A stretch of 64,000 bases of DNA from Salinivirga cyanobacteriivorans. Lineage in GTDB: Bacteria; Bacteroidota; Bacteroidia; Bacteroidales; Salinivirgaceae. The DNA is taken from assembly GCF_001443605.1 (NCBI RefSeq), contig NZ_CP013118.1, positions 1,333,075 to 1,397,074 of the forward strand, given 5' to 3'. A program made the translations under genes and the position numbers. Positions 1-64,000 of the stretch are shown piece after piece (positions within the stretch are counted from its first letter, which is position 1; the number at the start of each line of letters is the position of its first letter). Under the pieces are notes generated by a model that saw only the letters and a program-made list of their open reading frames with translations, was not told the origin of the DNA and did no database searches.

Positions 1-20
1 GAATAAACACCGTAGAACCA

Positions 21-48
21 ACGATAAAAAGCCAGATGACGGGCTTTT
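21..48 (-). terminator. Rho-independent terminator after the cruF-like gene
   Basis: The inverted repeat AAAAGCC (27-33) / GGCTTTT (42-48) lies just beyond the stop codon at 50-52. Read leftward, the stem is followed by a short U-rich stretch. It would end the crtD-cruF transcript. The stem is short, so confidence is moderate. Confidence 0.55.
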
Positions 49-49
49 A

Positions 50-712
50 TCATATCAGATAGTTTTTAAGATTAACGATGATAAAAAATATAATTTGAGC
101 TAAAAAAACAGCAGCAGCAACAGTGTAGCCTCTTGTAAATTTTAAAGGCACAAAAAGCACATGCATTACAAAAGCAATTATCCACCATGCTACATAGTTA
201 TTGAAAGGCACAATTATAGCTTCCCAGGTCCACATACCAGTATAGATCGCAAATGGCTCAAGAGCAATATCAAAAATAAGCATCATGGTAGCAGCAGCCA
301 CCGGTACCAGCCACTTATTCTCGATTCTTTGCCGGGCGATTAAATTAGTTGCCAGTACGAGTAAAAGCCAATTAACACCTATAAACAGTGGTGTTTCGAA
401 AACCTTTACTCCAAGCACGTCTCCATAAGCGTAATTACCAAAAGGCCAGCCTGTATTCACACCAACAACTTCAATTCCATATCCCAAAACATACACTAAA
501 ACAAATATGAATATATGCCGCCAGTTTAAGTCTTTCCATACAGCTAAAAACAACACAACTAAACTAAAAAGAAGATTTAGTACTGTAAGGTCAACAAAAA
601 AGTCACGGGTATAAGGAATCAAAAATCCCAAAACACCAATAATATAAACCGAAATAACTGTGCGTATTAGCCTGGCATTAGTCACAGTGATATTTTTCAA
701 TAACTTTTTCAT
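50..712 (-). CDS. CruF/DUF422-family carotenoid biosynthesis membrane protein
   Basis: This is a 220-aa, very hydrophobic protein with about six or seven predicted membrane segments. It has the conserved acidic/aromatic spots of the DUF422 family: GYGIEVVGVNTGWPFG near residues 77-92, and DIALEPFA followed by the GMWTWE segment near residues 147-164. CruF-type enzymes of this family hydrate the terminal psi-end of lycopene-like carotenoids (1'-hydroxylation). The ATG overlaps the upstream desaturase stop as ATGA (709-712), which suggests translational coupling. With the adjacent crtD-like desaturase, the expected chemistry is 1-hydroxylation followed by 3,4-desaturation, as in myxol-, saproxanthin- or flexixanthin-type pigments. 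The family call is firm; the exact reaction is inferred. Confidence 0.8.
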   Translation of the reverse strand: MKKLLKNITVTNARLIRTVISVYIIGVLGFLIPYTRDFFVDLTVLNLLFSLVVLFLAVWKDLNWRHIFIFVLVYVLGYGIEVVGVNTGWPFGNYAYGDVLGVKVFETPLFIGVNWLLLVLATNLIARQRIENKWLVPVAAATMMLIFDIALEPFAIYTGMWTWEAIIVPFNNYVAWWIIAFVMHVLFVPLKFTRGYTVAAAVFLAQIIFFIIVNLKNYLI

Positions 713-2196
713 TTTTTCGACTTTTGGTTTTCATTTTCAATATCATTACTTACAATTCCCGCTGAAGCAATGCACAATGGAATTCCTCCTCCGGGATGCA
801 CACTTCCTCCCACAAAATGCAATCCCCCGAACCGTTTAACCCTGTTGGGATGACGCATAAAAGCTGAGAATCGACTATTGGAACTACTTCCGTAAATAGC
901 ACCCCCGGCAGACGAGGTATTTTCTTCAATTGTAACCGGTGTTCCTATAGACTCGCTCACTATGTGTTTATTGACATCTACATCAAGCATTCTGCTTAAC
1001 TTGTTTATGATATTTGTTCGCAATTCAGCCATCATTTCTTTAGTGTACTGTCCCTGGTTTACTGGTGCGTTAATCATCACAAACCAATTTTCCATTCCAG
1101 CAGGTGCATCTGTTCCGGTAACCTTATTGCTTATAAAAACATACACAGTTGGATCATAATAAAGCTGCTTTTTACGAAAAAGATACCTGAACTCTTCTTT
1201 ATAATTTTCTGCAAAAAAGATATTGTGCAGCTCCAGGCCAGGGAAAGTATGGTTAATACCCCAATAAAAAATAACCGCTGAACTTGATTTTTCCATTAAT
1301 CTAACGCGCAGAGGGATTTTCCTTGCTGGCATCAGGTGCTTATAAAAACCAGTAACATCCATATCACTGACGACCCTGTCTGCAAAAAAACGACTACCAT
1401 TTACTCTACCCCCTCTAACCTTGTTATTCTGAAACAACACCTCTTCTACCCTCGAATTAAAGTTGAAGACAACTCCCAATTCGCGAGCATGATTCACAAG
1501 TTGTGTAATAATATCATACATACCCTTATCAGGAAAATAGGCTCCCTCGCTATGCTCAAGATGGGCAATCATATTCAGAGTAGCAGGTGCCCTGTAGGGA
1601 TTAGACCCATTATAGGTACCATAGCGGTCAAAGAGCTTCACCAAATGCTTACTCTTAAAGCTGCGTTTATTACGCTGGTGCATAGAAAGCAACATATCTA
1701 ATTTATGGAACTTTTTAGCTACTTTTTTACCTGCTTCAGACCTGAATGTCTCCCATCTGGCAAATGGTCTGAAAATAAACAGCCCAGCAGAAAGATTGTA
1801 CATCTCTTTCACTTTATTAAGATAGTTATGCACGCGCCAAGCAGGTTCTCCAACTTTTTCACAAGCTTCGGATGCAAATCGATGCGGGTCGGCCCAGGCA
1901 TTTAATACGGTTCCATCCTCATAATGATATTTACAAACATTTTCTAGCTTATGATACTTAAAGTTAGTTTGAGCCGATGATTTACCAATGGAAAATAGCT
2001 CTTCAACAAGTCCCGGAAGTGTGAATAAAGATGGTCCTGTATCGAACCTGAAACCATCCTGCTTCAGTTCATTTAATTTCCCGCCGGGCTTATCGGCTTG
2101 CTCAAATACTGTTACATCGTGTCCTTGTGCAGCCAATCTGATAGCAGCAGCTATTCCTCCTATTCCGGAACCTACTATGGCTATTTTTTCCTTCAT
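709..2196 (-). CDS. crtD: CrtI/CrtD-family carotenoid desaturase (probably 1-hydroxycarotenoid 3,4-desaturase)
   Basis: This is a 495-aa FAD-dependent desaturase. The N-terminal dinucleotide-binding motif GSGIGGIAAAIRL is followed by the FEQADKPGGKLNE segment and FDTGPSLFTLP, and the C-terminal FAD motif is HFVGGSVHPGGGIPL. I start at the ATG at 2196 because the Rossmann fold begins there; an in-frame ATG at 2247 would add 17 residues that do not fit the family. The FDTGPSLFTLP signature and the linkage to a CruF-like hydratase favour CrtD over phytoene desaturase, a role covered by the divergent paralogue at 2392. Substrate assignment is an inference. Confidence 0.8.
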   Translation of the reverse strand: MKEKIAIVGSGIGGIAAAIRLAAQGHDVTVFEQADKPGGKLNELKQDGFRFDTGPSLFTLPGLVEELFSIGKSSAQTNFKYHKLENVCKYHYEDGTVLNAWADPHRFASEACEKVGEPAWRVHNYLNKVKEMYNLSAGLFIFRPFARWETFRSEAGKKVAKKFHKLDMLLSMHQRNKRSFKSKHLVKLFDRYGTYNGSNPYRAPATLNMIAHLEHSEGAYFPDKGMYDIITQLVNHARELGVVFNFNSRVEEVLFQNNKVRGGRVNGSRFFADRVVSDMDVTGFYKHLMPARKIPLRVRLMEKSSSAVIFYWGINHTFPGLELHNIFFAENYKEEFRYLFRKKQLYYDPTVYVFISNKVTGTDAPAGMENWFVMINAPVNQGQYTKEMMAELRTNIINKLSRMLDVDVNKHIVSESIGTPVTIEENTSSAGGAIYGSSSNSRFSAFMRHPNRVKRFGGLHFVGGSVHPGGGIPLCIASAGIVSNDIENENQKSKK

Positions 2197-2306
2197 AATC
2201 AGATGCTCTTTTATAGTGAGTCTTTCCAACAATATTCTGAAAAACAATTAATAACACTCAAGTTAAAAATTAAAATAATGCGAAAATCACTGAATCGTCT
2301 ATATTT

Positions 2307-2325
2307 TTGTTTAACAGTCAAACAA
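2307..2325. promoter_or_regulatory. 19-bp dyad 1 in the divergent crt intergenic region
   Basis: TTGTT-N9-AACAA, with a sixth T:A pair extending each arm (TTGTTT...AAACAA). It overlaps a TATTTTTG -7-like element (2302-2309) that could serve crtI. The 19-bp size and position between divergent carotenoid genes suit a MerR-type regulator of the CarH/LitR kind. That is inference; no regulator gene lies in the window. Confidence 0.5.
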
Positions 2326-2338
2326 TATTTTCCTTTTC

Positions 2339-2349
2339 TTGTTGAACAA
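2339..2349. promoter_or_regulatory. Short TTGTT-G-AACAA palindrome between the two 19-bp dyads
   Basis: A perfect 11-bp palindrome with the same TTGTT/AACAA half-sites as the flanking dyads but a 1-bp spacer. It may be an extra or accidental half-site pair. Confidence 0.35.
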
Positions 2350-2359
2350 CCAGATCGAT

Positions 2360-2378
2360 TTGTTTAAAAAATTAACAA
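2360..2378. promoter_or_regulatory. 19-bp dyad 2 upstream of crtI
   Basis: A second TTGTT-N9-AACAA dyad, starting exactly 53 bp after dyad 1 (about five helical turns) and ending 13 bp before the crtI ATG. Same half-sites and same spacing as dyad 1. A protein bound here would sit in the crtI leader. Confidence 0.5.
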
Positions 2379-2391
2379 AAACATTATACAA

Positions 2392-3891
2392 ATGCCAAAT
2401 GCATTAATAATAGGAACAGGACTTGGAGGCTTAACAGCCGCACTCAGACTCTCCAGAAGAGGATACAAGGTCCATATGGTTGAGCAATATCACCAGGCAG
2501 GTGGAAGGCTAAACCAGCTTAAAAAAGATGGCTTTACTTTTGATATGGCTCCGTCCTTTTTCAGCATGAGTTATGAGTTTACCGAGTTTATCAACGATGC
2601 CGAAATCCCAATGCCATTCGAATTTATTGAGCTGGATCCGCTTTATTCCGTAAATTTTCGCGACTCAGGTGAAACTTACAGAATTTACAAAAACCTCGAC
2701 AAACTTGCCAATGAATTTAAAGCCGTAGAGCCTGATTTCAGGGAAAATATTGATAAATACCTCAATTCAGCAGGTAAATTTTTTCACGATAGCTCTGATC
2801 TGGTTATTAAGCGGAATTTCAGGAATATTGCTGAATATATTCTCACATTAGCAAGAGTTCCATGGGGCCATGCGCCCAAAATGCTACGTTCGTTCTGGAG
2901 CGAGGTTAGCAAATACTTTACTTCCAGAGAGGTTAAAGAAACCCTTTCATTGGTGGCATTTTTTCTGGGAGCCACACCATTCGACACGCCAGCTGTTTAT
3001 TCCCTTCTATCCTACACAGAATTAGTGCATGATGGCTACCATAATGTTAAGGGTGGAATGTACAAAATTGTAGAAGGCCTGATAAAGGAGATGGAAAAAC
3101 AGGATATCGATATTACTTTTCATACCTCTATTAAAAGCTTTGAAGCTCAAGGCGATAAAGTGACTGCATTTATTGACCAAAACGATAAAAAATGGGAAGC
3201 TGACATTTTTGTTGTTAATGCAGATGCTGCCGTATTTAGAAATAAAATAATGAATAAAAAATCTTTCAGCACACAAAAACTTGACAAACAAAAATGGACT
3301 CTGGCCCCATTCACAATGTATCTGGGCATTGACAAAAAGCTACCGGAACTGGAACACCACGCCTACTTTTTGGGAGATAACTTTAAAGAATATGCCAGCA
3401 AGATTTTCAAAAACAGCATATCGCTTGACAAGCCTTACTATTACGTAACCAATGTATCAAAATACAATGAAGAATGCGCTCCTGAAGGACAGGAAGCAGT
3501 ATTTATTCTTTGTCCGGTACCTGATTTAAGATATAAGCCCGACTGGAGCGACCAGGAAGAGTTGGCTGACAATATCATAACCGATTTAGGAAACCGAATC
3601 AACACAGACATTAAGAATCACATTGTAAGCAAAACAATATATGCACCTCCTTTCTGGGAAAAAACATTTGGTTTACACAGAGGCAGCGGATTAGGCCTTG
3701 CCCACGACCTGAATCAAATTGGAGCCTTCAGGCCTTCCAATGCAGATGAAGATTATGATAATGTTTATTATGTGGGCTCATCAACAGTACCCGGAACAGG
3801 ATTACCGATGGCCGTTATTAGTTCTAAATTAGTTGTTGAACGTATAGAAAAAGACTATGGACCTGTACACAAAAAACGCACTGCAGTGTAG
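2392..3891 (+). CDS. crtI: Phytoene desaturase (CrtI family)
   Basis: This is a 499-aa FAD-dependent phytoene/neurosporene desaturase, leading to lycopene. It has the N-terminal GTGLGGLTAALRLSRRGY nucleotide-binding fold, the VEQYHQAGGRLNQL segment, and the C-terminal VYYVGSSTVPGTGLPMAVIS FAD motif, all usual for CrtI. Length matches the family. The start ATG directly precedes the Rossmann strand. Its 3' end overlaps the phytoene synthase start by 35 bp in another frame, so the two are co-transcribed and probably translationally coupled. The cluster is divergent from crtD-cruF, and the dyads in the shared 195-bp region are the likely control point. Confidence 0.88.
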   Translation: MPNALIIGTGLGGLTAALRLSRRGYKVHMVEQYHQAGGRLNQLKKDGFTFDMAPSFFSMSYEFTEFINDAEIPMPFEFIELDPLYSVNFRDSGETYRIYKNLDKLANEFKAVEPDFRENIDKYLNSAGKFFHDSSDLVIKRNFRNIAEYILTLARVPWGHAPKMLRSFWSEVSKYFTSREVKETLSLVAFFLGATPFDTPAVYSLLSYTELVHDGYHNVKGGMYKIVEGLIKEMEKQDIDITFHTSIKSFEAQGDKVTAFIDQNDKKWEADIFVVNADAAVFRNKIMNKKSFSTQKLDKQKWTLAPFTMYLGIDKKLPELEHHAYFLGDNFKEYASKIFKNSISLDKPYYYVTNVSKYNEECAPEGQEAVFILCPVPDLRYKPDWSDQEELADNIITDLGNRINTDIKNHIVSKTIYAPPFWEKTFGLHRGSGLGLAHDLNQIGAFRPSNADEDYDNVYYVGSSTVPGTGLPMAVISSKLVVERIEKDYGPVHKKRTAV

Positions 3892-4690
3892 CAGAAAAAC
3901 CACGCACAATTACAGCACCTCTTTTTCTTTAGGGGTACGACTTCTGTCGAGAAAATACCGGATGCCCATTCATGGTATCTATGGTTTTGTGCGATTTGCT
4001 GATGAAATTGTTGATACATTTCATGAGCATGATAAAAAAAGATTATTGAAAGAGTTCAGGGAAGACACCTACAAGGCGATTGAAGATAAAATCAGTACCA
4101 ACCCCATATTGCACAGCTTTCAACATGTAGTAAACAAATACGGCATTGATAAAGAGGTTATTGATGCGTTCCTGGATAGCATGCAAATGGATTTGAGCCA
4201 TGAAGATTATAACAGCAAAACCTTTAAAAAATATGTGTACGGTTCTGCTGAAGTGGTAGGGCTTATGTGCCTTAGAGTTTTTACTGAAAACGATCCCGAA
4301 GAGTACGACAGGTTGAAAGAACCTGCAATGAAACTTGGAGAAGCATTTCAAAAAATTAATTTTCTTCGTGATTTACGAAGCGACTACATTGAAAGGAGCC
4401 GATCATATTTTCCGCAAATAGACCCTGCATCTTTTTCTGATGCCGACAAAGCTAAAATTGAAGAAGACATAGCAATTGATTTCAATGAAGCATATGAAGG
4501 AATTAAACGACTCAATAAAGATAGCCGGTTGGGAGTTTTTCTCGCGTATACCTATTACAAAAAACTATTCGTAAAAATCCGGCAAACAAAGGCAAAAAAT
4601 ATAATGTCGAAACGTTACAGAATATCAAATACCCGTAAAATGGCATTACTATTTAAAGGTTACATCAAACATAAAATGAACCTGATTTAA
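3857..4690 (+). CDS. crtB: Phytoene synthase
   Basis: This is a 277-aa squalene/phytoene synthase family enzyme that condenses two geranylgeranyl diphosphates to phytoene, the first committed step of carotenoid synthesis. Both aspartate-rich diphosphate-binding motifs are visible: FADEIVD near residue 50, and the second motif FLRDLRSDYIERSRSYFP near residues 168-185. Length is typical. It begins 35 bp inside crtI. The next gene converges on it and the two stop codons share two bases (TAA at 4688-4690 against the minus-strand stop at 4687-4689), so no terminator lies between them. Confidence 0.92.
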   Translation: MDLYTKNALQCSRKTTHNYSTSFSLGVRLLSRKYRMPIHGIYGFVRFADEIVDTFHEHDKKRLLKEFREDTYKAIEDKISTNPILHSFQHVVNKYGIDKEVIDAFLDSMQMDLSHEDYNSKTFKKYVYGSAEVVGLMCLRVFTENDPEEYDRLKEPAMKLGEAFQKINFLRDLRSDYIERSRSYFPQIDPASFSDADKAKIEEDIAIDFNEAYEGIKRLNKDSRLGVFLAYTYYKKLFVKIRQTKAKNIMSKRYRISNTRKMALLFKGYIKHKMNLI

Positions 4691-6531
4691 TTTACAATAT
4701 TTGCCCTCAGACTTCTTATATGCTTTCGCACAGTGGGCTGATAGATGCTCATTGGATAGTTCTTCAATAGCGTTTTGAAAATATCGAAAGCCCTGGTTTC
4801 TTTCTTTAATTGCTCTTCGAATAAAATAGCTGCATGAAATCCGGCTTCAGCTGCAAACGGTTCTTGTGCAAACTCCTCAAAAACGCGCATATATAAGCTT
4901 GCTGCCTCCTTATAATTTCCTCTGTCTCTTAGCAATTCAGCCTTATTCATAAGTACATCATCCAATACGGGGTGATTCGGGTATTTAGTTATTAATGAAT
5001 CGAGAATTTTTATTGCAACAATGTCCTGGTGCTGATGCATAGCCAGTCTGGCTTTTGCAAACCTGCAAAGGGCTGTTTGAACAGAATCCTCTGTTTGATT
5101 CTCTGAAATTTGCAAAGATAATTCTGCCGCGTCGTTGGCTATAAGTTTAGATGTACTGGCTTTTAATACATCGACCTGCCCGAGGGCCCATTGAAAATCA
5201 CATTGATAAAAGGCCATCAACGCCTTTTTTAATTTAGCTTCAAAGCCAATAGGGTTATTTTTGAGGTCGCGCTCAACAGCCGCATAAATTAGCGTAGCAT
5301 CAAATATTTGCCCATCGACCAGTTTCACATCGGCTTCGAGTATCTTTACTTTATTCTCATCCATAATCGATAATTGCGGCAAATTAGCTGCTTTTTTAAC
5401 CCAATATAAAGCTGAGTCTACCTGGTGCATATAAAAAGCATAAAGCCGGGTAAGATCAGTATAAAAAGGCAATAATCTGGCACCGGGCCGGCTCTCATTA
5501 ATAGCCTGCTGATATTTTTGTGCGAGTCTCAACATCTCAGCCTGTTCATATATGATGCCCTCCTCGACCTGGCTAAAGCGTGATTTTAAATAAAGATGTC
5601 GTGCCAAAATATAATACGAACCGGATTTGCCTTTACCCATCACATATTCAGCCCCTTGAGCTACGACATCATACTGATTATTTTTTAGTGCCTTTTGTGT
5701 GATATCAATTATTCTGGAACCATTTTCATTATTTCTCCGGTCAAGTGCTTTGACCTGCACCAATGCTTGCTGAAATTCATCATCGTGCAAATGAGCCCAT
5801 ATAAGCAATTCATTAAAAACATCTCTGCCGCTGTGTTTCTGGCTCATTAAAAGCAGTCTGTCTTTCAACAATTCCGTAAGTGTATCATCAGTATCGCTAT
5901 AAACTGCATGATTCAGCCTGTTTTTGACTGTATTCAAATATTGATCATTGACTGCAAGTAGCTCCAGATAAGCATCAATCATTTTTGGATAATTGCGCTG
6001 ATAGTAATAAACATTGGCAAGTTCATAATTGAATTTATAATGCCTGTTTTGTTTTGCTCCTTCAAGGTAAACCTCCTCAGCCCACCCAAATTGCCTGCGA
6101 CTTATAAAAACATTAGCTAATTGTCGCATACGATTTATATTATCACTAACAGCATCGATGATATCCCGATAGACATCTGCAGCCTTTTTATCCTGGCCCT
6201 GCTGCTGATAAATTTGACCAAGCTCAACGTGGGCATTCAAATCGTATGGATTTCGGCGAATATGCCTTTTGGCAATGCGCTCAGCTTTGCGATAATCTTC
6301 AACACCCATAAGCGATTGAATATAGTACCTAAAAAAAACAGTTGACGAAGGTTGAAGCTCATATAATTTCTCATATAAAGACAATGCTTTACCATACTCT
6401 TTATTGCGCAAATATTCTCTTGCAAGCTCTATATCACTCCTGCTTTGCCCTGATACCTGCAGCGTACCTGCAAAAAACAAGGCAATAAAAGCAATAAGGG
6501 ATAGGGCAAACAAGTGCTTCTTAATGGTCAT
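4687..6531 (-). CDS. Secreted tetratricopeptide-repeat protein
   Basis: This 614-aa protein has an N-terminal signal peptide (about residues 1-28, ending around VSGQS) and is helical throughout. It contains several TPR-like units, for example AREYLRNKEYGKALSLYEKL near residues 37-56, one starting AHVELGQIYQQQGQDKKAAD near 104-123, and another near 540-565 (AELLRDRGNYKEAASLYMRV). TPR proteins are protein-protein scaffolds; this one should act in the periplasm. No enzyme motif is seen. It converges on crtB with overlapping stops and stands alone upstream, separated from the DUF4293 gene by 68 bp. Specific function is unknown. Confidence 0.75.
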   Translation of the reverse strand: MTIKKHLFALSLIAFIALFFAGTLQVSGQSRSDIELAREYLRNKEYGKALSLYEKLYELQPSSTVFFRYYIQSLMGVEDYRKAERIAKRHIRRNPYDLNAHVELGQIYQQQGQDKKAADVYRDIIDAVSDNINRMRQLANVFISRRQFGWAEEVYLEGAKQNRHYKFNYELANVYYYQRNYPKMIDAYLELLAVNDQYLNTVKNRLNHAVYSDTDDTLTELLKDRLLLMSQKHSGRDVFNELLIWAHLHDDEFQQALVQVKALDRRNNENGSRIIDITQKALKNNQYDVVAQGAEYVMGKGKSGSYYILARHLYLKSRFSQVEEGIIYEQAEMLRLAQKYQQAINESRPGARLLPFYTDLTRLYAFYMHQVDSALYWVKKAANLPQLSIMDENKVKILEADVKLVDGQIFDATLIYAAVERDLKNNPIGFEAKLKKALMAFYQCDFQWALGQVDVLKASTSKLIANDAAELSLQISENQTEDSVQTALCRFAKARLAMHQHQDIVAIKILDSLITKYPNHPVLDDVLMNKAELLRDRGNYKEAASLYMRVFEEFAQEPFAAEAGFHAAILFEEQLKKETRAFDIFKTLLKNYPMSIYQPTVRKHIRSLRANIVN

Positions 6532-6599
6532 AATGTTTGATTAGCTTTTACTTTAACGGAAAGTAAATCAATGTAGTATTTATCCGGGTTGACTGAAAT

Positions 6600-7058
6600 T
6601 CACCTAATACGATCGACAGAACGCACTAGTTCTTCGTCTTTTCTGATATATTTATTGGCAAACAAGATAAGTATTATAAGCACAGGTGGAATAAACAACG
6701 TAATGTGTGGTTTAATAGTCAATAATATTTCAAAATTCTGAAAATAATTATAGATATGTGTTACACCAACACCATACCAAATAACTAGCAGAATTATTAT
6801 TGCTTTGCCAGTTTGAATTTGACGAATTCGCTTTTTAAAACTAAAAAGCTGATAAAGAATAAGAAATGAAATAATACCTGATAAAATTAAAAACGGGTAC
6901 AAAAGCGTAATTACCTCTCCTGAATCACTTAAAAAACCTCTAACGGTAAAGATTAAATCATTTGATTCTGTTGGAAAAATGGCAATTGGCCAAATATAAA
7001 TACCAAGAGAAATAATAAATGCTAATGCTAAAAATATGGTTTGAATTCTCTGCAACAT
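6600..7058 (-). CDS. DUF4293 family membrane protein
   Basis: This is a 152-aa protein with four predicted membrane segments and the characteristic start MLQRIQTIFLALA. A longer reading from 7160 would run through an obvious transcription terminator (7124-7155), so I start at the ATG at 7058, which also matches the family N-terminus. DUF4293 is a Bacteroidota family of unknown function, often found close to the RNA polymerase genes. The C-terminal tail is charged (KYIRKDEELVRSVDRIR) and likely cytoplasmic. Confidence 0.78.
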   Translation of the reverse strand: MLQRIQTIFLALAFIISLGIYIWPIAIFPTESNDLIFTVRGFLSDSGEVITLLYPFLILSGIISFLILYQLFSFKKRIRQIQTGKAIIILLVIWYGVGVTHIYNYFQNFEILLTIKPHITLFIPPVLIILILFANKYIRKDEELVRSVDRIR

Positions 7059-7123
7059 ATGTTTATAATTTAACTTTTGGAGGCGCAAATTAATAAATTC
7101 CTGCTTAAAAAAATCCAATATCA

Positions 7124-7155
7124 TAAAAAAAGCCGCCGGGAACAACAGGCGGCTT
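7124..7155 (-). terminator. Intrinsic terminator after the lipoprotein gene
   Basis: A 7-bp GC-rich stem, AGCCGCC (7131-7137) / GGCGGCT (7148-7154), followed on the minus strand by seven U (A-run 7125-7131). It ends the transcript of the lipoprotein gene whose stop is at 7175, and shows that the DUF4293 gene starts downstream of it. Confidence 0.85.
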
Positions 7156-7174
7156 CTCATAAGTTAAATTTCCA

Positions 7175-8032
7175 TTACATATCGTTAAAGCTCAAAACCA
7201 GGTTAAGCTCAAGGTTCTGAGAAACAAAATTCAAAATAAAATATGAATTACAGGTAGGTTCGGTTAAGGTGTTACCCCCTGAATCTACATTGTATGTCAA
7301 TGTCAGTGTTGTTTCATTATCTGTACCAACATAGTTCTTTAGTTGCTGCTCTCCATACATTATGTAATCACAATTTGGAGAAAATACTAAAGCTTCTAAA
7401 ATTTCTGCTGTATAGTTGGTCTGATTTGAGGTAATTCCTTGTGCACTTCCTGAAACTTCATAAATATCATCGGAGGCGTCAACAGGAGTATCAAAACCCT
7501 CTGTCCAGTTCATTACGCGCTCACCACTCCAGGTACTCTCAAGGCTTCCATCCTGGATGGTTAATTCTTCTCCATCGGGTGTTGCAACGGTCATTGTAAT
7601 CACGTCACCAATTGTCATAGAAAAGTTCAGTGTGCCATTATATATTATGGTTCCCTGGGTATAATTTAGAAGCTCTGCTGTAGCAGAAATCTGTGAAAAA
7701 TCATGCAATGGATTTGTGTTGTATGTAATGATTATTTCACCATCCATATTGTCTACAGCGGAGAAATCAATGGTTACTTGCAATGAATCGTTACTGATGC
7801 TGTATTCAGGATTTGCATCAAAAGCTTTTTTACCTGACAGGTCTTCGTCTAAACCATAGGGATTCATAAGATTTGCAGAATTCATAACACCCTGCTCAGC
7901 TTTTGTATTGTCCTGAATGGGTTGTAAATCCTCCTCTGCCGGGGTTCCTATACTTGTTTGGTCTTCTTCCTCGCATGCTGTAAAAGCGAATACAAACAAA
8001 GGTATCAATAAAAGAAATCTAAATTTAATCAT
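7175..8032 (-). CDS. Lipoprotein of unknown function with an acidic surface-export-like tag
   Basis: This is a 285-aa lipoprotein. The signal sequence ends in the lipobox FTAC, with Cys20 as the lipidated residue. The residues directly after Cys are EEED, resembling the acidic lipoprotein export signal known from Bacteroidota surface lipoproteins, so surface exposure is likely (inference). The mature part is Thr/Asn/Ser-rich with predicted beta structure and two Cys (near residues 222 and 262) that could pair. I recognise no family. It has its own terminator and is transcribed apart from rpoC/DUF3467. Confidence 0.7.
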   Translation of the reverse strand: MIKFRFLLLIPLFVFAFTACEEEDQTSIGTPAEEDLQPIQDNTKAEQGVMNSANLMNPYGLDEDLSGKKAFDANPEYSISNDSLQVTIDFSAVDNMDGEIIITYNTNPLHDFSQISATAELLNYTQGTIIYNGTLNFSMTIGDVITMTVATPDGEELTIQDGSLESTWSGERVMNWTEGFDTPVDASDDIYEVSGSAQGITSNQTNYTAEILEALVFSPNCDYIMYGEQQLKNYVGTDNETTLTLTYNVDSGGNTLTEPTCNSYFILNFVSQNLELNLVLSFNDM

Positions 8033-8122
8033 AATAAGCTATTTTTGAGGTTATGTTAACCAATATACGAATAAATAGTCTAATTGTTTTAAGTAATACC
8101 TTTGTTATTATATCATTAACAA

Positions 8123-8446
8123 TCAAGCCTGTGCTGTAGGTCCGCCAAATCCCATTGGCATATCAGATTTACCACCGCCTGATGATTTTATAGGACCGTT
8201 AACTGATTCGAATTTATCGATATTATCTTTCAAAGCATTCATAAGCCTTTTGGCGTGCTCCGGGGTGAGCACAATTCGTGATTTAACGGGAGCCTTTGGC
8301 AAGCCGGGCATAACCCGTACAAAATCAATTACAAATTCGGCAGGAGAATGTGTAATAACGGCTAAGTTTGAATAAATACCTTCAGCAATATCTTCTTTTA
8401 GTTCAATATTTACCTGGTTCTGTTTTTTCTCATTTGATTGATTCAT
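8123..8446 (-). CDS. DUF3467 domain protein
   Basis: This is a 107-aa soluble protein with the DUF3467 pattern: an N-terminal IELKEDIAEGIYSNLAVITHS strand pair, then FVIDFVRVMPGLPKAPVKSR and the helix ILTPEHAKRLMNALKDNI. It ends in a Gly/Met-rich tail. The family is common next to rpoC in Bacteroidota; its function is unknown. Here it lies 117 bp downstream of rpoC and beyond a terminator, so its expression may depend on read-through or its own promoter. Confidence 0.85.
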   Translation of the reverse strand: MNQSNEKKQNQVNIELKEDIAEGIYSNLAVITHSPAEFVIDFVRVMPGLPKAPVKSRIVLTPEHAKRLMNALKDNIDKFESVNGPIKSSGGGKSDMPMGFGGPTAQA

Positions 8447-8507
8447 AATGGTCGTATTTAAGGTTTGATATAAAAGATAAATTTAAGAAAAAGTGCAGAA
8501 ATAAAGC

Positions 8508-8539
8508 AAAAAAGAGCGCAACATATTGCTGCGCTCTTT
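8508..8539 (-). terminator. Intrinsic terminator of the rpo operon
   Basis: AAAGAGCGCA (8511-8520) pairs with TGCGCTCTTT (8530-8539), a 10-bp stem with a 9-nt loop. On the minus strand the stem is followed by a U-run (A-run 8508-8513). It sits 25 bp after the rpoC stop. Confidence 0.85.
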
Positions 8540-8563
8540 GTACCTTTTTTGAGAAATATTTAT

Positions 8564-11500
8564 TTAAGACTTTTGAGCCTCTTTCTTCGATTCTAGGAGT
8601 TTATCGAACTCATCTTTTGAACCAACTAAAAGATCGTCAAACTTCCGTTGTCCTGTTCCAGCTGGTATCTTATGACCCACAATAACATTCTCTTTAAGTC
8701 CTTCAAGGGCATCCTCTTTGGCTCTAATTGCGGCTTCATTTAATACTTTGGTAGTCTCCTGGAACGAGGCAGCACTAATAAATGATTTGGTTTGAAGTGC
8801 AGCTTTAGTTATTCCCTGTAACACCTGACTTGATGTTGCAGGAATTGCATCACGTACTTCTACCAACTTCATATCTTTACGCTTAAGCATTGAATTCTCT
8901 TCGCGCAGTTGACGTAAACTAACGATCTGACCCATCTTAAGATTCTCAGAATCACCGGGCTCCTCAACAACTTTGCGACCATAGATCCAGTTATTTTCCT
9001 CCATAAAGGCAATCTTATCAACCTCTTGTTTTTCAAGGAACTTGGTATCACCAGGATCTACAATTACAACTTTACGCATCATTTGGCGAACAATTACTTC
9101 AAAGTGCTTATCATTAATTTTCACACCCTGCATACGATATACTTCCTGTACCTCATTCACAATATATTCCTGAACCTTGGTAGGTCCCTGAACACTGAGA
9201 ATATCAGCCGGTGTAATGGCTCCGTCAGAAAGTGGAATTCCCGCACGTACATAATCGTTCTCCTGTACCAGTATCTGTTTTGAAAGCGATACAAGATACT
9301 TCTTGGTTTGTCCGGCTTTAGATTTTACGATAACCTCTCGGTTACCACGTTTTATTTTACCAAAGCTAACTTCACCATCGATCTCAGCAACCACAGATGG
9401 GTTAGATGGATTTCTGGCCTCAAACAGCTCTGTAACACGTGGAAGACCTCCGGTAATATCACCAGATTTACCTGCTGAACGTGGAATTTTAACAATAGCC
9501 TGACCAACCTTAACTTTTTCGCCTTCCTCAACAGCAATGTGTGCGCCTACCGGAAGGTTATACATCTTGGTAACTTCCCCATCTTTATTAAGTACCTTAA
9601 TCATGGGGTTTTTGGTCTTGTCTTTAGTTTCTGTAATTACTTTTTCACGGAAACCAGTTTGCTCATCCATTTCTTCGCGGAATGTAATACCTTCAATTAC
9701 ATTTGTAAATGAAATACTACCCTCTGCTTCCGAAATAATAACTGCATTATATGGATCCCATTCACAGATCAGATCGCCTTTTTTCACCTTATCACCATCC
9801 TTGATGTAAATTTTTGCACCATAAGGTATAGCGTGAGTACTTAAGGCTAATTCTGTATTTTCATCTATAATTCTGAGCTCACCCAGGCGGCCAATCACAA
9901 TGTGATTCACAGTGCCTGAGTCATCTTTATATTTTACTGTACGAAGCTCATCAATATTTGCAATACCATTATATCCGGCAACAATGCTTGATTCTGCTGC
10001 AATATTGGATGCTGTACCACCAACGTGGAATGTACGTAGTGTAAGCTGCGTACCAGGCTCACCAATTGATTGTGCGGCAATAACACCTACCGACTCACCA
10101 ATTTGCACATCTCTACCTGTGGCAAGATTTCGACCGTAACATTTTCCACAAACACCATGTTTAGCTTCACATGTCAATACTGAACGAATTTCAACCTGCT
10201 CCAGCGGTGATTCCTCAATTTTTGCAGCGATATCTTCGGTAATAATTTCGCCAGCGCCTACCATAAGGTCACCTGACAACGGATGATAAACATCGTTTAA
10301 TGCAGTACGACCAAGAATACGTTCGTATAGTGTTTCCACTACCTCCTGATTCTTCTTGATTGCTGTAGCCATAAGACCACGTAGTGTACCACAATCATTT
10401 TCTTTTACCACTACATCCTGGGCAACATCAACCAATCGACGGGTCAGGTAACCAGCATCGGCTGTTTTGAGTGCGGTATCGGCCAAACCTTTACGGGCAC
10501 CGTGAGTAGAGATAAAGTACTCAAGAACTGATAGTCCTTCCTTAAAGTTAGAAAGAATCGGGTTCTCAATAATTTCAGCTCCAGCAGCACCACTTTTTTG
10601 TGGTTTAGCCATTAGACCACGCATACCAGAAAGCTGACGAATCTGCTCTTTAGAACCACGAGCACCAGAGTCAAGCATCATGAAAACAGAGTTGAAACCC
10701 TGATTATCTGTGCTCAATTGCTTCATCAGAATTTGAGTTAAACTGGCATTGGTGTGTGTCCAAATATCAATAACCTGGTTATATCGTTCATTATTTGTAA
10801 TGAATCCCATGTTGTAGTTATTGGCAACTTCATCAGCCTGGGCATAACCCTCTTTCACAAGTTTAATTTTTTCCTCAGGAATAATCACATCATCAAGGTT
10901 AAACGACAAGCCACCTTTAAATGACATTCTGTATCCCATATCCTTGATATCGTCGAGGAATTGGGCTGTAACACTTGTACCGCTGAGTTTATAAATTTTA
11001 CCAATAATATCCCGAAGCGCCTTTTTGGTAAGAAGTTCGTTAATATAACCAGCGTCGGCAGGTACAACCTCATTGAAAAGTACACGACCTACAGTGGTTT
11101 TAATAATTTCTTCTTTAAAGCTACCATCTTCCTGTTTAAGGTTGATACGTACTTTTATACCTGCATGAAGCGCAACTTTTTCCTCATTGTAAGCAATTTT
11201 GACCTCTTCAGGTGAGTAAAAAGTGAGTCCTTCTCCTTTAACGCCTTCGCGCTCTTTGGTAATGTAATAGAGCCCCAGAACCATATCCTGTGAAGGTACT
11301 GTAATAGGTGCCCCGTTAGCAGGGTTCAGGATATTGTGTGAACCAAGCATTAACATTTGCGCTTCAAGAATTGCTTCATTACCAAGAGGTAAGTGCACTG
11401 CCATTTGGTCACCGTCAAAGTCGGCATTAAACGCAGTACATGCAAGTGGGTGCAACTGAATTGCCTTACCCTCAATTAACTTGGGCTGAAAAGCCTGAAT

Positions 11501-12835
11501 ACCAAGGCGGTGAAGCGTAGGTGCACGGTTAAGCATAACCGGATGACCGCGCAACACATTTTCAAGAATATCCCATACCACAGGATCTCTGCGATCAACA
11601 ATTTTCTTGGCTGATTTTACGGTCTTAACAATTCCACGTTCAATAAGCTTACGAATTACAAATGGTTTGTATAATTCGGCTGCCATATCTTTAGGAAGAC
11701 CGCATTCATGCATTTTCAATTCAGGTCCAACAACAATAACTGAACGTGCAGAGTAATCGACACGTTTACCAAGTAGATTCTGACGGAAACGTCCCTGTTT
11801 TCCCTTCAAACTATCACTAAGTGATTTTAGTGGTCTATTGGCATCAGTTTTAACTGCATTGGATTTTCTTGAATTATCTATCAGTGAATCAACCGATTCC
11901 TGCAACATACGTTTCTCGTTACGTAAAATGACCTCGGGCGCCTTAATTTCGATCAACCTTTTCAGACGGTTATTACGAATAATTACACGGCGATACAAGT
12001 CGTTGAGGTCAGATGTAGCAAATCGGCCTCCATCAAGTGGAACCAGTGGTCTTAATTCTGGTGGAATCACCGGAATTACCTTCATAATCATCCATTCAGG
12101 ATGATTTTTACCTTTTGCAGCTCTAAAAGCCTCTACCACCTGTAAGCGTTTCAACGCCTCATTCTTACGCTGTTGCGAAGTCTCCTTACTGGCTTTATCG
12201 CGCAATGAGAACGACAGTTCATCTAAATCAAGTTGCGAAAGCAACTCATTCAGTGCTTCTGCACCCATTTTAGCGATAAACTTATCAGGATCAGTATCTT
12301 CTAGATATTGATTTTCTTTTGGAAGAGAATCCAGAATATCGAGATATTCCTCTTCTGTGAGGAAATCGAGATACTCTATACCATCTTCTTTTTTAACTCC
12401 GGGATTAATTACTACATAACGTTCGTAGTAAATAATGGAGTCGAGTTTCTTGGTTGGGAGACCAAGAAGGTAACCGATTTTATTGGGCAATGATCTGAAG
12501 TACCAGATATGTGCAACTGGAACCACAAGGTTGATGTGGCCCATACGCTCTCTTCTTACTTTTTTCTCTGTAACTTCTACACCACATCTATCACAGACAA
12601 TGCCTTTATAACGGATACGTTTATATTTACCGCAGTGACATTCGTAATCTTTTACCGGTCCAAAAATACGCTCGCAAAACAAACCATCTCTTTCTGGTTT
12701 GTAGGTACGATAATTAATTGTTTCCGGTTTTTGTACTTCACCAAAAGACCTTTCAAGAATTTCCTCTGGTGAAGACAAACTAACGACTACTTTTGTAAAG
12801 TCACTCTTAACTTTATTATCCCTTCTGAATGCCAT
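8564..12835 (-). CDS. rpoC: DNA-directed RNA polymerase subunit beta'
   Basis: This 1423-aa subunit carries the catalytic Mg-binding loop [12 protein letters not shown] near residue 470. The N-terminal zinc-binding cysteines are at [20 protein letters not shown] near residues 66-85, and the second zinc cluster is [15 protein letters not shown] near 900. It forms the active centre with beta and contacts sigma and the DNA clamp. Start [17 protein letters not shown] is typical for Bacteroidota. It follows rpoB after 49 bp and is the last gene of the operon before the terminator at 8508-8539. Confidence 0.98.
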
Positions 12836-12884
12836 AATTGACGTATTAGATTTTTTTGATATAAAGTGCCTTCGGCACCGGATA

Positions 12885-15800
12885 CTACTCGAGGCTGATA
12901 CTTAATCCCAGACCTCTCAGCTCATGCAACAATACATTGAATGATTCTGGTACTCCGGGATCCGGCAATGAATCACCTTTTACAATATATTCATATGCCT
13001 TGGCACGACCTTGCACATCATCTGATTTAATTGTCAGAATTTCCTGCAAGATATTGGATGCTCCAAATGCTTCGAGCGCCCAAACCTCCATCTCACCAAA
13101 ACGCTGACCACCAAACTGAGCTTTACCACCCAATGGCTGTTGCGTAATAAGTGAATAAGGTCCGATTGAACGAGCGTGCATTTTATCATCTACCATGTGG
13201 CCAAGTTTCAGCATATAAATTACGCCTACTGTGGCTAACTGGTGAAATGGTTCCCCTGTTTCGCCATCAATTAGCTGAGTTTTTCCATATCGTGGTACTT
13301 TTGCTTCATCGGTATATTCGTTTATCTCGTCAAGCGATGCACCATCGAAAATTGGTGTAGAGAATTTCACTCCCAGCTCCATACCAGCCCAGCCAAGAAC
13401 TGTTTCATAAATCTGACCAAGGTTCATACGTGAAGGTACACCAAGTGGGTTCAATACAATGTCTACCGGTGAGCCATCTTCAAGGAAAGGCATGTCTTCT
13501 TTACGAACAACTTTTGCAACAATACCTTTATTACCGTGGCGTCCGGCCATTTTATCACCAACTTTCACCTTACGTTTTTGTGCTACATATACCTTGGCTA
13601 GTTGAACAATTCCATTGGGCAGTTCATCACCAATCGTTATATTGAATTTTTTTCGTTTAAACTCACCATCAATCTCCATATATTTCACATTGTAGTTGTG
13701 AATAAGAGATTCAATGAGGTCGTTCTTTTTCTTATCAGTAGTCCACTTCGAAGGGTTAACCTGTAAATAATCAATGTCATTCAACAATTTCTGCGTAAAC
13801 TTAGTGCCTTTGGCTACTACGTCGCTGCTGAAATAGTCTTTTACACCTTGCGATGTTTTGCCATTGACCAGGATGAAGAGTTTATCGATAAGCTTATTTC
13901 TAAGTTCACCGACTTTACCTTCCATCTCTTTATCAAGTTTTTCAATAAGGACCTTCTCTGCTGATTTTACCTTGCGATCTTTAACTGTACGTGAAAACAA
14001 CTTTTTGTTTATCACAACGCCATAATCTGATGGTCCGGCTTTCAATGATGCATCTTTTACATCACCGGCCTTATCGCCAAATATTGCACGTAGCAGTTTT
14101 TCCTCTGGTGAAGGATCAGATTCTCCTTTTGGCGTAATCTTACCAATTAAAATATCACCAGGTTTTATATGAGCTCCGATTCTAATCAAACCATTCTCAT
14201 CAAGGTCTTTTGTTGCCTCTTCACTAACATTAGGGATATCAGCAGTAAGCTCTTCCATTCCGCGCTTTGTATCACGTACTTCCAGAATATGTTCATTAAT
14301 ATGAATAGAAGTAAATACGTCTTCACGCACAACGCGATCACTTACCACAATAGCATCCTCGAAGTTGTATCCCTTCCAGGGCATAAATGCCACTTTCAGG
14401 TTACGTCCAAGTGCAAGATCACCGCCTTTGGTACCATAACCCTCCGTAAGCACATCGCCTTTCTGAAGTTTTTGCCCTTTATGAACTATGGGGCGTATAT
14501 TCAGAGATGAGTTTTGGTTGGTTTTATGGAACTTATCGAGACGGTAACGTACAATATCATCATGAAAACTCACAAACCGCTCGTCCTCTGTTCTATTGTA
14601 TCTGATCACCAACTCTTCTGCATCAACATAATCCACGATACCGTCTGCTTCTGCTACCAGTACATTACGTGAATCAAGAGCTGTTTTACGCTCTATACCG
14701 GTTCCTACAATCGGAGATTCTGCATTCAGCAACGGAACGGCCTGGCGCATCATGTTAGAACCCATTAGGGCACGGTTCGCATCATCGTGCTCAAGGAATG
14801 GAATCAGTGATGCAGCAATTGAAGCAATTTGGTTTGGTGCAACATCCATCAAATGAATTTCATCTGGCGATGTTACGGGATAATCTGCTTCAAGTCGAGA
14901 CTTAACGCGATCGTTAACAAATTTGCCTTGTTCATCAAGTGGCGCATTGGCCTGGGCAATAATTTGTTCCTCTTCTTCTTCAGCACTTAAATAAACTACC
15001 CCCTGATCAGTCATGTCGACCTGCCCGCTTTGAACTTTACGGTAGGGTGTTTCTATAAATCCGAGTTCATTAACCTTAGCAAACACACACATTGAAGAAA
15101 TCAGACCAATGTTTGGTCCTTCAGGTGTTTCAATGGGGCACAAACGACCATAGTGCGTATAGTGCACGTCACGCACCTCAAAACCGGCTCTTTCTCTTGA
15201 CAAACCACCCGGACCGAGTGCAGACATTCTCCGTTTGTGTGTCATCTCAGCCAGTGGGTTGGTCTGATCCATAAACTGAGAAAGTGCGTTTGTTCCGAAA
15301 AATGAATTAATAACAGAAGAGAGTGTTTTTGAATTAATCAAATCCACAGGTGTAAATACCTCATTGTCTCTTACATTCATTCTTTCGCGAATGGTGCGCG
15401 CCATACGAGCTAAACCTACACCAAATTGGTTATAGAGTTGTTCACCAACTGTACGTACGCGACGATTACTAAGGTGATCGATATCATCAACATCAGCTTT
15501 AGAGTTAATAAGTTCGATCAGGTATTTTATAATTAAAATTATATCCTCTTCAGTCAGGATGCGTGTATCCATATCGATATCTGCACCTAACTTTTTATTT
15601 AATCTGTAACGTCCTACATCGCCAAGATCGTAACGCTTATCAGAAAAGAAAAGCTTATCAATAACGTCCCTGGCAGTAGCTTCATCAGGTGGTTCTGAAT
15701 TCCGCAATTGTCGGTAAATATGCAGTACCGCCTCTTTTTCGGAGTTACAGGGGTCTTTTTGCAGCGTATTGTAAATAATAGCATAGTCGCTTAAGTTTGT

Positions 15801-16700
15801 ATCCTCTTTATGAAGGAGAATAGTTTTAGCGCCAGAATCTATTATTTCTTCAATATGTTCATTTTCAAGTATGGTTTCACGATCGATGATAACTTCGTTT
15901 CTTTCAATAGAAACCACCTCTCCTGTATCCTCGTCCACGAAATCCTCGATCCAGCTTTTCAGAACACGGGCAGCCAGTTTGCGTCCAATGGCCTTTTTAA
16001 GGCCGGTTTTGGTCACCTTAATTTCATCTGCAAGGTCAAAGATTTCAAGAATATCTTTATCACTCTCAAAACCAATACTTCTTAATAGTGTTGTGACCGG
16101 CAATTTCTTTTTTCGATCGATATATGCATACATGACATTATTGATGTCTGTAGCAAATTCGATCCATGAACCTTTAAACGGTATAATTCTGGCCGAATAA
16201 AGTTTGGTCCCGTTGGCGTGTAAACTTTGGCCAAAGAACACACCCGGCGACCTGTGAAGTTGGCTTACGATAATTCTTTCTGCACCGTTGATAATAAAAG
16301 TACCCTTAGGACTCATATAAGGGACTGTGCCAAGATATACATCCTGCACAACCGTATCGAAATCCTCATGTTCGGGGTCGGTACAATAAAGTTTCAGTTT
16401 TGCCTTTAGCGGCACACTGTAGGTAAGCCCACGTTCGATACACTCATTTATTGTGTACCTTGGGGGGTCGACCTGATAGTCGAGAAACTCAAGAACAAAG
16501 TTGTTCCTGGTATCTGTAATTGGAAAGTTTTCCTGAAACACCCTACGTAAACCTTCACTTTTTCTATGAGCCAGGGTAGAGTTCAATTGGAAGAACTCAT
16601 AGAATGATTTCAACTGTATCTCGAGAAAATCGGGATACTCAAGTTGATTTTTAATGGAGGCAAACGAAATCCGTCCGTTGATATTTTGTGTTGAAGCCAT
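12885..16700 (-). CDS. rpoB: DNA-directed RNA polymerase subunit beta
   Basis: This is the 1271-aa beta subunit. The fork/rifampicin pocket reads [20 protein letters not shown] followed by GPGG, so the classical Asp, His and Ser positions hold the sensitive-type residues. Further conserved blocks are [11 protein letters not shown] and the C-terminal [12 protein letters not shown] clamp-binding segment. I start at the ATG at 16700 ([10 protein letters not shown]); a TTG two codons further up would also be open. It follows rplL after a hairpin at 16751-16773. Confidence 0.97.
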
Positions 16701-16750
16701 ACTCAAAGTTAAGATAAATTAAACTGAATAAAAATAACACGAAAAAGGCC

Positions 16751-16773
16751 TAGAGTCCTCTCTCAGGACTCTA
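16751..16773 (-). terminator. Hairpin between rplL and rpoB (attenuator or processing site)
   Basis: A perfect 9-bp stem, TAGAGTCCT (16751-16759) / AGGACTCTA (16765-16773), with the loop CTCTC. On the minus strand it is followed by GGCC and then five U, so it could act as a partial terminator that lowers rpoBC relative to the ribosomal protein genes, or as an RNase site. Escherichia coli has an attenuator plus an RNase III site at the same place. Confidence 0.6.
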
Positions 16774-16804
16774 AACCTCATAAATTCAGTTATTTAGGAG
16801 TAAA

Positions 16805-17179
16805 TTATTTAATTTCAACTTCCGCTCCAGCTTCTTCTAATTTGTCTTTTAAACCGTCAGCTTCGTCTTTAGATACTCCTTCTTTAATTGCTTTTGGTGC
16901 GCCATCAACAACGGCTTTGGCTTCTTTAAGTCCAAGACCTGTTAATTCTTTTACAAGTTTTACAACTTGAAGTTTAGCACCACCGGCTGCTTTAAGTATA
17001 ACATCGAATTCAGTTTGCTCCTCTGCTGCTGCTTCACCTTCTCCTGCTGGGCCAGCTACAACAGCTGCTGCTGCTGCGGGCTCAATTCCATGTTCTTCTT
17101 TCAGGATATCAGCCAATTCGTTTACCTCTTTTACAGTTAAGTTTACCAACTCATCTGCAAGTTTTTTCAAATCTGCCAT
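16805..17179 (-). CDS. rplL: 50S ribosomal protein L7/L12
   Basis: This is the 124-aa stalk protein. The N-terminal dimerisation helix is followed by an Ala/Glu-rich hinge (near residues 35-53) and the C-terminal factor-binding domain, [20 protein letters not shown] through [19 protein letters not shown], ending AGAEVEIK. It recruits translation GTPases, including EF-Tu, whose gene is in the same block. It follows rplJ by 40 bp; L10 and L12 form the stalk complex. Confidence 0.97.
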
Positions 17180-17219
17180 TTTCCTACAATTTTAATTATT
17201 GTTGATTAATCTTTTAATT

Positions 17220-17735
17220 TTACTTTTTTGATAGTGTTTCGAGAACACCATGAATTTTAGAGCCTCCTGATTGCAATGCTGAGATAACATTTTTGGCTGG
17301 TGACTGCAACAGTGAAACGATATCGCCAAGTAGTTCGTCTTTCGACTTGATATTGGCCAGTGCTTCAAGTTGTTCGTCTCCAACATAAACAGTTTCTTCA
17401 ACAAATGCGCCTTTCAGGATAGGCTTTTTGTGCTTTTTCCGGAACTCTTTCATGAGTTTACCGGGGGCATTACCTGTTTGAGTAAACATTACTGAGGTAT
17501 TGCCTTTAAGTAAATCATAAACCTCGCTATAATCTACATCAGCCTTCTCCATTGCCTTACGTAACAGTGTATTTTTGGCAACAACCAATAATACATCATT
17601 TTTAAAGCATACACGGCGAAGGTTCGATGTTTGTTCAGCATTCAACCCTTTGGTATCGGTCAGATAAAAATGACCGTACTCATTAAGTTTTTCTGTTAGC
17701 GATTCGATGATTTGTAGCTTATCTTCTCGCTTCAT
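17220..17735 (-). CDS. rplJ: 50S ribosomal protein L10
   Basis: This 171-aa protein anchors the L12 stalk to 23S rRNA. The start MKREDKLQIIESLTEKL is family-typical, followed by the LRRVCFKNDVLLVVAKNTLLRKA rRNA-binding segment; the C-terminal helix for L12 dimers ends in LSKK. It lies between rplA (21 bp upstream) and rplL. Confidence 0.96.
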   Translation of the reverse strand: MKREDKLQIIESLTEKLNEYGHFYLTDTKGLNAEQTSNLRRVCFKNDVLLVVAKNTLLRKAMEKADVDYSEVYDLLKGNTSVMFTQTGNAPGKLMKEFRKKHKKPILKGAFVEETVYVGDEQLEALANIKSKDELLGDIVSLLQSPAKNVISALQSGGSKIHGVLETLSKK

Positions 17736-17756
17736 TACTTCGATTCTTTAATTTTG

Positions 17757-18452
17757 TTAAACATCAAATGACTTCGCATCTACCGGTATACCCATACTCA
17801 TAGTTGATGAGATAAATACACTTTTCACGTAGGTGCCTTTGGCTGCAGATGGACGAAGTTTCATGATTGTATTCATAAATTCTACCGCATTATCTGCAAT
17901 TTGTTCGGGACTGAAAGATACTTTACCAATTGAGGTATGGATAATTCCGTATTTGTCAACCTTAAAGTCAATTTTACCCTGTTTGATTTCCTTAATAGCA
18001 GGTCCCAAGTCCATGGTAACCGTACCACTTTTAGGGTTTGGCATTAAACCACGTGGTCCTAAAACACGGCCCAATGGTCCTACCTTACCCATTACAGGGG
18101 GCATTGTGATGACAACATCAAAATCTGTCCATCCACCTTTGATCTTTTCAATGTAATCGTCCAGTCCGACATAATCCGCACCGGCATCTTTAGCTTCTTG
18201 CTCCTTATCAGGTGTACAAAGTGCCAATACACGTACTTCTTTACCGGTTCCATGTGGTAACGTAACAACACCACGAACCATTTGATTGGCTTTCCTTGGA
18301 TCTACACCTAATCGGATGTCCATATCCACAGATGAATCAAATTTAGTATTGGTAATTTCCTTTACTAGATTTGCTGCTTCTGAGATAGGGTAAGATTTAC
18401 CAGCTTCGATCTTCTCCTGTGCTATCTTTTGTTTTTTTGTCAGTTTAGCCAT
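17757..18452 (-). CDS. rplA: 50S ribosomal protein L1
   Basis: This 231-aa protein binds the mobile L1 stalk of 23S rRNA and in many bacteria represses its own operon. Family blocks visible are [32 protein letters not shown] and the signature [20 protein letters not shown]. Length is normal. It sits 24 bp after rplK. I did not find a convincing L1-binding mimic in the short leader. Confidence 0.97.
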
Positions 18453-18476
18453 TGCTAATAAGATCTTTGTTTGGTT

Positions 18477-18914
18477 TTAAAATGGGGCATCACCTTTAGT
18501 TGTAATACCCATGCTTCTGGCTGTACCTGCAACCATCTTCATTGCAGACTCAACAGTAAAACAATTCAAGTCGGACATTTTCTCTTCTGCAATTTCTTTA
18601 ACCTGGTCCCAGGTTATAGAAGCTACTTTTTGACGGTTTGACTCAGCCGAACCGCTTTTTAATTTTGCAGCTTCTTTTAGCATTACTGGAACTGGTGGTT
18701 GTTTGACGATAAAATCAAACGATTTATCACCATAAACAGTAATAATTACAGGCAAAACTTTTCCGGCTTTGTTCTGGGTTCTGGCATTAAACTGCTTACA
18801 GAACTCCATAATGTTTACGCCTTTAGCACCAAGAGCAGGGCCCACGGGTGGTGAAGGATTTGCCGCCCCACCTTTAATTTGCAACTTAATAATTCCTGCA
18901 ACTTCTTTTGCCAT
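18477..18914 (-). CDS. rplK: 50S ribosomal protein L11
   Basis: This 145-aa protein belongs to the GTPase-associated centre. The N-terminal Pro-rich segment [20 protein letters not shown] is conserved, as are [18 protein letters not shown] and the C-terminal rRNA-binding domain ending STARSMGI. It is 21 bp downstream of nusG. Confidence 0.97.
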
Positions 18915-18935
18915 AATTCAAATTAATTCAAAATT

Positions 18936-19469
18936 TTACTCTTTTTCGACTTGCAAAAATCCCAGTTCTAAAGGGGTTCTGCGCCCGAAAATCTTGACAA
19001 TAACCTTCAACTTTTTCTTTTCCTCATTGATATTCTCAATAATTCCTGAAAAACCGTTGAAAGGACCATCAATAACTTTCACAGTTTCACCAACAATATA
19101 CGGCACATTGATTTCTTCTTCTTTTTCAGAGATTTCATCAACTTTACCTAAAATTCGGTTCATTTCGTTGGGTCGAAGTGGAACGGGTGTACCTTCTTTT
19201 GTTCCCAAAAATCCAATTACATTGGTCATATTTTTAATAATATGGGGAACTTCGCCAACTAATATGGCTTCAATAAGTACGTAACCAGGAAAATAAGACC
19301 GCTCTTTAGAGATTTTTTTACCATTGCGTATTTGGTAAACTTTTTCGGTGGGAATGAGTACCTGAAAGACATAATCTTTCAACGTAGAGCTCATCTCACT
19401 CTCTAACAGCTCTTTTACCTTTTTCTCCTTACCACTTACTGCACGAACAACGTACCACTTTTTTTCCAT
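18936..19469 (-). CDS. nusG: Transcription termination/antitermination factor NusG
   Basis: This is a 177-aa NusG. The NGN domain occupies residues 1-110 (KKWYVVRAVSGKEKKVKELL, then YFPGYVLIEA), and a C-terminal KOW domain, VIDGPFNGFSGIIENINEEK, starts near residue 123. It binds RNA polymerase and couples it to Rho or the ribosome. Standard position between secE and rplK. Confidence 0.95.
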   Translation of the reverse strand: MEKKWYVVRAVSGKEKKVKELLESEMSSTLKDYVFQVLIPTEKVYQIRNGKKISKERSYFPGYVLIEAILVGEVPHIIKNMTNVIGFLGTKEGTPVPLRPNEMNRILGKVDEISEKEEEINVPYIVGETVKVIDGPFNGFSGIIENINEEKKKLKVIVKIFGRRTPLELGFLQVEKE

Positions 19470-19493
19470 CAGAACCTAATTTTCGCCAATCGC

Positions 19494-19688
19494 TTAGTAA
19501 AACATGCTGTAAATAATCTTCATCACATTCGTGAATGAAGTGTCCATCAAATAAATGATGAGCGCTATAATTAAGGAAGCAACCATTACAACTATTGCAC
19601 TGCTTTGAAGTTCCTTCAATGTCGGCCAGCTCACTTTGTGAACCAACTCTTCATAGACATCTTTAAAATATGTACGAATCTTTCTCAT
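19494..19688 (-). CDS. secE: Preprotein translocase subunit SecE
   Basis: This 64-aa single-span membrane protein has the SecE pattern: an amphipathic N-terminal helix FKDVYEELVHKVSWPTLKEL, then one membrane segment SSAIVVMVASLIIALIIYLM. It is the clamp subunit of SecYEG. It lies between tRNA-Trp (14 bp upstream) and nusG (24 bp downstream), the usual order. Confidence 0.93.
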   Translation of the reverse strand: MRKIRTYFKDVYEELVHKVSWPTLKELQSSAIVVMVASLIIALIIYLMDTSFTNVMKIIYSMFY

Positions 19689-19702
19689 ACTTTACAAATT
19701 TG

Positions 19703-19775
19703 CACGGGAGGAGAGACTCGAACTCCCGACACCTGGTTTTGGAGACCAGTGCTCTGCCAACTGAGCTACACCCGT
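19703..19775 (-). tRNA. tRNA-Trp (anticodon CCA)
   Basis: This 73-nt cloverleaf has the anticodon loop CTCCAAA, giving CCA (Trp). It lies between tuf and secE, as is common in Bacteroidota. The acceptor stem has a U6:U67 mismatch (ACGGGTG against CTCCCGT). The 3' CCA is not fully encoded. Confidence 0.93.
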
Positions 19776-19780
19776 GTATA

Positions 19781-19808
19781 AAGTGTTCCCTGTTTAAGGG
19801 GAACACTT
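19781..19808 (-). terminator. Hairpin between tuf and tRNA-Trp
   Basis: A perfect 10-bp stem, AAGTGTTCCC (19781-19790) / GGGAACACTT (19799-19808), directly after the tuf stop. On the minus strand only three U follow, so it is more likely a 3'-end or processing structure with partial termination than a full stop. Confidence 0.6.
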
Positions 19809-19818
19809 GTAATATTTA

Positions 19819-21006
19819 TTACTCAAGAATTTCAGTTACCTGTCCGGCACCTACTGTGCGGCCACCTTCACGAATTGCAAAACGCAATCCCTGGTCAAGT
19901 GCTACAGGATAGATAAGGTCAACGGTGATTGTTACGTTATCACCAGGCATTACCATTTCTGTTCCTTCTGGAAGTGTAACAGCACCTGTTACGTCAAGCG
20001 TACGCAAGTAGAACTGTGGGCGGTAATTCTTGTGGAATGGAGTGTGACGTCCACCTTCTTCTTTTTTCAACACATATACCTCTGCTTTAAATCTGGTATG
20101 AGGTGTGATTGTTTTAGGGTGAGCGATAACCATACCACGCTTAATTTCATTTTTGTCGATACCACGGAGCAGCAAACCAACATTATCACCAGCCTGACCT
20201 TCGTCAAGAATTTTGCGGAACATTTCCACACCAGTAATAACTGATTTTTTACCTTCTGCACCAAGACCCATGATCTGTACATCGTCGCCAGTGTGAACTA
20301 CACCAGTTTCGATACGACCAGTGGCAACAGTACCACGACCTGTAATTGAAAATACGTCCTCAACAGGCATTAGGAATGGTTTATCCACATCGCGTTTTGG
20401 AAGTGGGATATACTCATCAACAGCGTCCATGAGTTCCATAATTTTTTCTTCCCATTTTTCTTCTCCGTTCAATCCACCAAGAGCAGAACCCTGGATAATA
20501 GGAGCATTGTCGCCGTCAAATTCGTAGAAATCAAGCAATTCACGAACTTCCATTTCAACAAGTTCGAGAAGCTCTTCGTCTTCTACCATATCAACTTTAT
20601 TAAGGAATACTACAATTTTAGGAACGTTTACCTGACGTGCAAGCAAGATGTGCTCGCGAGTCTGAGGCATAGGACCATCAGTTGCAGCCACTACAAGAAT
20701 AGAACCGTCCATCTGGGCAGCACCTGTTACCATGTTTTTCACATAGTCAGCGTGACCTGGGCAGTCTACGTGAGCGTAGTGACGATTAGCAGTTGTGTAC
20801 TCTACGTGAGCAGAGTTAATTGTAATTCCACGTTCTTTTTCTTCGGGAGCGTTATCGATAGAATCGAAATCGCGCTCTTCACCGAAACCTTTTTTTGCCA
20901 ATACTTTAGTAATAGCAGCAGTCAAGGTAGTTTTTCCATGGTCTACGTGACCAATAGTACCGATATTAACGTGCGGTTTTGACCGATCAAATTGTTCTTT
21001 AGCCAT
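19819..21006 (-). CDS. tuf: Translation elongation factor Tu
   Basis: This 395-aa GTPase delivers aminoacyl-tRNA to the ribosome. All G motifs are canonical: GHVDHGKT (near residue 19), DCPGH with the GTPase His, NKVD, and GSAL. Domains 2 and 3 are complete and the protein ends GQVTEILE. It lies 63 bp after tRNA-Thr(GGT) and shares the promoter at 21530-21561 with the tRNA genes. It is the only tuf in the window. Confidence 0.98.
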
Positions 21007-21069
21007 AACTTCTCAAATTATGTTATTTAACTTTCTATGATGTTTAATTCTCTCAAACATAAAAATTCG

Positions 21070-21141
21070 AGCCAATGACGGGAATTGAACCCGTGACCTC
21101 TTCCTTACCAAGGAAGCGCTCTACCCCTGAGCTACATCGGC
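21070..21141 (-). tRNA. tRNA-Thr (anticodon GGT)
   Basis: A 72-nt cloverleaf; anticodon stem CTTCC/GGAAG with loop TTGGTAA, so GGT (Thr). Acceptor stem GCCGATG/CATTGGC pairs with one G:U. It is the last tRNA before tuf. Confidence 0.95.
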
Positions 21142-21150
21142 AAAAATCAG

Positions 21151-21223
21151 AGCGGGAGACGGGATTCAAACCCGCGGCCCTCAGCTTGGAAGGCTGATGC
21201 TCTATCAACTGAGCTACTCCCGC
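21151..21223 (-). tRNA. tRNA-Gly (anticodon TCC)
   Basis: A 73-nt cloverleaf; anticodon loop CTTCCAA gives TCC (Gly). The acceptor GCGGGAG/CTCCCGC is fully paired. It lies 9 bp upstream of tRNA-Thr(GGT). Confidence 0.95.
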
Positions 21224-21310
21224 TTGTGCGCCGCAGCTTCAGCGAAGGTGCGCAAACACCCTACCTAAGTAACGACATCCGACTTTGCAAAATGCTTCGC
21301 CGGGTAAAAG

Positions 21311-21393
21311 TGGGGAGAGAAGGATTCGAACCTCCGAAGGCGTACGCCAGCAGATTTACAGTCTGCCCCAGTTGACCGCTTTGGTATCTCCCC
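21311..21393 (-). tRNA. tRNA-Tyr (anticodon GTA)
   Basis: An 83-nt class II tRNA with a long variable arm. Anticodon stem GCAGA/TCTGC with loop CTGTAAA gives GTA (Tyr). Acceptor GGGGAGA/TCTCCCC is fully paired, with discriminator A. An 87-bp spacer separates it from tRNA-Gly. Confidence 0.95.
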
Positions 21394-21418
21394 GACATTA
21401 AAATACATTTGCAACCTG

Positions 21419-21492
21419 AGCCGATGGAGGGATTCGAACCCACGACCTGCTGATTACAAATCAGCTGCTCTGACCAACTGAGCTACATCGGC
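21419..21492 (-). tRNA. tRNA-Thr (anticodon TGT)
   Basis: A 74-nt cloverleaf; anticodon loop TTTGTAA gives TGT (Thr). The acceptor GCCGATG/CATCGGC is perfect. It is the first gene of the tRNA-tuf transcript. Confidence 0.95.
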
Positions 21493-21529
21493 GTTTTTTA
21501 AAGAACCTACCTTCTTGTTTTCAGGGTTG

Positions 21530-21561
21530 CAAATGTATAACCTTACTTTTTAGCGTCCAAA
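21530..21561 (-). promoter_or_regulatory. Bacteroidota-type promoter of the tRNA-tuf-rpl-rpo transcript
   Basis: On the minus strand: TTTG (21558-21561), a 20-bp spacer, then TACATTTG (21530-21537), matching the phylum consensus TTTG-N19/20-TAnnTTTG. It lies 38 bp upstream of tRNA-Thr(TGT). Confidence 0.75.
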
Positions 21562-21580
21562 TAAATAATGAACTTTTTTT

Positions 21581-21880
21581 CTAAATTCCACGAACTTTTT
21601 CTTTGTGCTTTTTAATTTGCCTTCTGAGCGCCTCTACAGATTGGTCGGTTGCTTCTTCAAATGTTTTACATTGCTTCTTGGCAAATAGTTCGTTTCCCGG
21701 AATGCTTATTTTCATTTCAACAAGTTTATTCTCGGTATTCTGATTTTTACTAAGACGAAGGAAAACCTCAACTTCTATGATATTATCAAATACTTGCTCT
21801 AGTTTTGAAATTTTAGACTCAATAAATTGAATCAGTTTTTGATCTGCATCGAATTTGATTGAATGAATTTTAACGTCCAT
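21581..21880 (-). CDS. hpf: Ribosome hibernation-promoting factor (short HPF/RaiA family)
   Basis: This 99-aa protein has the S30AE/HPF fold: the MDVKIHSIKFDADQKLIQFI strand-helix start, KISKLEQVFDNIIEVEVFLR, a second helix TFEEATDQSVEALRRQIKKH, and a basic tail KEKVRGI. It blocks the decoding centre of idle ribosomes. The gene lies 22 bp after xerC in the rpsU-xerC-hpf group. Unlike every other gene I checked here it has a full Shine-Dalgarno sequence (AAGGAGGT, 21885-21892) at ideal spacing. Confidence 0.9.
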   Translation of the reverse strand: MDVKIHSIKFDADQKLIQFIESKISKLEQVFDNIIEVEVFLRLSKNQNTENKLVEMKISIPGNELFAKKQCKTFEEATDQSVEALRRQIKKHKEKVRGI

Positions 21881-21884
21881 AATA

Positions 21885-21892
21885 ACCTCCTT
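21885..21892 (-). promoter_or_regulatory. Perfect Shine-Dalgarno sequence of hpf
   Basis: AAGGAGGT on the minus strand, with 5 nt between GGAGG and the ATG at 21880. The preceding bases extend complementarity to the usual 16S tail (AAAGGAGGT). This is exceptional for Bacteroidota, where the anti-Shine-Dalgarno is normally sequestered on the ribosome by a pocket that includes bS21. Confidence 0.85.
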
Positions 21893-21902
21893 TTTAAATA
21901 TG

Positions 21903-22775
21903 TTATGCCCGTGGATGGGCTTGGTTGTATGTGTTTTTTAATTTCTGAAAACTATTATGAGTATATACTTCTGTAGCGGCCAGATTCGCATGCCCCAATA
22001 ACTCCTTTATGGCATTAAGCTCGGCACCTGAATTAAGCATCTGGGTGGCAAAAGTATGTCGTAATATATGTGGACTGCGCTTTTGAAGTGTGGCAATCTG
22101 ACTTATATATTTATTTACTATACGATAAACTAATTTAGGATATAAGGGTTTTCCTTTTTCAGTAATAAATAAATTGTGCCCCTCCGGGGAATAATCCTTA
22201 CGAATGGTAGTGTAGTCTTTTAATTGATTAAGTAGCCATGCTGGAAGCGGCACTGACCGCATTTTATTGCGTTTCCCTGTTACAGTTATCACTTCACGGC
22301 TGTAATCAATATCCTGTGGTTTGAGATCTATTAATTCCTGCCTGCGCATCCCGGTAAGATAAAACAGGTGTAATATATTTTTGTCTCTCAACCCCTTGAA
22401 GTCATTTTCAAAAAATGTATCATTAAAAAGGGTGTCAATCTCATGTTCTTTTATAAACTGGGGTATTTTCTTTTGTTTTTTGGGTAAGATTGCCTCTGCA
22501 GCCGGATTATCGTTAATTGCTCCTTCCCGTTGCATAAATCCATAAAAGGCTTTAAGACTTGAAAGTTTTCGGTGAACGGTAACGGAATTTAGTTTTTCGT
22601 TCAATAAAAAAATAATCCACCGACGGACATCTTTAGAAGTTACCGACAATAGATTATTAATTTTTTGATTTTTACAGAACTGTTCAAACTGAATTAAATC
22701 AGTTTTATAAGCAGCCACTGTATGTTTGGAGAGGTGTTTTTCGAACACCAAATGATCAAAAAATGCTTTTGGCAT
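21903..22775 (-). CDS. xerC: Tyrosine recombinase XerC-like
   Basis: This 290-aa site-specific recombinase should resolve chromosome dimers at dif with a partner. An N-terminal SAM-like DNA-binding domain covers residues 1-85. The catalytic set is complete: Arg in TGMRRQEL, Lys in VTGKRNK, HILRHTFAT (His and Arg), His in LLGHANL, and the nucleophile Tyr in TEVYTHNS. There is no mobile-element context, and its place between rpsU and hpf is a conserved Bacteroidota neighbourhood, so it is a housekeeping enzyme. XerC versus XerD cannot be decided here. Confidence 0.9.
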   Translation of the reverse strand: MPKAFFDHLVFEKHLSKHTVAAYKTDLIQFEQFCKNQKINNLLSVTSKDVRRWIIFLLNEKLNSVTVHRKLSSLKAFYGFMQREGAINDNPAAEAILPKKQKKIPQFIKEHEIDTLFNDTFFENDFKGLRDKNILHLFYLTGMRRQELIDLKPQDIDYSREVITVTGKRNKMRSVPLPAWLLNQLKDYTTIRKDYSPEGHNLFITEKGKPLYPKLVYRIVNKYISQIATLQKRSPHILRHTFATQMLNSGAELNAIKELLGHANLAATEVYTHNSFQKLKNTYNQAHPRA

Positions 22776-22820
22776 ATAGGCGGACGGTTTACGTCAAATG
22801 TATAAAATTTAACGTAAAAA

Positions 22821-23018
22821 CTACCCGTTTTGTTCCTCGTTTTGCATTTTTTGTTTATAAATAGCTTTAATTTTTTGCTCGCGTCTTTTAGCTGATGGTT
22901 TATCGTATTGCTGACGCTGACGTAGTTCTTTAACCACACCAGTTTTTTCAAATTTACGCTTAAACTTTTTCAAAGCGCGATCAATATTCTCCCCTTCTTT
23001 TACCGGAATAATAATCAT
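22821..23018 (-). CDS. rpsU: 30S ribosomal protein S21 (bS21)
   Basis: This 65-aa basic protein starts MIIIPVKEGENIDRALKKFK and has the family's RKFEKTGVVKELRQRQQYDK and SAKRREQKIKA helices. In Bacteroidota bS21 helps sequester the 16S anti-Shine-Dalgarno. It is the first gene of the rpsU-xerC-hpf group, driven by the promoter at 23054-23084. It has no Shine-Dalgarno itself. Confidence 0.96.
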   Translation of the reverse strand: MIIIPVKEGENIDRALKKFKRKFEKTGVVKELRQRQQYDKPSAKRREQKIKAIYKQKMQNEEQNG

Positions 23019-23053
23019 AATATTATCTATTTAATTTTTTCGTTTTAGGGCTG

Positions 23054-23084
23054 CAAATATATGAACTATTTCAATGAACACAAA
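23054..23084 (-). promoter_or_regulatory. Bacteroidota-type promoter of rpsU-xerC-hpf
   Basis: On the minus strand: TTTG (23081-23084), a 19-bp spacer, TATATTTG (23054-23061). This is a consensus match to TTTG-N19-TAnnTTTG, 35 bp upstream of the rpsU ATG. Confidence 0.8.
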
Positions 23085-23147
23085 AAATTACATGTTTTTT
23101 TCAAAATAATTAACACTCTTATTTGAGCAAAAACAAGAACCATAAAG

Positions 23148-23177
23148 TTGGTGATTATTAAATTATTATTAATTTTG
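23148..23177 (+). promoter_or_regulatory. Bacteroidota-type promoter of the EF-G2-like gene
   Basis: TTG (23148-23150), 19-bp spacer, TAATTTTG (23170-23177). It lies 38 bp upstream of the ATG at 23216 and is divergent from the rpsU promoter. Confidence 0.75.
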
Positions 23178-23215
23178 ACGTCCGCAATCCTAACAAACCT
23201 ATAAACAAGCATATT

Positions 23216-25375
23216 ATGAAAGTATATCAACCAGAAGAGCTCAAGAACATTGCCCTGATCGGTAGTGCTGGCTCAGGGAAAACCACCCTCGCAGAGGCCA
23301 TGCTTTACGAGGGTGGCGTAGTGAAGAGAAAAGGTGATATTGACAGTAAAAACACTGTTTCAGATTATCACGATATTGAACACCAACAAGGTCGTAGTAT
23401 TTTCTCTACTGTTTTGTACACTGAATACCAGAATAAAAAGCTAAATTTGATTGACACCCCGGGACTTGACGATTTTGTCGGTGGTGTGATTTCGTCACTC
23501 GCTGTTAGTGACACTGCATTATTTCTTTTAAGTGCTCATCAGGGTGTAGAAGTTGGTACTGAAATTATGAGTCGTTACACGCAAAAATTTGGTACACCTA
23601 TGGTTTTTGCAGTAAACCAACTTGACCACGAAAAAGCCAATTACGACAAAACTGTAGAAGATTTAAAGAATAAATTTGGAAATAAAGCTGTTCAAATTCA
23701 GTACCCTATAAACCCCGGACTTGATTTCAATGCCGTGATTGATGTGCTGAAAATGAAAATGTACAAATGGGGTCCTGAAGGTGGAGAGCCTTCAATTGAA
23801 GATATCCCAGACAGTGAAAAAGATAAAGCAGAAGAATTACATAATGCTCTGGTTGAATCAGCAGCAGAGAATGACGAGGAGTTAATGGAACTTTTCTTTG
23901 AAGAAGGCTCCCTCAATGAAGATCAGATGCGTACAGGAATTAAGAAAGGTTTGATAAACAAGGATCTTTTCCCTATCTTCTGTGTATCGGCTAAGAAAGA
24001 CATGGGCGTGCGCCGTATGATGGAATTCCTGAATAATGTAGCTCCACAAACATCTGAAATGCCAACTCCAAAAGATTCAGAAGGTAATGAAATTGCAATC
24101 GATCCAAATGGACCGGCTTCAATTTTTGTTTTTAAAACATCAGTTGAGGAACATCTTGGAGAGGTGGCTTATTTCAAGGTAATGAGCGGAAAAATTGAGG
24201 AAGGAATGGACCTTATCAATACCCGCAGTGATAACAAAGAACGTTTATCACAACTTTATTGTGTAGCTGGAAACAACCGTACAAAGGTTGATTCAATGGT
24301 AGCCGGAGACATTGGCGCCACAGTTAAACTAAAAGACACTAAAACTAACGATACACTCAATTCTAAAGGTTCGGACTGGAAATTCCCATCAATTGATTTT
24401 CCCGAGCCAAAATATCGCACAGCTATTGAACCTAAGAATAAGGGTGAAGAAGAGAAAATGGGTGAGATCCTGAACAGAATGGCAGGAGAAGACCCAACTT
24501 ATGTAATTGAGCACTCTAAAGAACTGAAACAGGTAATTGTTCACGGCCAGGGAGAATTTCATTTAAACACACTCAAGAAACAAATTGAGAGTATTGACAA
24601 ACTGGAGATTGATTTTATAAATCCTAAAATCCCTTACCGCGAAACGATCACAAAATATGCGCAAGCAGATTATCGACACAAAAAACAATCTGGCGGGGCA
24701 GGACAATTTGGTGAAGTTTACATTATTATTGAGCCTTTTAAAGAAGGCATGGGTGACCCCAAAAGCTATAAAGTCAACGGCAAAGACATTACCGTAACGA
24801 ACCGTGGTACAGATGAACATGAATTACCATGGGGTGGAAAACTGGTTTTTGTAAACAGTATTGTAGGTGGAGCTATTGATGCTAAATTCTTACCTGCCAT
24901 TTTGAAAGGTATTATGGAAAAAATGGAGGAAGGGCCGCTTACTGGGTCTTATGCACGCGACATTAGAGTAATTGTATATGATGGTAAAATGCACCCGGTT
25001 GATTCAAACGAGATCTCATTTAAGATTGCCGGTATGCAAGCCTTCCGTACAGCCTTTAAACAAGCTGCACCAAAAATTCTTGAGCCTATTTACAAAGTAG
25101 AGGTAATGGTACCTTCTGATTTTATGGGTGATGTAATGAGTGACCTGCAGGGTCGTCGTGCCATGATTGAAGGCATGAACAGCGAGGGTGGATATGAGAA
25201 AATCACGGCTAAAGTACCTTTAGCGGAGATGAACAAATATTCTACATCGTTGAGTTCATTAACTTCAGGGCAGGCTATGTACACAATGAAGTTTGACGAG
25301 TATATGGCAGTTCCTGGAGACATTCAGGATAAACTACTAAAAGAATACGAAGCTGCCCAGGCAGAAGAGGAATAA
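23216..25375 (+). CDS. EF-G paralogue (EF-G2-like) with altered GTPase motifs
   Basis: This 719-aa protein has the full five-domain EF-G layout. The P-loop is GSAGSGKTT (near residue 16). The G3 motif reads DTPGLDDF where EF-G has DTPGHVDF, so the GTPase-activating His is Leu, and G4 is NQLD instead of NKxD. Domain IV (SGGAGQFGEVYIIIEPF, near 500) and the C-terminal RRAMIEGM segment are EF-G-like. This fits the Bacteroides EF-G2 group, reported to promote translocation without GTP hydrolysis under starvation. It has its own promoter and terminator and is not in a str operon. It is a paralogue, not the housekeeping fusA. Confidence 0.88.
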   Translation: MKVYQPEELKNIALIGSAGSGKTTLAEAMLYEGGVVKRKGDIDSKNTVSDYHDIEHQQGRSIFSTVLYTEYQNKKLNLIDTPGLDDFVGGVISSLAVSDTALFLLSAHQGVEVGTEIMSRYTQKFGTPMVFAVNQLDHEKANYDKTVEDLKNKFGNKAVQIQYPINPGLDFNAVIDVLKMKMYKWGPEGGEPSIEDIPDSEKDKAEELHNALVESAAENDEELMELFFEEGSLNEDQMRTGIKKGLINKDLFPIFCVSAKKDMGVRRMMEFLNNVAPQTSEMPTPKDSEGNEIAIDPNGPASIFVFKTSVEEHLGEVAYFKVMSGKIEEGMDLINTRSDNKERLSQLYCVAGNNRTKVDSMVAGDIGATVKLKDTKTNDTLNSKGSDWKFPSIDFPEPKYRTAIEPKNKGEEEKMGEILNRMAGEDPTYVIEHSKELKQVIVHGQGEFHLNTLKKQIESIDKLEIDFINPKIPYRETITKYAQADYRHKKQSGGAGQFGEVYIIIEPFKEGMGDPKSYKVNGKDITVTNRGTDEHELPWGGKLVFVNSIVGGAIDAKFLPAILKGIMEKMEEGPLTGSYARDIRVIVYDGKMHPVDSNEISFKIAGMQAFRTAFKQAAPKILEPIYKVEVMVPSDFMGDVMSDLQGRRAMIEGMNSEGGYEKITAKVPLAEMNKYSTSLSSLTSGQAMYTMKFDEYMAVPGDIQDKLLKEYEAAQAEEE

Positions 25376-25396
25376 AACATAACTCAAACTGAAATG

Positions 25397-25432
25397 AAAA
25401 AAGAGGATGTCTTACCGATATCCTCTTTTTTT
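25397..25432. terminator. Bidirectional terminator between the EF-G2-like gene and the T9SS protein gene
   Basis: A-rich 5' arm plus GAGGAT (25403-25408) pairs with ATCCTC (25420-25425) plus a T-run. Poly-U follows the stem in both directions, so it can end both convergent transcripts. Confidence 0.85.
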
Positions 25433-25456
25433 GTAGGTTAATTATGTAGATTTCTT

Positions 25457-26878
25457 TTAATTTCCGGCGGTCTTGGAACTAAAAACATGAAAGAAACCTT
25501 TCTTTTCAAAGGTTCTTCCATCATAACCTTTAGCCTTAATTACATAATAGTAAACGCCTGCACCAACATAACTTCCGTTATACTTACCATCCCATGCATC
25601 CTGCTCAGTCCATTCCGATCCGCTAAAATGATATACACGTAAACCATAGCGGTTGTATATAAACACTTCAAAATTTTGAATGGAAGTAGATGTCATATCT
25701 GTTGGTGCATCAAGCTCTTCATAGTCCCAGCTTTCAATGTTTTTAAAGTAAAAAATATCGTTTTTCCCATCGTTATTGGGTGTAATTACATTGGGTAATT
25801 CTCCGATAAAGGAGTTATAAATGGTAATGTAGAGTCTTTTACGGATAGAATCGACACATGTGCGTTCCTCGTTATTTTGGATAAAAACACGGCCTTCGGC
25901 CTTCAGCTTTACATCGTAATAACCGGGATATTTGTAATTTATGGAGTCAAGGGGTTCATAAAAAGTTGAGGTTCGGAGAATACGATCTGCACCATCCTCC
26001 ACCCTGTTTGAATCATTATAAAATGTCCATTCATAAAGTTCGGCATTGATAGAATTGTTCACGAACCCTAATTTAACTGGAGCCTCAAACTGAAGTGTAT
26101 CGGGGCTAAAACCTTCAATATCCCGTGAAGCATCAAAGTCAGCATCCACAGCGATAGCTTCATACACAACAGAATCAGCTTTGGTATGTCCTAAACTATC
26201 GGTAACTGTTACTTTAAAAAGATAGTTTTCGTAATCTATTGGCGGAGTTGAGAAGTATGGATTAGGTTCCACTGTCCCAAAATCAAGCGAGTCGAGAAGT
26301 GTCCATTGCTGAGTTTGCTCATCTAAATAGTAATCTTCCCACTCCCAATTAAGTCCGTTGGCAATAGCATAATTATTTTCCAGAGAATCGGGATGAAAGT
26401 ATAGATAAGATATACCTCCGTTAATGCCCTGTATAAAAAGTTCATCGCATGACTCTTCGTAATAAGGCTCTACAATTAAATTATTGAAATAAGCCCATCG
26501 GGTAATGGTCGTATCTTTTGTAGTGCCTGTAAACTTCACCTGATAGCCGGGATAACCCGCCTGTTCTGTAGTTTTCAGCGTCAATTCAGTGGTATCTGAA
26601 GCTTCAATTATAAGCTCTTTTTCAATGGCTGTTTCGTCTGCATTTCGTCTGATTTTATACCACTGTATAAGTCCTGATCCGGCATAAGGATAATTTGCAG
26701 TCATTTCAAGCGTGTCGCTAAATCCTGTTGGACTGGGTCCAAACACAACATAAATACTATCAGAACCTTCAGTGCGCTCATATTCGACTGGCAAAATGGT
26801 ATCGGCATTACTTACAATTTGCGCAGAAACATTTAATGATACCACAAGGGCAAAAAATATTATTAAAAACCTATGCAT
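25457..26878 (-). CDS. Secreted protein with T9SS type B (gliding-motility-like) C-terminal sorting domain
   Basis: This 473-aa protein has an N-terminal signal peptide (residues 1-19, cut after VSA), a beta-rich middle with PKD-like segments (for example ending YPGYYDVKLKAEGRVFI near 315-330), and a C-terminal type B sorting domain from about residue 365. The latter shows LPNVITPNNDGKNDIFYFKN, FEVFIYNRYGLRVYH, WDGKYNGSYVGAGVYYYVI. Such proteins leave through the type IX system and are tethered to or released from the surface. It proves T9SS capacity in this organism. No enzymatic motif is seen; it is probably an adhesin or structural protein. Confidence 0.88.
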   Translation of the reverse strand: MHRFLIIFFALVVSLNVSAQIVSNADTILPVEYERTEGSDSIYVVFGPSPTGFSDTLEMTANYPYAGSGLIQWYKIRRNADETAIEKELIIEASDTTELTLKTTEQAGYPGYQVKFTGTTKDTTITRWAYFNNLIVEPYYEESCDELFIQGINGGISYLYFHPDSLENNYAIANGLNWEWEDYYLDEQTQQWTLLDSLDFGTVEPNPYFSTPPIDYENYLFKVTVTDSLGHTKADSVVYEAIAVDADFDASRDIEGFSPDTLQFEAPVKLGFVNNSINAELYEWTFYNDSNRVEDGADRILRTSTFYEPLDSINYKYPGYYDVKLKAEGRVFIQNNEERTCVDSIRKRLYITIYNSFIGELPNVITPNNDGKNDIFYFKNIESWDYEELDAPTDMTSTSIQNFEVFIYNRYGLRVYHFSGSEWTEQDAWDGKYNGSYVGAGVYYYVIKAKGYDGRTFEKKGFFHVFSSKTAGN

Positions 26879-26934
26879 TATGGGTGTTTTTCCAAATCAA
26901 TAATGTTAACGAATAAATACCCCAAAAAGTACCT

Positions 26935-26965
26935 AAAAAGCCGGTGAACTTTCAAAGTTCACCGG
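26935..26965 (-). terminator. Intrinsic terminator of the TonB receptor-pyrG-yidC operon
   Basis: CCGGTGAACTT (26941-26951) pairs with AAGTTCACCGG (26955-26965), an 11-bp stem with a very tight loop. Read leftward it is followed by C and five U. It sits just after the yidC stop. Confidence 0.85.
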
Positions 26966-26971
26966 ATATAT

Positions 26972-28837
26972 TCATCGTTTTTTTTGTTGCTGCTGCTTAG
27001 CCATTTGTTCCATTCGTTGTTGAAACTTGGACTTTTTAACTGGCTTTTTCTTATTTATGTTGATTTGGGCCCGAATAGCCTTATCATCAATCATTTGCCT
27101 AAAGGCCCAGGTTTGAAGAATGGTAATCAGCAACGATACAAAGTAGTAATAACTTAACGCAGATGCATAGTTATTGAAGAAAAACAGCATGAATAATGGC
27201 ATAATATACATCATTGTTTTCATGCCGGGCATTCCTGTACTTTGTGGGTTATTTTTATTATTCATGTTGATGTAGATAAAGTTCACGATGGTCATCAACA
27301 ACACGAACAAACTCACATGGTCGCCATACCATGGAATTTCAAATGGCAATTGCACAATGGAATCATATGAACTCAGGTCATCTGCCCACAAGAAGCTTTG
27401 CTGACGGAGCTCTATTGATGCCGGGAAGAAACGGAATAGCGCAATTAAAAACGGTAATTGCAATAGCATCGGCAAGCAACCTCCCATAGGACTGGCACCT
27501 GCTTTCTTGTAGAGGCTCATGGTTGCTTGCTGCTTTTTCATGGCATCCTCTTTCTTGGGAAATTTCTTATTGATTTCATCAATTTCCGGCTTCAGTACGC
27601 GCATTTTTGCTGTTGACCTGTATGAACGGTAAGTTAGCGGGAACAAACCGGTTTTAATGATCAGTGTAAGAATCAGAATTATGATACCATAGTTAGAAAT
27701 ATATTTCCCTAGCCATTCAAAGAGGTTGATTACAATGAGTTTATTCACCCATCCGAAAATACCCCAACCCAGTGGAAGTAGTTCTTCAAACTCTTTTTCG
27801 TGCGATTTAAGGCGTTCATATTTATTGGGTCCGAAATAGAAATCAAAACTATAATCGCTTTCGCGCTGAGCCATATAAGGCATATAAGCTTCGCAAGAAA
27901 CATATTTCACAAATTGCTGGTCGGCGGTCATTTGCGTTTCAATAAACAGATCGGTAAATGGCCTTTCAGGAATTAAAATTGAGCTGAAAAATTGCTGTTT
28001 AAAGGCGACCCATTCAATTTGTTCATTAAGCTTTTCTTCATCATCACCAGTCTCTGATAGGTAGTCTACATCCCCTCCTTTGTAGCGGTAATAAACAGAT
28101 GAGTTACGCTCTTCCCATTCATAACCTTTTTCGACACTTGGCATGTAGATGGCCCAATCGAAGGAGAGGTAATCGTTTTTAATTATATCGCCCAAATTAT
28201 GCAAATCCACATCGAATTCCACCATATAATCGTCATGATGCAGGGTATATTTGTAGTCTACATAACGATCTTCGCCGGCACTAAGCCTCATAACCAATTG
28301 TTGGCCGCTGTCGGTTCGGGTTTGCTTGTAAGCTTCAAAGTATAGTTGTTGCGTTATAATGGGTACCTGTGCATCATTTGTAACCCAATTAAACCCAAAT
28401 TTTGTTGAGTCGCCACTGAACAATTTTAATGGCAACGAATCATAGGTTTGAAATTCTTTAAGTCTGACATAATAGGGCCGACCTCCAAGAGAATGAATTT
28501 CAATCTCAACTTTTTCGTTCTCGAGTGTAAAAGTTTTATTCTCACCTTTTGCTGAGACACCGAAAACACCATATTTTTTCATTAATTTGGTATCGGCAGA
28601 ATCCTGGTTAAGTGTTGAATTCTGTTCAGGAGTGAATGTTGGCTCGGCTTTTTTCTCTGTGCTTCTTTCGATATCCTGCTCTTTTTGCTGCATCTCTTTC
28701 TGCTGCTCAACCTGTGCCAGAGAATCGCGTCTTCTGCGTTCAGCCTGAATTTCCTCTTCGCTGGGGCTGGCAAAATAGCTCCATGCGATCAAAACCGCCC
28801 CAATAAGTAGTATTCCAATAATCGAATTTCTGTCCAT
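26972..28837 (-). CDS. yidC: Membrane protein insertase YidC
   Basis: This 621-aa insertase has an N-terminal membrane anchor SIIGILLIGAVLIAWSYF (residues 5-22), a large periplasmic beta domain to about residue 360, then the conserved membrane core with YGIIILILTLIIKTGLFPLT and the Lys/Arg-rich cytoplasmic loop containing KFPKKEDAMKKQQATMSLYK and MGGCLPMLLQLPFLIALF. The C-terminal tail is very basic. It inserts proteins into the inner membrane with or without SecYEG. Directly downstream of pyrG (14 bp), a conserved Bacteroidota pair. Confidence 0.96.
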   Translation of the reverse strand: MDRNSIIGILLIGAVLIAWSYFASPSEEEIQAERRRRDSLAQVEQQKEMQQKEQDIERSTEKKAEPTFTPEQNSTLNQDSADTKLMKKYGVFGVSAKGENKTFTLENEKVEIEIHSLGGRPYYVRLKEFQTYDSLPLKLFSGDSTKFGFNWVTNDAQVPIITQQLYFEAYKQTRTDSGQQLVMRLSAGEDRYVDYKYTLHHDDYMVEFDVDLHNLGDIIKNDYLSFDWAIYMPSVEKGYEWEERNSSVYYRYKGGDVDYLSETGDDEEKLNEQIEWVAFKQQFFSSILIPERPFTDLFIETQMTADQQFVKYVSCEAYMPYMAQRESDYSFDFYFGPNKYERLKSHEKEFEELLPLGWGIFGWVNKLIVINLFEWLGKYISNYGIIILILTLIIKTGLFPLTYRSYRSTAKMRVLKPEIDEINKKFPKKEDAMKKQQATMSLYKKAGASPMGGCLPMLLQLPFLIALFRFFPASIELRQQSFLWADDLSSYDSIVQLPFEIPWYGDHVSLFVLLMTIVNFIYINMNNKNNPQSTGMPGMKTMMYIMPLFMLFFFNNYASALSYYYFVSLLITILQTWAFRQMIDDKAIRAQININKKKPVKKSKFQQRMEQMAKQQQQKKR

Positions 28838-28851
28838 TTCTTATTTATGAT

Positions 28852-30477
<1,626 letters not shown>

Positions 30478-32802
30478 CTAAAATTTAAATGTCATTCCAA
30501 AGCTAGGTAGAATTGGTAACTGATATATTACCTCATTTGCCAATCGATTTACATAAAAAACATTATTCCTGTCATAAACATTAGTCAAGCTGGCTACTAG
30601 CTCTATCTCAGCATCACCTTTCAGGTAGAACTTACGCTTGACATTGAGATCTAATCTGTGATATGCCGTAAGTCGCCGTTCATTGACACCTCCATAAATG
30701 GTTCCAATATCTCCGGTTGTATTTGAATAGTCATCATTCATTGAATTAAGCGATAAACTTTCATAATAAGCAACCGAGGATGTAAATGGCAATCCGCTAC
30801 CATAATTCCAACGCATACTAACAACCCAATTAAGTCTTGCTCCAAAAGTATAAGAGGTGAGTACATTTACGCTCAGTCTTCTGTCGAAGTGTGGAGGGTA
30901 TTCAATTAGCTGGGCTTCCTGGGTGAGGTCGTCATAAAAATAACCAGTACGATTTACATATCCCCACGATCCAACAGTCCACACATACCAGCGTTTATAA
31001 TCATATTTCAATGACAAGTCAAACCCATATGCATCACCCTGTTCAAACATATAACTGGTTTTAAGTATATCGGGAATATCATTAAAAGCGGTATTCTCAC
31101 CAAACCTTTTGTTGGGGTTTATATTTATCAAGGGGTTCATATACTTGTAATACGACTCAAAATTAACGGTAATTCGGTTATTTACGTCATATTCAACACC
31201 ACCCACAATATGTTTGGCTTTTTGAAGTTTAGTTTCGACTTCTTCACCCCTGAACGAAGCAGGTAAACTTTCGGGGGAGCTTAGAAACCCGTAAAACAAA
31301 TCTACTACACTCCTCTGTGAATTGGCTGCAATAAGGTTTTGGCTGTAGAAGCCACCAGAGGCTTTTAAACGCAAATTATCGGATATTTTGTATTTCATGC
31401 CAAGCCGGGGTTCTAATGATGGCTCGCCCAAAGATGCATAATAAATCAGACGCACACCAGGCTCTACAATAAGGTCTCCCCATTGCCCTTTGAACTGCAA
31501 AAAGGTACTGTATTCTGCTGTATTTTGCTGGTGATTTACATTAAAGCCGTAGGCATTATAGAATGTATAATCTGTGGCATAACTTGAAAAATCGAACCCA
31601 AATGAAATCTCGTTTTTGCCGATAAATGATTTCACACCAAGACCAAAACCAAAATCACGAATGCTACTCGTGCTTGGCTGAATTTCACTGGTCTCCATAC
31701 TGATCTCATAATCGGAGAAGTTTACATGAAAATCAATAATGCTATTTGATTGTGAAGGTACAACAACGGCAGTTGCGCCACCTCCACCATTGCTCCATTC
31801 CAAATCGGTGGTTCCCTGGTAATTTACGCGGTCAGTAAAATTAAATCCAAAGACATTAAATTTATTACCACTCTCTCCTGTCAGTGAAACCTTACCATAC
31901 ACATCGGTAAAATTAAATGGCAAACCGTCTTCATCGACGTACTCATAAAGTTCTTTGGATGTTTGTTCCAGGTATGAGTGTTTTACAGAGAGCGCATATG
32001 TAAGCGAACTGGGACTTTCTTCTGTAAATTTTTTGAGTGGCCCTTCCAGCAAAACCCTGGAAGCAAAAGTATTGGTACTTACTTTACCGGAAAACTTCTT
32101 TTTATTCCCCTGCCTTGTGCGCAAATCCATTATAGAACTAATTCTACCACCATATTCTGCATTAAAGCCTCCGGTATAGATGTCTGCATTTAATAATAGA
32201 TCTGTATCGAAAACAGAAAACATACCAATTGAGTGAAATGGGTTATAAATGGTCATACCATCGAGCAGGACTTTATTGTGTATGGGTGCTCCACCTCTAA
32301 TATAGAGCTGCCCGCCCTGATCACCGGTGAAAACAACTCCGGGAACAACCTGAATATACTGTGCAATATCGACTTCAGCACCAACAGAAGGTAATTTTTC
32401 AATCTGCCGGGGCGAAATTTTTACGACTGCAGTATGCACCTGATTTTTCATTTCTTCTTTTTCGGCACTCACTACAATGTCCTGTATTGTAATTGATGCC
32501 GGTTGTAAATACAAATTTTTTGTTAAAGGCTTACCCGGAGTAATATCAATATCCACAACCAATGTATCATATCCCAGGTAAGTAACCATAAGCTCGTAGG
32601 TACCAGCCGGAACTTTCGATATTGCATAGAAGCCATTTATATCGGTAGCAGCTCCAAAAGTGGTCCCTTTTAAAATTACATTCGTAAACAGCGCCGGTTC
32701 TCCTGTTTCTTTATCATAAATAAAGCCTTTCACACTTCCGGTTTGTGCAAAAGCACCTGTAACACAGAAAAGAGTAACAATCAAAAAAATCTTCTTCATC
32801 AT
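30478..32802 (-). CDS. TonB-dependent receptor with carboxypeptidase-like N-terminal domain
   Basis: This is a 774-aa outer-membrane receptor. A signal peptide (MMKKIFLIVTLFCVTGAFAQ) is followed by a CarboxypepD_reg-like beta sandwich (about residues 22-105), a plug domain with DIAQYIQVVPGVVFTGDQGG and YIRGGAPIHNKVLLDGM, and a 22-strand-type barrel ending in Phe (SFGMTFKF). No SusD-like partner is adjacent, so a glycan-utilisation role is not indicated; the substrate is unknown. It heads the operon with pyrG and yidC, which is odd for a transporter. Confidence 0.88.
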   Translation of the reverse strand: MMKKIFLIVTLFCVTGAFAQTGSVKGFIYDKETGEPALFTNVILKGTTFGAATDINGFYAISKVPAGTYELMVTYLGYDTLVVDIDITPGKPLTKNLYLQPASITIQDIVVSAEKEEMKNQVHTAVVKISPRQIEKLPSVGAEVDIAQYIQVVPGVVFTGDQGGQLYIRGGAPIHNKVLLDGMTIYNPFHSIGMFSVFDTDLLLNADIYTGGFNAEYGGRISSIMDLRTRQGNKKKFSGKVSTNTFASRVLLEGPLKKFTEESPSSLTYALSVKHSYLEQTSKELYEYVDEDGLPFNFTDVYGKVSLTGESGNKFNVFGFNFTDRVNYQGTTDLEWSNGGGGATAVVVPSQSNSIIDFHVNFSDYEISMETSEIQPSTSSIRDFGFGLGVKSFIGKNEISFGFDFSSYATDYTFYNAYGFNVNHQQNTAEYSTFLQFKGQWGDLIVEPGVRLIYYASLGEPSLEPRLGMKYKISDNLRLKASGGFYSQNLIAANSQRSVVDLFYGFLSSPESLPASFRGEEVETKLQKAKHIVGGVEYDVNNRITVNFESYYKYMNPLININPNKRFGENTAFNDIPDILKTSYMFEQGDAYGFDLSLKYDYKRWYVWTVGSWGYVNRTGYFYDDLTQEAQLIEYPPHFDRRLSVNVLTSYTFGARLNWVVSMRWNYGSGLPFTSSVAYYESLSLNSMNDDYSNTTGDIGTIYGGVNERRLTAYHRLDLNVKRKFYLKGDAEIELVASLTNVYDRNNVFYVNRLANEVIYQLPILPSFGMTFKF

Positions 32803-32904
32803 AAACGGGTATTTTAACAGCTAGTTCAGCATTACACTGAAAACCAACTGCAAGAGAATTTATTATATCTTAAACGAGCCACAAATTAAACGGGTAGTAT
32901 TGTT

Positions 32905-35037
32905 TTAATCGTCCAGCTCGTCAAGAATATCTAATTTTTTTCGCAGCAAAGATATACGTTTTTTAGCTCGTTCTATTTTTTCCTGGATTTCATCTACAAG
33001 TGCATTTGATGATTTGGAATCGTTAAAGAATCCAATATTATTTTCATAGAGCGTAATTTCGTTTTCCAGGTCCTTAATTTTATTGATAATTTTATTACGT
33101 TCTGGTGTAATCTTTTTCTTCAAACGAGCATTATCAAGCCAATTTTCAATTTTGTTTCTAAAGTTCATAAGATTTCGCTTCTCATCTTCAATTTTCATGC
33201 TATCGAAATGCTTATTGATAGCCTGGCGAAACTCTTTTTGCACTTCATCTTTTTTATCGAAAGGCACAAACCCGATTTCAGACCACTCTTTTTGGAAATC
33301 GCTTAACGTTTTCAGATCTGCTTCATCGTCGCCGGATAGTTCAAATTGTTTTACTTTTTCAATTAGCTGATTTTTCGCATCAAGATTGTCATCTTGTCTT
33401 TTATCAATATTGGAAAAGAAATCTTTTTTCGCTTCAAAGAAGTGGTCGCATGCTGCTCTGAAGCGTTTCCACAATGCTTCTGAGTTTTTGCGTGGCACGG
33501 GCCCTGTTTGTTTCCAAATTTTTTGTAATTGTATAAATTCACCTGTAGTCTTTTTCCAGTCTGTACTATCTTTCATTGCCTCTGCCTGCAAACACAATTC
33601 GGTTTTCTTCTCCAGGTTTTCCTGTTCTTCGGCGTGTTTTTGCGCAAAATAAGCGCGTTTGGCATCGAAAAACTTATCGCATGCTGTTTTAAAGCGTTGA
33701 TATATTTCGTTATTGTATTTTTTGGGTGCAAAACCTATGGTTTTCCAGAGTTTTTGAATTTCAATAATCTCCTTGCTTTTTTCTTCCCATTTTTTAGGTT
33801 TTACAAGGTTGAGTTTATTGATTTCTTCTACTTTCTTACAAAGCGCCTCTTTAGACTTAAGGTTTTTCTGCTGGTCTTTTTTTAGTCCTTCGAAAAACTC
33901 CTGATGGTGCTTGTTAATTTTTACTGTAGCTTCTTTAAAACGCTCCCAAATCTCTTCTTTTTTCTCGCGCGGCACAGGTCCGATTTCCCTCCATTGCTGA
34001 TGATACTCCTGCAGTATTTTAAAAGCCTTAACTACGCTATCTTCGAGAAGCAATTGTTCTGCTTTCTCACACAATTCAACCTTGGCATCAAGGTTTTTAC
34101 GTAAATCGAGATCTCTGAGCTCTTTATTAATTTTAACATAGTCGTAAAACTGCTCAACCGCAAAATGGTATTTTTCCCATATACCTTTCACCTCACTCTG
34201 AGGTACTTTTCCAATTTCGCGCCATCTGTCCTGCAACGCCCTAAACTCCTGAAAGGTTTTATTTAAGGATTCTTCTTTATTGATAAGATTTTTTATGCTC
34301 TCAATAACTTCGAACCGTGCAGCAAGGTTATCTTCCTTATCTTTTTCAATTTTATCGAGGTAAGCAGCTCTTTTGTCTTTATAAAGCTGCATCAAATTAT
34401 TAAAATTATCATTTACCGTATCCGGAGCAGGTTGAAAATCCTTTTCAGTGCCACCTTCTGCAACAAATTCCTCTTTTTGTTTTGCAAGATCCCTTTGGTG
34501 TTTTTTGTAAAACTGGCTTTTAATTGCCTCAACACGTTTTCGTATTTTTTGTATTTCAAACTCATTGAGCAACCGCTCTAGCTCTGAAGTCAATTGGTCT
34601 TTACTCAATGCTCCATAATCGGAATAATCTCCCTCATCCTCATCTTCATAAGGACTCTGCGCAGGGGGAAGAAGCTCGTCCTGTTCGGAAAAAGATCCTG
34701 CAACCTGTTCTTCTTTCGTGTCAGTAGTTTCTTCTTGTTTTTCCTGTTTTTCCTCTTTATCAGCATCTACTGATGACTCGTTACCGGAAACAGATTTGGT
34801 TTCCTGTGAAACCTCTTCTTCAGATGTTTCTTTTTTAACCTCCTTGTCTTCTGAATCTTTAACTTGGTCTGTGGCTGGAGATTGCGCTTCATCAGAACTG
34901 GATTTCTCTGATCCTTCAACTGGTGAAGATGGTGAATCGGTCAAATTTTCATCAGATCCCTGTTTTTCAGGCTCTGATGCATGAGAATTATCATTCTCAG
35001 GCGTCTGCGGCTTTTCGTTGAATTCATTCGTATTCAT
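32905..35037 (-). CDS. DUF349 repeat protein
   Basis: This 710-aa soluble protein has a long acidic, low-complexity Ser/Glu/Lys-rich N-terminus (about residues 1-140), then a series of roughly 70-residue helical DUF349 repeats. Each carries a pattern like W-x-x-I-G-x-V-P-x-x-x-x-x-x-I-W-x-x-(F/Y), for example DRWREIGKVPQSEVKGIWEK and QQWREIGPVPREKKEEIWER. The C-terminus is coiled coil (residues about 640-705). The family is widespread in Bacteroidota; its biochemical role is not settled. It is a single-gene transcript on the strand opposite trmD. Confidence 0.85.
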   Translation of the reverse strand: MNTNEFNEKPQTPENDNSHASEPEKQGSDENLTDSPSSPVEGSEKSSSDEAQSPATDQVKDSEDKEVKKETSEEEVSQETKSVSGNESSVDADKEEKQEKQEETTDTKEEQVAGSFSEQDELLPPAQSPYEDEDEGDYSDYGALSKDQLTSELERLLNEFEIQKIRKRVEAIKSQFYKKHQRDLAKQKEEFVAEGGTEKDFQPAPDTVNDNFNNLMQLYKDKRAAYLDKIEKDKEDNLAARFEVIESIKNLINKEESLNKTFQEFRALQDRWREIGKVPQSEVKGIWEKYHFAVEQFYDYVKINKELRDLDLRKNLDAKVELCEKAEQLLLEDSVVKAFKILQEYHQQWREIGPVPREKKEEIWERFKEATVKINKHHQEFFEGLKKDQQKNLKSKEALCKKVEEINKLNLVKPKKWEEKSKEIIEIQKLWKTIGFAPKKYNNEIYQRFKTACDKFFDAKRAYFAQKHAEEQENLEKKTELCLQAEAMKDSTDWKKTTGEFIQLQKIWKQTGPVPRKNSEALWKRFRAACDHFFEAKKDFFSNIDKRQDDNLDAKNQLIEKVKQFELSGDDEADLKTLSDFQKEWSEIGFVPFDKKDEVQKEFRQAINKHFDSMKIEDEKRNLMNFRNKIENWLDNARLKKKITPERNKIINKIKDLENEITLYENNIGFFNDSKSSNALVDEIQEKIERAKKRISLLRKKLDILDELDD

Positions 35038-35306
35038 ACTACGGCGGTATTTTGCTCTGTTTTATTCAAAAACTGTTACTTTAAACCTTACGAAAATAGA
35101 TATTTCATCGAAATTCCTCAAAAATATCATGAACTGTTTTCATTTTTTTAAGCATCAAATAAAAATTAGTCAGGGAATTACATAGAAATAACTTACTTAA
35201 AACTCCCTCAGGCCATATTTAAAAAGCAAAACAGCGCCTCAATGAAACACATTGTAACCAATGAATTTACCCTCTTGCTATTTTTTGCTAATTTTACCCC
35301 AAAAAA

Positions 35307-35999
35307 ATGCGCATTGATATACTTGCAGTAATTCCGGAGATGCTTGAAGGTCCGCTCAATAATTCCATTATAAAAAAAGCGCAGGAAAGTGGCACAGCCA
35401 CCATTAAAATACACAGTTTAAGGAATTACTCAGACAATAAACACAACCGGATTGACGATTACGCCTATAGTGCCGGTGCCGGGATGGTTTTGCGTGTAGA
35501 ACCGGTTTACAAAGCCATATCGGATCTTAAGTCACAGAGGACATATGATGAAATTATTTACACCTCACCAGACGGTGAAGTGTTTAACCAGCAACAGGCA
35601 AACCAGCTTTCCACTTACGACAACATCATTATTTTGTGCGGCCATTATAAAGGGATTGACCAGAGAATAAGAGACCATTTAATTACAAAAGAAATTTCTA
35701 TAGGTGACTACGTGCTTACCGGCGGAGAACTGGCCGCAGCAATAATTACTGATAGCGTAATAAGATTATTGCCTGGCGCAATGGGCGATGAAACATCGGC
35801 ACTTACCGATTCCTTTCAGGATGGACTTTTGGCTCCTCCTGTTTACACGCGGCCTGCAGACTTTAATGGGTGGAAAGTACCAGATGTATTACTTTCAGGA
35901 AATGATGCAGCTGTTGAAGAATGGAAAATGCAGCAGGCACTTGAACGCACAAAAAAACTAAGACCCGACCTGTTAGACGATTTGGATCAAAATAATTAA
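35307..35999 (+). CDS. trmD: tRNA (guanine-N1)-methyltransferase TrmD
   Basis: This 230-aa SPOUT methyltransferase modifies G37 of tRNAs with a G36 and prevents frameshifting. Trefoil-knot motifs are intact: [41 protein letters not shown] and RLLPGAMG. Start ATG is the first in the frame. It leads a three-gene rightward group (M28 peptidase 11 bp on, then the HD hydrolase). Confidence 0.95.
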
Positions 36000-36010
36000 A
36001 CAATTTCTTT

Positions 36011-37249
36011 ATGACTTTACTAAAACCCGTTTTACTACTTGCTCTGTTATTCACAATTTCACTCACACCTGCACAGGACAAATCATATGCTACCAAAATC
36101 ATTAACCGTCTGGCTTCAGAAGTTTTTGATGGACGTGGTTATGTAAACAATGGCGACATTAAAGCAGCCCGTTATATTGCGTCTGAGTTTAAAAATACAG
36201 GTGCCCTACCCATCGGAAAAAGCTATTTACATCCATTTAAAATCTCCATTAATACTTTTCCCGATACAGTTTCGGTAAAAGTTGATGGTAAAAACCTAAA
36301 AACAGCAAAAGATTTCATGGTTGGAGGAGGTTCAAAGAAAACCAATGGTACTTATGAACTTGTAAATATTGACACTGCGGAGTTAGATAATTGGGAGGAT
36401 ATAAATCAGTATATAAACAACAAAGTTGTTGTATTGCCCGCAGCAGCAGAAAAAGATAAACGCACCTATAAACTAAATGCAGCAGGATATATTTTCACGC
36501 ACAAAAAGAACCTGTATTGGCGATTAAGCGATGCTGTAGAGGTAAAACCATACTTTTATCTCCATACTTACGATTCACTCATAAATGATTCGAAAGTCAT
36601 AAGTGTAAACGTCAACAACACTTTTTACGAGAATTACCGTACTGCAAACGTTATGGCAATGATAGAAGGCAGTGCAAAACCTGATTCTTTCTATGTTTTC
36701 ACGGCTCATTATGATCATCTTGGGCGCATGGGCAGTGAAGTATTTTTCCCCGGGGCAAACGATAATGCAAGTGGCACAGCCATGTTACTCGATATGGCAC
36801 GCCATTACAGTAAACCAATGAATAAACCAGAGTATTCAATGATTTTCATGGCTTTTGCAGCCGAAGAATGTGGTTTATTTGGATCTGAATATGCTGCGAA
36901 CAATTCACCTGTTGCGCTAGACAAAATTAAGTTTCTATTTAATCTTGATATGGTTGGCTCCGGTAGCGGCGGTATAGGTATGGTAAATGCTAAAGTAGAA
37001 CCAAAAGCAGATAGCCTAATCAATGCGATAAACGACGAAAAAAAATACTTTTCGGATATAAGATCAGGAGGAGCGCGCTGTGTGAGCGATCACTGTGCCT
37101 TTGCACGAAAAAATGTTCCGGCAATTTTCATTTTCACAAGAGGTAAAGAATATATGCACTACCACACCCTATCGGATAGTGGGCCTGTACCACTTACAAA
37201 ATGGGATGAATTATTTAACCTACTGAGTGATTTTATGCGTTTGTATTAA
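36011..37249 (+). CDS. Secreted M28-family zinc aminopeptidase
   Basis: This 412-aa exported peptidase has a signal peptide ending near LTPA-QDKSY, a PA-like insert region (about 90-190), then the M28 catalytic domain with both zinc sites: AHYDHLG (His, Asp), PGANDNASG (bridging Asp), FAAEECGLFGSEY (general-base Glu and ligand Glu), FNLDMVG (Asp), and HYHTLSD (His). Two co-catalytic zincs are expected. The product is periplasmic or surface-associated, trimming peptides. It lies between trmD and the HD gene (2-bp gap) in one operon. Confidence 0.88.
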   Translation: MTLLKPVLLLALLFTISLTPAQDKSYATKIINRLASEVFDGRGYVNNGDIKAARYIASEFKNTGALPIGKSYLHPFKISINTFPDTVSVKVDGKNLKTAKDFMVGGGSKKTNGTYELVNIDTAELDNWEDINQYINNKVVVLPAAAEKDKRTYKLNAAGYIFTHKKNLYWRLSDAVEVKPYFYLHTYDSLINDSKVISVNVNNTFYENYRTANVMAMIEGSAKPDSFYVFTAHYDHLGRMGSEVFFPGANDNASGTAMLLDMARHYSKPMNKPEYSMIFMAFAAEECGLFGSEYAANNSPVALDKIKFLFNLDMVGSGSGGIGMVNAKVEPKADSLINAINDEKKYFSDIRSGGARCVSDHCAFARKNVPAIFIFTRGKEYMHYHTLSDSGPVPLTKWDELFNLLSDFMRLY

Positions 37250-37251
37250 TT

Positions 37252-37890
37252 ATGGGTCATTTAAAAATAATTGACAAAGCAGCCAAATACGTAAAACACA
37301 AACTCTTTGATTTCGAAGAGGGTGGGCACGACTGGTTGCACACCTTCCGGGTTTGGCAAACCACAAGGTCACTGGCCATGCACACAAAATGTAATAAAAC
37401 AGTTGCTGAGCTAGGAGCACTTTTCCATGACATAGCCGATGCTAAATTCACAAACGGCGATGAAACCATTGCAATTAAACTAACGGAAGACTGGCTGCAA
37501 CAGGAAAATATAGAAAAGAATATTATTTCAGCCGTAGTACACATTGTAAAGCATGTCTCGTGGAGAAAACAATATAAATATGATGCGATTGACTATCCCG
37601 AACTTGCTATTGTGCAGGATGCCGACAGGCTGGATGCTATAGGAGCAATTGGTATAGCCAGAGCTTTTAGCTACGGAGGTTTTGCCAAACGGCCAATTAT
37701 TGTTCCATCTGCAGAAGCAAATCGCTTAAATGACATGGAAGATACCATCAGCCACTTTTACGAAAAACTCCTACACATTAAAGATAGCTTGCACACTGAA
37801 CATGCAAGATCTTTAGCTTATGAGCGACATGAATTCATGCTTCAGTTTCTGAATCAAATTCATAAGGAAATTTCATATGTTTATTTTTAA
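37252..37890 (+). CDS. HD-domain metal-dependent phosphohydrolase
   Basis: This is a 212-aa HD protein with the metal-binding set visible: GGHDWLHTFRV (first His), FHDIADAKF (the HD pair), and VQDADRLDAIGAIG (last Asp). It resembles the YpgQ/YedJ group, some of which hydrolyse nucleotides or pyrophosphates; the substrate here is unproven. The last five codons and stop (37873-37890) lie inside the repeated 130-bp element (37871-38000), so its C-terminus may have been altered by that element. Confidence 0.82.
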   Translation: MGHLKIIDKAAKYVKHKLFDFEEGGHDWLHTFRVWQTTRSLAMHTKCNKTVAELGALFHDIADAKFTNGDETIAIKLTEDWLQQENIEKNIISAVVHIVKHVSWRKQYKYDAIDYPELAIVQDADRLDAIGAIGIARAFSYGGFAKRPIIVPSAEANRLNDMEDTISHFYEKLLHIKDSLHTEHARSLAYERHEFMLQFLNQIHKEISYVYF

Positions 37891-38000
37891 TTCTCAATGG
37901 TCATATGGAACCTCCTATTCCCTGTTTTAAAGCTTTTTACCTGTAAAGTTCCAAATAATCATGCGCGTGTGTGTCAAAAGCTTGGTCATGGAGGTTTCAT
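37871..38000. repeat. 130-bp intergenic element, copy A
   Basis: It aligns without gaps to 54772-54901; I count 10 differences in 130 bp (about 92%). The element carries inverted arms ATGGAACCTCC (37905-37915) / GGAGGTTTCAT (37990-38000), an inner pair AGCTTTTTAC (37931-37940) / GTCAAAAGCT near 37973-37982, and the hexamer TTTCAT at both ends. It has no coding capacity. Copy A spans the end of the HD hydrolase and the space before the convergent hybrid kinase. It looks like a MITE or a structured RNA element; its identity is unknown. Confidence 0.85.
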
Positions 38001-38039
38001 CACACGATAATTGAATAGCTGATCAATCATTTATAACGC

Positions 38040-40370
38040 TTATCCCAAAAGCGCTTTCACTTTTTTAAATAATGTGTATGAAGATATTGGTTTTGACACA
38101 TAACTGTCGCAGCCCGCATCAAGAGCCTTTTGCTCATCATCGGCCAGGGCAAATGCAGTTGTGGCTATAACTGGAATATCGGGAGCTATTTTTTTAATGT
38201 ATCTTGTAGCATCGTAACCATTAAGCTCGGGTAACTGGATATCCATAAGAATAAGATCTACAGGGTTATTTTTCACCAACTCTATGGCCTGATAGCCCGT
38301 AAAGGCACGTAAAACACTAATTTTTTTCTTCTTCAGCATTGAAGCAAGATAGTGATATGATGTATCTTCATCTTCCACAATAAGGACATGTTTACTAGCA
38401 AATTCCTCCCACTCATTCAGGTTGTAAAAATTATCATTTTGCTCAGTTCCCCGCTTATGAGGCAAAGTAAAAGTAAAGGTTGATCCCTCACCTTCAACTG
38501 AATGCACATTTATTTCACCACCCATAAGTTCGACCAGGCCTTTTGAAACGGCTAAACCAAGGCCTGTACCCCGATAAATTTTGTCAGCCGGATTATCGAG
38601 CCTTCTGAAGCGCTCGAAAATGTGTCTTTTAGCCATTTCGGGTATTCCCATTCCGGTGTCTTTCACACTGAAAACCAAAAAATTGTCTTTTTTATGCAGT
38701 TCTACACTAATTTCCCCTGCTTCGGTAAATTTTATGGCATTTGAAATCAGGTTCTGCAATACTTGCATCAACCGGCTCTTATCTGCTTTTATTTGTGCCT
38801 GATTTTGATCAGGCAAGCCATCAAACTTTAAGCTTATATCCTTACCGCTCATGTCGAGCTCTTTCTGATACACCCGCTCCAAATCTTTAAGTAGCACATT
38901 GATATTAAAATCAAAAGAATTAAGTTTTAGGAGGTTTGCTTCAATTTTTGATACGTCAATAATATCATCAATAAGTTGCAGTAGTTGATGGCTATTCTTT
39001 TCGATTATATTGAAATATTCCTGTTTTTCATCATTTGGGATTTCCTCCTGAAGCAACAGTTCTGCAAAACCAATCACCCCGTTCATTGGTGTGCGTATTT
39101 CGTGCGACATATTTGCAAGAAATGCGGATTTAAGGCGGTCAGACTCTTCTGCTATCAGTTTAGCTTTTACGAGCTCCTGCTCAGCTTGCTTTCTGGCAGT
39201 AACTTCGCGCACAATAGAGAGCACTTCACCATTTCCACCCGGAACCATTCTGGCTTCGAAATGTGCAGTGCGATCGTTGATTTGCATCTGATACTCATGA
39301 ATTACATGCTGATTGGTTCTGAGCACCTGTCGGATTTTTGCGTGATTAGCTGCAGCAATATCAGCGGGCAAAACTTCTATTGACTTTTTACCTATAAAAT
39401 CAGAGGGACCCATTAATAAGTTCTGCATTTGTCCCTGTGGGCTATGAAAATCAAGGAAGATTCCATTCGAGTCCTGAATAAACATCATATCGGGGATGGC
39501 CATCAACATGGCATTTTGCTCCTGGGTTTTGCGTATATGTTGAGTTTCTAGGTTGCGTATATCAGTTAAATCCTGAATAATACCAAAAACGACTCTGGTA
39601 TCATCAGACTCTGTCATTAACTCACAATGAATCAAATGAACCCTTTCTTCTCCATTTATAGCTGTGCGGTACTCATATTCAAACGCACCTTTTTTTCTGG
39701 TATATTCCTTAAGCCCTTTCTTAACTGCCTTTTGATCTTGTATTTCAAGAAAATTAAAATAATCGTTCATTTCAAAATCACTGACTGAATCGATTTGGAA
39801 CAGCGCCTTAGCCTCCTCAGAAAAACTCGCTTTATTGGTTCCCAGGTTCCATTCGAAATATGCCAAACGTGCAATTTCCTGTGCGCGTCGCAATTTAAAT
39901 TGACTTGTTTCGACTAACCGCGTAATATTTTTTCGCTCGGTTATATCCATTACAAGAAATACGTAGCGCTCATCCTTACTCCCTACAATACGGGCTATGG
40001 GGCCTTCGAACCACTTCAGTTCATCTGCAATTGATAACTGATACTCAATTATTGTAGGATTGCCGGTTGCCTGTACCTTACGAATACCTGCAAGGGCCTT
40101 ATCCGCAACATAAGCTGGTAAAACCTCTCTAAATGTTTTATTGAGCATAAAAGATAGATCTTTGTATAAAAGATCCTCTTTATCTGTTAAAATGTCGAGA
40201 TATGTGCCTTTTTCATCTATCAGAAAAACAATATCAGGCAGGGAGTGTATTATCGCCTCCAGGTAGCCAATTTGGCTCACATCTGAGTGGCTATCCAGAA
40301 GTGAGCGTAAGCGTTTATTCTCTGCTTCAAGTTTTTTTATTCTGTCTTCATATGCCTTGTTTTCTTCCAT
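38040..40370 (-). CDS. PAS-domain hybrid histidine kinase with receiver domain
   Basis: This is a 776-aa soluble kinase. A short N-terminal coiled coil is followed by three PAS-like sensor units (about residues 30-150, 160-275, 285-400), HisKA with NMSHEIRTPMNGVIGF near 425, HATPase with LQNLISNAIKF, DTGMGIP and GTGLGLAVSKG, and a C-terminal receiver with the phospho-acceptor Asp in LILMDIQLPELNG. There is no membrane segment, so it senses a cytoplasmic signal or partner. It lies 25 bp after the upstream kinase gene and is probably co-transcribed with it. No DNA-binding response regulator is adjacent. Confidence 0.9.
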   Translation of the reverse strand: MEENKAYEDRIKKLEAENKRLRSLLDSHSDVSQIGYLEAIIHSLPDIVFLIDEKGTYLDILTDKEDLLYKDLSFMLNKTFREVLPAYVADKALAGIRKVQATGNPTIIEYQLSIADELKWFEGPIARIVGSKDERYVFLVMDITERKNITRLVETSQFKLRRAQEIARLAYFEWNLGTNKASFSEEAKALFQIDSVSDFEMNDYFNFLEIQDQKAVKKGLKEYTRKKGAFEYEYRTAINGEERVHLIHCELMTESDDTRVVFGIIQDLTDIRNLETQHIRKTQEQNAMLMAIPDMMFIQDSNGIFLDFHSPQGQMQNLLMGPSDFIGKKSIEVLPADIAAANHAKIRQVLRTNQHVIHEYQMQINDRTAHFEARMVPGGNGEVLSIVREVTARKQAEQELVKAKLIAEESDRLKSAFLANMSHEIRTPMNGVIGFAELLLQEEIPNDEKQEYFNIIEKNSHQLLQLIDDIIDVSKIEANLLKLNSFDFNINVLLKDLERVYQKELDMSGKDISLKFDGLPDQNQAQIKADKSRLMQVLQNLISNAIKFTEAGEISVELHKKDNFLVFSVKDTGMGIPEMAKRHIFERFRRLDNPADKIYRGTGLGLAVSKGLVELMGGEINVHSVEGEGSTFTFTLPHKRGTEQNDNFYNLNEWEEFASKHVLIVEDEDTSYHYLASMLKKKKISVLRAFTGYQAIELVKNNPVDLILMDIQLPELNGYDATRYIKKIAPDIPVIATTAFALADDEQKALDAGCDSYVSKPISSYTLFKKVKALLG

Positions 40371-40395
40371 AATGTTGTATTATTTTGGAAAACGA

Positions 40396-41487
40396 TTATT
40401 CATTTTCTTCTCCACCCTGCTGCGCTCTGGGTAAAGAAAAAGAAAAAATACTTCCCACTCCCAGTTTACTATCAACCATTACATCGCCGCCATTACGCTT
40501 TGCAAATTCTTTGCATAATATCAGACCAAGACCTGTGCCTTCTTCATTGGCAGTGCCAACTTTTGATTTATTGTAGCCTATTTTAAAGAGTTTATCCAGA
40601 TCCTCATCACTAATCCCGATCCCCTCATCTTTTACGCTTATAATTACCTTATCACCCTCAATTTCAGCGTATACCGTAATTCTACTATCATTATTACTGA
40701 ACTTAATTGCATTGGTGAGTAAATTACGCAGAATGGTATTTACCATATCGACATCGGCCCAAACCTCCAGATCATTATCAACTTTCTCTTCGACCACAAT
40801 TTGTTTTACTTCAGCATTGGCGTGGATTAAAGAAAAGTTCTCCTGGAAAAGCGCATGCATATTTAATCTCCTTGGTTTGTATGAGAGTCTGCCTGTTTGC
40901 GCCCTTGACCATTGTAAAAGGTTTTCAAGAAGCGAGTGTAGTTGTTTAGATGATTTATATATCAACTCAATGAACTCCTGTTTTTCCTGGTCGGTAAAAG
41001 AGTTCATATCCTGGGCCATAACTTCTGTAAGTCCCAGGAAACCAGCGATAGGGTTTTTAAGGTCGTGGGCAATAATAGAAAAGAATTTATCCTTGCTTAT
41101 ATTGAGCTCATGCAGCTGTTTACGCTGATTCTCAATTTCTTTTTTCTGGTTATTAATAATATTGTAGGCCTTTCGTAAATCGACCATTTTGCCAAAAAGC
41201 TCAATGGTGCGTTTGCGAAATTTGACATAAGTGTTTTCTAGTGCAGCACGCTTGCGGTTAATCTCTTCATTCTTTTTTTCAAGCTCTTCATTTTGTATAC
41301 TGATGATCTTTTTAGCTTTTTTTAGATCAATCATTTTACCAAAAAGCTCAATGGTACGCTGACGCGATTTTTCGTTCTGCAGTTCAATTTTCTTACGGTG
41401 CTTCTCAAGCTCGTCATTTTTATCCTGCACCTTTTTAATTAGTTCTGTCAGCCTTTCTTTCTCACTATTTGAAAACATTTCTTCCAT
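40396..41487 (-). CDS. Soluble sensor histidine kinase with duplicated coiled-coil module
   Basis: This 363-aa kinase consists of a long N-terminal coiled coil (about residues 1-130), HisKA with FSIIAHDLKNPIAGFLGL near 140-157, and HATPase with LLTNAIKFSN, DEGIGIS and GTGLGLILCKEF. There is no membrane segment. Within the coiled coil the block RTIELFGKM-DL-KA occurs twice, exactly 49 residues (seven heptads) apart. I start at the ATG at 41487; the frame stays open to a TTG at 41511, which would add eight residues. It probably transfers phosphate to the receiver of the hybrid kinase encoded next in the operon (inference). Confidence 0.85.
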   Translation of the reverse strand: MEEMFSNSEKERLTELIKKVQDKNDELEKHRKKIELQNEKSRQRTIELFGKMIDLKKAKKIISIQNEELEKKNEEINRKRAALENTYVKFRKRTIELFGKMVDLRKAYNIINNQKKEIENQRKQLHELNISKDKFFSIIAHDLKNPIAGFLGLTEVMAQDMNSFTDQEKQEFIELIYKSSKQLHSLLENLLQWSRAQTGRLSYKPRRLNMHALFQENFSLIHANAEVKQIVVEEKVDNDLEVWADVDMVNTILRNLLTNAIKFSNNDSRITVYAEIEGDKVIISVKDEGIGISDEDLDKLFKIGYNKSKVGTANEEGTGLGLILCKEFAKRNGGDVMVDSKLGVGSIFSFSLPRAQQGGEENE

Positions 41488-41610
41488 CTGAAAACCATAT
41501 CTTGTGTACAAAGCTAAAAAAAATTGAACGTTACAATAATGATTTTATTCAGTTTGTTCTGTCAGAGCATAAATATTTTGGACATTTTTATATTATTTTT
41601 CAATAAAAAA

Positions 41611-41641
41611 TTTGCTGCAACTACATTACTCAGTAAATTCG
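41611..41641 (+). promoter_or_regulatory. Bacteroidota-type promoter of the FkbM methyltransferase gene
   Basis: TTTG (41611-41614), 19-bp spacer, TAAATTCG (41634-41641), one mismatch to TAnnTTTG. The expected transcript start near 41647 supports the ATG at 41676 rather than the TTG at 41649 as start codon. Confidence 0.6.
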
Positions 41642-41675
41642 CACGTTTTTGATTACCAGACCTAACGCTAATCAT

Positions 41676-42446
41676 ATGTTTTTTATCAAAAGGTTCCTTT
41701 ACAAAACCCTTGGACTTAGACGCTATTTAAAGCTTATCAGCCAGATATTTTTCTTATCGTACAAAAACGGATGGCTTAAAAACAAGAGAGAATATTATTG
41801 CCATTACTACATCAAAAATCTGATTCAAAAAAATGATGTTATTATCGATATCGGCGCCAATTTAGGATATTACAGCCGGTTATTTGCAAAACTAACAGGT
41901 AAAGATGGCAAGGTTTACGCTGTAGAACCTGTAGAATTGTTCCGCAACATTCTTTCTGAAAACTTAACCGGTATATCGAATGTGGAGGTAATGCCTTACG
42001 CATTGGGGCAAAATAGTGGACAGCAAATATCAATGGGGCTCCCTGCCAGTAATAAGTATCTGAGCCATGGCAGAACCCATGTGGTTTCTAAAGACGAAGA
42101 AAGCGAATTCGAAAGGCAGTTTAAAGCAGAGATGCGAAACCCGAACGATCTGTTTAAAGATTTAAACAAAATCGATTACATTAAATGCGATATCGAAGGT
42201 TACGAGATAGTAGTGATTCCGGAAATGCTTCCTCTTTTGAAGGAACATAAACCAACCTTACAAATTGAAACTGATGGGAATAACAGGAAAAAGATTATTG
42301 ACATCCTTCTACCGCTGGGCTATAAAATCTTCTATATTGATGCTGATGGAGCAAAGCATTACAACATAGATAATCCGCCGGAATTCTCCGGTGATTTGAT
42401 CTTTAGCCTTAATGACCTTGAGAACTCAACTAAAGGAGATATATAA
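41676..42446 (+). CDS. FkbM-family SAM-dependent methyltransferase
   Basis: This 256-aa protein has the FkbM methyltransferase core. The SAM-binding motif I VIDIGANLGYYSRLFAKL lies near residues 52-69, VYAVEPVELFRNIL near 78, and the later IDYIKCDIEGYEIVVIPE contains the metal/SAM-side Asp and Glu. Family members O-methylate sugars, polyketides or lipids. Neighbours give no pathway. Start is the first ATG; the promoter lies just upstream and a bidirectional terminator follows at 42531. Confidence 0.82.
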   Translation: MFFIKRFLYKTLGLRRYLKLISQIFFLSYKNGWLKNKREYYCHYYIKNLIQKNDVIIDIGANLGYYSRLFAKLTGKDGKVYAVEPVELFRNILSENLTGISNVEVMPYALGQNSGQQISMGLPASNKYLSHGRTHVVSKDEESEFERQFKAEMRNPNDLFKDLNKIDYIKCDIEGYEIVVIPEMLPLLKEHKPTLQIETDGNNRKKIIDILLPLGYKIFYIDADGAKHYNIDNPPEFSGDLIFSLNDLENSTKGDI

Positions 42447-42530
42447 GCGCAATATAGCGTTTAAGAAAATGCTGAAACTTTAGCGGATGCAATACAAATC
42501 CAAATAAAATATATTCCTAAAAAACTAAAA

Positions 42531-42567
42531 ATTTACGGCAGAAGTAACCTCTGCCGTAAATTTTTTG
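42531..42567. terminator. Bidirectional terminator between the FkbM gene and maeB
   Basis: ATTTACGGCAG (42531-42541) pairs with CTGCCGTAAAT (42551-42561), an 11-bp stem followed by six T on the plus strand, and by a U-rich stretch (UUUUUAG) on the minus strand. It serves both convergent genes. Confidence 0.85.
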
Positions 42568-42620
42568 ACAAAACACAAATCGCGTTTTCATTTATTTAGC
42601 ATTCTCCAGTATATGGTTTA

Positions 42621-44912
42621 TTACAACAAGTGGTGTTTACTGCCCCGCTGATAAAACTGGGCATCAACAACAGCCACACTTATTAACCTTACAATTTCGT
42701 TTATGCTACTTTCAAGTTGTAATACATGGGCAGGCTTACGTGTTCCTAGTAATATAGGTCCGATAAGCTCTGCATCAGAGACTCCGCTTATAAGTTTGTA
42801 AGCAATATTTCCGGAGCTAAGATTAGGGAATATCAGTGTGTTAATGTGCCGCCCAACAAGTTTACTAAACGAATAACGTTTACTGATTAAATCAGGGTTT
42901 AAAGCAAAATTTGCCTGCATTTCGCCATCTACAATCAAATCCGGATAATCTTTGTGCAATATTTTAACAGCTTCGCGCACTTTAGCAGGACTTCCTCCTC
43001 TAACTGACCCAAAGTTTGAGTACGATAACATGGCAATATTGGGCTCAAACCCAAGTTTTTTAATCTCTTCTGCTGCAAGCACTGTAATATCAGACAATGT
43101 TTGAGCATTTGGCTCTCTGTTTACAGCTACATCAGCAAGGAAAAGAGGCCCTTGCTTGGTTAGTACAATATACATACTTGCCACCCGGTTTACACTCTCG
43201 CGCGCACCTATAACTTCAATTACCGGTCGCAAAGATTCTCCGTACTTTGTCTGTTGTCCTGTTATAAAGGCATCGGCCTGTCCGGTTTCAAGCATCATCA
43301 CACCATAATAATCGCAATTAGTCATCATGCGGTGGGCAGCATTATAGCTAATACCTTTACGTTGACGCAAAGCAAAAAGCTCTTTGGCAAAATAGTCCCT
43401 GCGTTTTTCTTCACCCTGACATACATTATCAATAAGAGTCAATTTCGATATATCGAGATGATACTCCTCTGCGATTTGTTTTATTTTGGTAGTGTTTCCT
43501 ACAAGAATTGGCTCTGCAATTTGTTGCTCTTTTGCCATCAATGCAGCCCGAATCACCTGATAATTATCGGCCTGAGAGAGTACCACGCGTTTCGGATCTT
43601 GTTTGGCTCTTTCGTAAACCTGTTTTACTAGCTTATTTTCGAGGCCTGCCCGGCGACGTAGTTCGGCAGCATACTCTTCCCAGTCGGCAATTGGAGTACG
43701 TGCAACGCCAGATTCCATTGCTGCTTTGGCCACAGCGGGCGCAACTTCAGTAATTAACCGTGGATCATTGGGTTTGGGAATTATATAATCTTTACTAAAG
43801 GTTATTCCTTTCAGGTTGTAAGCCTTATTGACTTCTTCGGGAACAGATTTTTTTGCAAGATCGGCCAATGCATAAACAGCAGCAATTTTCATTTCCTCAT
43901 TAATATCAGTAGCCCTTACATCAAGGGCACCCCTGAATATATAGGGAAATCCAAGCACATTATTCACCTGGTTCGGATAATCGGATCGGCCGGTAGCCAT
44001 CATTATATCGTTTCTGGCATCATGTGCATCTTCCCAGGTAATTTCAGGGTCCGGATTAGCCATTGCAAAAATAATAGGATTGCTGGCCATACTTTTAACC
44101 ATATCTTTCGAAAGCACATTTCCAATAGATAATCCCAGGAACATATCGGCATCTTTCATTGCATCTGCGAGGGTATGAATATCGCGTTTTGTGGCAAACT
44201 CCTTCTTTTGCTCGCTGAGTTTCTCTCTATCCTTACGCACAACACCCTTGCTATCGCACATTACAATATTTTCGGGTTTCACACCCAATGCTTTATAAAT
44301 ACGCAAACATGCAATGGCTGAGGCACCAGCTCCATTGGCGACTACCTTAATCTTATCAATTTTCTTACCCCCAAGCTCCAATGCATTTAATAAGCCGGCG
44401 CCTGAAATTATAGCTGTCCCATGCTGATCGTCGTGCATAACGGGGATATCGAGTTCATCCTTTAGTCTTCTTTCAACATGAAAACACTCAGGTGCCTTTA
44501 TATCCTCTAAGTTAATGCCACCAAATGTTGGAGCTATGGCCTTGATATGCTCTACCAGTTTATCGGGGTCTTTTTCGTCAATTTCGATATCAAAAACATC
44601 GACATCAGCGAAAGTTTTAAAAAGCAGTCCCTTACCTTCCATTACCGGTTTGGAGGCGCTGGCTCCAATATCGCCAATACCCAGCACAGCCGTTCCGTTT
44701 GATATTACAGCAACTAAATTACCCGCTGCTGTGTACTTGTAAACATCATCCGGATTTTTCTCAATTTCACGGCATGGTTCAGCCACACCCGGAGAATAAG
44801 CTAAAGAGAGATCATACTGTGTACTATTGGGCTTGGTAGGTATCACTTCTATTTTACCGGGCCTGCCGGATGAGTGATAATCCAATGCTTCCTGTTTTGT
44901 GAATTTTTTCAT
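42621..44912 (-). CDS. maeB: NADP-dependent malic enzyme fused to phosphotransacetylase-like domain
   Basis: This 763-aa MaeB-type enzyme decarboxylates malate to pyruvate with NADPH formation. The N-terminal malic enzyme domain (about 1-400) has the [12 protein letters not shown] block, [15 protein letters not shown]-like loop (here [20 protein letters not shown]) and DDQHGTAI. The C-terminal domain (about 430-763) resembles phosphate acetyltransferase ([20 protein letters not shown], then [11 protein letters not shown]) and in this family is regulatory, binding acetyl-CoA, rather than catalytic. It is a single gene with its own 3' terminator. Confidence 0.94.
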
Positions 44913-44958
44913 GATGTTTGGAATTTAGTGTTTCCACAATTGTTTAATAGATTATTAC

Positions 44959-44997
44959 CAGGGTTTATTTAAAACCATTTGATTTAAATAAACCCTG
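44959..44997. repeat. Perfect 15-bp inverted repeat between the C69 dipeptidase gene and maeB
   Basis: CAGGGTTTATTTAAA (44959-44973) pairs exactly with 44983-44997 across a 9-nt loop. No U-run follows on either strand, so it is not a classical intrinsic terminator. It may be an mRNA 3' stabiliser or an operator near the maeB promoter. Confidence 0.7.
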
Positions 44998-45011
44998 TAG
45001 ATAGTATATAA

Positions 45012-46622
45012 TTAAAATTTCTCGTCGTATTTAGTCCACAAATAATCTCCTAACTCCCAGGCTTTTTTCACTACTTTTTCTCCTTTCTCAATTACATAAT
45101 TGGTTAAAAACTCCCTGCGTTTTTTGGTGTTTTTAATGCTTTTAGCCTTTTCGTCGGTTTGCTCTAATTCTTCAATAAATGCTTTCTGCATCGGATTCCA
45201 TACAGCATCCAGATCCTTATGCATATCGCCCCATCTTTGAGCTGCCAGCGTACCAAGCCTGTTAAATGCCCACCATGCCGATTCGCGTGTATAACCGTTT
45301 ATTCGGCCAGGCGTTTTATACGATTCGGGCAAATCGGTAGCACCGCAATACACTGGAATATAAACCGAAGAAGCAATATTATCCTGTGCAAGCCACACAA
45401 CACCACCTACATCATCGGGAAGCCAGTCGCGGCTCTGCGTAATTGTTCCATACATGGTGTACCAGCGTGCTATGGTTCGTTCACCAAGAAAGCGAATGTG
45501 TCCATCGTCATTCACATGGTACCAACCACCACTCACGTCATCTATATCGAGTTGATCATAAGGCAGAAAAGGATTGGCCAAAGGTGAAATAACGCTTTCT
45601 CCATCTTCGTTTGTTGTGGTGATATTTCTACGCATATCGTAAGGCGTGCCCTGGTAATAATCTTTAAATACGCGGCGCATGTCTTCAACCGACACCTTTT
45701 TATCGGGTTTTACAGAAAAGGGATAATTCTCTGATGTGGGACTCAATTTGAGCGATGGAGCAAGAAGGTCAAAAACCCTCCATTCGCGCCTGCGTGAAGC
45801 TACAGATTTACGACTTTCAGGTGCATAAACATCACAGAATCGAAAAGTTTCGTCTTCCTTCCACCAACCTTGTGCTTTTGCATAACTGTAAATATTATCT
45901 GATGCTTTAAAATAATCAGAATTGTCCAGATCGATTTCTTTAATTGTAGATGCGTTGGCATTAACAGAAATATGATCGTCTGGTACACGTTGGGCAACCC
46001 AAATAGCACCTACATTTCCTTTACCCGGCCCAACAACTTCAAAGTGCCATACTTCTTTCGGATCAGCAATGGTAAGGGCCTCACCGTAATCGCGCCATCC
46101 GTGTTCGGCGAGCAAACGGCCGGCAAGCTTGATGGCTTCTCTTGCAGTAGTGGCACGTTCAAGCATTAACTGGACCAACCGTTGACAGTCGATTTTGCAC
46201 TCTTTGCTAAAGAGCTCTTCACGTCCGCCAAAAGTTGATTCCCCGATTGCAAGCTGATGCTCGTTCATGCAGGGATAGGCAGTATTTATAAACTGGTAGG
46301 TATGCTCGGCCTGTGGTATACTGCCTATTGGAATATGTGCATAGGCGGGCATCACGAGGGAATCTGTAGATTCTCTTTTGTAAACGGTAAAACGCTCGCT
46401 GGGCTTATGGTCTTTGGCAGGTACAATATCCATCCAACTTCTGGTTCTGTGGCTGTCGTCGGTATGGGATGTCATCACAGAACCGTCTGAGCTGGCATTT
46501 TTGCCAACAGTTATAGAAGTGCAACCTTCAGGGTATCCTCCTTTCCAGTCGCTTTTATCCTGCGCGTTTAAGGTAATAGAAAAGATGGTTAAAATAGAGG
46601 CTAGAATTGTAATGTGTCTCAT
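45012..46622 (-). CDS. Secreted C69-family dipeptidase
   Basis: This 536-aa Ntn-type peptidase has a signal peptide (residues 1-20, ending LNAQ). The catalytic Cys lies in EGCTSITVGKNASSDGS near residue 35, followed by the THTDDSH-like segment (MTSHTDDSH), as in dipeptidase A (PepD). Conserved downstream blocks include ERATTAREAIKLAGRLLAEH and LTIADPKEVWHFEVVGPGKG. It likely cleaves dipeptides in the periplasm. It lies 37 bp after the deoxynucleoside kinase gene; co-transcription is possible. Confidence 0.86.
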   Translation of the reverse strand: MRHITILASILTIFSITLNAQDKSDWKGGYPEGCTSITVGKNASSDGSVMTSHTDDSHRTRSWMDIVPAKDHKPSERFTVYKRESTDSLVMPAYAHIPIGSIPQAEHTYQFINTAYPCMNEHQLAIGESTFGGREELFSKECKIDCQRLVQLMLERATTAREAIKLAGRLLAEHGWRDYGEALTIADPKEVWHFEVVGPGKGNVGAIWVAQRVPDDHISVNANASTIKEIDLDNSDYFKASDNIYSYAKAQGWWKEDETFRFCDVYAPESRKSVASRRREWRVFDLLAPSLKLSPTSENYPFSVKPDKKVSVEDMRRVFKDYYQGTPYDMRRNITTTNEDGESVISPLANPFLPYDQLDIDDVSGGWYHVNDDGHIRFLGERTIARWYTMYGTITQSRDWLPDDVGGVVWLAQDNIASSVYIPVYCGATDLPESYKTPGRINGYTRESAWWAFNRLGTLAAQRWGDMHKDLDAVWNPMQKAFIEELEQTDEKAKSIKNTKKRREFLTNYVIEKGEKVVKKAWELGDYLWTKYDEKF

Positions 46623-46659
46623 TTTCAGGTATTTTAAGTTTAGTTATCAGTTTTTAAAA

Positions 46660-47310
46660 TTATTTCAGGTCATAGACATTAAATCCTTTATTAAAACGCT
46701 GAAACGGTATGTCAAGTAATTTATTTAAATAAGCTTTATCTGCAACAAAATCAATATTCTGACAATCGACTACCACAACAGGGAAAGCTGAAACCTGCTT
46801 AAAAAATCTGAAGTAACTTTTTTGAATTCGCTCAAGATAAGTACGGGAGATATTACTCTCGTATGTTCTGCCCCTGTGTGCAATATTTTGAAGTAGTTGT
46901 TCAGTATTTTGGTGCAAATAAATTACAAGATCCGGTTCCGGTAGTGTGCCGGTCATAGAATGAAATATACGGGCATACAATTTAAAATCAGCTTCATCAA
47001 GTGTTGTTGAGGCAAATATCAGCGATTTTTTAAGATAATAGTCAGCTACAATGGCATTGTGAAACAAACTGCTTTCAAGTTCTTCTTTAAGCTGTCTGAA
47101 CCGCTCTACAAGGAAAGTGAGCTCCAATTGCAGGGCATATTTGTCCGGATTTTCATAAAATAGGGGCAAAAAAGGATTATCCACAAATTGCTCATAAATT
47201 TCTTTTGCGTTTAAATGCCGGGAATAAGCTTCTGTGAGCGTAGTTTTACCGGCACCAATATTTCCTTCAACAACTATGTAGCGATAGTTTGAACCAGGCT
47301 TCTCGGTCAT
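46660..47310 (-). CDS. Deoxynucleoside kinase
   Basis: This 216-aa protein belongs to the dNK/dGK-dCK family, phosphorylating deoxynucleosides in salvage. The P-loop is EGNIGAGKTTL near residues 15-25, followed by the substrate-binding FLERFRQLK-like helix (here TFLVERFRQLKEELES), YYLKKSLIF, and the lid Arg segment AHRGRTYESNISRTYLERIQ. Start ATG at 47310 fits. It sits between gpsA (75 bp upstream) and the C69 peptidase. Base specificity cannot be read from the sequence. Confidence 0.88.
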   Translation of the reverse strand: MTEKPGSNYRYIVVEGNIGAGKTTLTEAYSRHLNAKEIYEQFVDNPFLPLFYENPDKYALQLELTFLVERFRQLKEELESSLFHNAIVADYYLKKSLIFASTTLDEADFKLYARIFHSMTGTLPEPDLVIYLHQNTEQLLQNIAHRGRTYESNISRTYLERIQKSYFRFFKQVSAFPVVVVDCQNIDFVADKAYLNKLLDIPFQRFNKGFNVYDLK

Positions 47311-47385
47311 AAAACGAAGATATAAAAAAAGTAGCTCAAAAAGAAAATTTCCTGGAGGGTCGAAAAATACTTATTATTTGGACCT

Positions 47386-48375
47386 TTATGAAAGCTCATT
47401 GGACAATTCAGAGAAAACATTTGACGCGTTCTGTCCTTCATAGAGCACATTAAAAACAGCTTCTGCAATGGGCATATCAATGTTTAATTTTTCCATAAAA
47501 TGAGCAAGGCCTTTTGCGCCATAATATCCCTCGGCAATTTGAAGCATCTCCATACGGGCATACTTAACACTGTAGCCCTTTCCAATCATTACACCAAAAT
47601 TCCGGTTTCTACTGTATTGCGAATACATGGTAACAAGTAGGTCACCCAGGTAAGCCGACTCAATGATGTCCGCATTTACACGACATACTTTTGACATAAA
47701 CTCACGCATTTCCTGAGTGGCATTACAAACAAGCACAGCCTGAAAGTTATCGCCATAGCCCAGGCCATGATATATTCCTGCAGCAATGGCATACACATTT
47801 TTGGCTACAGCAGCAAACTCAGTACCTACTATATCGTGAGAGATTTTAACATTTATATGATGGTTTTTCAGAAGCAACTTGAGCTCTTTTGCCAAATCAA
47901 CATGTTCAGAAGCTACAGTTAAATAGGTTAGCTTCTCAGAAGAGACCTCTTCTGCATGGCTTGGACCTGCAATCATAGCAAAATGTTCTCTGGGCACATT
48001 AAACTCCCTGAACAAATAATCAGCTACAATTTCATTTGACTCAGGAATGATGCCTTTTACTGCAGAAACTACTTTTTTGTCTTTTAGCGGATAGGTGGAT
48101 TTTGATAAAACACTATGCAGAAATGCAGATGGGACAACAAGAATAATAATAGATGAGGCTTCAATTAAGTCATCTATTTTAATAGTAACCCTCAGCCTTG
48201 ACATATTTAACGAGGCAGACGACAAATAATGGGGGTTATGACCATATTCATATACGTGCTCCCTTATTTCCTGGGATTGAACAAACCAGTTTACATGGTA
48301 TCCGTTTTGAGTTAGTAAATTAACAAGAGCTGTTCCCCAGCTTCCACTACCAATAACACCAATTGTAGTCTTCAC
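47386..48375 (-). CDS. gpsA: NAD(P)-dependent glycerol-3-phosphate dehydrogenase
   Basis: This enzyme makes sn-glycerol 3-phosphate from dihydroxyacetone phosphate for phospholipids. It has the N-terminal GVIGSGSWGTALVNLL nucleotide fold, VSAVKGI, the MIAGPSHAEEV block, and the catalytic-Lys segment EFAAVAKNVYAIAAGI. No ATG is available at the N-terminus; I use GTG at 48375 (329 aa), though TTG two codons further up (48381) is equally open. Length is normal. Confidence 0.93.
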   Translation of the reverse strand: MKTTIGVIGSGSWGTALVNLLTQNGYHVNWFVQSQEIREHVYEYGHNPHYLSSASLNMSRLRVTIKIDDLIEASSIIILVVPSAFLHSVLSKSTYPLKDKKVVSAVKGIIPESNEIVADYLFREFNVPREHFAMIAGPSHAEEVSSEKLTYLTVASEHVDLAKELKLLLKNHHINVKISHDIVGTEFAAVAKNVYAIAAGIYHGLGYGDNFQAVLVCNATQEMREFMSKVCRVNADIIESAYLGDLLVTMYSQYSRNRNFGVMIGKGYSVKYARMEMLQIAEGYYGAKGLAHFMEKLNIDMPIAEAVFNVLYEGQNASNVFSELSNELS

Positions 48376-48480
48376 AGTCAAATATTTTAATGGCAGCAGA
48401 TGCTACCTATTTATAATTACAAAATAAACAGAATCCCGGTTGAAAATCAATTTTAAGGAAGAAAAACAGGATTCCTGCAA

Positions 48481-48514
48481 AAAAAATGCCCTGCAATATA
48501 CTTATTGCAAGGCA
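48481..48514 (-). terminator. Intrinsic terminator after the DUF6263-like lipoprotein gene
   Basis: TGCC-C-TGCAATA (48487-48498) pairs with TATTGCA-A-GGCA (48503-48514), with one internal mismatch. Read leftward it is followed by a run of U (A-run before 48487). It separates the two-lipoprotein transcript from gpsA. Confidence 0.85.
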
Positions 48515-48540
48515 CTTCACAAATACATTTAATTTACACA

Positions 48541-49473
48541 CTATTCCATGCGCATTTTTATATTCATATCCATCTTAATCGCCATCTGATTAGCTGTCAG
48601 CTTCATAAACATTTTCATATCTGAACTTTCCAGAAAACCTCTTTCAAGGTCAAATAATACCCAGCCACCAATTGTATTATCTTCGGCAGACATTTCAACG
48701 CCTTCCTGAATACTTTCCATTATAAATTCTCCATGTGGTTCAAGTATCACATAACGCTTGTCTTCGCTAATGCTTAGAACTTTATATTTCATATCTACCT
48801 TCATACTCATTCCGGAATTTCCGGTTTCAATTATACCGGCATCGTATACATCGCCTTCTTTTACAGGCTCATCAGGAAGGGCCACAAAAGCGTTTTGTGC
48901 AAACTGGTCAGACATTGATTCCAACTGTCCTTTTACCTGCGCACCCTGCTCGGCCGGAAGGTTATCCATAATGGCATCCATATTCATTTCCACAACTTTT
49001 CCGCTGGGTGTAATTTCAGAGGAAATTTCATTGTTGAGCAAAGAAGTAAAAACACCGGCACTTGGATTATTTTCCATATCCTCCTCACTATCGGAGTCGA
49101 ACTTCATAGGCTGCGGACCATCCATAGAAACAGCAACACGCGTAAATTCAACACCAATTTTGGCATTACCATTTTCAGTTACCTCATTAATTTTATAATT
49201 ACTCTCCATGGTCATTTGCATGGGCATCTTTTGTCCCATCATTTCCATGTTCATTTCTGTTTCCATAATCATATGAGCTGAATCGCCTTCAGTGAAATTA
49301 TATTGCAACTTCACAGCTTCGTCGCTAGTGGCAGAAAATTCAGGAATACCACTTTCAGTTTCATAATTTATTGTAACTGAAGATTTACCTGTTTCTTCAT
49401 TATTCTGTTTGTTTCCATTTTGGCAGGCCACCATAAAAAGGGCCGCAACCCAAAAAATCAGAACTTTTCTCAT
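48541..49473 (-). CDS. Lipoprotein, DUF6263-like
   Basis: This 310-aa lipoprotein has the lipobox MVAC with Cys17, then a short polar linker (QNGNKQNNEE). The mature protein is Met-rich and beta-stranded, with the pattern LQYNFTEGDSAHMIMETEMN and later GGWVLFDLERGFLESSDMKM. This resembles the Bacteroidota DUF6263 lipoproteins; function unknown. It follows the hydrolase-like lipoprotein gene by 18 bp, so they form one transcript. Confidence 0.68.
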   Translation of the reverse strand: MRKVLIFWVAALFMVACQNGNKQNNEETGKSSVTINYETESGIPEFSATSDEAVKLQYNFTEGDSAHMIMETEMNMEMMGQKMPMQMTMESNYKINEVTENGNAKIGVEFTRVAVSMDGPQPMKFDSDSEEDMENNPSAGVFTSLLNNEISSEITPSGKVVEMNMDAIMDNLPAEQGAQVKGQLESMSDQFAQNAFVALPDEPVKEGDVYDAGIIETGNSGMSMKVDMKYKVLSISEDKRYVILEPHGEFIMESIQEGVEMSAEDNTIGGWVLFDLERGFLESSDMKMFMKLTANQMAIKMDMNIKMRME

Positions 49474-49491
49474 AATATCAATTGTGTTTAG

Positions 49492-50736
49492 TTAATAAGT
49501 CTTTTTATCAGGATAAATTTGTTTTAAAGTTAATATAAAATCATTGCTATCGCTCAATTTTCTTGAGAATTCACTCTTACTTATGATCTGATATTTGTTA
49601 TACCCTTTTTCGACAGCCTCATTTAATTTCTTTAATGCAACCTTATTCTTACCCATTTTCAAAAATCTTTTGGCAGCAAGAAATTCAACATCAGGATTAA
49701 GAGGGGCTATTCTTCTGTATATGTCCAGACTTTGCTCAGCTTTTGCGAACTGCTGCTGCCTAATGTAATTGTCAACAGCCATATACTGCAGCAAACTCAT
49801 GTATTGACGAACCCGTGCCTGAAAATACATACTGTTTCCAGACTGCTCAATTTTATCTAACCATTGAAGCCAAAAGCCTTTTGAATTTGTACCAAAATTC
49901 CGCTTTAATTCATTTTGAATTTTAAGCTCTTCAGCAATCTCCTTCTTTAGCTGCTCGAGCATAGGTTCTACCTGTTTACCAATACCTTGATTATTCTGGA
50001 TTGCATTATCACCTTTTGACTTCAACAGAAAGTAATGGTTCAATTGCTGCAAGGAAGTATCTTTCGAACTAAATACCAGGTCTGTGCCTGGATTTTTACA
50101 CCAACTCAGTGCAGTCATAAAAACATCTGCCGGAGGCCATTCATGCCCGCCATCGAATACCATGCATAAATCTGGTTCATGATACTGATCAGTTAACGCA
50201 TATTGAAGGGCTTCCCTTAGGTTAAAATCACTCATCCCAGCAATAAAAACCACAGGCTTATTATTTATTTTTTTTGCTGCACCTCCTGCCCCAAGGCTTA
50301 TCACCCCTTGTACAGAAAATCCAGATTGTGCCAACACTTGAGCAAAACGCCCACCACCACTAAACCCGGCCAAATAGACCTGATTCATGTCTGCACCCTC
50401 TGAGGCGGCTCTGGCCAGCATCTTTTTTACAATTTTTTGCGACATTGCACCGCTCGTCCCATTTTTCCACTGATTTGAAGCAACCACACCAAAACCTGCA
50501 TCTGAAAGGATTGCACCAAAAGCATTTATAAACTGTACCCCCCTGGCTTGCGCATCGAAAAACAACACAACAGGCCATTTATCACCAGAAGCTTCAGGTT
50601 TATTCACCGCGACATCTGGCAAATATATTATTTCTTGCAATTCCGCATCTGTGGTTTGTTTTTTAGTTCCCGGATTACAAGCACCCATTGCGAAAAGCCC
50701 TGCAACTAAGAGAATTTTTATTATTGTAGTATTCAT
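49492..50736 (-). CDS. Alpha/beta-hydrolase-type lipoprotein
   Basis: This is a 414-aa lipoprotein (lipobox GAC, Cys20). Residues about 45-255 form an alpha/beta hydrolase domain: WPVVLFFDAQARG, the nucleophile elbow YLAGFSGGGRFAQVLAQSG, and FDGGHEWPP holding the likely catalytic His. The rest is helical, with TPR-like segments (QQFAKAEQSLDIYRRIAP, FLKMGKNKVALKKLNEAVEK). An esterase or peptidase acting in the periplasm is plausible; substrate unknown. It is divergent from ettA and leads a two-gene unit. Confidence 0.75.
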   Translation of the reverse strand: MNTTIIKILLVAGLFAMGACNPGTKKQTTDAELQEIIYLPDVAVNKPEASGDKWPVVLFFDAQARGVQFINAFGAILSDAGFGVVASNQWKNGTSGAMSQKIVKKMLARAASEGADMNQVYLAGFSGGGRFAQVLAQSGFSVQGVISLGAGGAAKKINNKPVVFIAGMSDFNLREALQYALTDQYHEPDLCMVFDGGHEWPPADVFMTALSWCKNPGTDLVFSSKDTSLQQLNHYFLLKSKGDNAIQNNQGIGKQVEPMLEQLKKEIAEELKIQNELKRNFGTNSKGFWLQWLDKIEQSGNSMYFQARVRQYMSLLQYMAVDNYIRQQQFAKAEQSLDIYRRIAPLNPDVEFLAAKRFLKMGKNKVALKKLNEAVEKGYNKYQIISKSEFSRKLSDSNDFILTLKQIYPDKKTY

Positions 50737-50814
50737 GATAATACGAAATTATAAAAATAGCCACAAACATCACTTTATTACAAAGAGTTATTTCCTTTCC
50801 GCATCTTAAATCAT

Positions 50815-50822
50815 TACTTTTG
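50815..50822 (+). promoter_or_regulatory. Probable -7 element of ettA
   Basis: TACTTTTG matches TAnnTTTG and lies 24 bp before the ettA ATG. No good TTG is present about 19-20 bp upstream, so only the -7 half is convincing. Confidence 0.45.
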
Positions 50823-50846
50823 CATCAAAATTAAAACTTAAAATAC

Positions 50847-52538
50847 ATGAGTACTGATGACAAAAAGGTGATTTTCTCCATGGTAAATGTGAGCAAAAAA
50901 ACACCGCAAGGTAAACAAATCCTCAAAGATATATACCTCTCATTTTTCTATGGAGCTAAAATTGGCATATTGGGTCTGAACGGAGCAGGAAAATCAACTG
51001 TACTGCGCATAATTGCAGGTTTAGACAAAGAGCATGAGGGCGAGGTACACTTTTCTCCAGGTTATTCAGTGGGACATTTGCCACAGGAGCCTTACCTCGA
51101 CGAAGAAAAAACAGTAATGGAAATTGTTAAAGAAGGTGCTCAGGACACAGTAGACCTACTGAATGAATACGAACAAATAAACGCATCATTCATGGATGAA
51201 GATGTAATGAATGATGCCGATAAGATGGACCAACTGGTAAAGCGGCAAGGTGAAGTACAGGAAAAACTGGACCAGGTTGGCGCATGGGATTTAGACTCAA
51301 AGCTTGAACTGGCAATGGATGCCCTGCGCACGCCTCCGGGCGACACACCGGTGAAGATACTCTCCGGAGGAGAGCGCCGCAGAGTTGCTCTTGTTCGCTT
51401 ACTGTTACAGAAACCCGATATTTTACTACTCGATGAGCCCACCAACCACCTCGATGCAGAATCGGTTCACTGGCTTGAACAACACTTGCAACACTACAAA
51501 GGAACTGTTATTGCTGTAACCCACGATCGTTATTTTCTGGATAACGTAGCTGGCTGGATTCTTGAGCTTGATCGCGGCGAAGGTATTCCCTTTAGAGGAA
51601 ACTACTCTTCGTGGCTGGAGCAAAAAATGAATCGCCTTAAGGAGGAAGAAAAACAGGAATCGAAAAGGCAAAAAGCACTCAACAATGAGCTCGAATGGGT
51701 GCGACGGGGTCCCAAAGGCAGACAGAGCAAAGGCAAAGCACGTCTAAACAACTACGAAGCTATGCTTGCCGAAGACATAAAAGAAAAAGAAAAAAACGTA
51801 GAAATACCCATTCCCAACGGGCCAAGACTGGGCAGCGAAGTCATCAAAGGCATTAATTTATCGAAAGCCTATGAAGACAGGCTACTTTTTGAAGACCTGA
51901 ACTTTGAGCTACCCCAGGCAGGCATTGTGGGTATTATTGGCCCAAATGGTGCTGGAAAAACCACGCTTTTCCGAATGATAATGGGAGAAGAAACACCCAC
52001 ATCAGGAGAAATTAAACTCGGGGAGACTGTGCAAATTGGTTATGTGGATCAGCAACATGAAGATATTAACCCTGAGAAAACTGTTTATGAGGTTATAAGC
52101 GGCGGTGAAGAAGAAATTGAGGTAGGTGGCCAGCGTATTAATGCAAGGGCATACACCAGCAGGTTTAATTTCAGCGGACCCGATCAGCAAAAAAAGGTTG
52201 GTGTATTGTCGGGCGGAGAGCGTAATCGCCTCCACCTTGCGATGACTCTAAAAACTGAAGCCAACGTTTTATTGCTCGATGAGCCCACAAACGACATTGA
52301 TGTAAACACATTGAGGGCACTGGAAGAAGGCATACAGCACTTTGCCGGTTGTGCGGTGGTAATATCGCACGACAGGTGGTTCCTCGACCGGATTTGCACG
52401 CACATATTAGCTTATGAAGGTGATTCGAAAGTACACTTCTTCCAAGGCACCTATTCGGAATATGAAGAAAACCTTAAAAAACGTATGGGTGGAGAAATCA
52501 TACCCAAACGCATTAAGTATAAAAAACTCACACGATAA
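50847..52538 (+). CDS. ettA: Energy-dependent translational throttle protein EttA (ABC-F)
   Basis: This 563-aa ABC-F ATPase has two ABC domains and no membrane part. Walker A motifs are GLNGAGKST (near residue 46) and GPNGAGKTT (near 369), signatures ILSGGERRRVAL and VLSGGERNRLHL, Walker B with LLLLDEPTNHLD and LLLLDEPTNDID. The linker and the RRGPKGRQSKGKARLNNYE segment are EttA-type. It binds the ribosomal E site and gates the first peptide bond according to ATP/ADP. Confidence 0.94.
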   Translation: MSTDDKKVIFSMVNVSKKTPQGKQILKDIYLSFFYGAKIGILGLNGAGKSTVLRIIAGLDKEHEGEVHFSPGYSVGHLPQEPYLDEEKTVMEIVKEGAQDTVDLLNEYEQINASFMDEDVMNDADKMDQLVKRQGEVQEKLDQVGAWDLDSKLELAMDALRTPPGDTPVKILSGGERRRVALVRLLLQKPDILLLDEPTNHLDAESVHWLEQHLQHYKGTVIAVTHDRYFLDNVAGWILELDRGEGIPFRGNYSSWLEQKMNRLKEEEKQESKRQKALNNELEWVRRGPKGRQSKGKARLNNYEAMLAEDIKEKEKNVEIPIPNGPRLGSEVIKGINLSKAYEDRLLFEDLNFELPQAGIVGIIGPNGAGKTTLFRMIMGEETPTSGEIKLGETVQIGYVDQQHEDINPEKTVYEVISGGEEEIEVGGQRINARAYTSRFNFSGPDQQKKVGVLSGGERNRLHLAMTLKTEANVLLLDEPTNDIDVNTLRALEEGIQHFAGCAVVISHDRWFLDRICTHILAYEGDSKVHFFQGTYSEYEENLKKRMGGEIIPKRIKYKKLTR

Positions 52539-52550
52539 AACAGAATTAAC

Positions 52551-52601
52551 AAATCCCAATTACCTGAAATTGCATAGCGTTTCAGGTGATTGGGATTTTT
52601 T
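52551..52601. terminator. Terminator between ettA and ruvB
   Basis: AAATCCCAAT (52551-52560) plus ACCTGAAA (52562-52569) pair with TTTCAGGT (52580-52587) plus ATTGGGATTT (52589-52598), followed by seven T. This long interrupted stem ends ettA and lies immediately after the ruvB stop on the other strand. Confidence 0.88.
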
Positions 52602-52603
52602 TA

Positions 52604-53632
52604 TTAAAATAATGACCCTTGACTGGCCGGGTCAATTTTACCAAGATGTTTATAGGCAAGCGGTGTAGCTTCGCGCCCTCTGGGTGTACGTTTCATGAAA
52701 CCCTCTTTGATCAGGAAAGGCTCATACACCTCTTCCACGGTCCCGGCATCCTCACCAATGGCTGTCCCAATGGTATTCAGACCCACAGGGCCTCCCTGAA
52801 ACTTATCGATAATGGTGGTCAGAATACGGTTATCCATTTCATCGAGTCCGTATTTATCAATATTCAACGCTTCAAGCGAATACATGGCAATATTCTTATC
52901 GACTTCACCATTACCTTTAACCTGGGCAAAATCGCGCACACGCCTTAACAGAGCATTGGCAATACGAGGTGTACCGCGACTACGTGAGGCAATCTCTCCT
53001 GCTGCATTATCATGAATGGGGATATTCAGAATATTGGCTGAACGGTGTATAATTTTTTTGATAATTTCTGTATCGTAATATTCAAGATGCAGATTTATAC
53101 CAAAACGGGCTCTCAAAGGGCTTGTCAGCAGACCGGAGCGTGTAGTGGCAGCAACCATGGTAAATGGTTCAAGATTTAATTGTACTGTGCGGGCACTCGG
53201 GCCTTTATCAATCACGATATCGATGCGAAAGTCTTCCATTGCAGAATAGAGATACTCCTCCACAATTGGGTTCAACCGATGAATTTCATCTATAAACAGT
53301 ACATCGTGCGGCTCAAGACTGGTCAATATGCCAGCCAAATCTCCGGGCTTATCTAAAACCGGGCCACTGGTAATTTTAAAACCAACATTCAGTTCGTTGG
53401 CAATAATATTGGCAAGGGTAGTTTTTCCCAATCCGGGCGGTCCGTGTAAAAGCGCATGATCCAGTGCATCACCGCGCATCTTTGCTGCCTGGACAAAAAT
53501 CTGGAGATTCTCCAGTATTTTCTGCTGTCCGTTAAAATCATCAAAAGTGAGCGGACGCAATTGCTGCTCAAAATCCTGGTCTTCTGAAGCTCCCTGTGCC
53601 CTTATATCAAATTCTTCACTCATCTGCACCAT
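52604..53632 (-). CDS. ruvB: Holliday junction branch-migration helicase RuvB
   Basis: This 342-aa AAA+ ATPase has Walker [14 protein letters not shown], Walker [21 protein letters not shown], sensor [18 protein letters not shown] with the arginine finger, and the C-terminal winged-helix DNA-binding domain ending [15 protein letters not shown]. The ATG at 53632 gives MVQMSEEFD; the ATG at 53623 (MSEEFDIR) is an equally good start. It converges on ettA with the shared terminator between them. Confidence 0.96.
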
Positions 53633-53721
53633 ATATTTAGGGCAATAAAAATAAGCAATTCAAACGGGATTCTGAAATTGAGTATTTATATATTGATTTC
53701 TATATCATTTAACAGCAATTA

Positions 53722-53763
53722 TAAAAACAAAGAAGCAGAGCATAAAAAACACACTGCCTCTTT
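53722..53763 (-). terminator. Terminator after the 53780 gene
   Basis: On the minus strand AAAGAGGCAG (rc of 53754-53763) pairs with CTGCTTCTTT (rc of 53729-53738) with one G:U, followed by G and five U. Confidence 0.75.
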
Positions 53764-53779
53764 AAAAAATTCATTATGC

Positions 53780-54766
53780 TTATTTGAAGCTTTTCTCAAC
53801 TATTTCAACGCCCATTTCAGCAATAATATCGCGTTCTTTTATTAATTTATTAATATCACGAATTGCACCCTTATTCCCTGACTTTTCGTAATACACTTTG
53901 GCTTTAGTATAATTTCCTATTATCTCGTAACACATCCCAAGATTTAAATAGCCCTGCTCTAAATCTTTAAGTTTATGTGTAATAATTTCCTTATACATTT
54001 TACCCATTGTCATGATATCTCCCTCATCGGCCAAATCTTTGATCTCGCGTTCTTGTTTACGAAGTTCTCTGTTGTACTTTCTGTCTTCTCCCCGTAAATT
54101 TTTAAATCTGTACTTTTTCTCTACAATAATGGGTGAAAAATAGTATTGATATTGCTTAATTGCAGCTTTCCTGGCATTAGAAATATATTGCTGCGGAGAT
54201 TTAACCTTTGGTTTTTCCAGTGCCTTTGTTTTGCTTTTACCTTTTTTCTGCTTAAAAGGAAGCGTTTTATCTGCTGCATCCTGCCCTTTAGCCATTAGGT
54301 ACAGGTTTCCTTTCACAGTAGCAGAATTTGATATTGTGTAATTATAATAGCACACTGGTATTTGGGGTGAAACTTCTGCAGTTTCTTTAATATAAACCGC
54401 CTTATTCGATTCAGATGAATTTAATGATACCTTATAGTCACCTGATATGACATAATCGGCATCAGACTTAGAATCAACAACTTCATAAATTTTTGTCGTA
54501 AGCCATGGATTATATAGTTTGCCTAACCTGCCGTAGGCAACCCTGTCGGCATTCAATGCGTTTCTAAGCGCCTTAGCATAATTGCTACCAAAATATGAAT
54601 TGGGATCGTCTTCATTTGTAAGATCCTGCACGTAAATTTTTCCGCCACCCTCAAAAATTTCTTTGGGCATATCTAAAATGTGTCCATCAAACTTTTGAGC
54701 TTCAATTTTCCCCACAAAAAGGGTGAATAAGAAGATTAATGTATATGTAGATATTTTTCTTTTCAT
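53780..54766 (-). CDS. Exported protein of unknown function with C-terminal helical repeats
   Basis: This is a 328-aa protein with a signal peptide (about residues 1-23, ending KIEAQ). The N-terminal half is strand-rich and includes DADYVISGDYKVSLNSSES, reminiscent of periplasmic proteins that form bundles with the outer membrane; the middle is basic (KQKKGKSKTKALEKPK). The C-terminal 90 residues are TPR-like (YLNLGMCYEIIGNYTKAKVY). No family is recognised with confidence. Copy B of the 130-bp element lies directly upstream of its ATG and therefore in its leader or promoter. Confidence 0.6.
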   Translation of the reverse strand: MKRKISTYTLIFLFTLFVGKIEAQKFDGHILDMPKEIFEGGGKIYVQDLTNEDDPNSYFGSNYAKALRNALNADRVAYGRLGKLYNPWLTTKIYEVVDSKSDADYVISGDYKVSLNSSESNKAVYIKETAEVSPQIPVCYYNYTISNSATVKGNLYLMAKGQDAADKTLPFKQKKGKSKTKALEKPKVKSPQQYISNARKAAIKQYQYYFSPIIVEKKYRFKNLRGEDRKYNRELRKQEREIKDLADEGDIMTMGKMYKEIITHKLKDLEQGYLNLGMCYEIIGNYTKAKVYYEKSGNKGAIRDINKLIKERDIIAEMGVEIVEKSFK

Positions 54767-54771
54767 AATTA

Positions 54772-54901
54772 TTTCATATGTTTAAATTTAATTTTCAACG
54801 GTCATATGGAACCTCCTATTGCCTGTTTTAAAGCTTTTTACCTGTAAAGTTCCACTTAATCATGCCCGTGTGTGTTAAAAGCTTTGTCATGGAGGTTTCA
54901 T
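54772..54901. repeat. 130-bp intergenic element, copy B
   Basis: The gapless partner of 37871-38000, in the same orientation and at an offset of exactly 16,901 bp. It fills the space between two minus-strand genes and sits 5 bp upstream of the start codon at 54766. The inverted arms are at 54806-54816 and 54891-54901, again with TTTCAT at both ends. The inner arms AAGCTTTTTA/TTAAAAGCTT are conserved, and copy B's changes there keep pairing. Confidence 0.85.
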
Positions 54902-54910
54902 TTTAAAAAC

Positions 54911-55492
54911 CTATTTTACCAGTACAAGTTTAAATTCACGCGTGCGCCAATATGGTGGCGTCACTACCATGTTTTTCCCCTCTCTATTGGGTATTCCCAG
55001 CTGGATATAATTGCCTTTGACCTGGGGGGCAAACAGAAATTCATACATTTTTTCGACCGAATTTTTGTATTTACCCTCCTCATTTCTGGCAAACATGGCA
55101 TCGAACTCTTCCTGTGAGCGCATTTTAACTCCTTTTCCCGGAGGATAGGAAAAGTATTTACCAGTACTTTCATTTTTAATAATTAGATGACGAACCCTGC
55201 TCCCATCAGCTTTATAGACCATAAAATTATCGAACGTCCACTTCGGATATTCATCCATCTTTTCAGGGTTAAATGCTTCTTTAGCTGGAGACCAATCATT
55301 CATGACCACCCTTTCGGGTTTCTCAAACTTTTCGTTAGCTTTAATTACAAACACAAATTTCTGTTGCTTGAGGCCCCCACCAACATCTGTAACAACTGGT
55401 TTGATTATTTGACCATAGTTTACTGAAAAACTCATGATCATAATTAAAGTCAAGAGAAACCTTCGTGTTAGTTTTGTTTTTTTCATTTTCAT
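54911..55492 (-). CDS. Exported protein of unknown function
   Basis: This 193-aa protein has a signal peptide (about residues 1-27, ending VNYGQ). The mature part contains KQQKFVFVIKANEKFEKPE, a Trp/Tyr-rich middle, and the C-terminal YWRTREFKLVLVK. I recognise no domain. It is transcribed leftward; copy B of the 130-bp element begins (reading leftward) 9 bp after its stop, so read-through into the next gene would carry the element in the mRNA. Confidence 0.55.
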   Translation of the reverse strand: MKMKKTKLTRRFLLTLIMIMSFSVNYGQIIKPVVTDVGGGLKQQKFVFVIKANEKFEKPERVVMNDWSPAKEAFNPEKMDEYPKWTFDNFMVYKADGSRVRHLIIKNESTGKYFSYPPGKGVKMRSQEEFDAMFARNEEGKYKNSVEKMYEFLFAPQVKGNYIQLGIPNREGKNMVVTPPYWRTREFKLVLVK

Positions 55493-55678
55493 AATTTTTG
55501 TTAATACTCATGTTTCAATTAAGACTTACTAATTAATTAGTTGATAATTATTCTGATTTTGAAATAACTTTATTTGGGTTTGCTGCAGTAAAATACTCAG
55601 ATAAAATACTATAGAAACAATACGTTGATTCAAAAGCCCATGCCTTTGCTAATTATAATTGTGCGATTTTGAACATAA

Positions 55679-55709
55679 TTGTATTTTCAACTCCAAAATA
55701 TTACTTTTG
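55679..55709 (+). promoter_or_regulatory. Bacteroidota-type promoter giving a possibly leaderless mRNA
   Basis: TTG (55679-55681), 20-bp spacer, TACTTTTG (55702-55709). The ATG at 55717 begins only 7 bp after this element, so the predicted transcript start coincides with the start codon. Confidence 0.6.
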
Positions 55710-55716
55710 ATTACCT

Positions 55717-56145
55717 ATGGCTACAACAGTACTTATACTATCGGATAAAAATGAAACTCGCAGCCTCATACTGGAAGGCTGGTTGAAATATTACGCCAAA
55801 TCAGATGCTGAAATTACAAGTGCAGGACTGGAATCAGGAAAACTGAACCTTATCGCAGCAAAAGCTATGATGGAAGCAGTGATTGATATCACTAAATATA
55901 AAAGCAAAGCACTCGATTCTTTGGAGAATGATAATTTTGATCACATTATAACACTGACAGAGGAAGCACATAAATTAACGCTAAACAAATTCCCAAAAGC
56001 TCAGATTCATCACAAACCAACACTTCACCCATTAAATGAAAATGACGAAGACATGGAAAAGCTCAAAAAACACCGTAAAACGGTAAATGAGCTGGAAGAG
56101 TATGCCATGGAATTTACCCATAAACATATCAGAAAATTAATTTAA
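55717..56145 (+). CDS. Arsenate-reductase/LMW-phosphatase-fold protein lacking all catalytic cysteines
   Basis: This 142-aa protein aligns along its whole length with thioredoxin-type ArsC. The P-loop that should read C-T-G-N-S-C-R-S is S9-D-K-N-E-T14-R15-S; EGW, SAG, the ID(I)T/S segment and the ITL motif are kept. The first Cys is Ser9, the second Thr14 and the third Thr81, and there is no Cys at all. It therefore cannot use the known phosphatase or arsenate reductase chemistry and is probably a pseudoenzyme or binding protein. The metallopeptidase gene follows 35 bp on. Apparent leaderless promoter. Confidence 0.78.
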   Translation: MATTVLILSDKNETRSLILEGWLKYYAKSDAEITSAGLESGKLNLIAAKAMMEAVIDITKYKSKALDSLENDNFDHIITLTEEAHKLTLNKFPKAQIHHKPTLHPLNENDEDMEKLKKHRKTVNELEEYAMEFTHKHIRKLI

Positions 56146-56180
56146 TATTCACAAGCATAAGCACTCAAAATCATAAAAAG

Positions 56181-58235
56181 ATGAGAACGACCATTTTAGT
56201 CATTACAATTTTTGCTGCAATACTTTCTTTCTCTTGTCAGCAAACAGAAAAAAAAGGCACAGATCAACTACAATCTGTCATTAAACAATCAACTATTGAA
56301 GAGGTTACTAACGAGCTTACTAAAGCACACCCCGAGGTAAACCAGGCACGCATCGCGCGAGGTGTAGAACAGACCGCATCATTATGGTTCCCGGAAAATG
56401 GAGATAGTGAAACCTTTGCAAATTTCTGCAAAAACAACTTCATTGCCGATAAGGAAGCGCGCCATTTAGCCTTTGAGAAACTTTCCAGAAATTTTGAAAT
56501 TTTGGACGGCCATTTTAACAAAATCAGCCTGGAATTGCTGGAGCCCCTGCACCTTGACATGGGTGATATCACTAAAGTTGACCAAAAATTCGGGTCCTAC
56601 AGTGCCGGAGCGCATGTAAAAAGCGATTTATATAAAAATAAAATTGCTTTTATGGTAACGCTTAACTTTCCGCAGTACACACTGGCAGAAAAAAATAAAT
56701 TAGGTGCAAACTGGACTCGTAAGGAATGGGCCTATGCGCGCATGGGAGACCGCTTTACAGCACGTGTGCCAGCAAAAATGAAAATGAACTACAGCGAGAC
56801 CGAAACCGCTGCTGACATGTATATTGCTGATTACAATATCTTTGCTGGTCAGCTATTCAGTGAGAAGGGAGAGAAACTTTTCCCCGAAGGCATGAAATTA
56901 CTCTCGCACTGGAATATACGAGACGAAATAAAATCGAACTATGCCGATAAAAATCATGGCTTAGAAAAACAACGCACGCTATACCGCGTCATGAAGCGCA
57001 TTGTTGATCAAAGTATTCCTGAAACTGTAATTAATAACGATAAACCAGAATGGAATCCCTTTACCAACAAAATAACACTTGCCGGAGAACCCAAAGAGGC
57101 TAAGGCAGAGCCCAACACACGTTACCAGCATATGCTAAATTTATTTCATGCAGTTAAAGCCATGGATAAATACTATCCGACACTTGATACTTACATCAAA
57201 CGCAAATTTTCCGGCAGCATGGAAATATCGCAGGAAGAGACCGAAAAACTTTTCGTCGAATATATGTCTTCTCCGGTACTGAAGGATGTAGGTGCATTAA
57301 TCAGCAAAAGACTTGGACGCGACCTCGAACCATTCGACATTTGGTACGATGGATTTAAAACACGGAGTTCACTTGACCAGGACAAACTGAATGAAGCTAC
57401 GCAACAATGGTTCCCCAATGCCATGGCAATGGAAAATGAATTGCCTAATATTCTTAAAAAACTGGGATTCCCTAATGATAGAGCCACATACCTTTCTAAC
57501 AAAATTGCCGTTGACCCAGCACGTGGATCTGGTCATGCCTGGGGTGCCAGCATGAAAGGAGAAAAAGCGCACTTACGCACCAGAATACCTGAATCAGGTA
57601 TGAATTATAAAGGTTACAACATTGCCATACATGAATTTGGTCACAATGTAGAACAAACCATCTCATTGTATGACGTGGATTACTATACACTCAATGGTGT
57701 ACCCAACACAGGTTTCACTGAAGCACTTGCCTTTATGTTCCAAAGCCGTGACCTTGAAATACTGGGCATGGCAACCAATAATGCCAATAAGGAGCACCTG
57801 AAAACGCTGGACAAATGCTGGGGCTTATTCGAAATTATGGGTGTAGGCCTTGTGGATCAGCGCGTGTGGAAATGGCTATACGCCAACCCTGATGCTACAG
57901 CAGCAGACCTCAAAAAGGCTGTAATGCGCATTTCCAAGGAAGTTTGGAACGAATTCTACGCACCAGTGTTCGGACAAAAAGATGAAACCTTACAAGGCAT
58001 ATATTCCCATATGATTGCAAGCCCGCTTTACCTTTCTGCATATTCCTTCGGACAAATTATAGAATTTCAACTGGAAGAACACATTGCCAACAAGGACTTT
58101 GCCAGCGAAGTGCAACGTATTTTCCAGCAAGGTCGCCTTACTCCAAATCAATGGATGATGGAAGCCGTGGGTGAACCACTTTCTGTACAACCCATTTTAA
58201 ATAAAACAGAAAAAGCATTGAAAGCTTTAAATTAA
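56181..58235 (+). CDS. Zinc metallopeptidase lipoprotein (gluzincin, M3/M49-like)
   Basis: This 684-aa exported protein has Cys19 as the likely lipidated residue (loose lipobox). The zinc motif is IAIHEFGHNVEQ near residue 485, with a downstream Glu in NTGFTEALAFMFQ as probable third ligand. An upstream GHAWGA and the helical, largely alpha fold suggest a neurolysin-like M3 or related gluzincin of clan MA. It probably degrades short peptides in the periplasm. I cannot fix the exact family by eye. It follows the ArsC-like gene by 35 bp and ends at a strong terminator. Confidence 0.75.
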   Translation: MRTTILVITIFAAILSFSCQQTEKKGTDQLQSVIKQSTIEEVTNELTKAHPEVNQARIARGVEQTASLWFPENGDSETFANFCKNNFIADKEARHLAFEKLSRNFEILDGHFNKISLELLEPLHLDMGDITKVDQKFGSYSAGAHVKSDLYKNKIAFMVTLNFPQYTLAEKNKLGANWTRKEWAYARMGDRFTARVPAKMKMNYSETETAADMYIADYNIFAGQLFSEKGEKLFPEGMKLLSHWNIRDEIKSNYADKNHGLEKQRTLYRVMKRIVDQSIPETVINNDKPEWNPFTNKITLAGEPKEAKAEPNTRYQHMLNLFHAVKAMDKYYPTLDTYIKRKFSGSMEISQEETEKLFVEYMSSPVLKDVGALISKRLGRDLEPFDIWYDGFKTRSSLDQDKLNEATQQWFPNAMAMENELPNILKKLGFPNDRATYLSNKIAVDPARGSGHAWGASMKGEKAHLRTRIPESGMNYKGYNIAIHEFGHNVEQTISLYDVDYYTLNGVPNTGFTEALAFMFQSRDLEILGMATNNANKEHLKTLDKCWGLFEIMGVGLVDQRVWKWLYANPDATAADLKKAVMRISKEVWNEFYAPVFGQKDETLQGIYSHMIASPLYLSAYSFGQIIEFQLEEHIANKDFASEVQRIFQQGRLTPNQWMMEAVGEPLSVQPILNKTEKALKALN

Positions 58236-58260
58236 TTTCTTAAACCCATTTCCTAAAATA

Positions 58261-58290
58261 AGGGCTTCGTGAGTAGCGAAGCCCTTTTTG
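58261..58290 (+). terminator. Intrinsic terminator of the metallopeptidase transcript
   Basis: AGGGCTTCG (58261-58269) / CGAAGCCCT (58277-58285), a perfect 9-bp stem followed by TTTTG and a T-rich stretch. Confidence 0.9.
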
Positions 58291-58411
58291 ATTTTTTTAC
58301 AAACTACAAAAAAGCACCTGAATAGCACCAAAACCAACTTTTCACCTCAAGCCGCGTATTATAATCTTCATTATTAGTTGCATATTAGCTTTTTGTCAAA
58401 AAAATAATCTT

Positions 58412-58930
58412 ATGACTAAAGATATTTCAATCATTGTGGCTGCATCATTAATTACGTTAACAGGTTTAACAGGATGCCAGCGCACCACTCAACAAGACAT
58501 TAAAGCGGACAAAAAATCACAAGCTAATAGTAATGCCTCTCCCATGATTCTAAACATTGCAAAGGCCACTAAAAATAATGAAGCATACCGCCATGCCCGA
58601 TGGACGGGAAGTAACCTCCAGATGGTACTAATGACACTAAAACCAGGAGAAATTATTGATTTGGAAATGCATAATCACATAGACCAGCTCATACGCATTG
58701 AAGAGGGTGAAGCACGCATTTTAGCAGGAAAAACAAAAGATGACTTCACTATTGACAAAGAAGTTTCAGAGGGTTGGGCGGCGCTCATCCCCGGAGGATA
58801 CTGGCATAAAGTAGAAAACATTGGTGAAAGAAACCTAAAAATATACACACTTTATTCACCGCCCGAACACTTAAAAGAAACCTTGCACAAAACATACGAT
58901 GAAGCCGCTAAACATCATCATGACCATTAA
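58412..58930 (+). CDS. Cupin-domain lipoprotein with His-rich C-terminus
   Basis: This 172-aa lipoprotein has lipobox LTGC (Cys22) and a single cupin barrel. The first motif reads G-E-I-I-D-L-E-M-H-N-H-I-D-Q followed by EEGEA, giving two His and a Glu as metal ligands; the second motif has PGGYWHKVENIGE with a further His. The tail ends HHHDH and could bind metal. Periplasmic or outer-membrane location is expected. Cupins of this type include isomerases and dioxygenases; activity is unknown. It is a single gene. Confidence 0.8.
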   Translation: MTKDISIIVAASLITLTGLTGCQRTTQQDIKADKKSQANSNASPMILNIAKATKNNEAYRHARWTGSNLQMVLMTLKPGEIIDLEMHNHIDQLIRIEEGEARILAGKTKDDFTIDKEVSEGWAALIPGGYWHKVENIGERNLKIYTLYSPPEHLKETLHKTYDEAAKHHHDH

Positions 58931-59068
58931 TAGCATAAAGTGCATGCATAAGAGCAATAAGCAAAACAATTTAGCTTTGATGTAAGTAAGGCCGCATTAA
59001 TTGAATTATTTTTTCTTTTTATTTTCAAAGAATAAAAGCAATAGCCATTTTTGTAAAAATTTTAAATT

Positions 59069-60286
59069 ATGCAGGAAGCTATTGCGATAATTTGTGGCGG
59101 CGGGCCGGCCCCGGGTATAAACAATGTTGTAAGTACCACAGCCCGCGTATTTCTTAAAAACGGGTACCGCGTAATTGGTGTGCACGAAGGTTTTAAAGGA
59201 CTTCTAAGCGAGGACCGGCAAACGGTCGACATCGACTTTGAATTTGCCGATCGCATTTTTCACCAGGGAGGATCAGCGCTTAAAATGAGCCGGTTTAAAC
59301 CCAATGATGCCGATTTCGATGCCAGCTTCTTTAAAAAGCACAATGTGCGCTTACTGGTTTCCATAGGTGGCGACGATACAGCGTCAACTGCCGCGCGCCT
59401 TGCCGATTACCTGCAAACACAGGATTTGGATGTAAAAAGCATCCATGTGCCAAAAACCATCGACAATGACCTGCCGCTTCCTGAGGGTGTTCCCACTTTT
59501 GGTTATCAAACAGCCAAAGAAACAGGCGTAACCCTTGGAAACACAGTTTACGAAGATGCACGCACATCGCAAAACTGGTTTGTAATGTGTGCCATGGGCC
59601 GTGAAGCCGGCCATTTGGCTTTTGGAATTGGCGCTGCCTGTCATTTCCCCATGATTATCATTCCTGAAATATTCAATAAAACCCCGATCAGCATAGATAA
59701 AATTGTGCGTTTGGTTATCTCATCCATTGTAAAACGCCGGTTGATGAATATACGCTACGGTGTAGCCATGATCAGCGAGGGTGTATTTCATTTTCTTGAT
59801 AAAAAAGACCTGGAAGCTACTGGTATTCATTTTGATTACGATGCCCACGGGCACCCCGAACTGAACCAGGTGAGTAAAGCCCACATCTTTAATCAACTGG
59901 TTATGCGCAAAATCAAGGAACTTAAACTTGATCATAAGTCCAGACCTGTAGAATTGGGCTATGCCATGCGCTGCGCCAGACCTATTGGGTTCGATCTCAG
60001 CTATACCTCACAGCTCGGGCGAGGCGTTTTTACGCTCTTCAAAGCGGGCCATACCAAATGCATGGTAAGCCAATCGCCGGAAAAAGATGTTATCCCACTA
60101 TACCTGGATGACCTGCGCGATGCTGATGGGCGGATTAAAACACGGCTGGTCAATATTAATTCGCATAAAGTGAGTACCGTATACGAAATGTTGCATTATC
60201 TTACAGAAGATGATATCGAAGCGGCGAGGGCGTTTCTGCCTAATCCGGAAGAGTTTGTATTTAAGCGTATTTTGGAGTGGGAATAG
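59069..60286 (+). CDS. pfp: 6-phosphofructokinase, probably diphosphate-dependent
   Basis: This 405-aa PFK-family enzyme has the N-terminal CGGGPAPGINNVV, the phosphoryl-donor loop IGGDDTAS, PKTIDNDLPLPEG, and the MGREAGHLA substrate loop. ATP-dependent PFKs have Gly where this protein has the second Asp of GGDD, and that Asp together with PKTIDND is the mark of PPi-dependent enzymes. It would run reversibly between fructose 6-phosphate and fructose 1,6-bisphosphate in glycolysis. The first repeat of the transposase array begins 30 bp after its stop. Confidence 0.82.
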   Translation: MQEAIAIICGGGPAPGINNVVSTTARVFLKNGYRVIGVHEGFKGLLSEDRQTVDIDFEFADRIFHQGGSALKMSRFKPNDADFDASFFKKHNVRLLVSIGGDDTASTAARLADYLQTQDLDVKSIHVPKTIDNDLPLPEGVPTFGYQTAKETGVTLGNTVYEDARTSQNWFVMCAMGREAGHLAFGIGAACHFPMIIIPEIFNKTPISIDKIVRLVISSIVKRRLMNIRYGVAMISEGVFHFLDKKDLEATGIHFDYDAHGHPELNQVSKAHIFNQLVMRKIKELKLDHKSRPVELGYAMRCARPIGFDLSYTSQLGRGVFTLFKAGHTKCMVSQSPEKDVIPLYLDDLRDADGRIKTRLVNINSHKVSTVYEMLHYLTEDDIEAARAFLPNPEEFVFKRILEWE

Positions 60287-60315
60287 TGCACTGCCTCAGG
60301 TTTTTTAATGTTGTG

Positions 60316-60599
60316 CTTTCGCCCCTTCAGGGCGAACTTTCCACACCTGCTGAATCTGCAGTGGGCGTTGCCCACTGTTAATGCTGAAAGCCCTTCGGGC
60401 TCTGAGCAAAGATGTTCAGAGGAAGTTAGTGCCTTAAACCATTCAGAATTTTTTAGCTACATCAATAAAGAAGCTACCTGTAAGTGAAGACGCAAAAAAG
60501 CCATTCGGCCTAACCCAGCACCGAAGGTGCGCAAGCAAATAAGGCAGGGCGAAGCCCTGTCGCAATGCCAGTGCGAGGGTTGCCCTGAAGGGGCAAAAG
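60316..60599. repeat. 284-bp hairpin-rich repeat R, copy 1
   Basis: R has 20-bp imperfect inverted ends (CTTT-C/T-GCCCCTTCAGGGC-G/A-A, 18 of 20 matching) and a series of small hairpins: CAGTGGGC-gtt-GCCCACTG, AGCCC-ttc-GGGCT, GCACC-gaa-GGTGC, CAGGGC-gaa-GCCCTG and TCGCA/TGCGA. Copy 1 differs from copies 2 and 3 only at 60336 (A instead of G). It fills the 319 bp between the phosphofructokinase and the first transposase gene. This is the architecture of REP/BIME sequences tied to a RAYT-type transposase. Confidence 0.88.
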
Positions 60600-60605
60600 C
60601 CAAAG

Positions 60606-61058
60606 TTAATCCCAAATATAGCGCTCATCATAATCAACTTCGTACTTCTTCAAAAAAGCTTGCAATTCCTCTTTAAAACTTCTTTTCTGGTGATGTCTCT
60701 TCTGATTCTTGATATATCGCTCAACAATATCAACTTCTGTAGGATTAACAGAGAAAATACCATAACCATTTTGCCAGTAAAAGTTGCTATATTTCTTATC
60801 TACTCCTTTAATCCACAATGATGACTGCTTTTTAAGCTCTTCCAATAATTTGGATTGAGTAACTTTACGGGATAATGTGCATAAAACATGCACATGATTT
60901 TTAAATCCACCTACTTGTATTGGATTACATTCCAACCCCTTGCAAATTCCGCCAAGGTAATCAAACAATCTGCCTTCAATTGACTCATCGATAGCATCTT
61001 CCCTGTGTTTTGTACTAAATGTAATGTGGACATAAACTTTTGATAATGACTGTGGCAT
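60606..61058 (-). CDS. Single-domain Y1/HUH transposase (IS200/REP-associated type), copy 1
   Basis: This 150-aa protein has the Y1_Tnp fold. The HUH metal motif is H55-V-H57, the nucleophile is Tyr115 in RYIKNQ with Gln119 four residues on (the YxxxQ motif), and the N-terminus is SLSKVYVHITFSTKHRED. Such enzymes nick and join single-stranded DNA at hairpins. All catalytic residues are present, so it should be active. No TnpB or other accessory gene is nearby. It starts 6 bp past copy 1 of R (read on the plus strand). An AGGTTATT stretch precedes the ATG. Confidence 0.9.
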   Translation of the reverse strand: MPQSLSKVYVHITFSTKHREDAIDESIEGRLFDYLGGICKGLECNPIQVGGFKNHVHVLCTLSRKVTQSKLLEELKKQSSLWIKGVDKKYSNFYWQNGYGIFSVNPTEVDIVERYIKNQKRHHQKRSFKEELQAFLKKYEVDYDERYIWD

Positions 61059-61141
61059 AATAACCTGTTTTTGTTCTGTTTTCCTGTTTTAAGAAGCGAT
61101 GAACTTCATGGTGATGTTTCAAGCCTCTTCTGGTTTATATC

Positions 61142-61166
61142 AAAGATAGAGAATTATTCTATCTTT
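61142..61166. repeat. Hairpin upstream of transposase copy 1
   Basis: AAAGATAGA (61142-61150) / TCTATCTTT (61158-61166), a 9-bp stem with a 7-nt loop, directly abutting repeat R copy 2. It recurs at 61989-62013 but is absent before R copy 1. It overlaps a TATCTTTG -7-like element on the minus strand and could be a transposon-end hairpin. Confidence 0.6.
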
Positions 61167-61446
61167 CGCCCCTTCAGGGCGAGCTTTCCACACCTGCTGA
61201 ATCTGCAGTGGGCGTTGCCCACTGTTAATGCTGAAAGCCCTTCGGGCTCTGAGCAAAGATGTTCAGAGGAAGTTAGTGCCTTAAACCATTCAGAATTTTT
61301 TAGCTACATCAATAAAGAAGCTACCTGTAAGTGAAGACGCAAAAAAGCCATTCGGCCTAACCCAGCACCGAAGGTGCGCAAGCAAATAAGGCAGGGCGAA
61401 GCCCTGTCGCAATGCCAGTGCGAGGGTTGCCCTGAAGGGGCAAAAG
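61163..61446. repeat. 284-bp hairpin-rich repeat R, copy 2
   Basis: Identical to copy 3 and one base different from copy 1. It lies between the two transposase genes; the 394 bp between these genes holds only R2, the 61142-61166 hairpin and the transposase leader. Confidence 0.88.
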
Positions 61447-61452
61447 CCAAAG

Positions 61453-61905
61453 TTAATCCCAAATATAGCGCTCATCATAATCAACTTCGTACTTCTTCAA
61501 AAAAGCTTGCAATTCCTCTTTAAAACTTCTTTTCTGGTGATGTCTCTTCTGATTCTTGATATATCGCTCAACAATATCAACTTCTGTAGGATTAACAGAG
61601 AAAATACCATAACCATTTTGCCAGTAAAAGTTGCTATATTTCTTATCTACTCCTTTAATCCACAATGATGACTGCTTTTTAAGCTCTTCCAATAATTTGG
61701 ATTGAGTAACTTTACGGGATAATGTGCATAAAACATGCACATGATTTTTAAATCCACCTACTTGTATTGGATTACATTCCAACCCCTTGCAAATTCCGCC
61801 AAGGTAATCAAACAATCTGCCTTCAATTGACTCATCGATAGCATCTTCCCTGTGTTTTGTACTAAATGTAATGTGGACATAAACTTTTGATAATGACTGT
61901 GGCAT
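61453..61905 (-). CDS. Single-domain Y1/HUH transposase (IS200/REP-associated type), copy 2
   Basis: Amino-acid sequence identical to copy 1 (150 aa; HUH at residues 55-57, Tyr115, Gln119), displaced by exactly 847 bp. Both copies keep an intact frame, as expected for a very recent duplication. Confidence 0.9.
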   Translation of the reverse strand: MPQSLSKVYVHITFSTKHREDAIDESIEGRLFDYLGGICKGLECNPIQVGGFKNHVHVLCTLSRKVTQSKLLEELKKQSSLWIKGVDKKYSNFYWQNGYGIFSVNPTEVDIVERYIKNQKRHHQKRSFKEELQAFLKKYEVDYDERYIWD

Positions 61906-61988
61906 AATAACCTGTTTTTGTTCTGTTTTCCTGTTTTAAGAAGCGATGAACTTCATGGTGATGTTTCAAGCCTCTTCTGGTTTATATC

Positions 61989-62013
61989 AAAGATAGAGAA
62001 TTATTCTATCTTT
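61989..62013. repeat. Hairpin upstream of transposase copy 2
   Basis: The same AAAGATAGA/TCTATCTTT stem as at 61142-61166, at the 847-bp offset, abutting R copy 3. Confidence 0.6.
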
Positions 62014-62293
62014 CGCCCCTTCAGGGCGAGCTTTCCACACCTGCTGAATCTGCAGTGGGCGTTGCCCACTGTTAATGCTGAAAGCCCTTCGGGCTCTGAG
62101 CAAAGATGTTCAGAGGAAGTTAGTGCCTTAAACCATTCAGAATTTTTTAGCTACATCAATAAAGAAGCTACCTGTAAGTGAAGACGCAAAAAAGCCATTC
62201 GGCCTAACCCAGCACCGAAGGTGCGCAAGCAAATAAGGCAGGGCGAAGCCCTGTCGCAATGCCAGTGCGAGGGTTGCCCTGAAGGGGCAAAAG
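62010..62293. repeat. 284-bp hairpin-rich repeat R, copy 3
   Basis: Last repeat of the array; homology to copies 1 and 2 stops exactly after CAAAAG at 62293. The remaining 95 bp up to the nuclease gene (62294-62388) are unique and hold nothing I can identify. Confidence 0.88.
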
Positions 62294-62388
62294 AAACTAG
62301 ACTTTAAATCAATGAAGCTTGCAGGAGAAACCCACAAAAAGCGACTTCCAATCTTGATGCAGTAATCTTCTTTGGTTTTTTTCAAACT

Positions 62389-63225
62389 TTAAACAACTGC
62401 AGCCAACTCATTTTTTAATCTTTTTAAACGGGGAGCTGTCAATTTAAGCTTGTCGAGCGAGTTCATCTTTTGAGATAATTGATTACATGTCACGACACCC
62501 TGTTCAAGCAATACTTTTTTGTGCGCTTTGGTCAAATTGCGCAATATGGTGATGGGGTAAATTTTATAATCTTCAATTAGGTTTTTCAGACCCTTTCCAT
62601 GCGGATAATCCCAAGCCAACAAATTCAACCCACTACATTTCCCATATTGAATAGAGTCTTCTGAAAAACGAGTATTGGTGACAACCCAACCTTCAAAATG
62701 ATAATTTTTGGTGGCCGGAATAGTTCGACGTTTTTTTACGATATCATCCACACGTGAATGCACATACAATGGCACCTGCACACCAACCTGTTTCCCCTGA
62801 TGTTTGCTGTATTTGCATTCAACAAGATGTTGCTGATTATTGTGCGTGGCAATCACGTCCATTTCATGCGTCACGCAGGTTCCATCGACCACTACGCCCA
62901 CCTCAGTGGAGTAACCTTGTTTTTCGAACAACTGACCGATAAGTGTCTCAAACGGATAACCCGATGGCCCAAGCTCCAGTATAGCTCTTTTTAACCGATA
63001 ACGCAACCCCGAAACATCGGGTTGTTTTTTAAGTAATGAAAAAGCATGGCTATATATTTTTTTGGTGGTTACGCCATGATAAAGCCACTTGTACATCTCT
63101 TCAACAATTTTGTCAATAATAGCTTTATCAGCTCCGGCATTGCGCAAAGAGCGTTTTAATTTATCTACGGAAAATGGTTCCTCCTCCCCTGAGGCTTTGG
63201 TTACCCATATTTGTTTTTCTGTCAT
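62389..63225 (-). CDS. ATP-cone domain fused to a PD-(D/E)XK-type nuclease domain
   Basis: This is a 278-aa protein in three parts. Residues about 5-90 form an ATP-cone (IWVTKASGEEEPFSVDKLKR, LRNAGADKAIIDKIVEEMY), a nucleotide-sensing module best known from ribonucleotide reductase. Residues about 95-215 resemble a restriction-endonuclease/Mrr-like fold: FETLIGQLFEKQGY, then HEMDVIA and HLVECKYSKHQG giving the Asp and Glu-x-Lys catalytic set. The C-terminus (about 225-278) has two helix-turn-helix-like or HhH units. It may be a nucleotide-regulated DNA repair or defence nuclease. It is a single gene next to the transposase array. Confidence 0.75.
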   Translation of the reverse strand: MTEKQIWVTKASGEEEPFSVDKLKRSLRNAGADKAIIDKIVEEMYKWLYHGVTTKKIYSHAFSLLKKQPDVSGLRYRLKRAILELGPSGYPFETLIGQLFEKQGYSTEVGVVVDGTCVTHEMDVIATHNNQQHLVECKYSKHQGKQVGVQVPLYVHSRVDDIVKKRRTIPATKNYHFEGWVVTNTRFSEDSIQYGKCSGLNLLAWDYPHGKGLKNLIEDYKIYPITILRNLTKAHKKVLLEQGVVTCNQLSQKMNSLDKLKLTAPRLKRLKNELAAVV

Positions 63226-63508
63226 GCAGGTAAAGATAATTAAAAAGTACCGAATCAGTCTGTATTATACAACCTCATTGTTTCTTAGTGGTTATGCTGT
63301 TGCTGAATTCTTATTCGTTGTCGATCATTTATACCAGCCTGATCCAATAGTGGCAGTGAAAAACCAGGAAATATTGCTTTTAAACAAACAGGCTGTTTCA
63401 AATGCCATACGTTGTTGAATCTTTCTGCCATAATAATAGCAAAAAGTATTTTTTTTAATTAACCTAAGTTTTGCTAGGTTTAACCTTTATTATGAACAGT
63501 ATCATAAA

Positions 63509-64000
63509 ATGAAAATCACACCATATAAAGTAAAGCAAAGCTTATTTTATTCGTCCAGAGAAAAGTGGTGGTTTATAGGTTTTTCGATGCTCATGACAGG
63601 AGGCATACTTACCGAACCACAAATGATTACGGCTTTTCTATTAAAAGGGAACCTTTCGGGCATGTGGTTAGTATGGTCTGCAGGTTTAGGGCTGGCATTT
63701 GGAATAGTGTTTTTTGCTCATTTATGGCGTCGCTTACCAGTTAAAACAGAAAATGAACTATTAATTTACCGTTTTTCGGGCACAGGATCAAAATGGCTTC
63801 ACATTTTTCGAAGTTTGTACGTCGGGGGTATTGTTGCCCCCCTTGGAATGAGCATGGTTTTTCTGGCCTTTACCCGGGTGTTGGAAATTTTATTAAATAT
63901 ATCCTTTGATCAGGCTTTATTGGCCATTTTTATTATAATGGGATTAGGCACCTTTTTTAATAGTTTGCGCAATCGCATCAGGATGGACTTTATTTATTTT
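63509..64000 (+). CDS. Sodium:solute symporter family protein (N-terminal part, cut by the window end)
   Basis: The frame from the ATG at 63509 stays open for 164 codons to the window edge. The hydrophobic segments and the sequence TEPQMITAFLLKGNLSGMWL followed by WSAGLGLAFGIVFFAHLWRR and LPVKTENELLIYRFSG match the start of SSS-family sodium symporters. Substrate cannot be told. A six-codon upstream reading frame (63492-63512) ends in an ATGA overlap with this start; this is probably chance. The 283 bp upstream of the gene show no convincing promoter or RNA. Confidence 0.75.
   Translation, partial: MKITPYKVKQSLFYSSREKWWFIGFSMLMTGGILTEPQMITAFLLKGNLSGMWLVWSAGLGLAFGIVFFAHLWRRLPVKTENELLIYRFSGTGSKWLHIFRSLYVGGIVAPLGMSMVFLAFTRVLEILLNISFDQALLAIFIIMGLGTFFNSLRNRIRMDFIYF

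Follow-up and report, generated by a model that had tools for sequence, protein, structure and literature searches.

The window analyzed here, a 64,000-nucleotide stretch of the Salinivirga cyanobacteriivorans genome, contained an array at positions 60316-62293 in which three copies of a 284-bp repeat (R) alternated with two copies of a transposase gene (T), in the order R1-T-R2-T-R3. Sequence comparison showed that R1 (60316-60599), R2 (61163-61446), and R3 (62010-62293) were spaced 847 and 847 bp apart from start to start. R2 and R3 were exactly the same, and R1 differed from them at a single base, position 21 of the repeat (window 60336), which was A in R1 and G in R2 and R3. The two T segments between the repeats were 563 bp each with no base differences, and the minus-strand genes T1 (60606-61058) and T2 (61453-61905), which were identical base for base, encoded the same 150-aa protein. 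Since the identity was exact over 563 bp and 284 bp, chance was excluded as the source of the array. These data confirmed the 847-bp period and the identical transposases reported in the first-pass annotation. On the left, a phosphofructokinase gene ended 29 bp before R1, and on the right, a gene for an Mrr-like nuclease ended 95 bp after R3. The product of the gene adjoining the array (62389-63225) combined an ATP-cone with an Mrr-type nuclease domain and an AF1548-like C-terminal domain.

The T protein matched the Pfam family Y1_Tnp (PF01797, E = 2.3e-22) and scored 60.9 bits with the NCBIfam model for IS200/IS605 transposases (NF033573, cut-off 55), and it carried the motifs NHVH, WQ, and YIKNQKRHH, which bore out its earlier description as a single-domain HUH/Y1 transposase. 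Its best sequence match in the PDB was the TnpA of IS608. Structure alignment of a model predicted from 29 relatives (mean pLDDT 87.8) gave Z scores of 13-14 with IS200/IS605 TnpA and 9.5 with the RAYT 4er8, and the nearest folds were those of the IS608 and ISDra2 TnpA proteins. The relatives of T found in public genomes came from Bacteroidota. Among the close relatives, Y...Q..HH was present in 84 of 85 and WQ in all 85, while the HuH motif read DH[VI]H in 66 and NH[VI]H in 16. Residues H55, H57, W95, Q96, Y115, Q119, H122, and H123 were invariant in the alignment, and the C-terminal tail was conserved, most relatives ending in YDERY.WD. The host genome contained four Y1 genes, two of which were the tandem T pair; the others were 29-33% identical to it, and a search with a model of the repeat unit described below found no unit at these two distant genes.

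Subclass 1.2 of TnpA_Y1 has been defined by the signature YxxxQxxHH (Y motif YIKNQKEHH), the HuH motif DH[IV]H, and the W motif WQ (Quentin et al., 2018; PMC6006769). Its members have a median length of 148 aa, consist of the core and a short specific C-terminal tail, occur in low copy, and are hosted by Bacteroidota and Cyanobacteria (PMC6006769). T agreed with this description in its Y, HuH, and WQ motifs, its length, its tail, its host phylum, and its low copy number. The subclass was also given as lacking REPs and, generally, the terminal secondary structures of IS200 (PMC6006769); this was an observation in that study and not part of the definition, and it failed here, where repeats were present at most T loci.

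The first-pass annotation had described R as a palindromic repeat of 284 bp in three copies. The length and the copy number stood, but R was not one palindrome: it consisted of two units (r) of about 88 nt in inverted orientation, with hairpin H1 outside, around about 112 nt of other sequence. The 30-nt end arms of R were 80% complementary, and as single-stranded DNA R folded better than 200 of 200 shuffled sequences (z = -5.0). Each r comprised three hairpins, arranged as tag-H1-about 25 nt-H2-linker-tag-H3. In the relatives, the layout after the T stop codon was GCTTTC-H1 (GCCCT TTC AGGGC)-about 25 nt-H2 (CATAGGGC GTT GCCCTATG)-GCTATTGCT-H3, with the mirror image upstream. A covariance model of r was based on an alignment of 42 units (104 columns) from the T flanks of relatives. 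In the window, this model placed plus-strand units in the left halves of R1 (60314-60403, 64.8 bits), R2 upstream of T1 (61161-61250, 61.3 bits), and R3 upstream of T2 (62008-62097, 61.3 bits), and minus-strand units in the right halves of R1 directly downstream of T1 (60516-60601, 59.8 bits), R2 directly downstream of T2 (61363-61448, 59.8 bits), and R3 (62210-62295, 59.9 bits). A RAGATH-34 match in the region upstream of T was dismissed, as it scored 31.8 bits against a gathering score of 60.7. The open-licence literature searched contained no prior account of these repeats.

The three helices of r paired in 96.8% of the alignment cells, a percentage inflated by the use of a hairpin finder to select the units. 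Two-sided changes, which are less affected by such selection, were seen in 17 of 18 pairs, and the covariation score was 0.498, compared with 0.138 for shuffled alignments and at most 0.107 for slid versions. H1 and H3 shared a 5' tag, TGCT, TGAT, or TTAT depending on the lineage, located 3 nt before the hairpin. Matches between the H1 and H3 tags within units numbered 118 of 168 against 96 after shuffling, a comparison from which the relatedness of the sequences was not removed. Neither a GTAG tag (0/42 units) nor a CGTC tag was present.

These features bear on the first-pass view of the array as a Bacteroidota counterpart of the RAYT systems. The RAYT/TnpA_REP REPtrons of enterobacteria, pseudomonads, and xanthomonads, with their REPs, BIMEs, and REPINs, likewise combine a low-copy Y1 gene with flanking palindromic units, and their cognate units likewise lie dispersed outside genes, often in inverse pairs. 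However, T has Q where the class 2 Y..NP motif would place NP, H1 and H3 are preceded by TGCT, TGAT, or TTAT in place of the GTAG-type tag found at the 5' hairpin foot, r has three hairpins, and the nearest fold of T is the IS200-type TnpA. The identification of T as a RAYT was therefore dropped; judged by its motifs, T is a member of TnpA_Y1 subclass 1.2.

We analyzed 80 loci of T relatives for r. Within 150 nt of T, an r unit was present on the upstream side in 57 of 77 loci, on the downstream side in 64 of 78, and on both sides in 48 of 75, and 4 of the 80 loci were without any r; the sequences counted are related and not independent. The nearest upstream unit was on the strand opposite T in 55 of 58 cases, and the nearest downstream unit was on the T strand in 60 of 65. 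The density of r near T was 2.09 per kb, 29 times that in the rest of the loci (0.072 per kb). Part of this association is biased, as the sequences behind the r model were taken from T flanks and selected for hairpins; outside this bias stand the Rfam model RF01687, considered below, and the Persicobacter plasmid locus L198, which was outside the model set and had an r immediately adjoining T on each side. In addition, a model-free alignment of the flanks, with a threshold of 40 bits, detected direct repeats across T in 31 of 78 loci and inverted ones in 28 of 78; the controls gave 0 and 1 of 154 pairs. The pairing of T with r thus recurs across Bacteroidota. The suggestion that the repeat may be the substrate of its own transposase is supported by this comparative evidence, namely the position of r beside T, its orientation, and its covariation.

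The H2-linker-H3 part of r coincided with an Rfam family. Acido-Lenti-1 RNA (RF01687) was reported from Acidobacteria and Lentisphaerae and interpreted as a probable non-coding RNA that is probably not cis-regulatory (Weinberg et al., 2010; PMC2864571); its function is still little known, and it has been taken as a possible regulatory RNA (PMC13298647). Its two hairpins, of 8 and 5 bp, and its 12-nt linker coincided with H2-linker-H3 of r. The window copies matched weakly on the minus strand at 60517-60559, and likewise at 61364-61406 and 62211-62253, with 21.2 bits (E = 0.061), under the gathering score of 37 bits. The gathering score was reached at other T loci (L108, L113, L105, L018, L117, L098, and others). 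RF01687 and T were no more than a few hundred bases apart in genomes G120 (6 of 6 genome hits), G166, G179, G211, and G083. Among 148 evenly drawn Bacteroidota genomes, RF01687, whose model is independent of the present data, was found in 8 of 11 genomes with a close T and in 21 of 137 others (genome-level P = 9.8e-5). Head-to-tail arrays of r/Acido-Lenti-1 with a spacing of 66-88 nt were seen at G120:C30:19085-19394, G040:C122:6471-7069, and L080:3416-3852, those of G120 and L080 adjoining T.

It could be argued from this match that r is an RNA with a regulatory or structural role, as RF01687 is classed, and that its proximity to a transposase is incidental. Covarying stems are equally expected of an RNA, and one Flavobacterium copy (L131, see below) falls between the stop codon of a gene and its terminator. 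Such a reading is nevertheless very unlikely in view of the tight mirror-image units on both sides of T, the mixed orientation with inverted pairs and tandem arrays, the presence/absence at orthologous sites, and the high and variable copy number. The comparison instead suggests that RF01687 is really part of the r repeat, and may be DNA rather than RNA.

The dispersal of r was examined in the host and in related genomes. Solo copies of R, for which a search of the whole genome had been proposed, were not present in intact form: the search with R found no fourth intact copy in the 4.81-Mb single-contig genome, with one diverged neighbor 6 kb away. The r model detected two diverged R-like pairs (C1:1401540-1401722 and C1:633452-633753) and a weaker variant family, so that R is barely dispersed in this genome beyond the array. 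A second dispersed repeat family, with a first hairpin TTTCGCCG...CGGCGA followed by H2/H3-like hairpins, occurred in the host genome at G000:C1 334645, 334870, 2374524, 2374889, 2381576, 2382083, 2383715, and 2392825, with weak further matches at 2542669, 4304981, and 4660061; no cognate transposase for this family was identified in the host genome. In all 22 T-bearing genomes searched r was present, in 1 to 73 scored copies each (lower bounds). Among 41 relatives of the host genome, all 9 with a close T held at least two r, against 1 of 11 without a T-like protein (P = 1.2e-4). In Flavobacterium, 36 of 37 sampled copies were outside open reading frames (1 of 37 inside), in DNA that was 72% coding. 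Three Flavobacterium genomes (F. tructae, F. collinsii, and Flavobacterium sp. UGB4466) carried the T-less r'-r element L131. In F. araucananum and F. piscis, the site between stop codon and terminator was uninterrupted. This comparison documents presence/absence at the species level, and not its direction or its agent. In F. collinsii (L152, L154, L156-L159, and L163) a dispersed repeat of about 640 bp with conserved flanks carried an r'-r pair in its middle, and since these copies lie inside the longer repeat they give no element boundaries. The interval between the pfk and mrr genes of a congener (G002) was rejected as a clean empty site, because it was without T and r yet held another gene.

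The dispersed pairs could also be read as deletion derivatives, comparable to MITEs or PATEs, of an ordinary IS200/IS605-type insertion sequence with hairpin-rich ends, the tandem then being an excised circle inserted beside itself. PATEs are derivatives of IS200/IS605 insertion sequences, elements that excise and insert as single strands beside a fixed tetra- or pentanucleotide. T shares the catalytic core and the Y---Q motif with IS200/IS605 and exceeds the IS200 model's cut-off, its nearest folds are the IS608/ISDra2 TnpA proteins, hairpins lie at both gene ends, and the T-less r'-r pairs of Flavobacterium, with their presence/absence, are oriented as r'-T-r minus T. No tnpB was seen beside T in the window. 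However, T copies were few and diverged in each genome, unlike near-identical multi-copy insertion sequences; in the host only the tandem pair was identical. Each end carries three mirror-oriented hairpins instead of one subterminal hairpin, T is rarely multiplied while solo repeats number in the tens, and r far outnumbers T in several genomes. No match was found on phages, and only two large plasmids had matches; a plasmid search with the array DNA gave one match only, which was weak and came from Persicobacter. An ordinary insertion sequence is therefore an unlikely account of these data.

The tandem itself was considered next to a congener. In G002, locus L017 carried one R-T-R unit (r+ r- T r+ r-) whose two R were in direct orientation, the repeat being 251 bp at 82% identity, and the T of this unit was 48% identical to the window T. 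From such an R-T-R ancestor, an unequal homologous exchange between its direct R copies would recently have produced R-T-R-T-R. If it took place to the right of position 21, in about 93% of R, this exchange would be expected to leave A-G-G at that base. A second tandem was present in the same genome at G000:C1:2381576-2384900 (locus L123, 9077-12501). Its 1632-bp units were 99.2% identical, exact over at least 1342 bp, contained two identical 282-aa genes, and each had variant r-like hairpin repeats at its borders. A transposase open reading frame was not found at this 1632-bp tandem, and recombination between such repeats may thus suffice. The expansion of an R-T-R by exchange between its repeats, as first proposed, gains support from the congener, from the direct repeats across T in relatives, and from this second repeat-bordered tandem. 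The tandem is probably an ordinary and unstable recombination product, though an excised circle may instead have inserted there.

Two units identical but for one base might also raise the suspicion of an assembly artefact. We consider this improbable, as the genome is a single contig, the base of R1 at 60336 is missing from R2 and R3, an imperfect repeat-bordered tandem (99.2%) occurs in the same genome, and short-read errors usually collapse tandems rather than create them. Tandem T copies were rejected as a common arrangement: the second Y1 genes in L070, L072, L091, and L102 were diverged (37-49% identical to T), and no other identical T tandem was seen among the loci of T relatives; short-read contigs could hide some such tandems. 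At L055:3713-3835, a remnant of a second tnpA (the first 45 codons, 56% identical) lay just upstream of the intact gene.

Taken with the comparative data, the array is likely to be a REPtron-like unit in which T acts on single-stranded r and in which recombination between direct R produced the tandem. T would be a single-domain HUH/Y1 nuclease/ligase for single-stranded DNA, with r as its partner, two inverted r forming R, and T placed between two direct R. Once r is exposed as single-stranded DNA, as may happen on the lagging-strand template, its hairpins would be bound by T, which would read the short 5' tag of H1 and H3 as a guide, cut by tyrosine Y115, and then rejoin the ends. Pairs of r would thereby be copied, or shifted to new intergenic positions, and T would for the most part remain in place. 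The T loci that lack r, the low dispersal of R in the host genome, and the RF01687 hits in genomes without a close T count against this REPtron-like interpretation. We infer that T and r work like a REPtron that comes from another branch, one reported without REPs. A broader proposal, on which we are evenly divided, is that subclass 1.2, together with its three-hairpin repeats, makes up a second REPIN/RAYT-like partnership, one that evolved separately and extends across Bacteroidota, and that Acido-Lenti-1 is their DNA substrate and not an RNA, also in the phyla of its original description.

On the evidence of its gene and repeats, the array appears to represent a branch of Y1 transposases hitherto not known to have repeats. 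For a group of transposases to which no such repeats had been ascribed, the r unit provides a likely DNA substrate and its anatomy. Reading it as a DNA substrate also offers a testable explanation for the orphan family RF01687. The natural T-r pairs found throughout the phylum, with their covarying hairpins and tags, are material from which the recognition rules of Y1 enzymes may be worked out.
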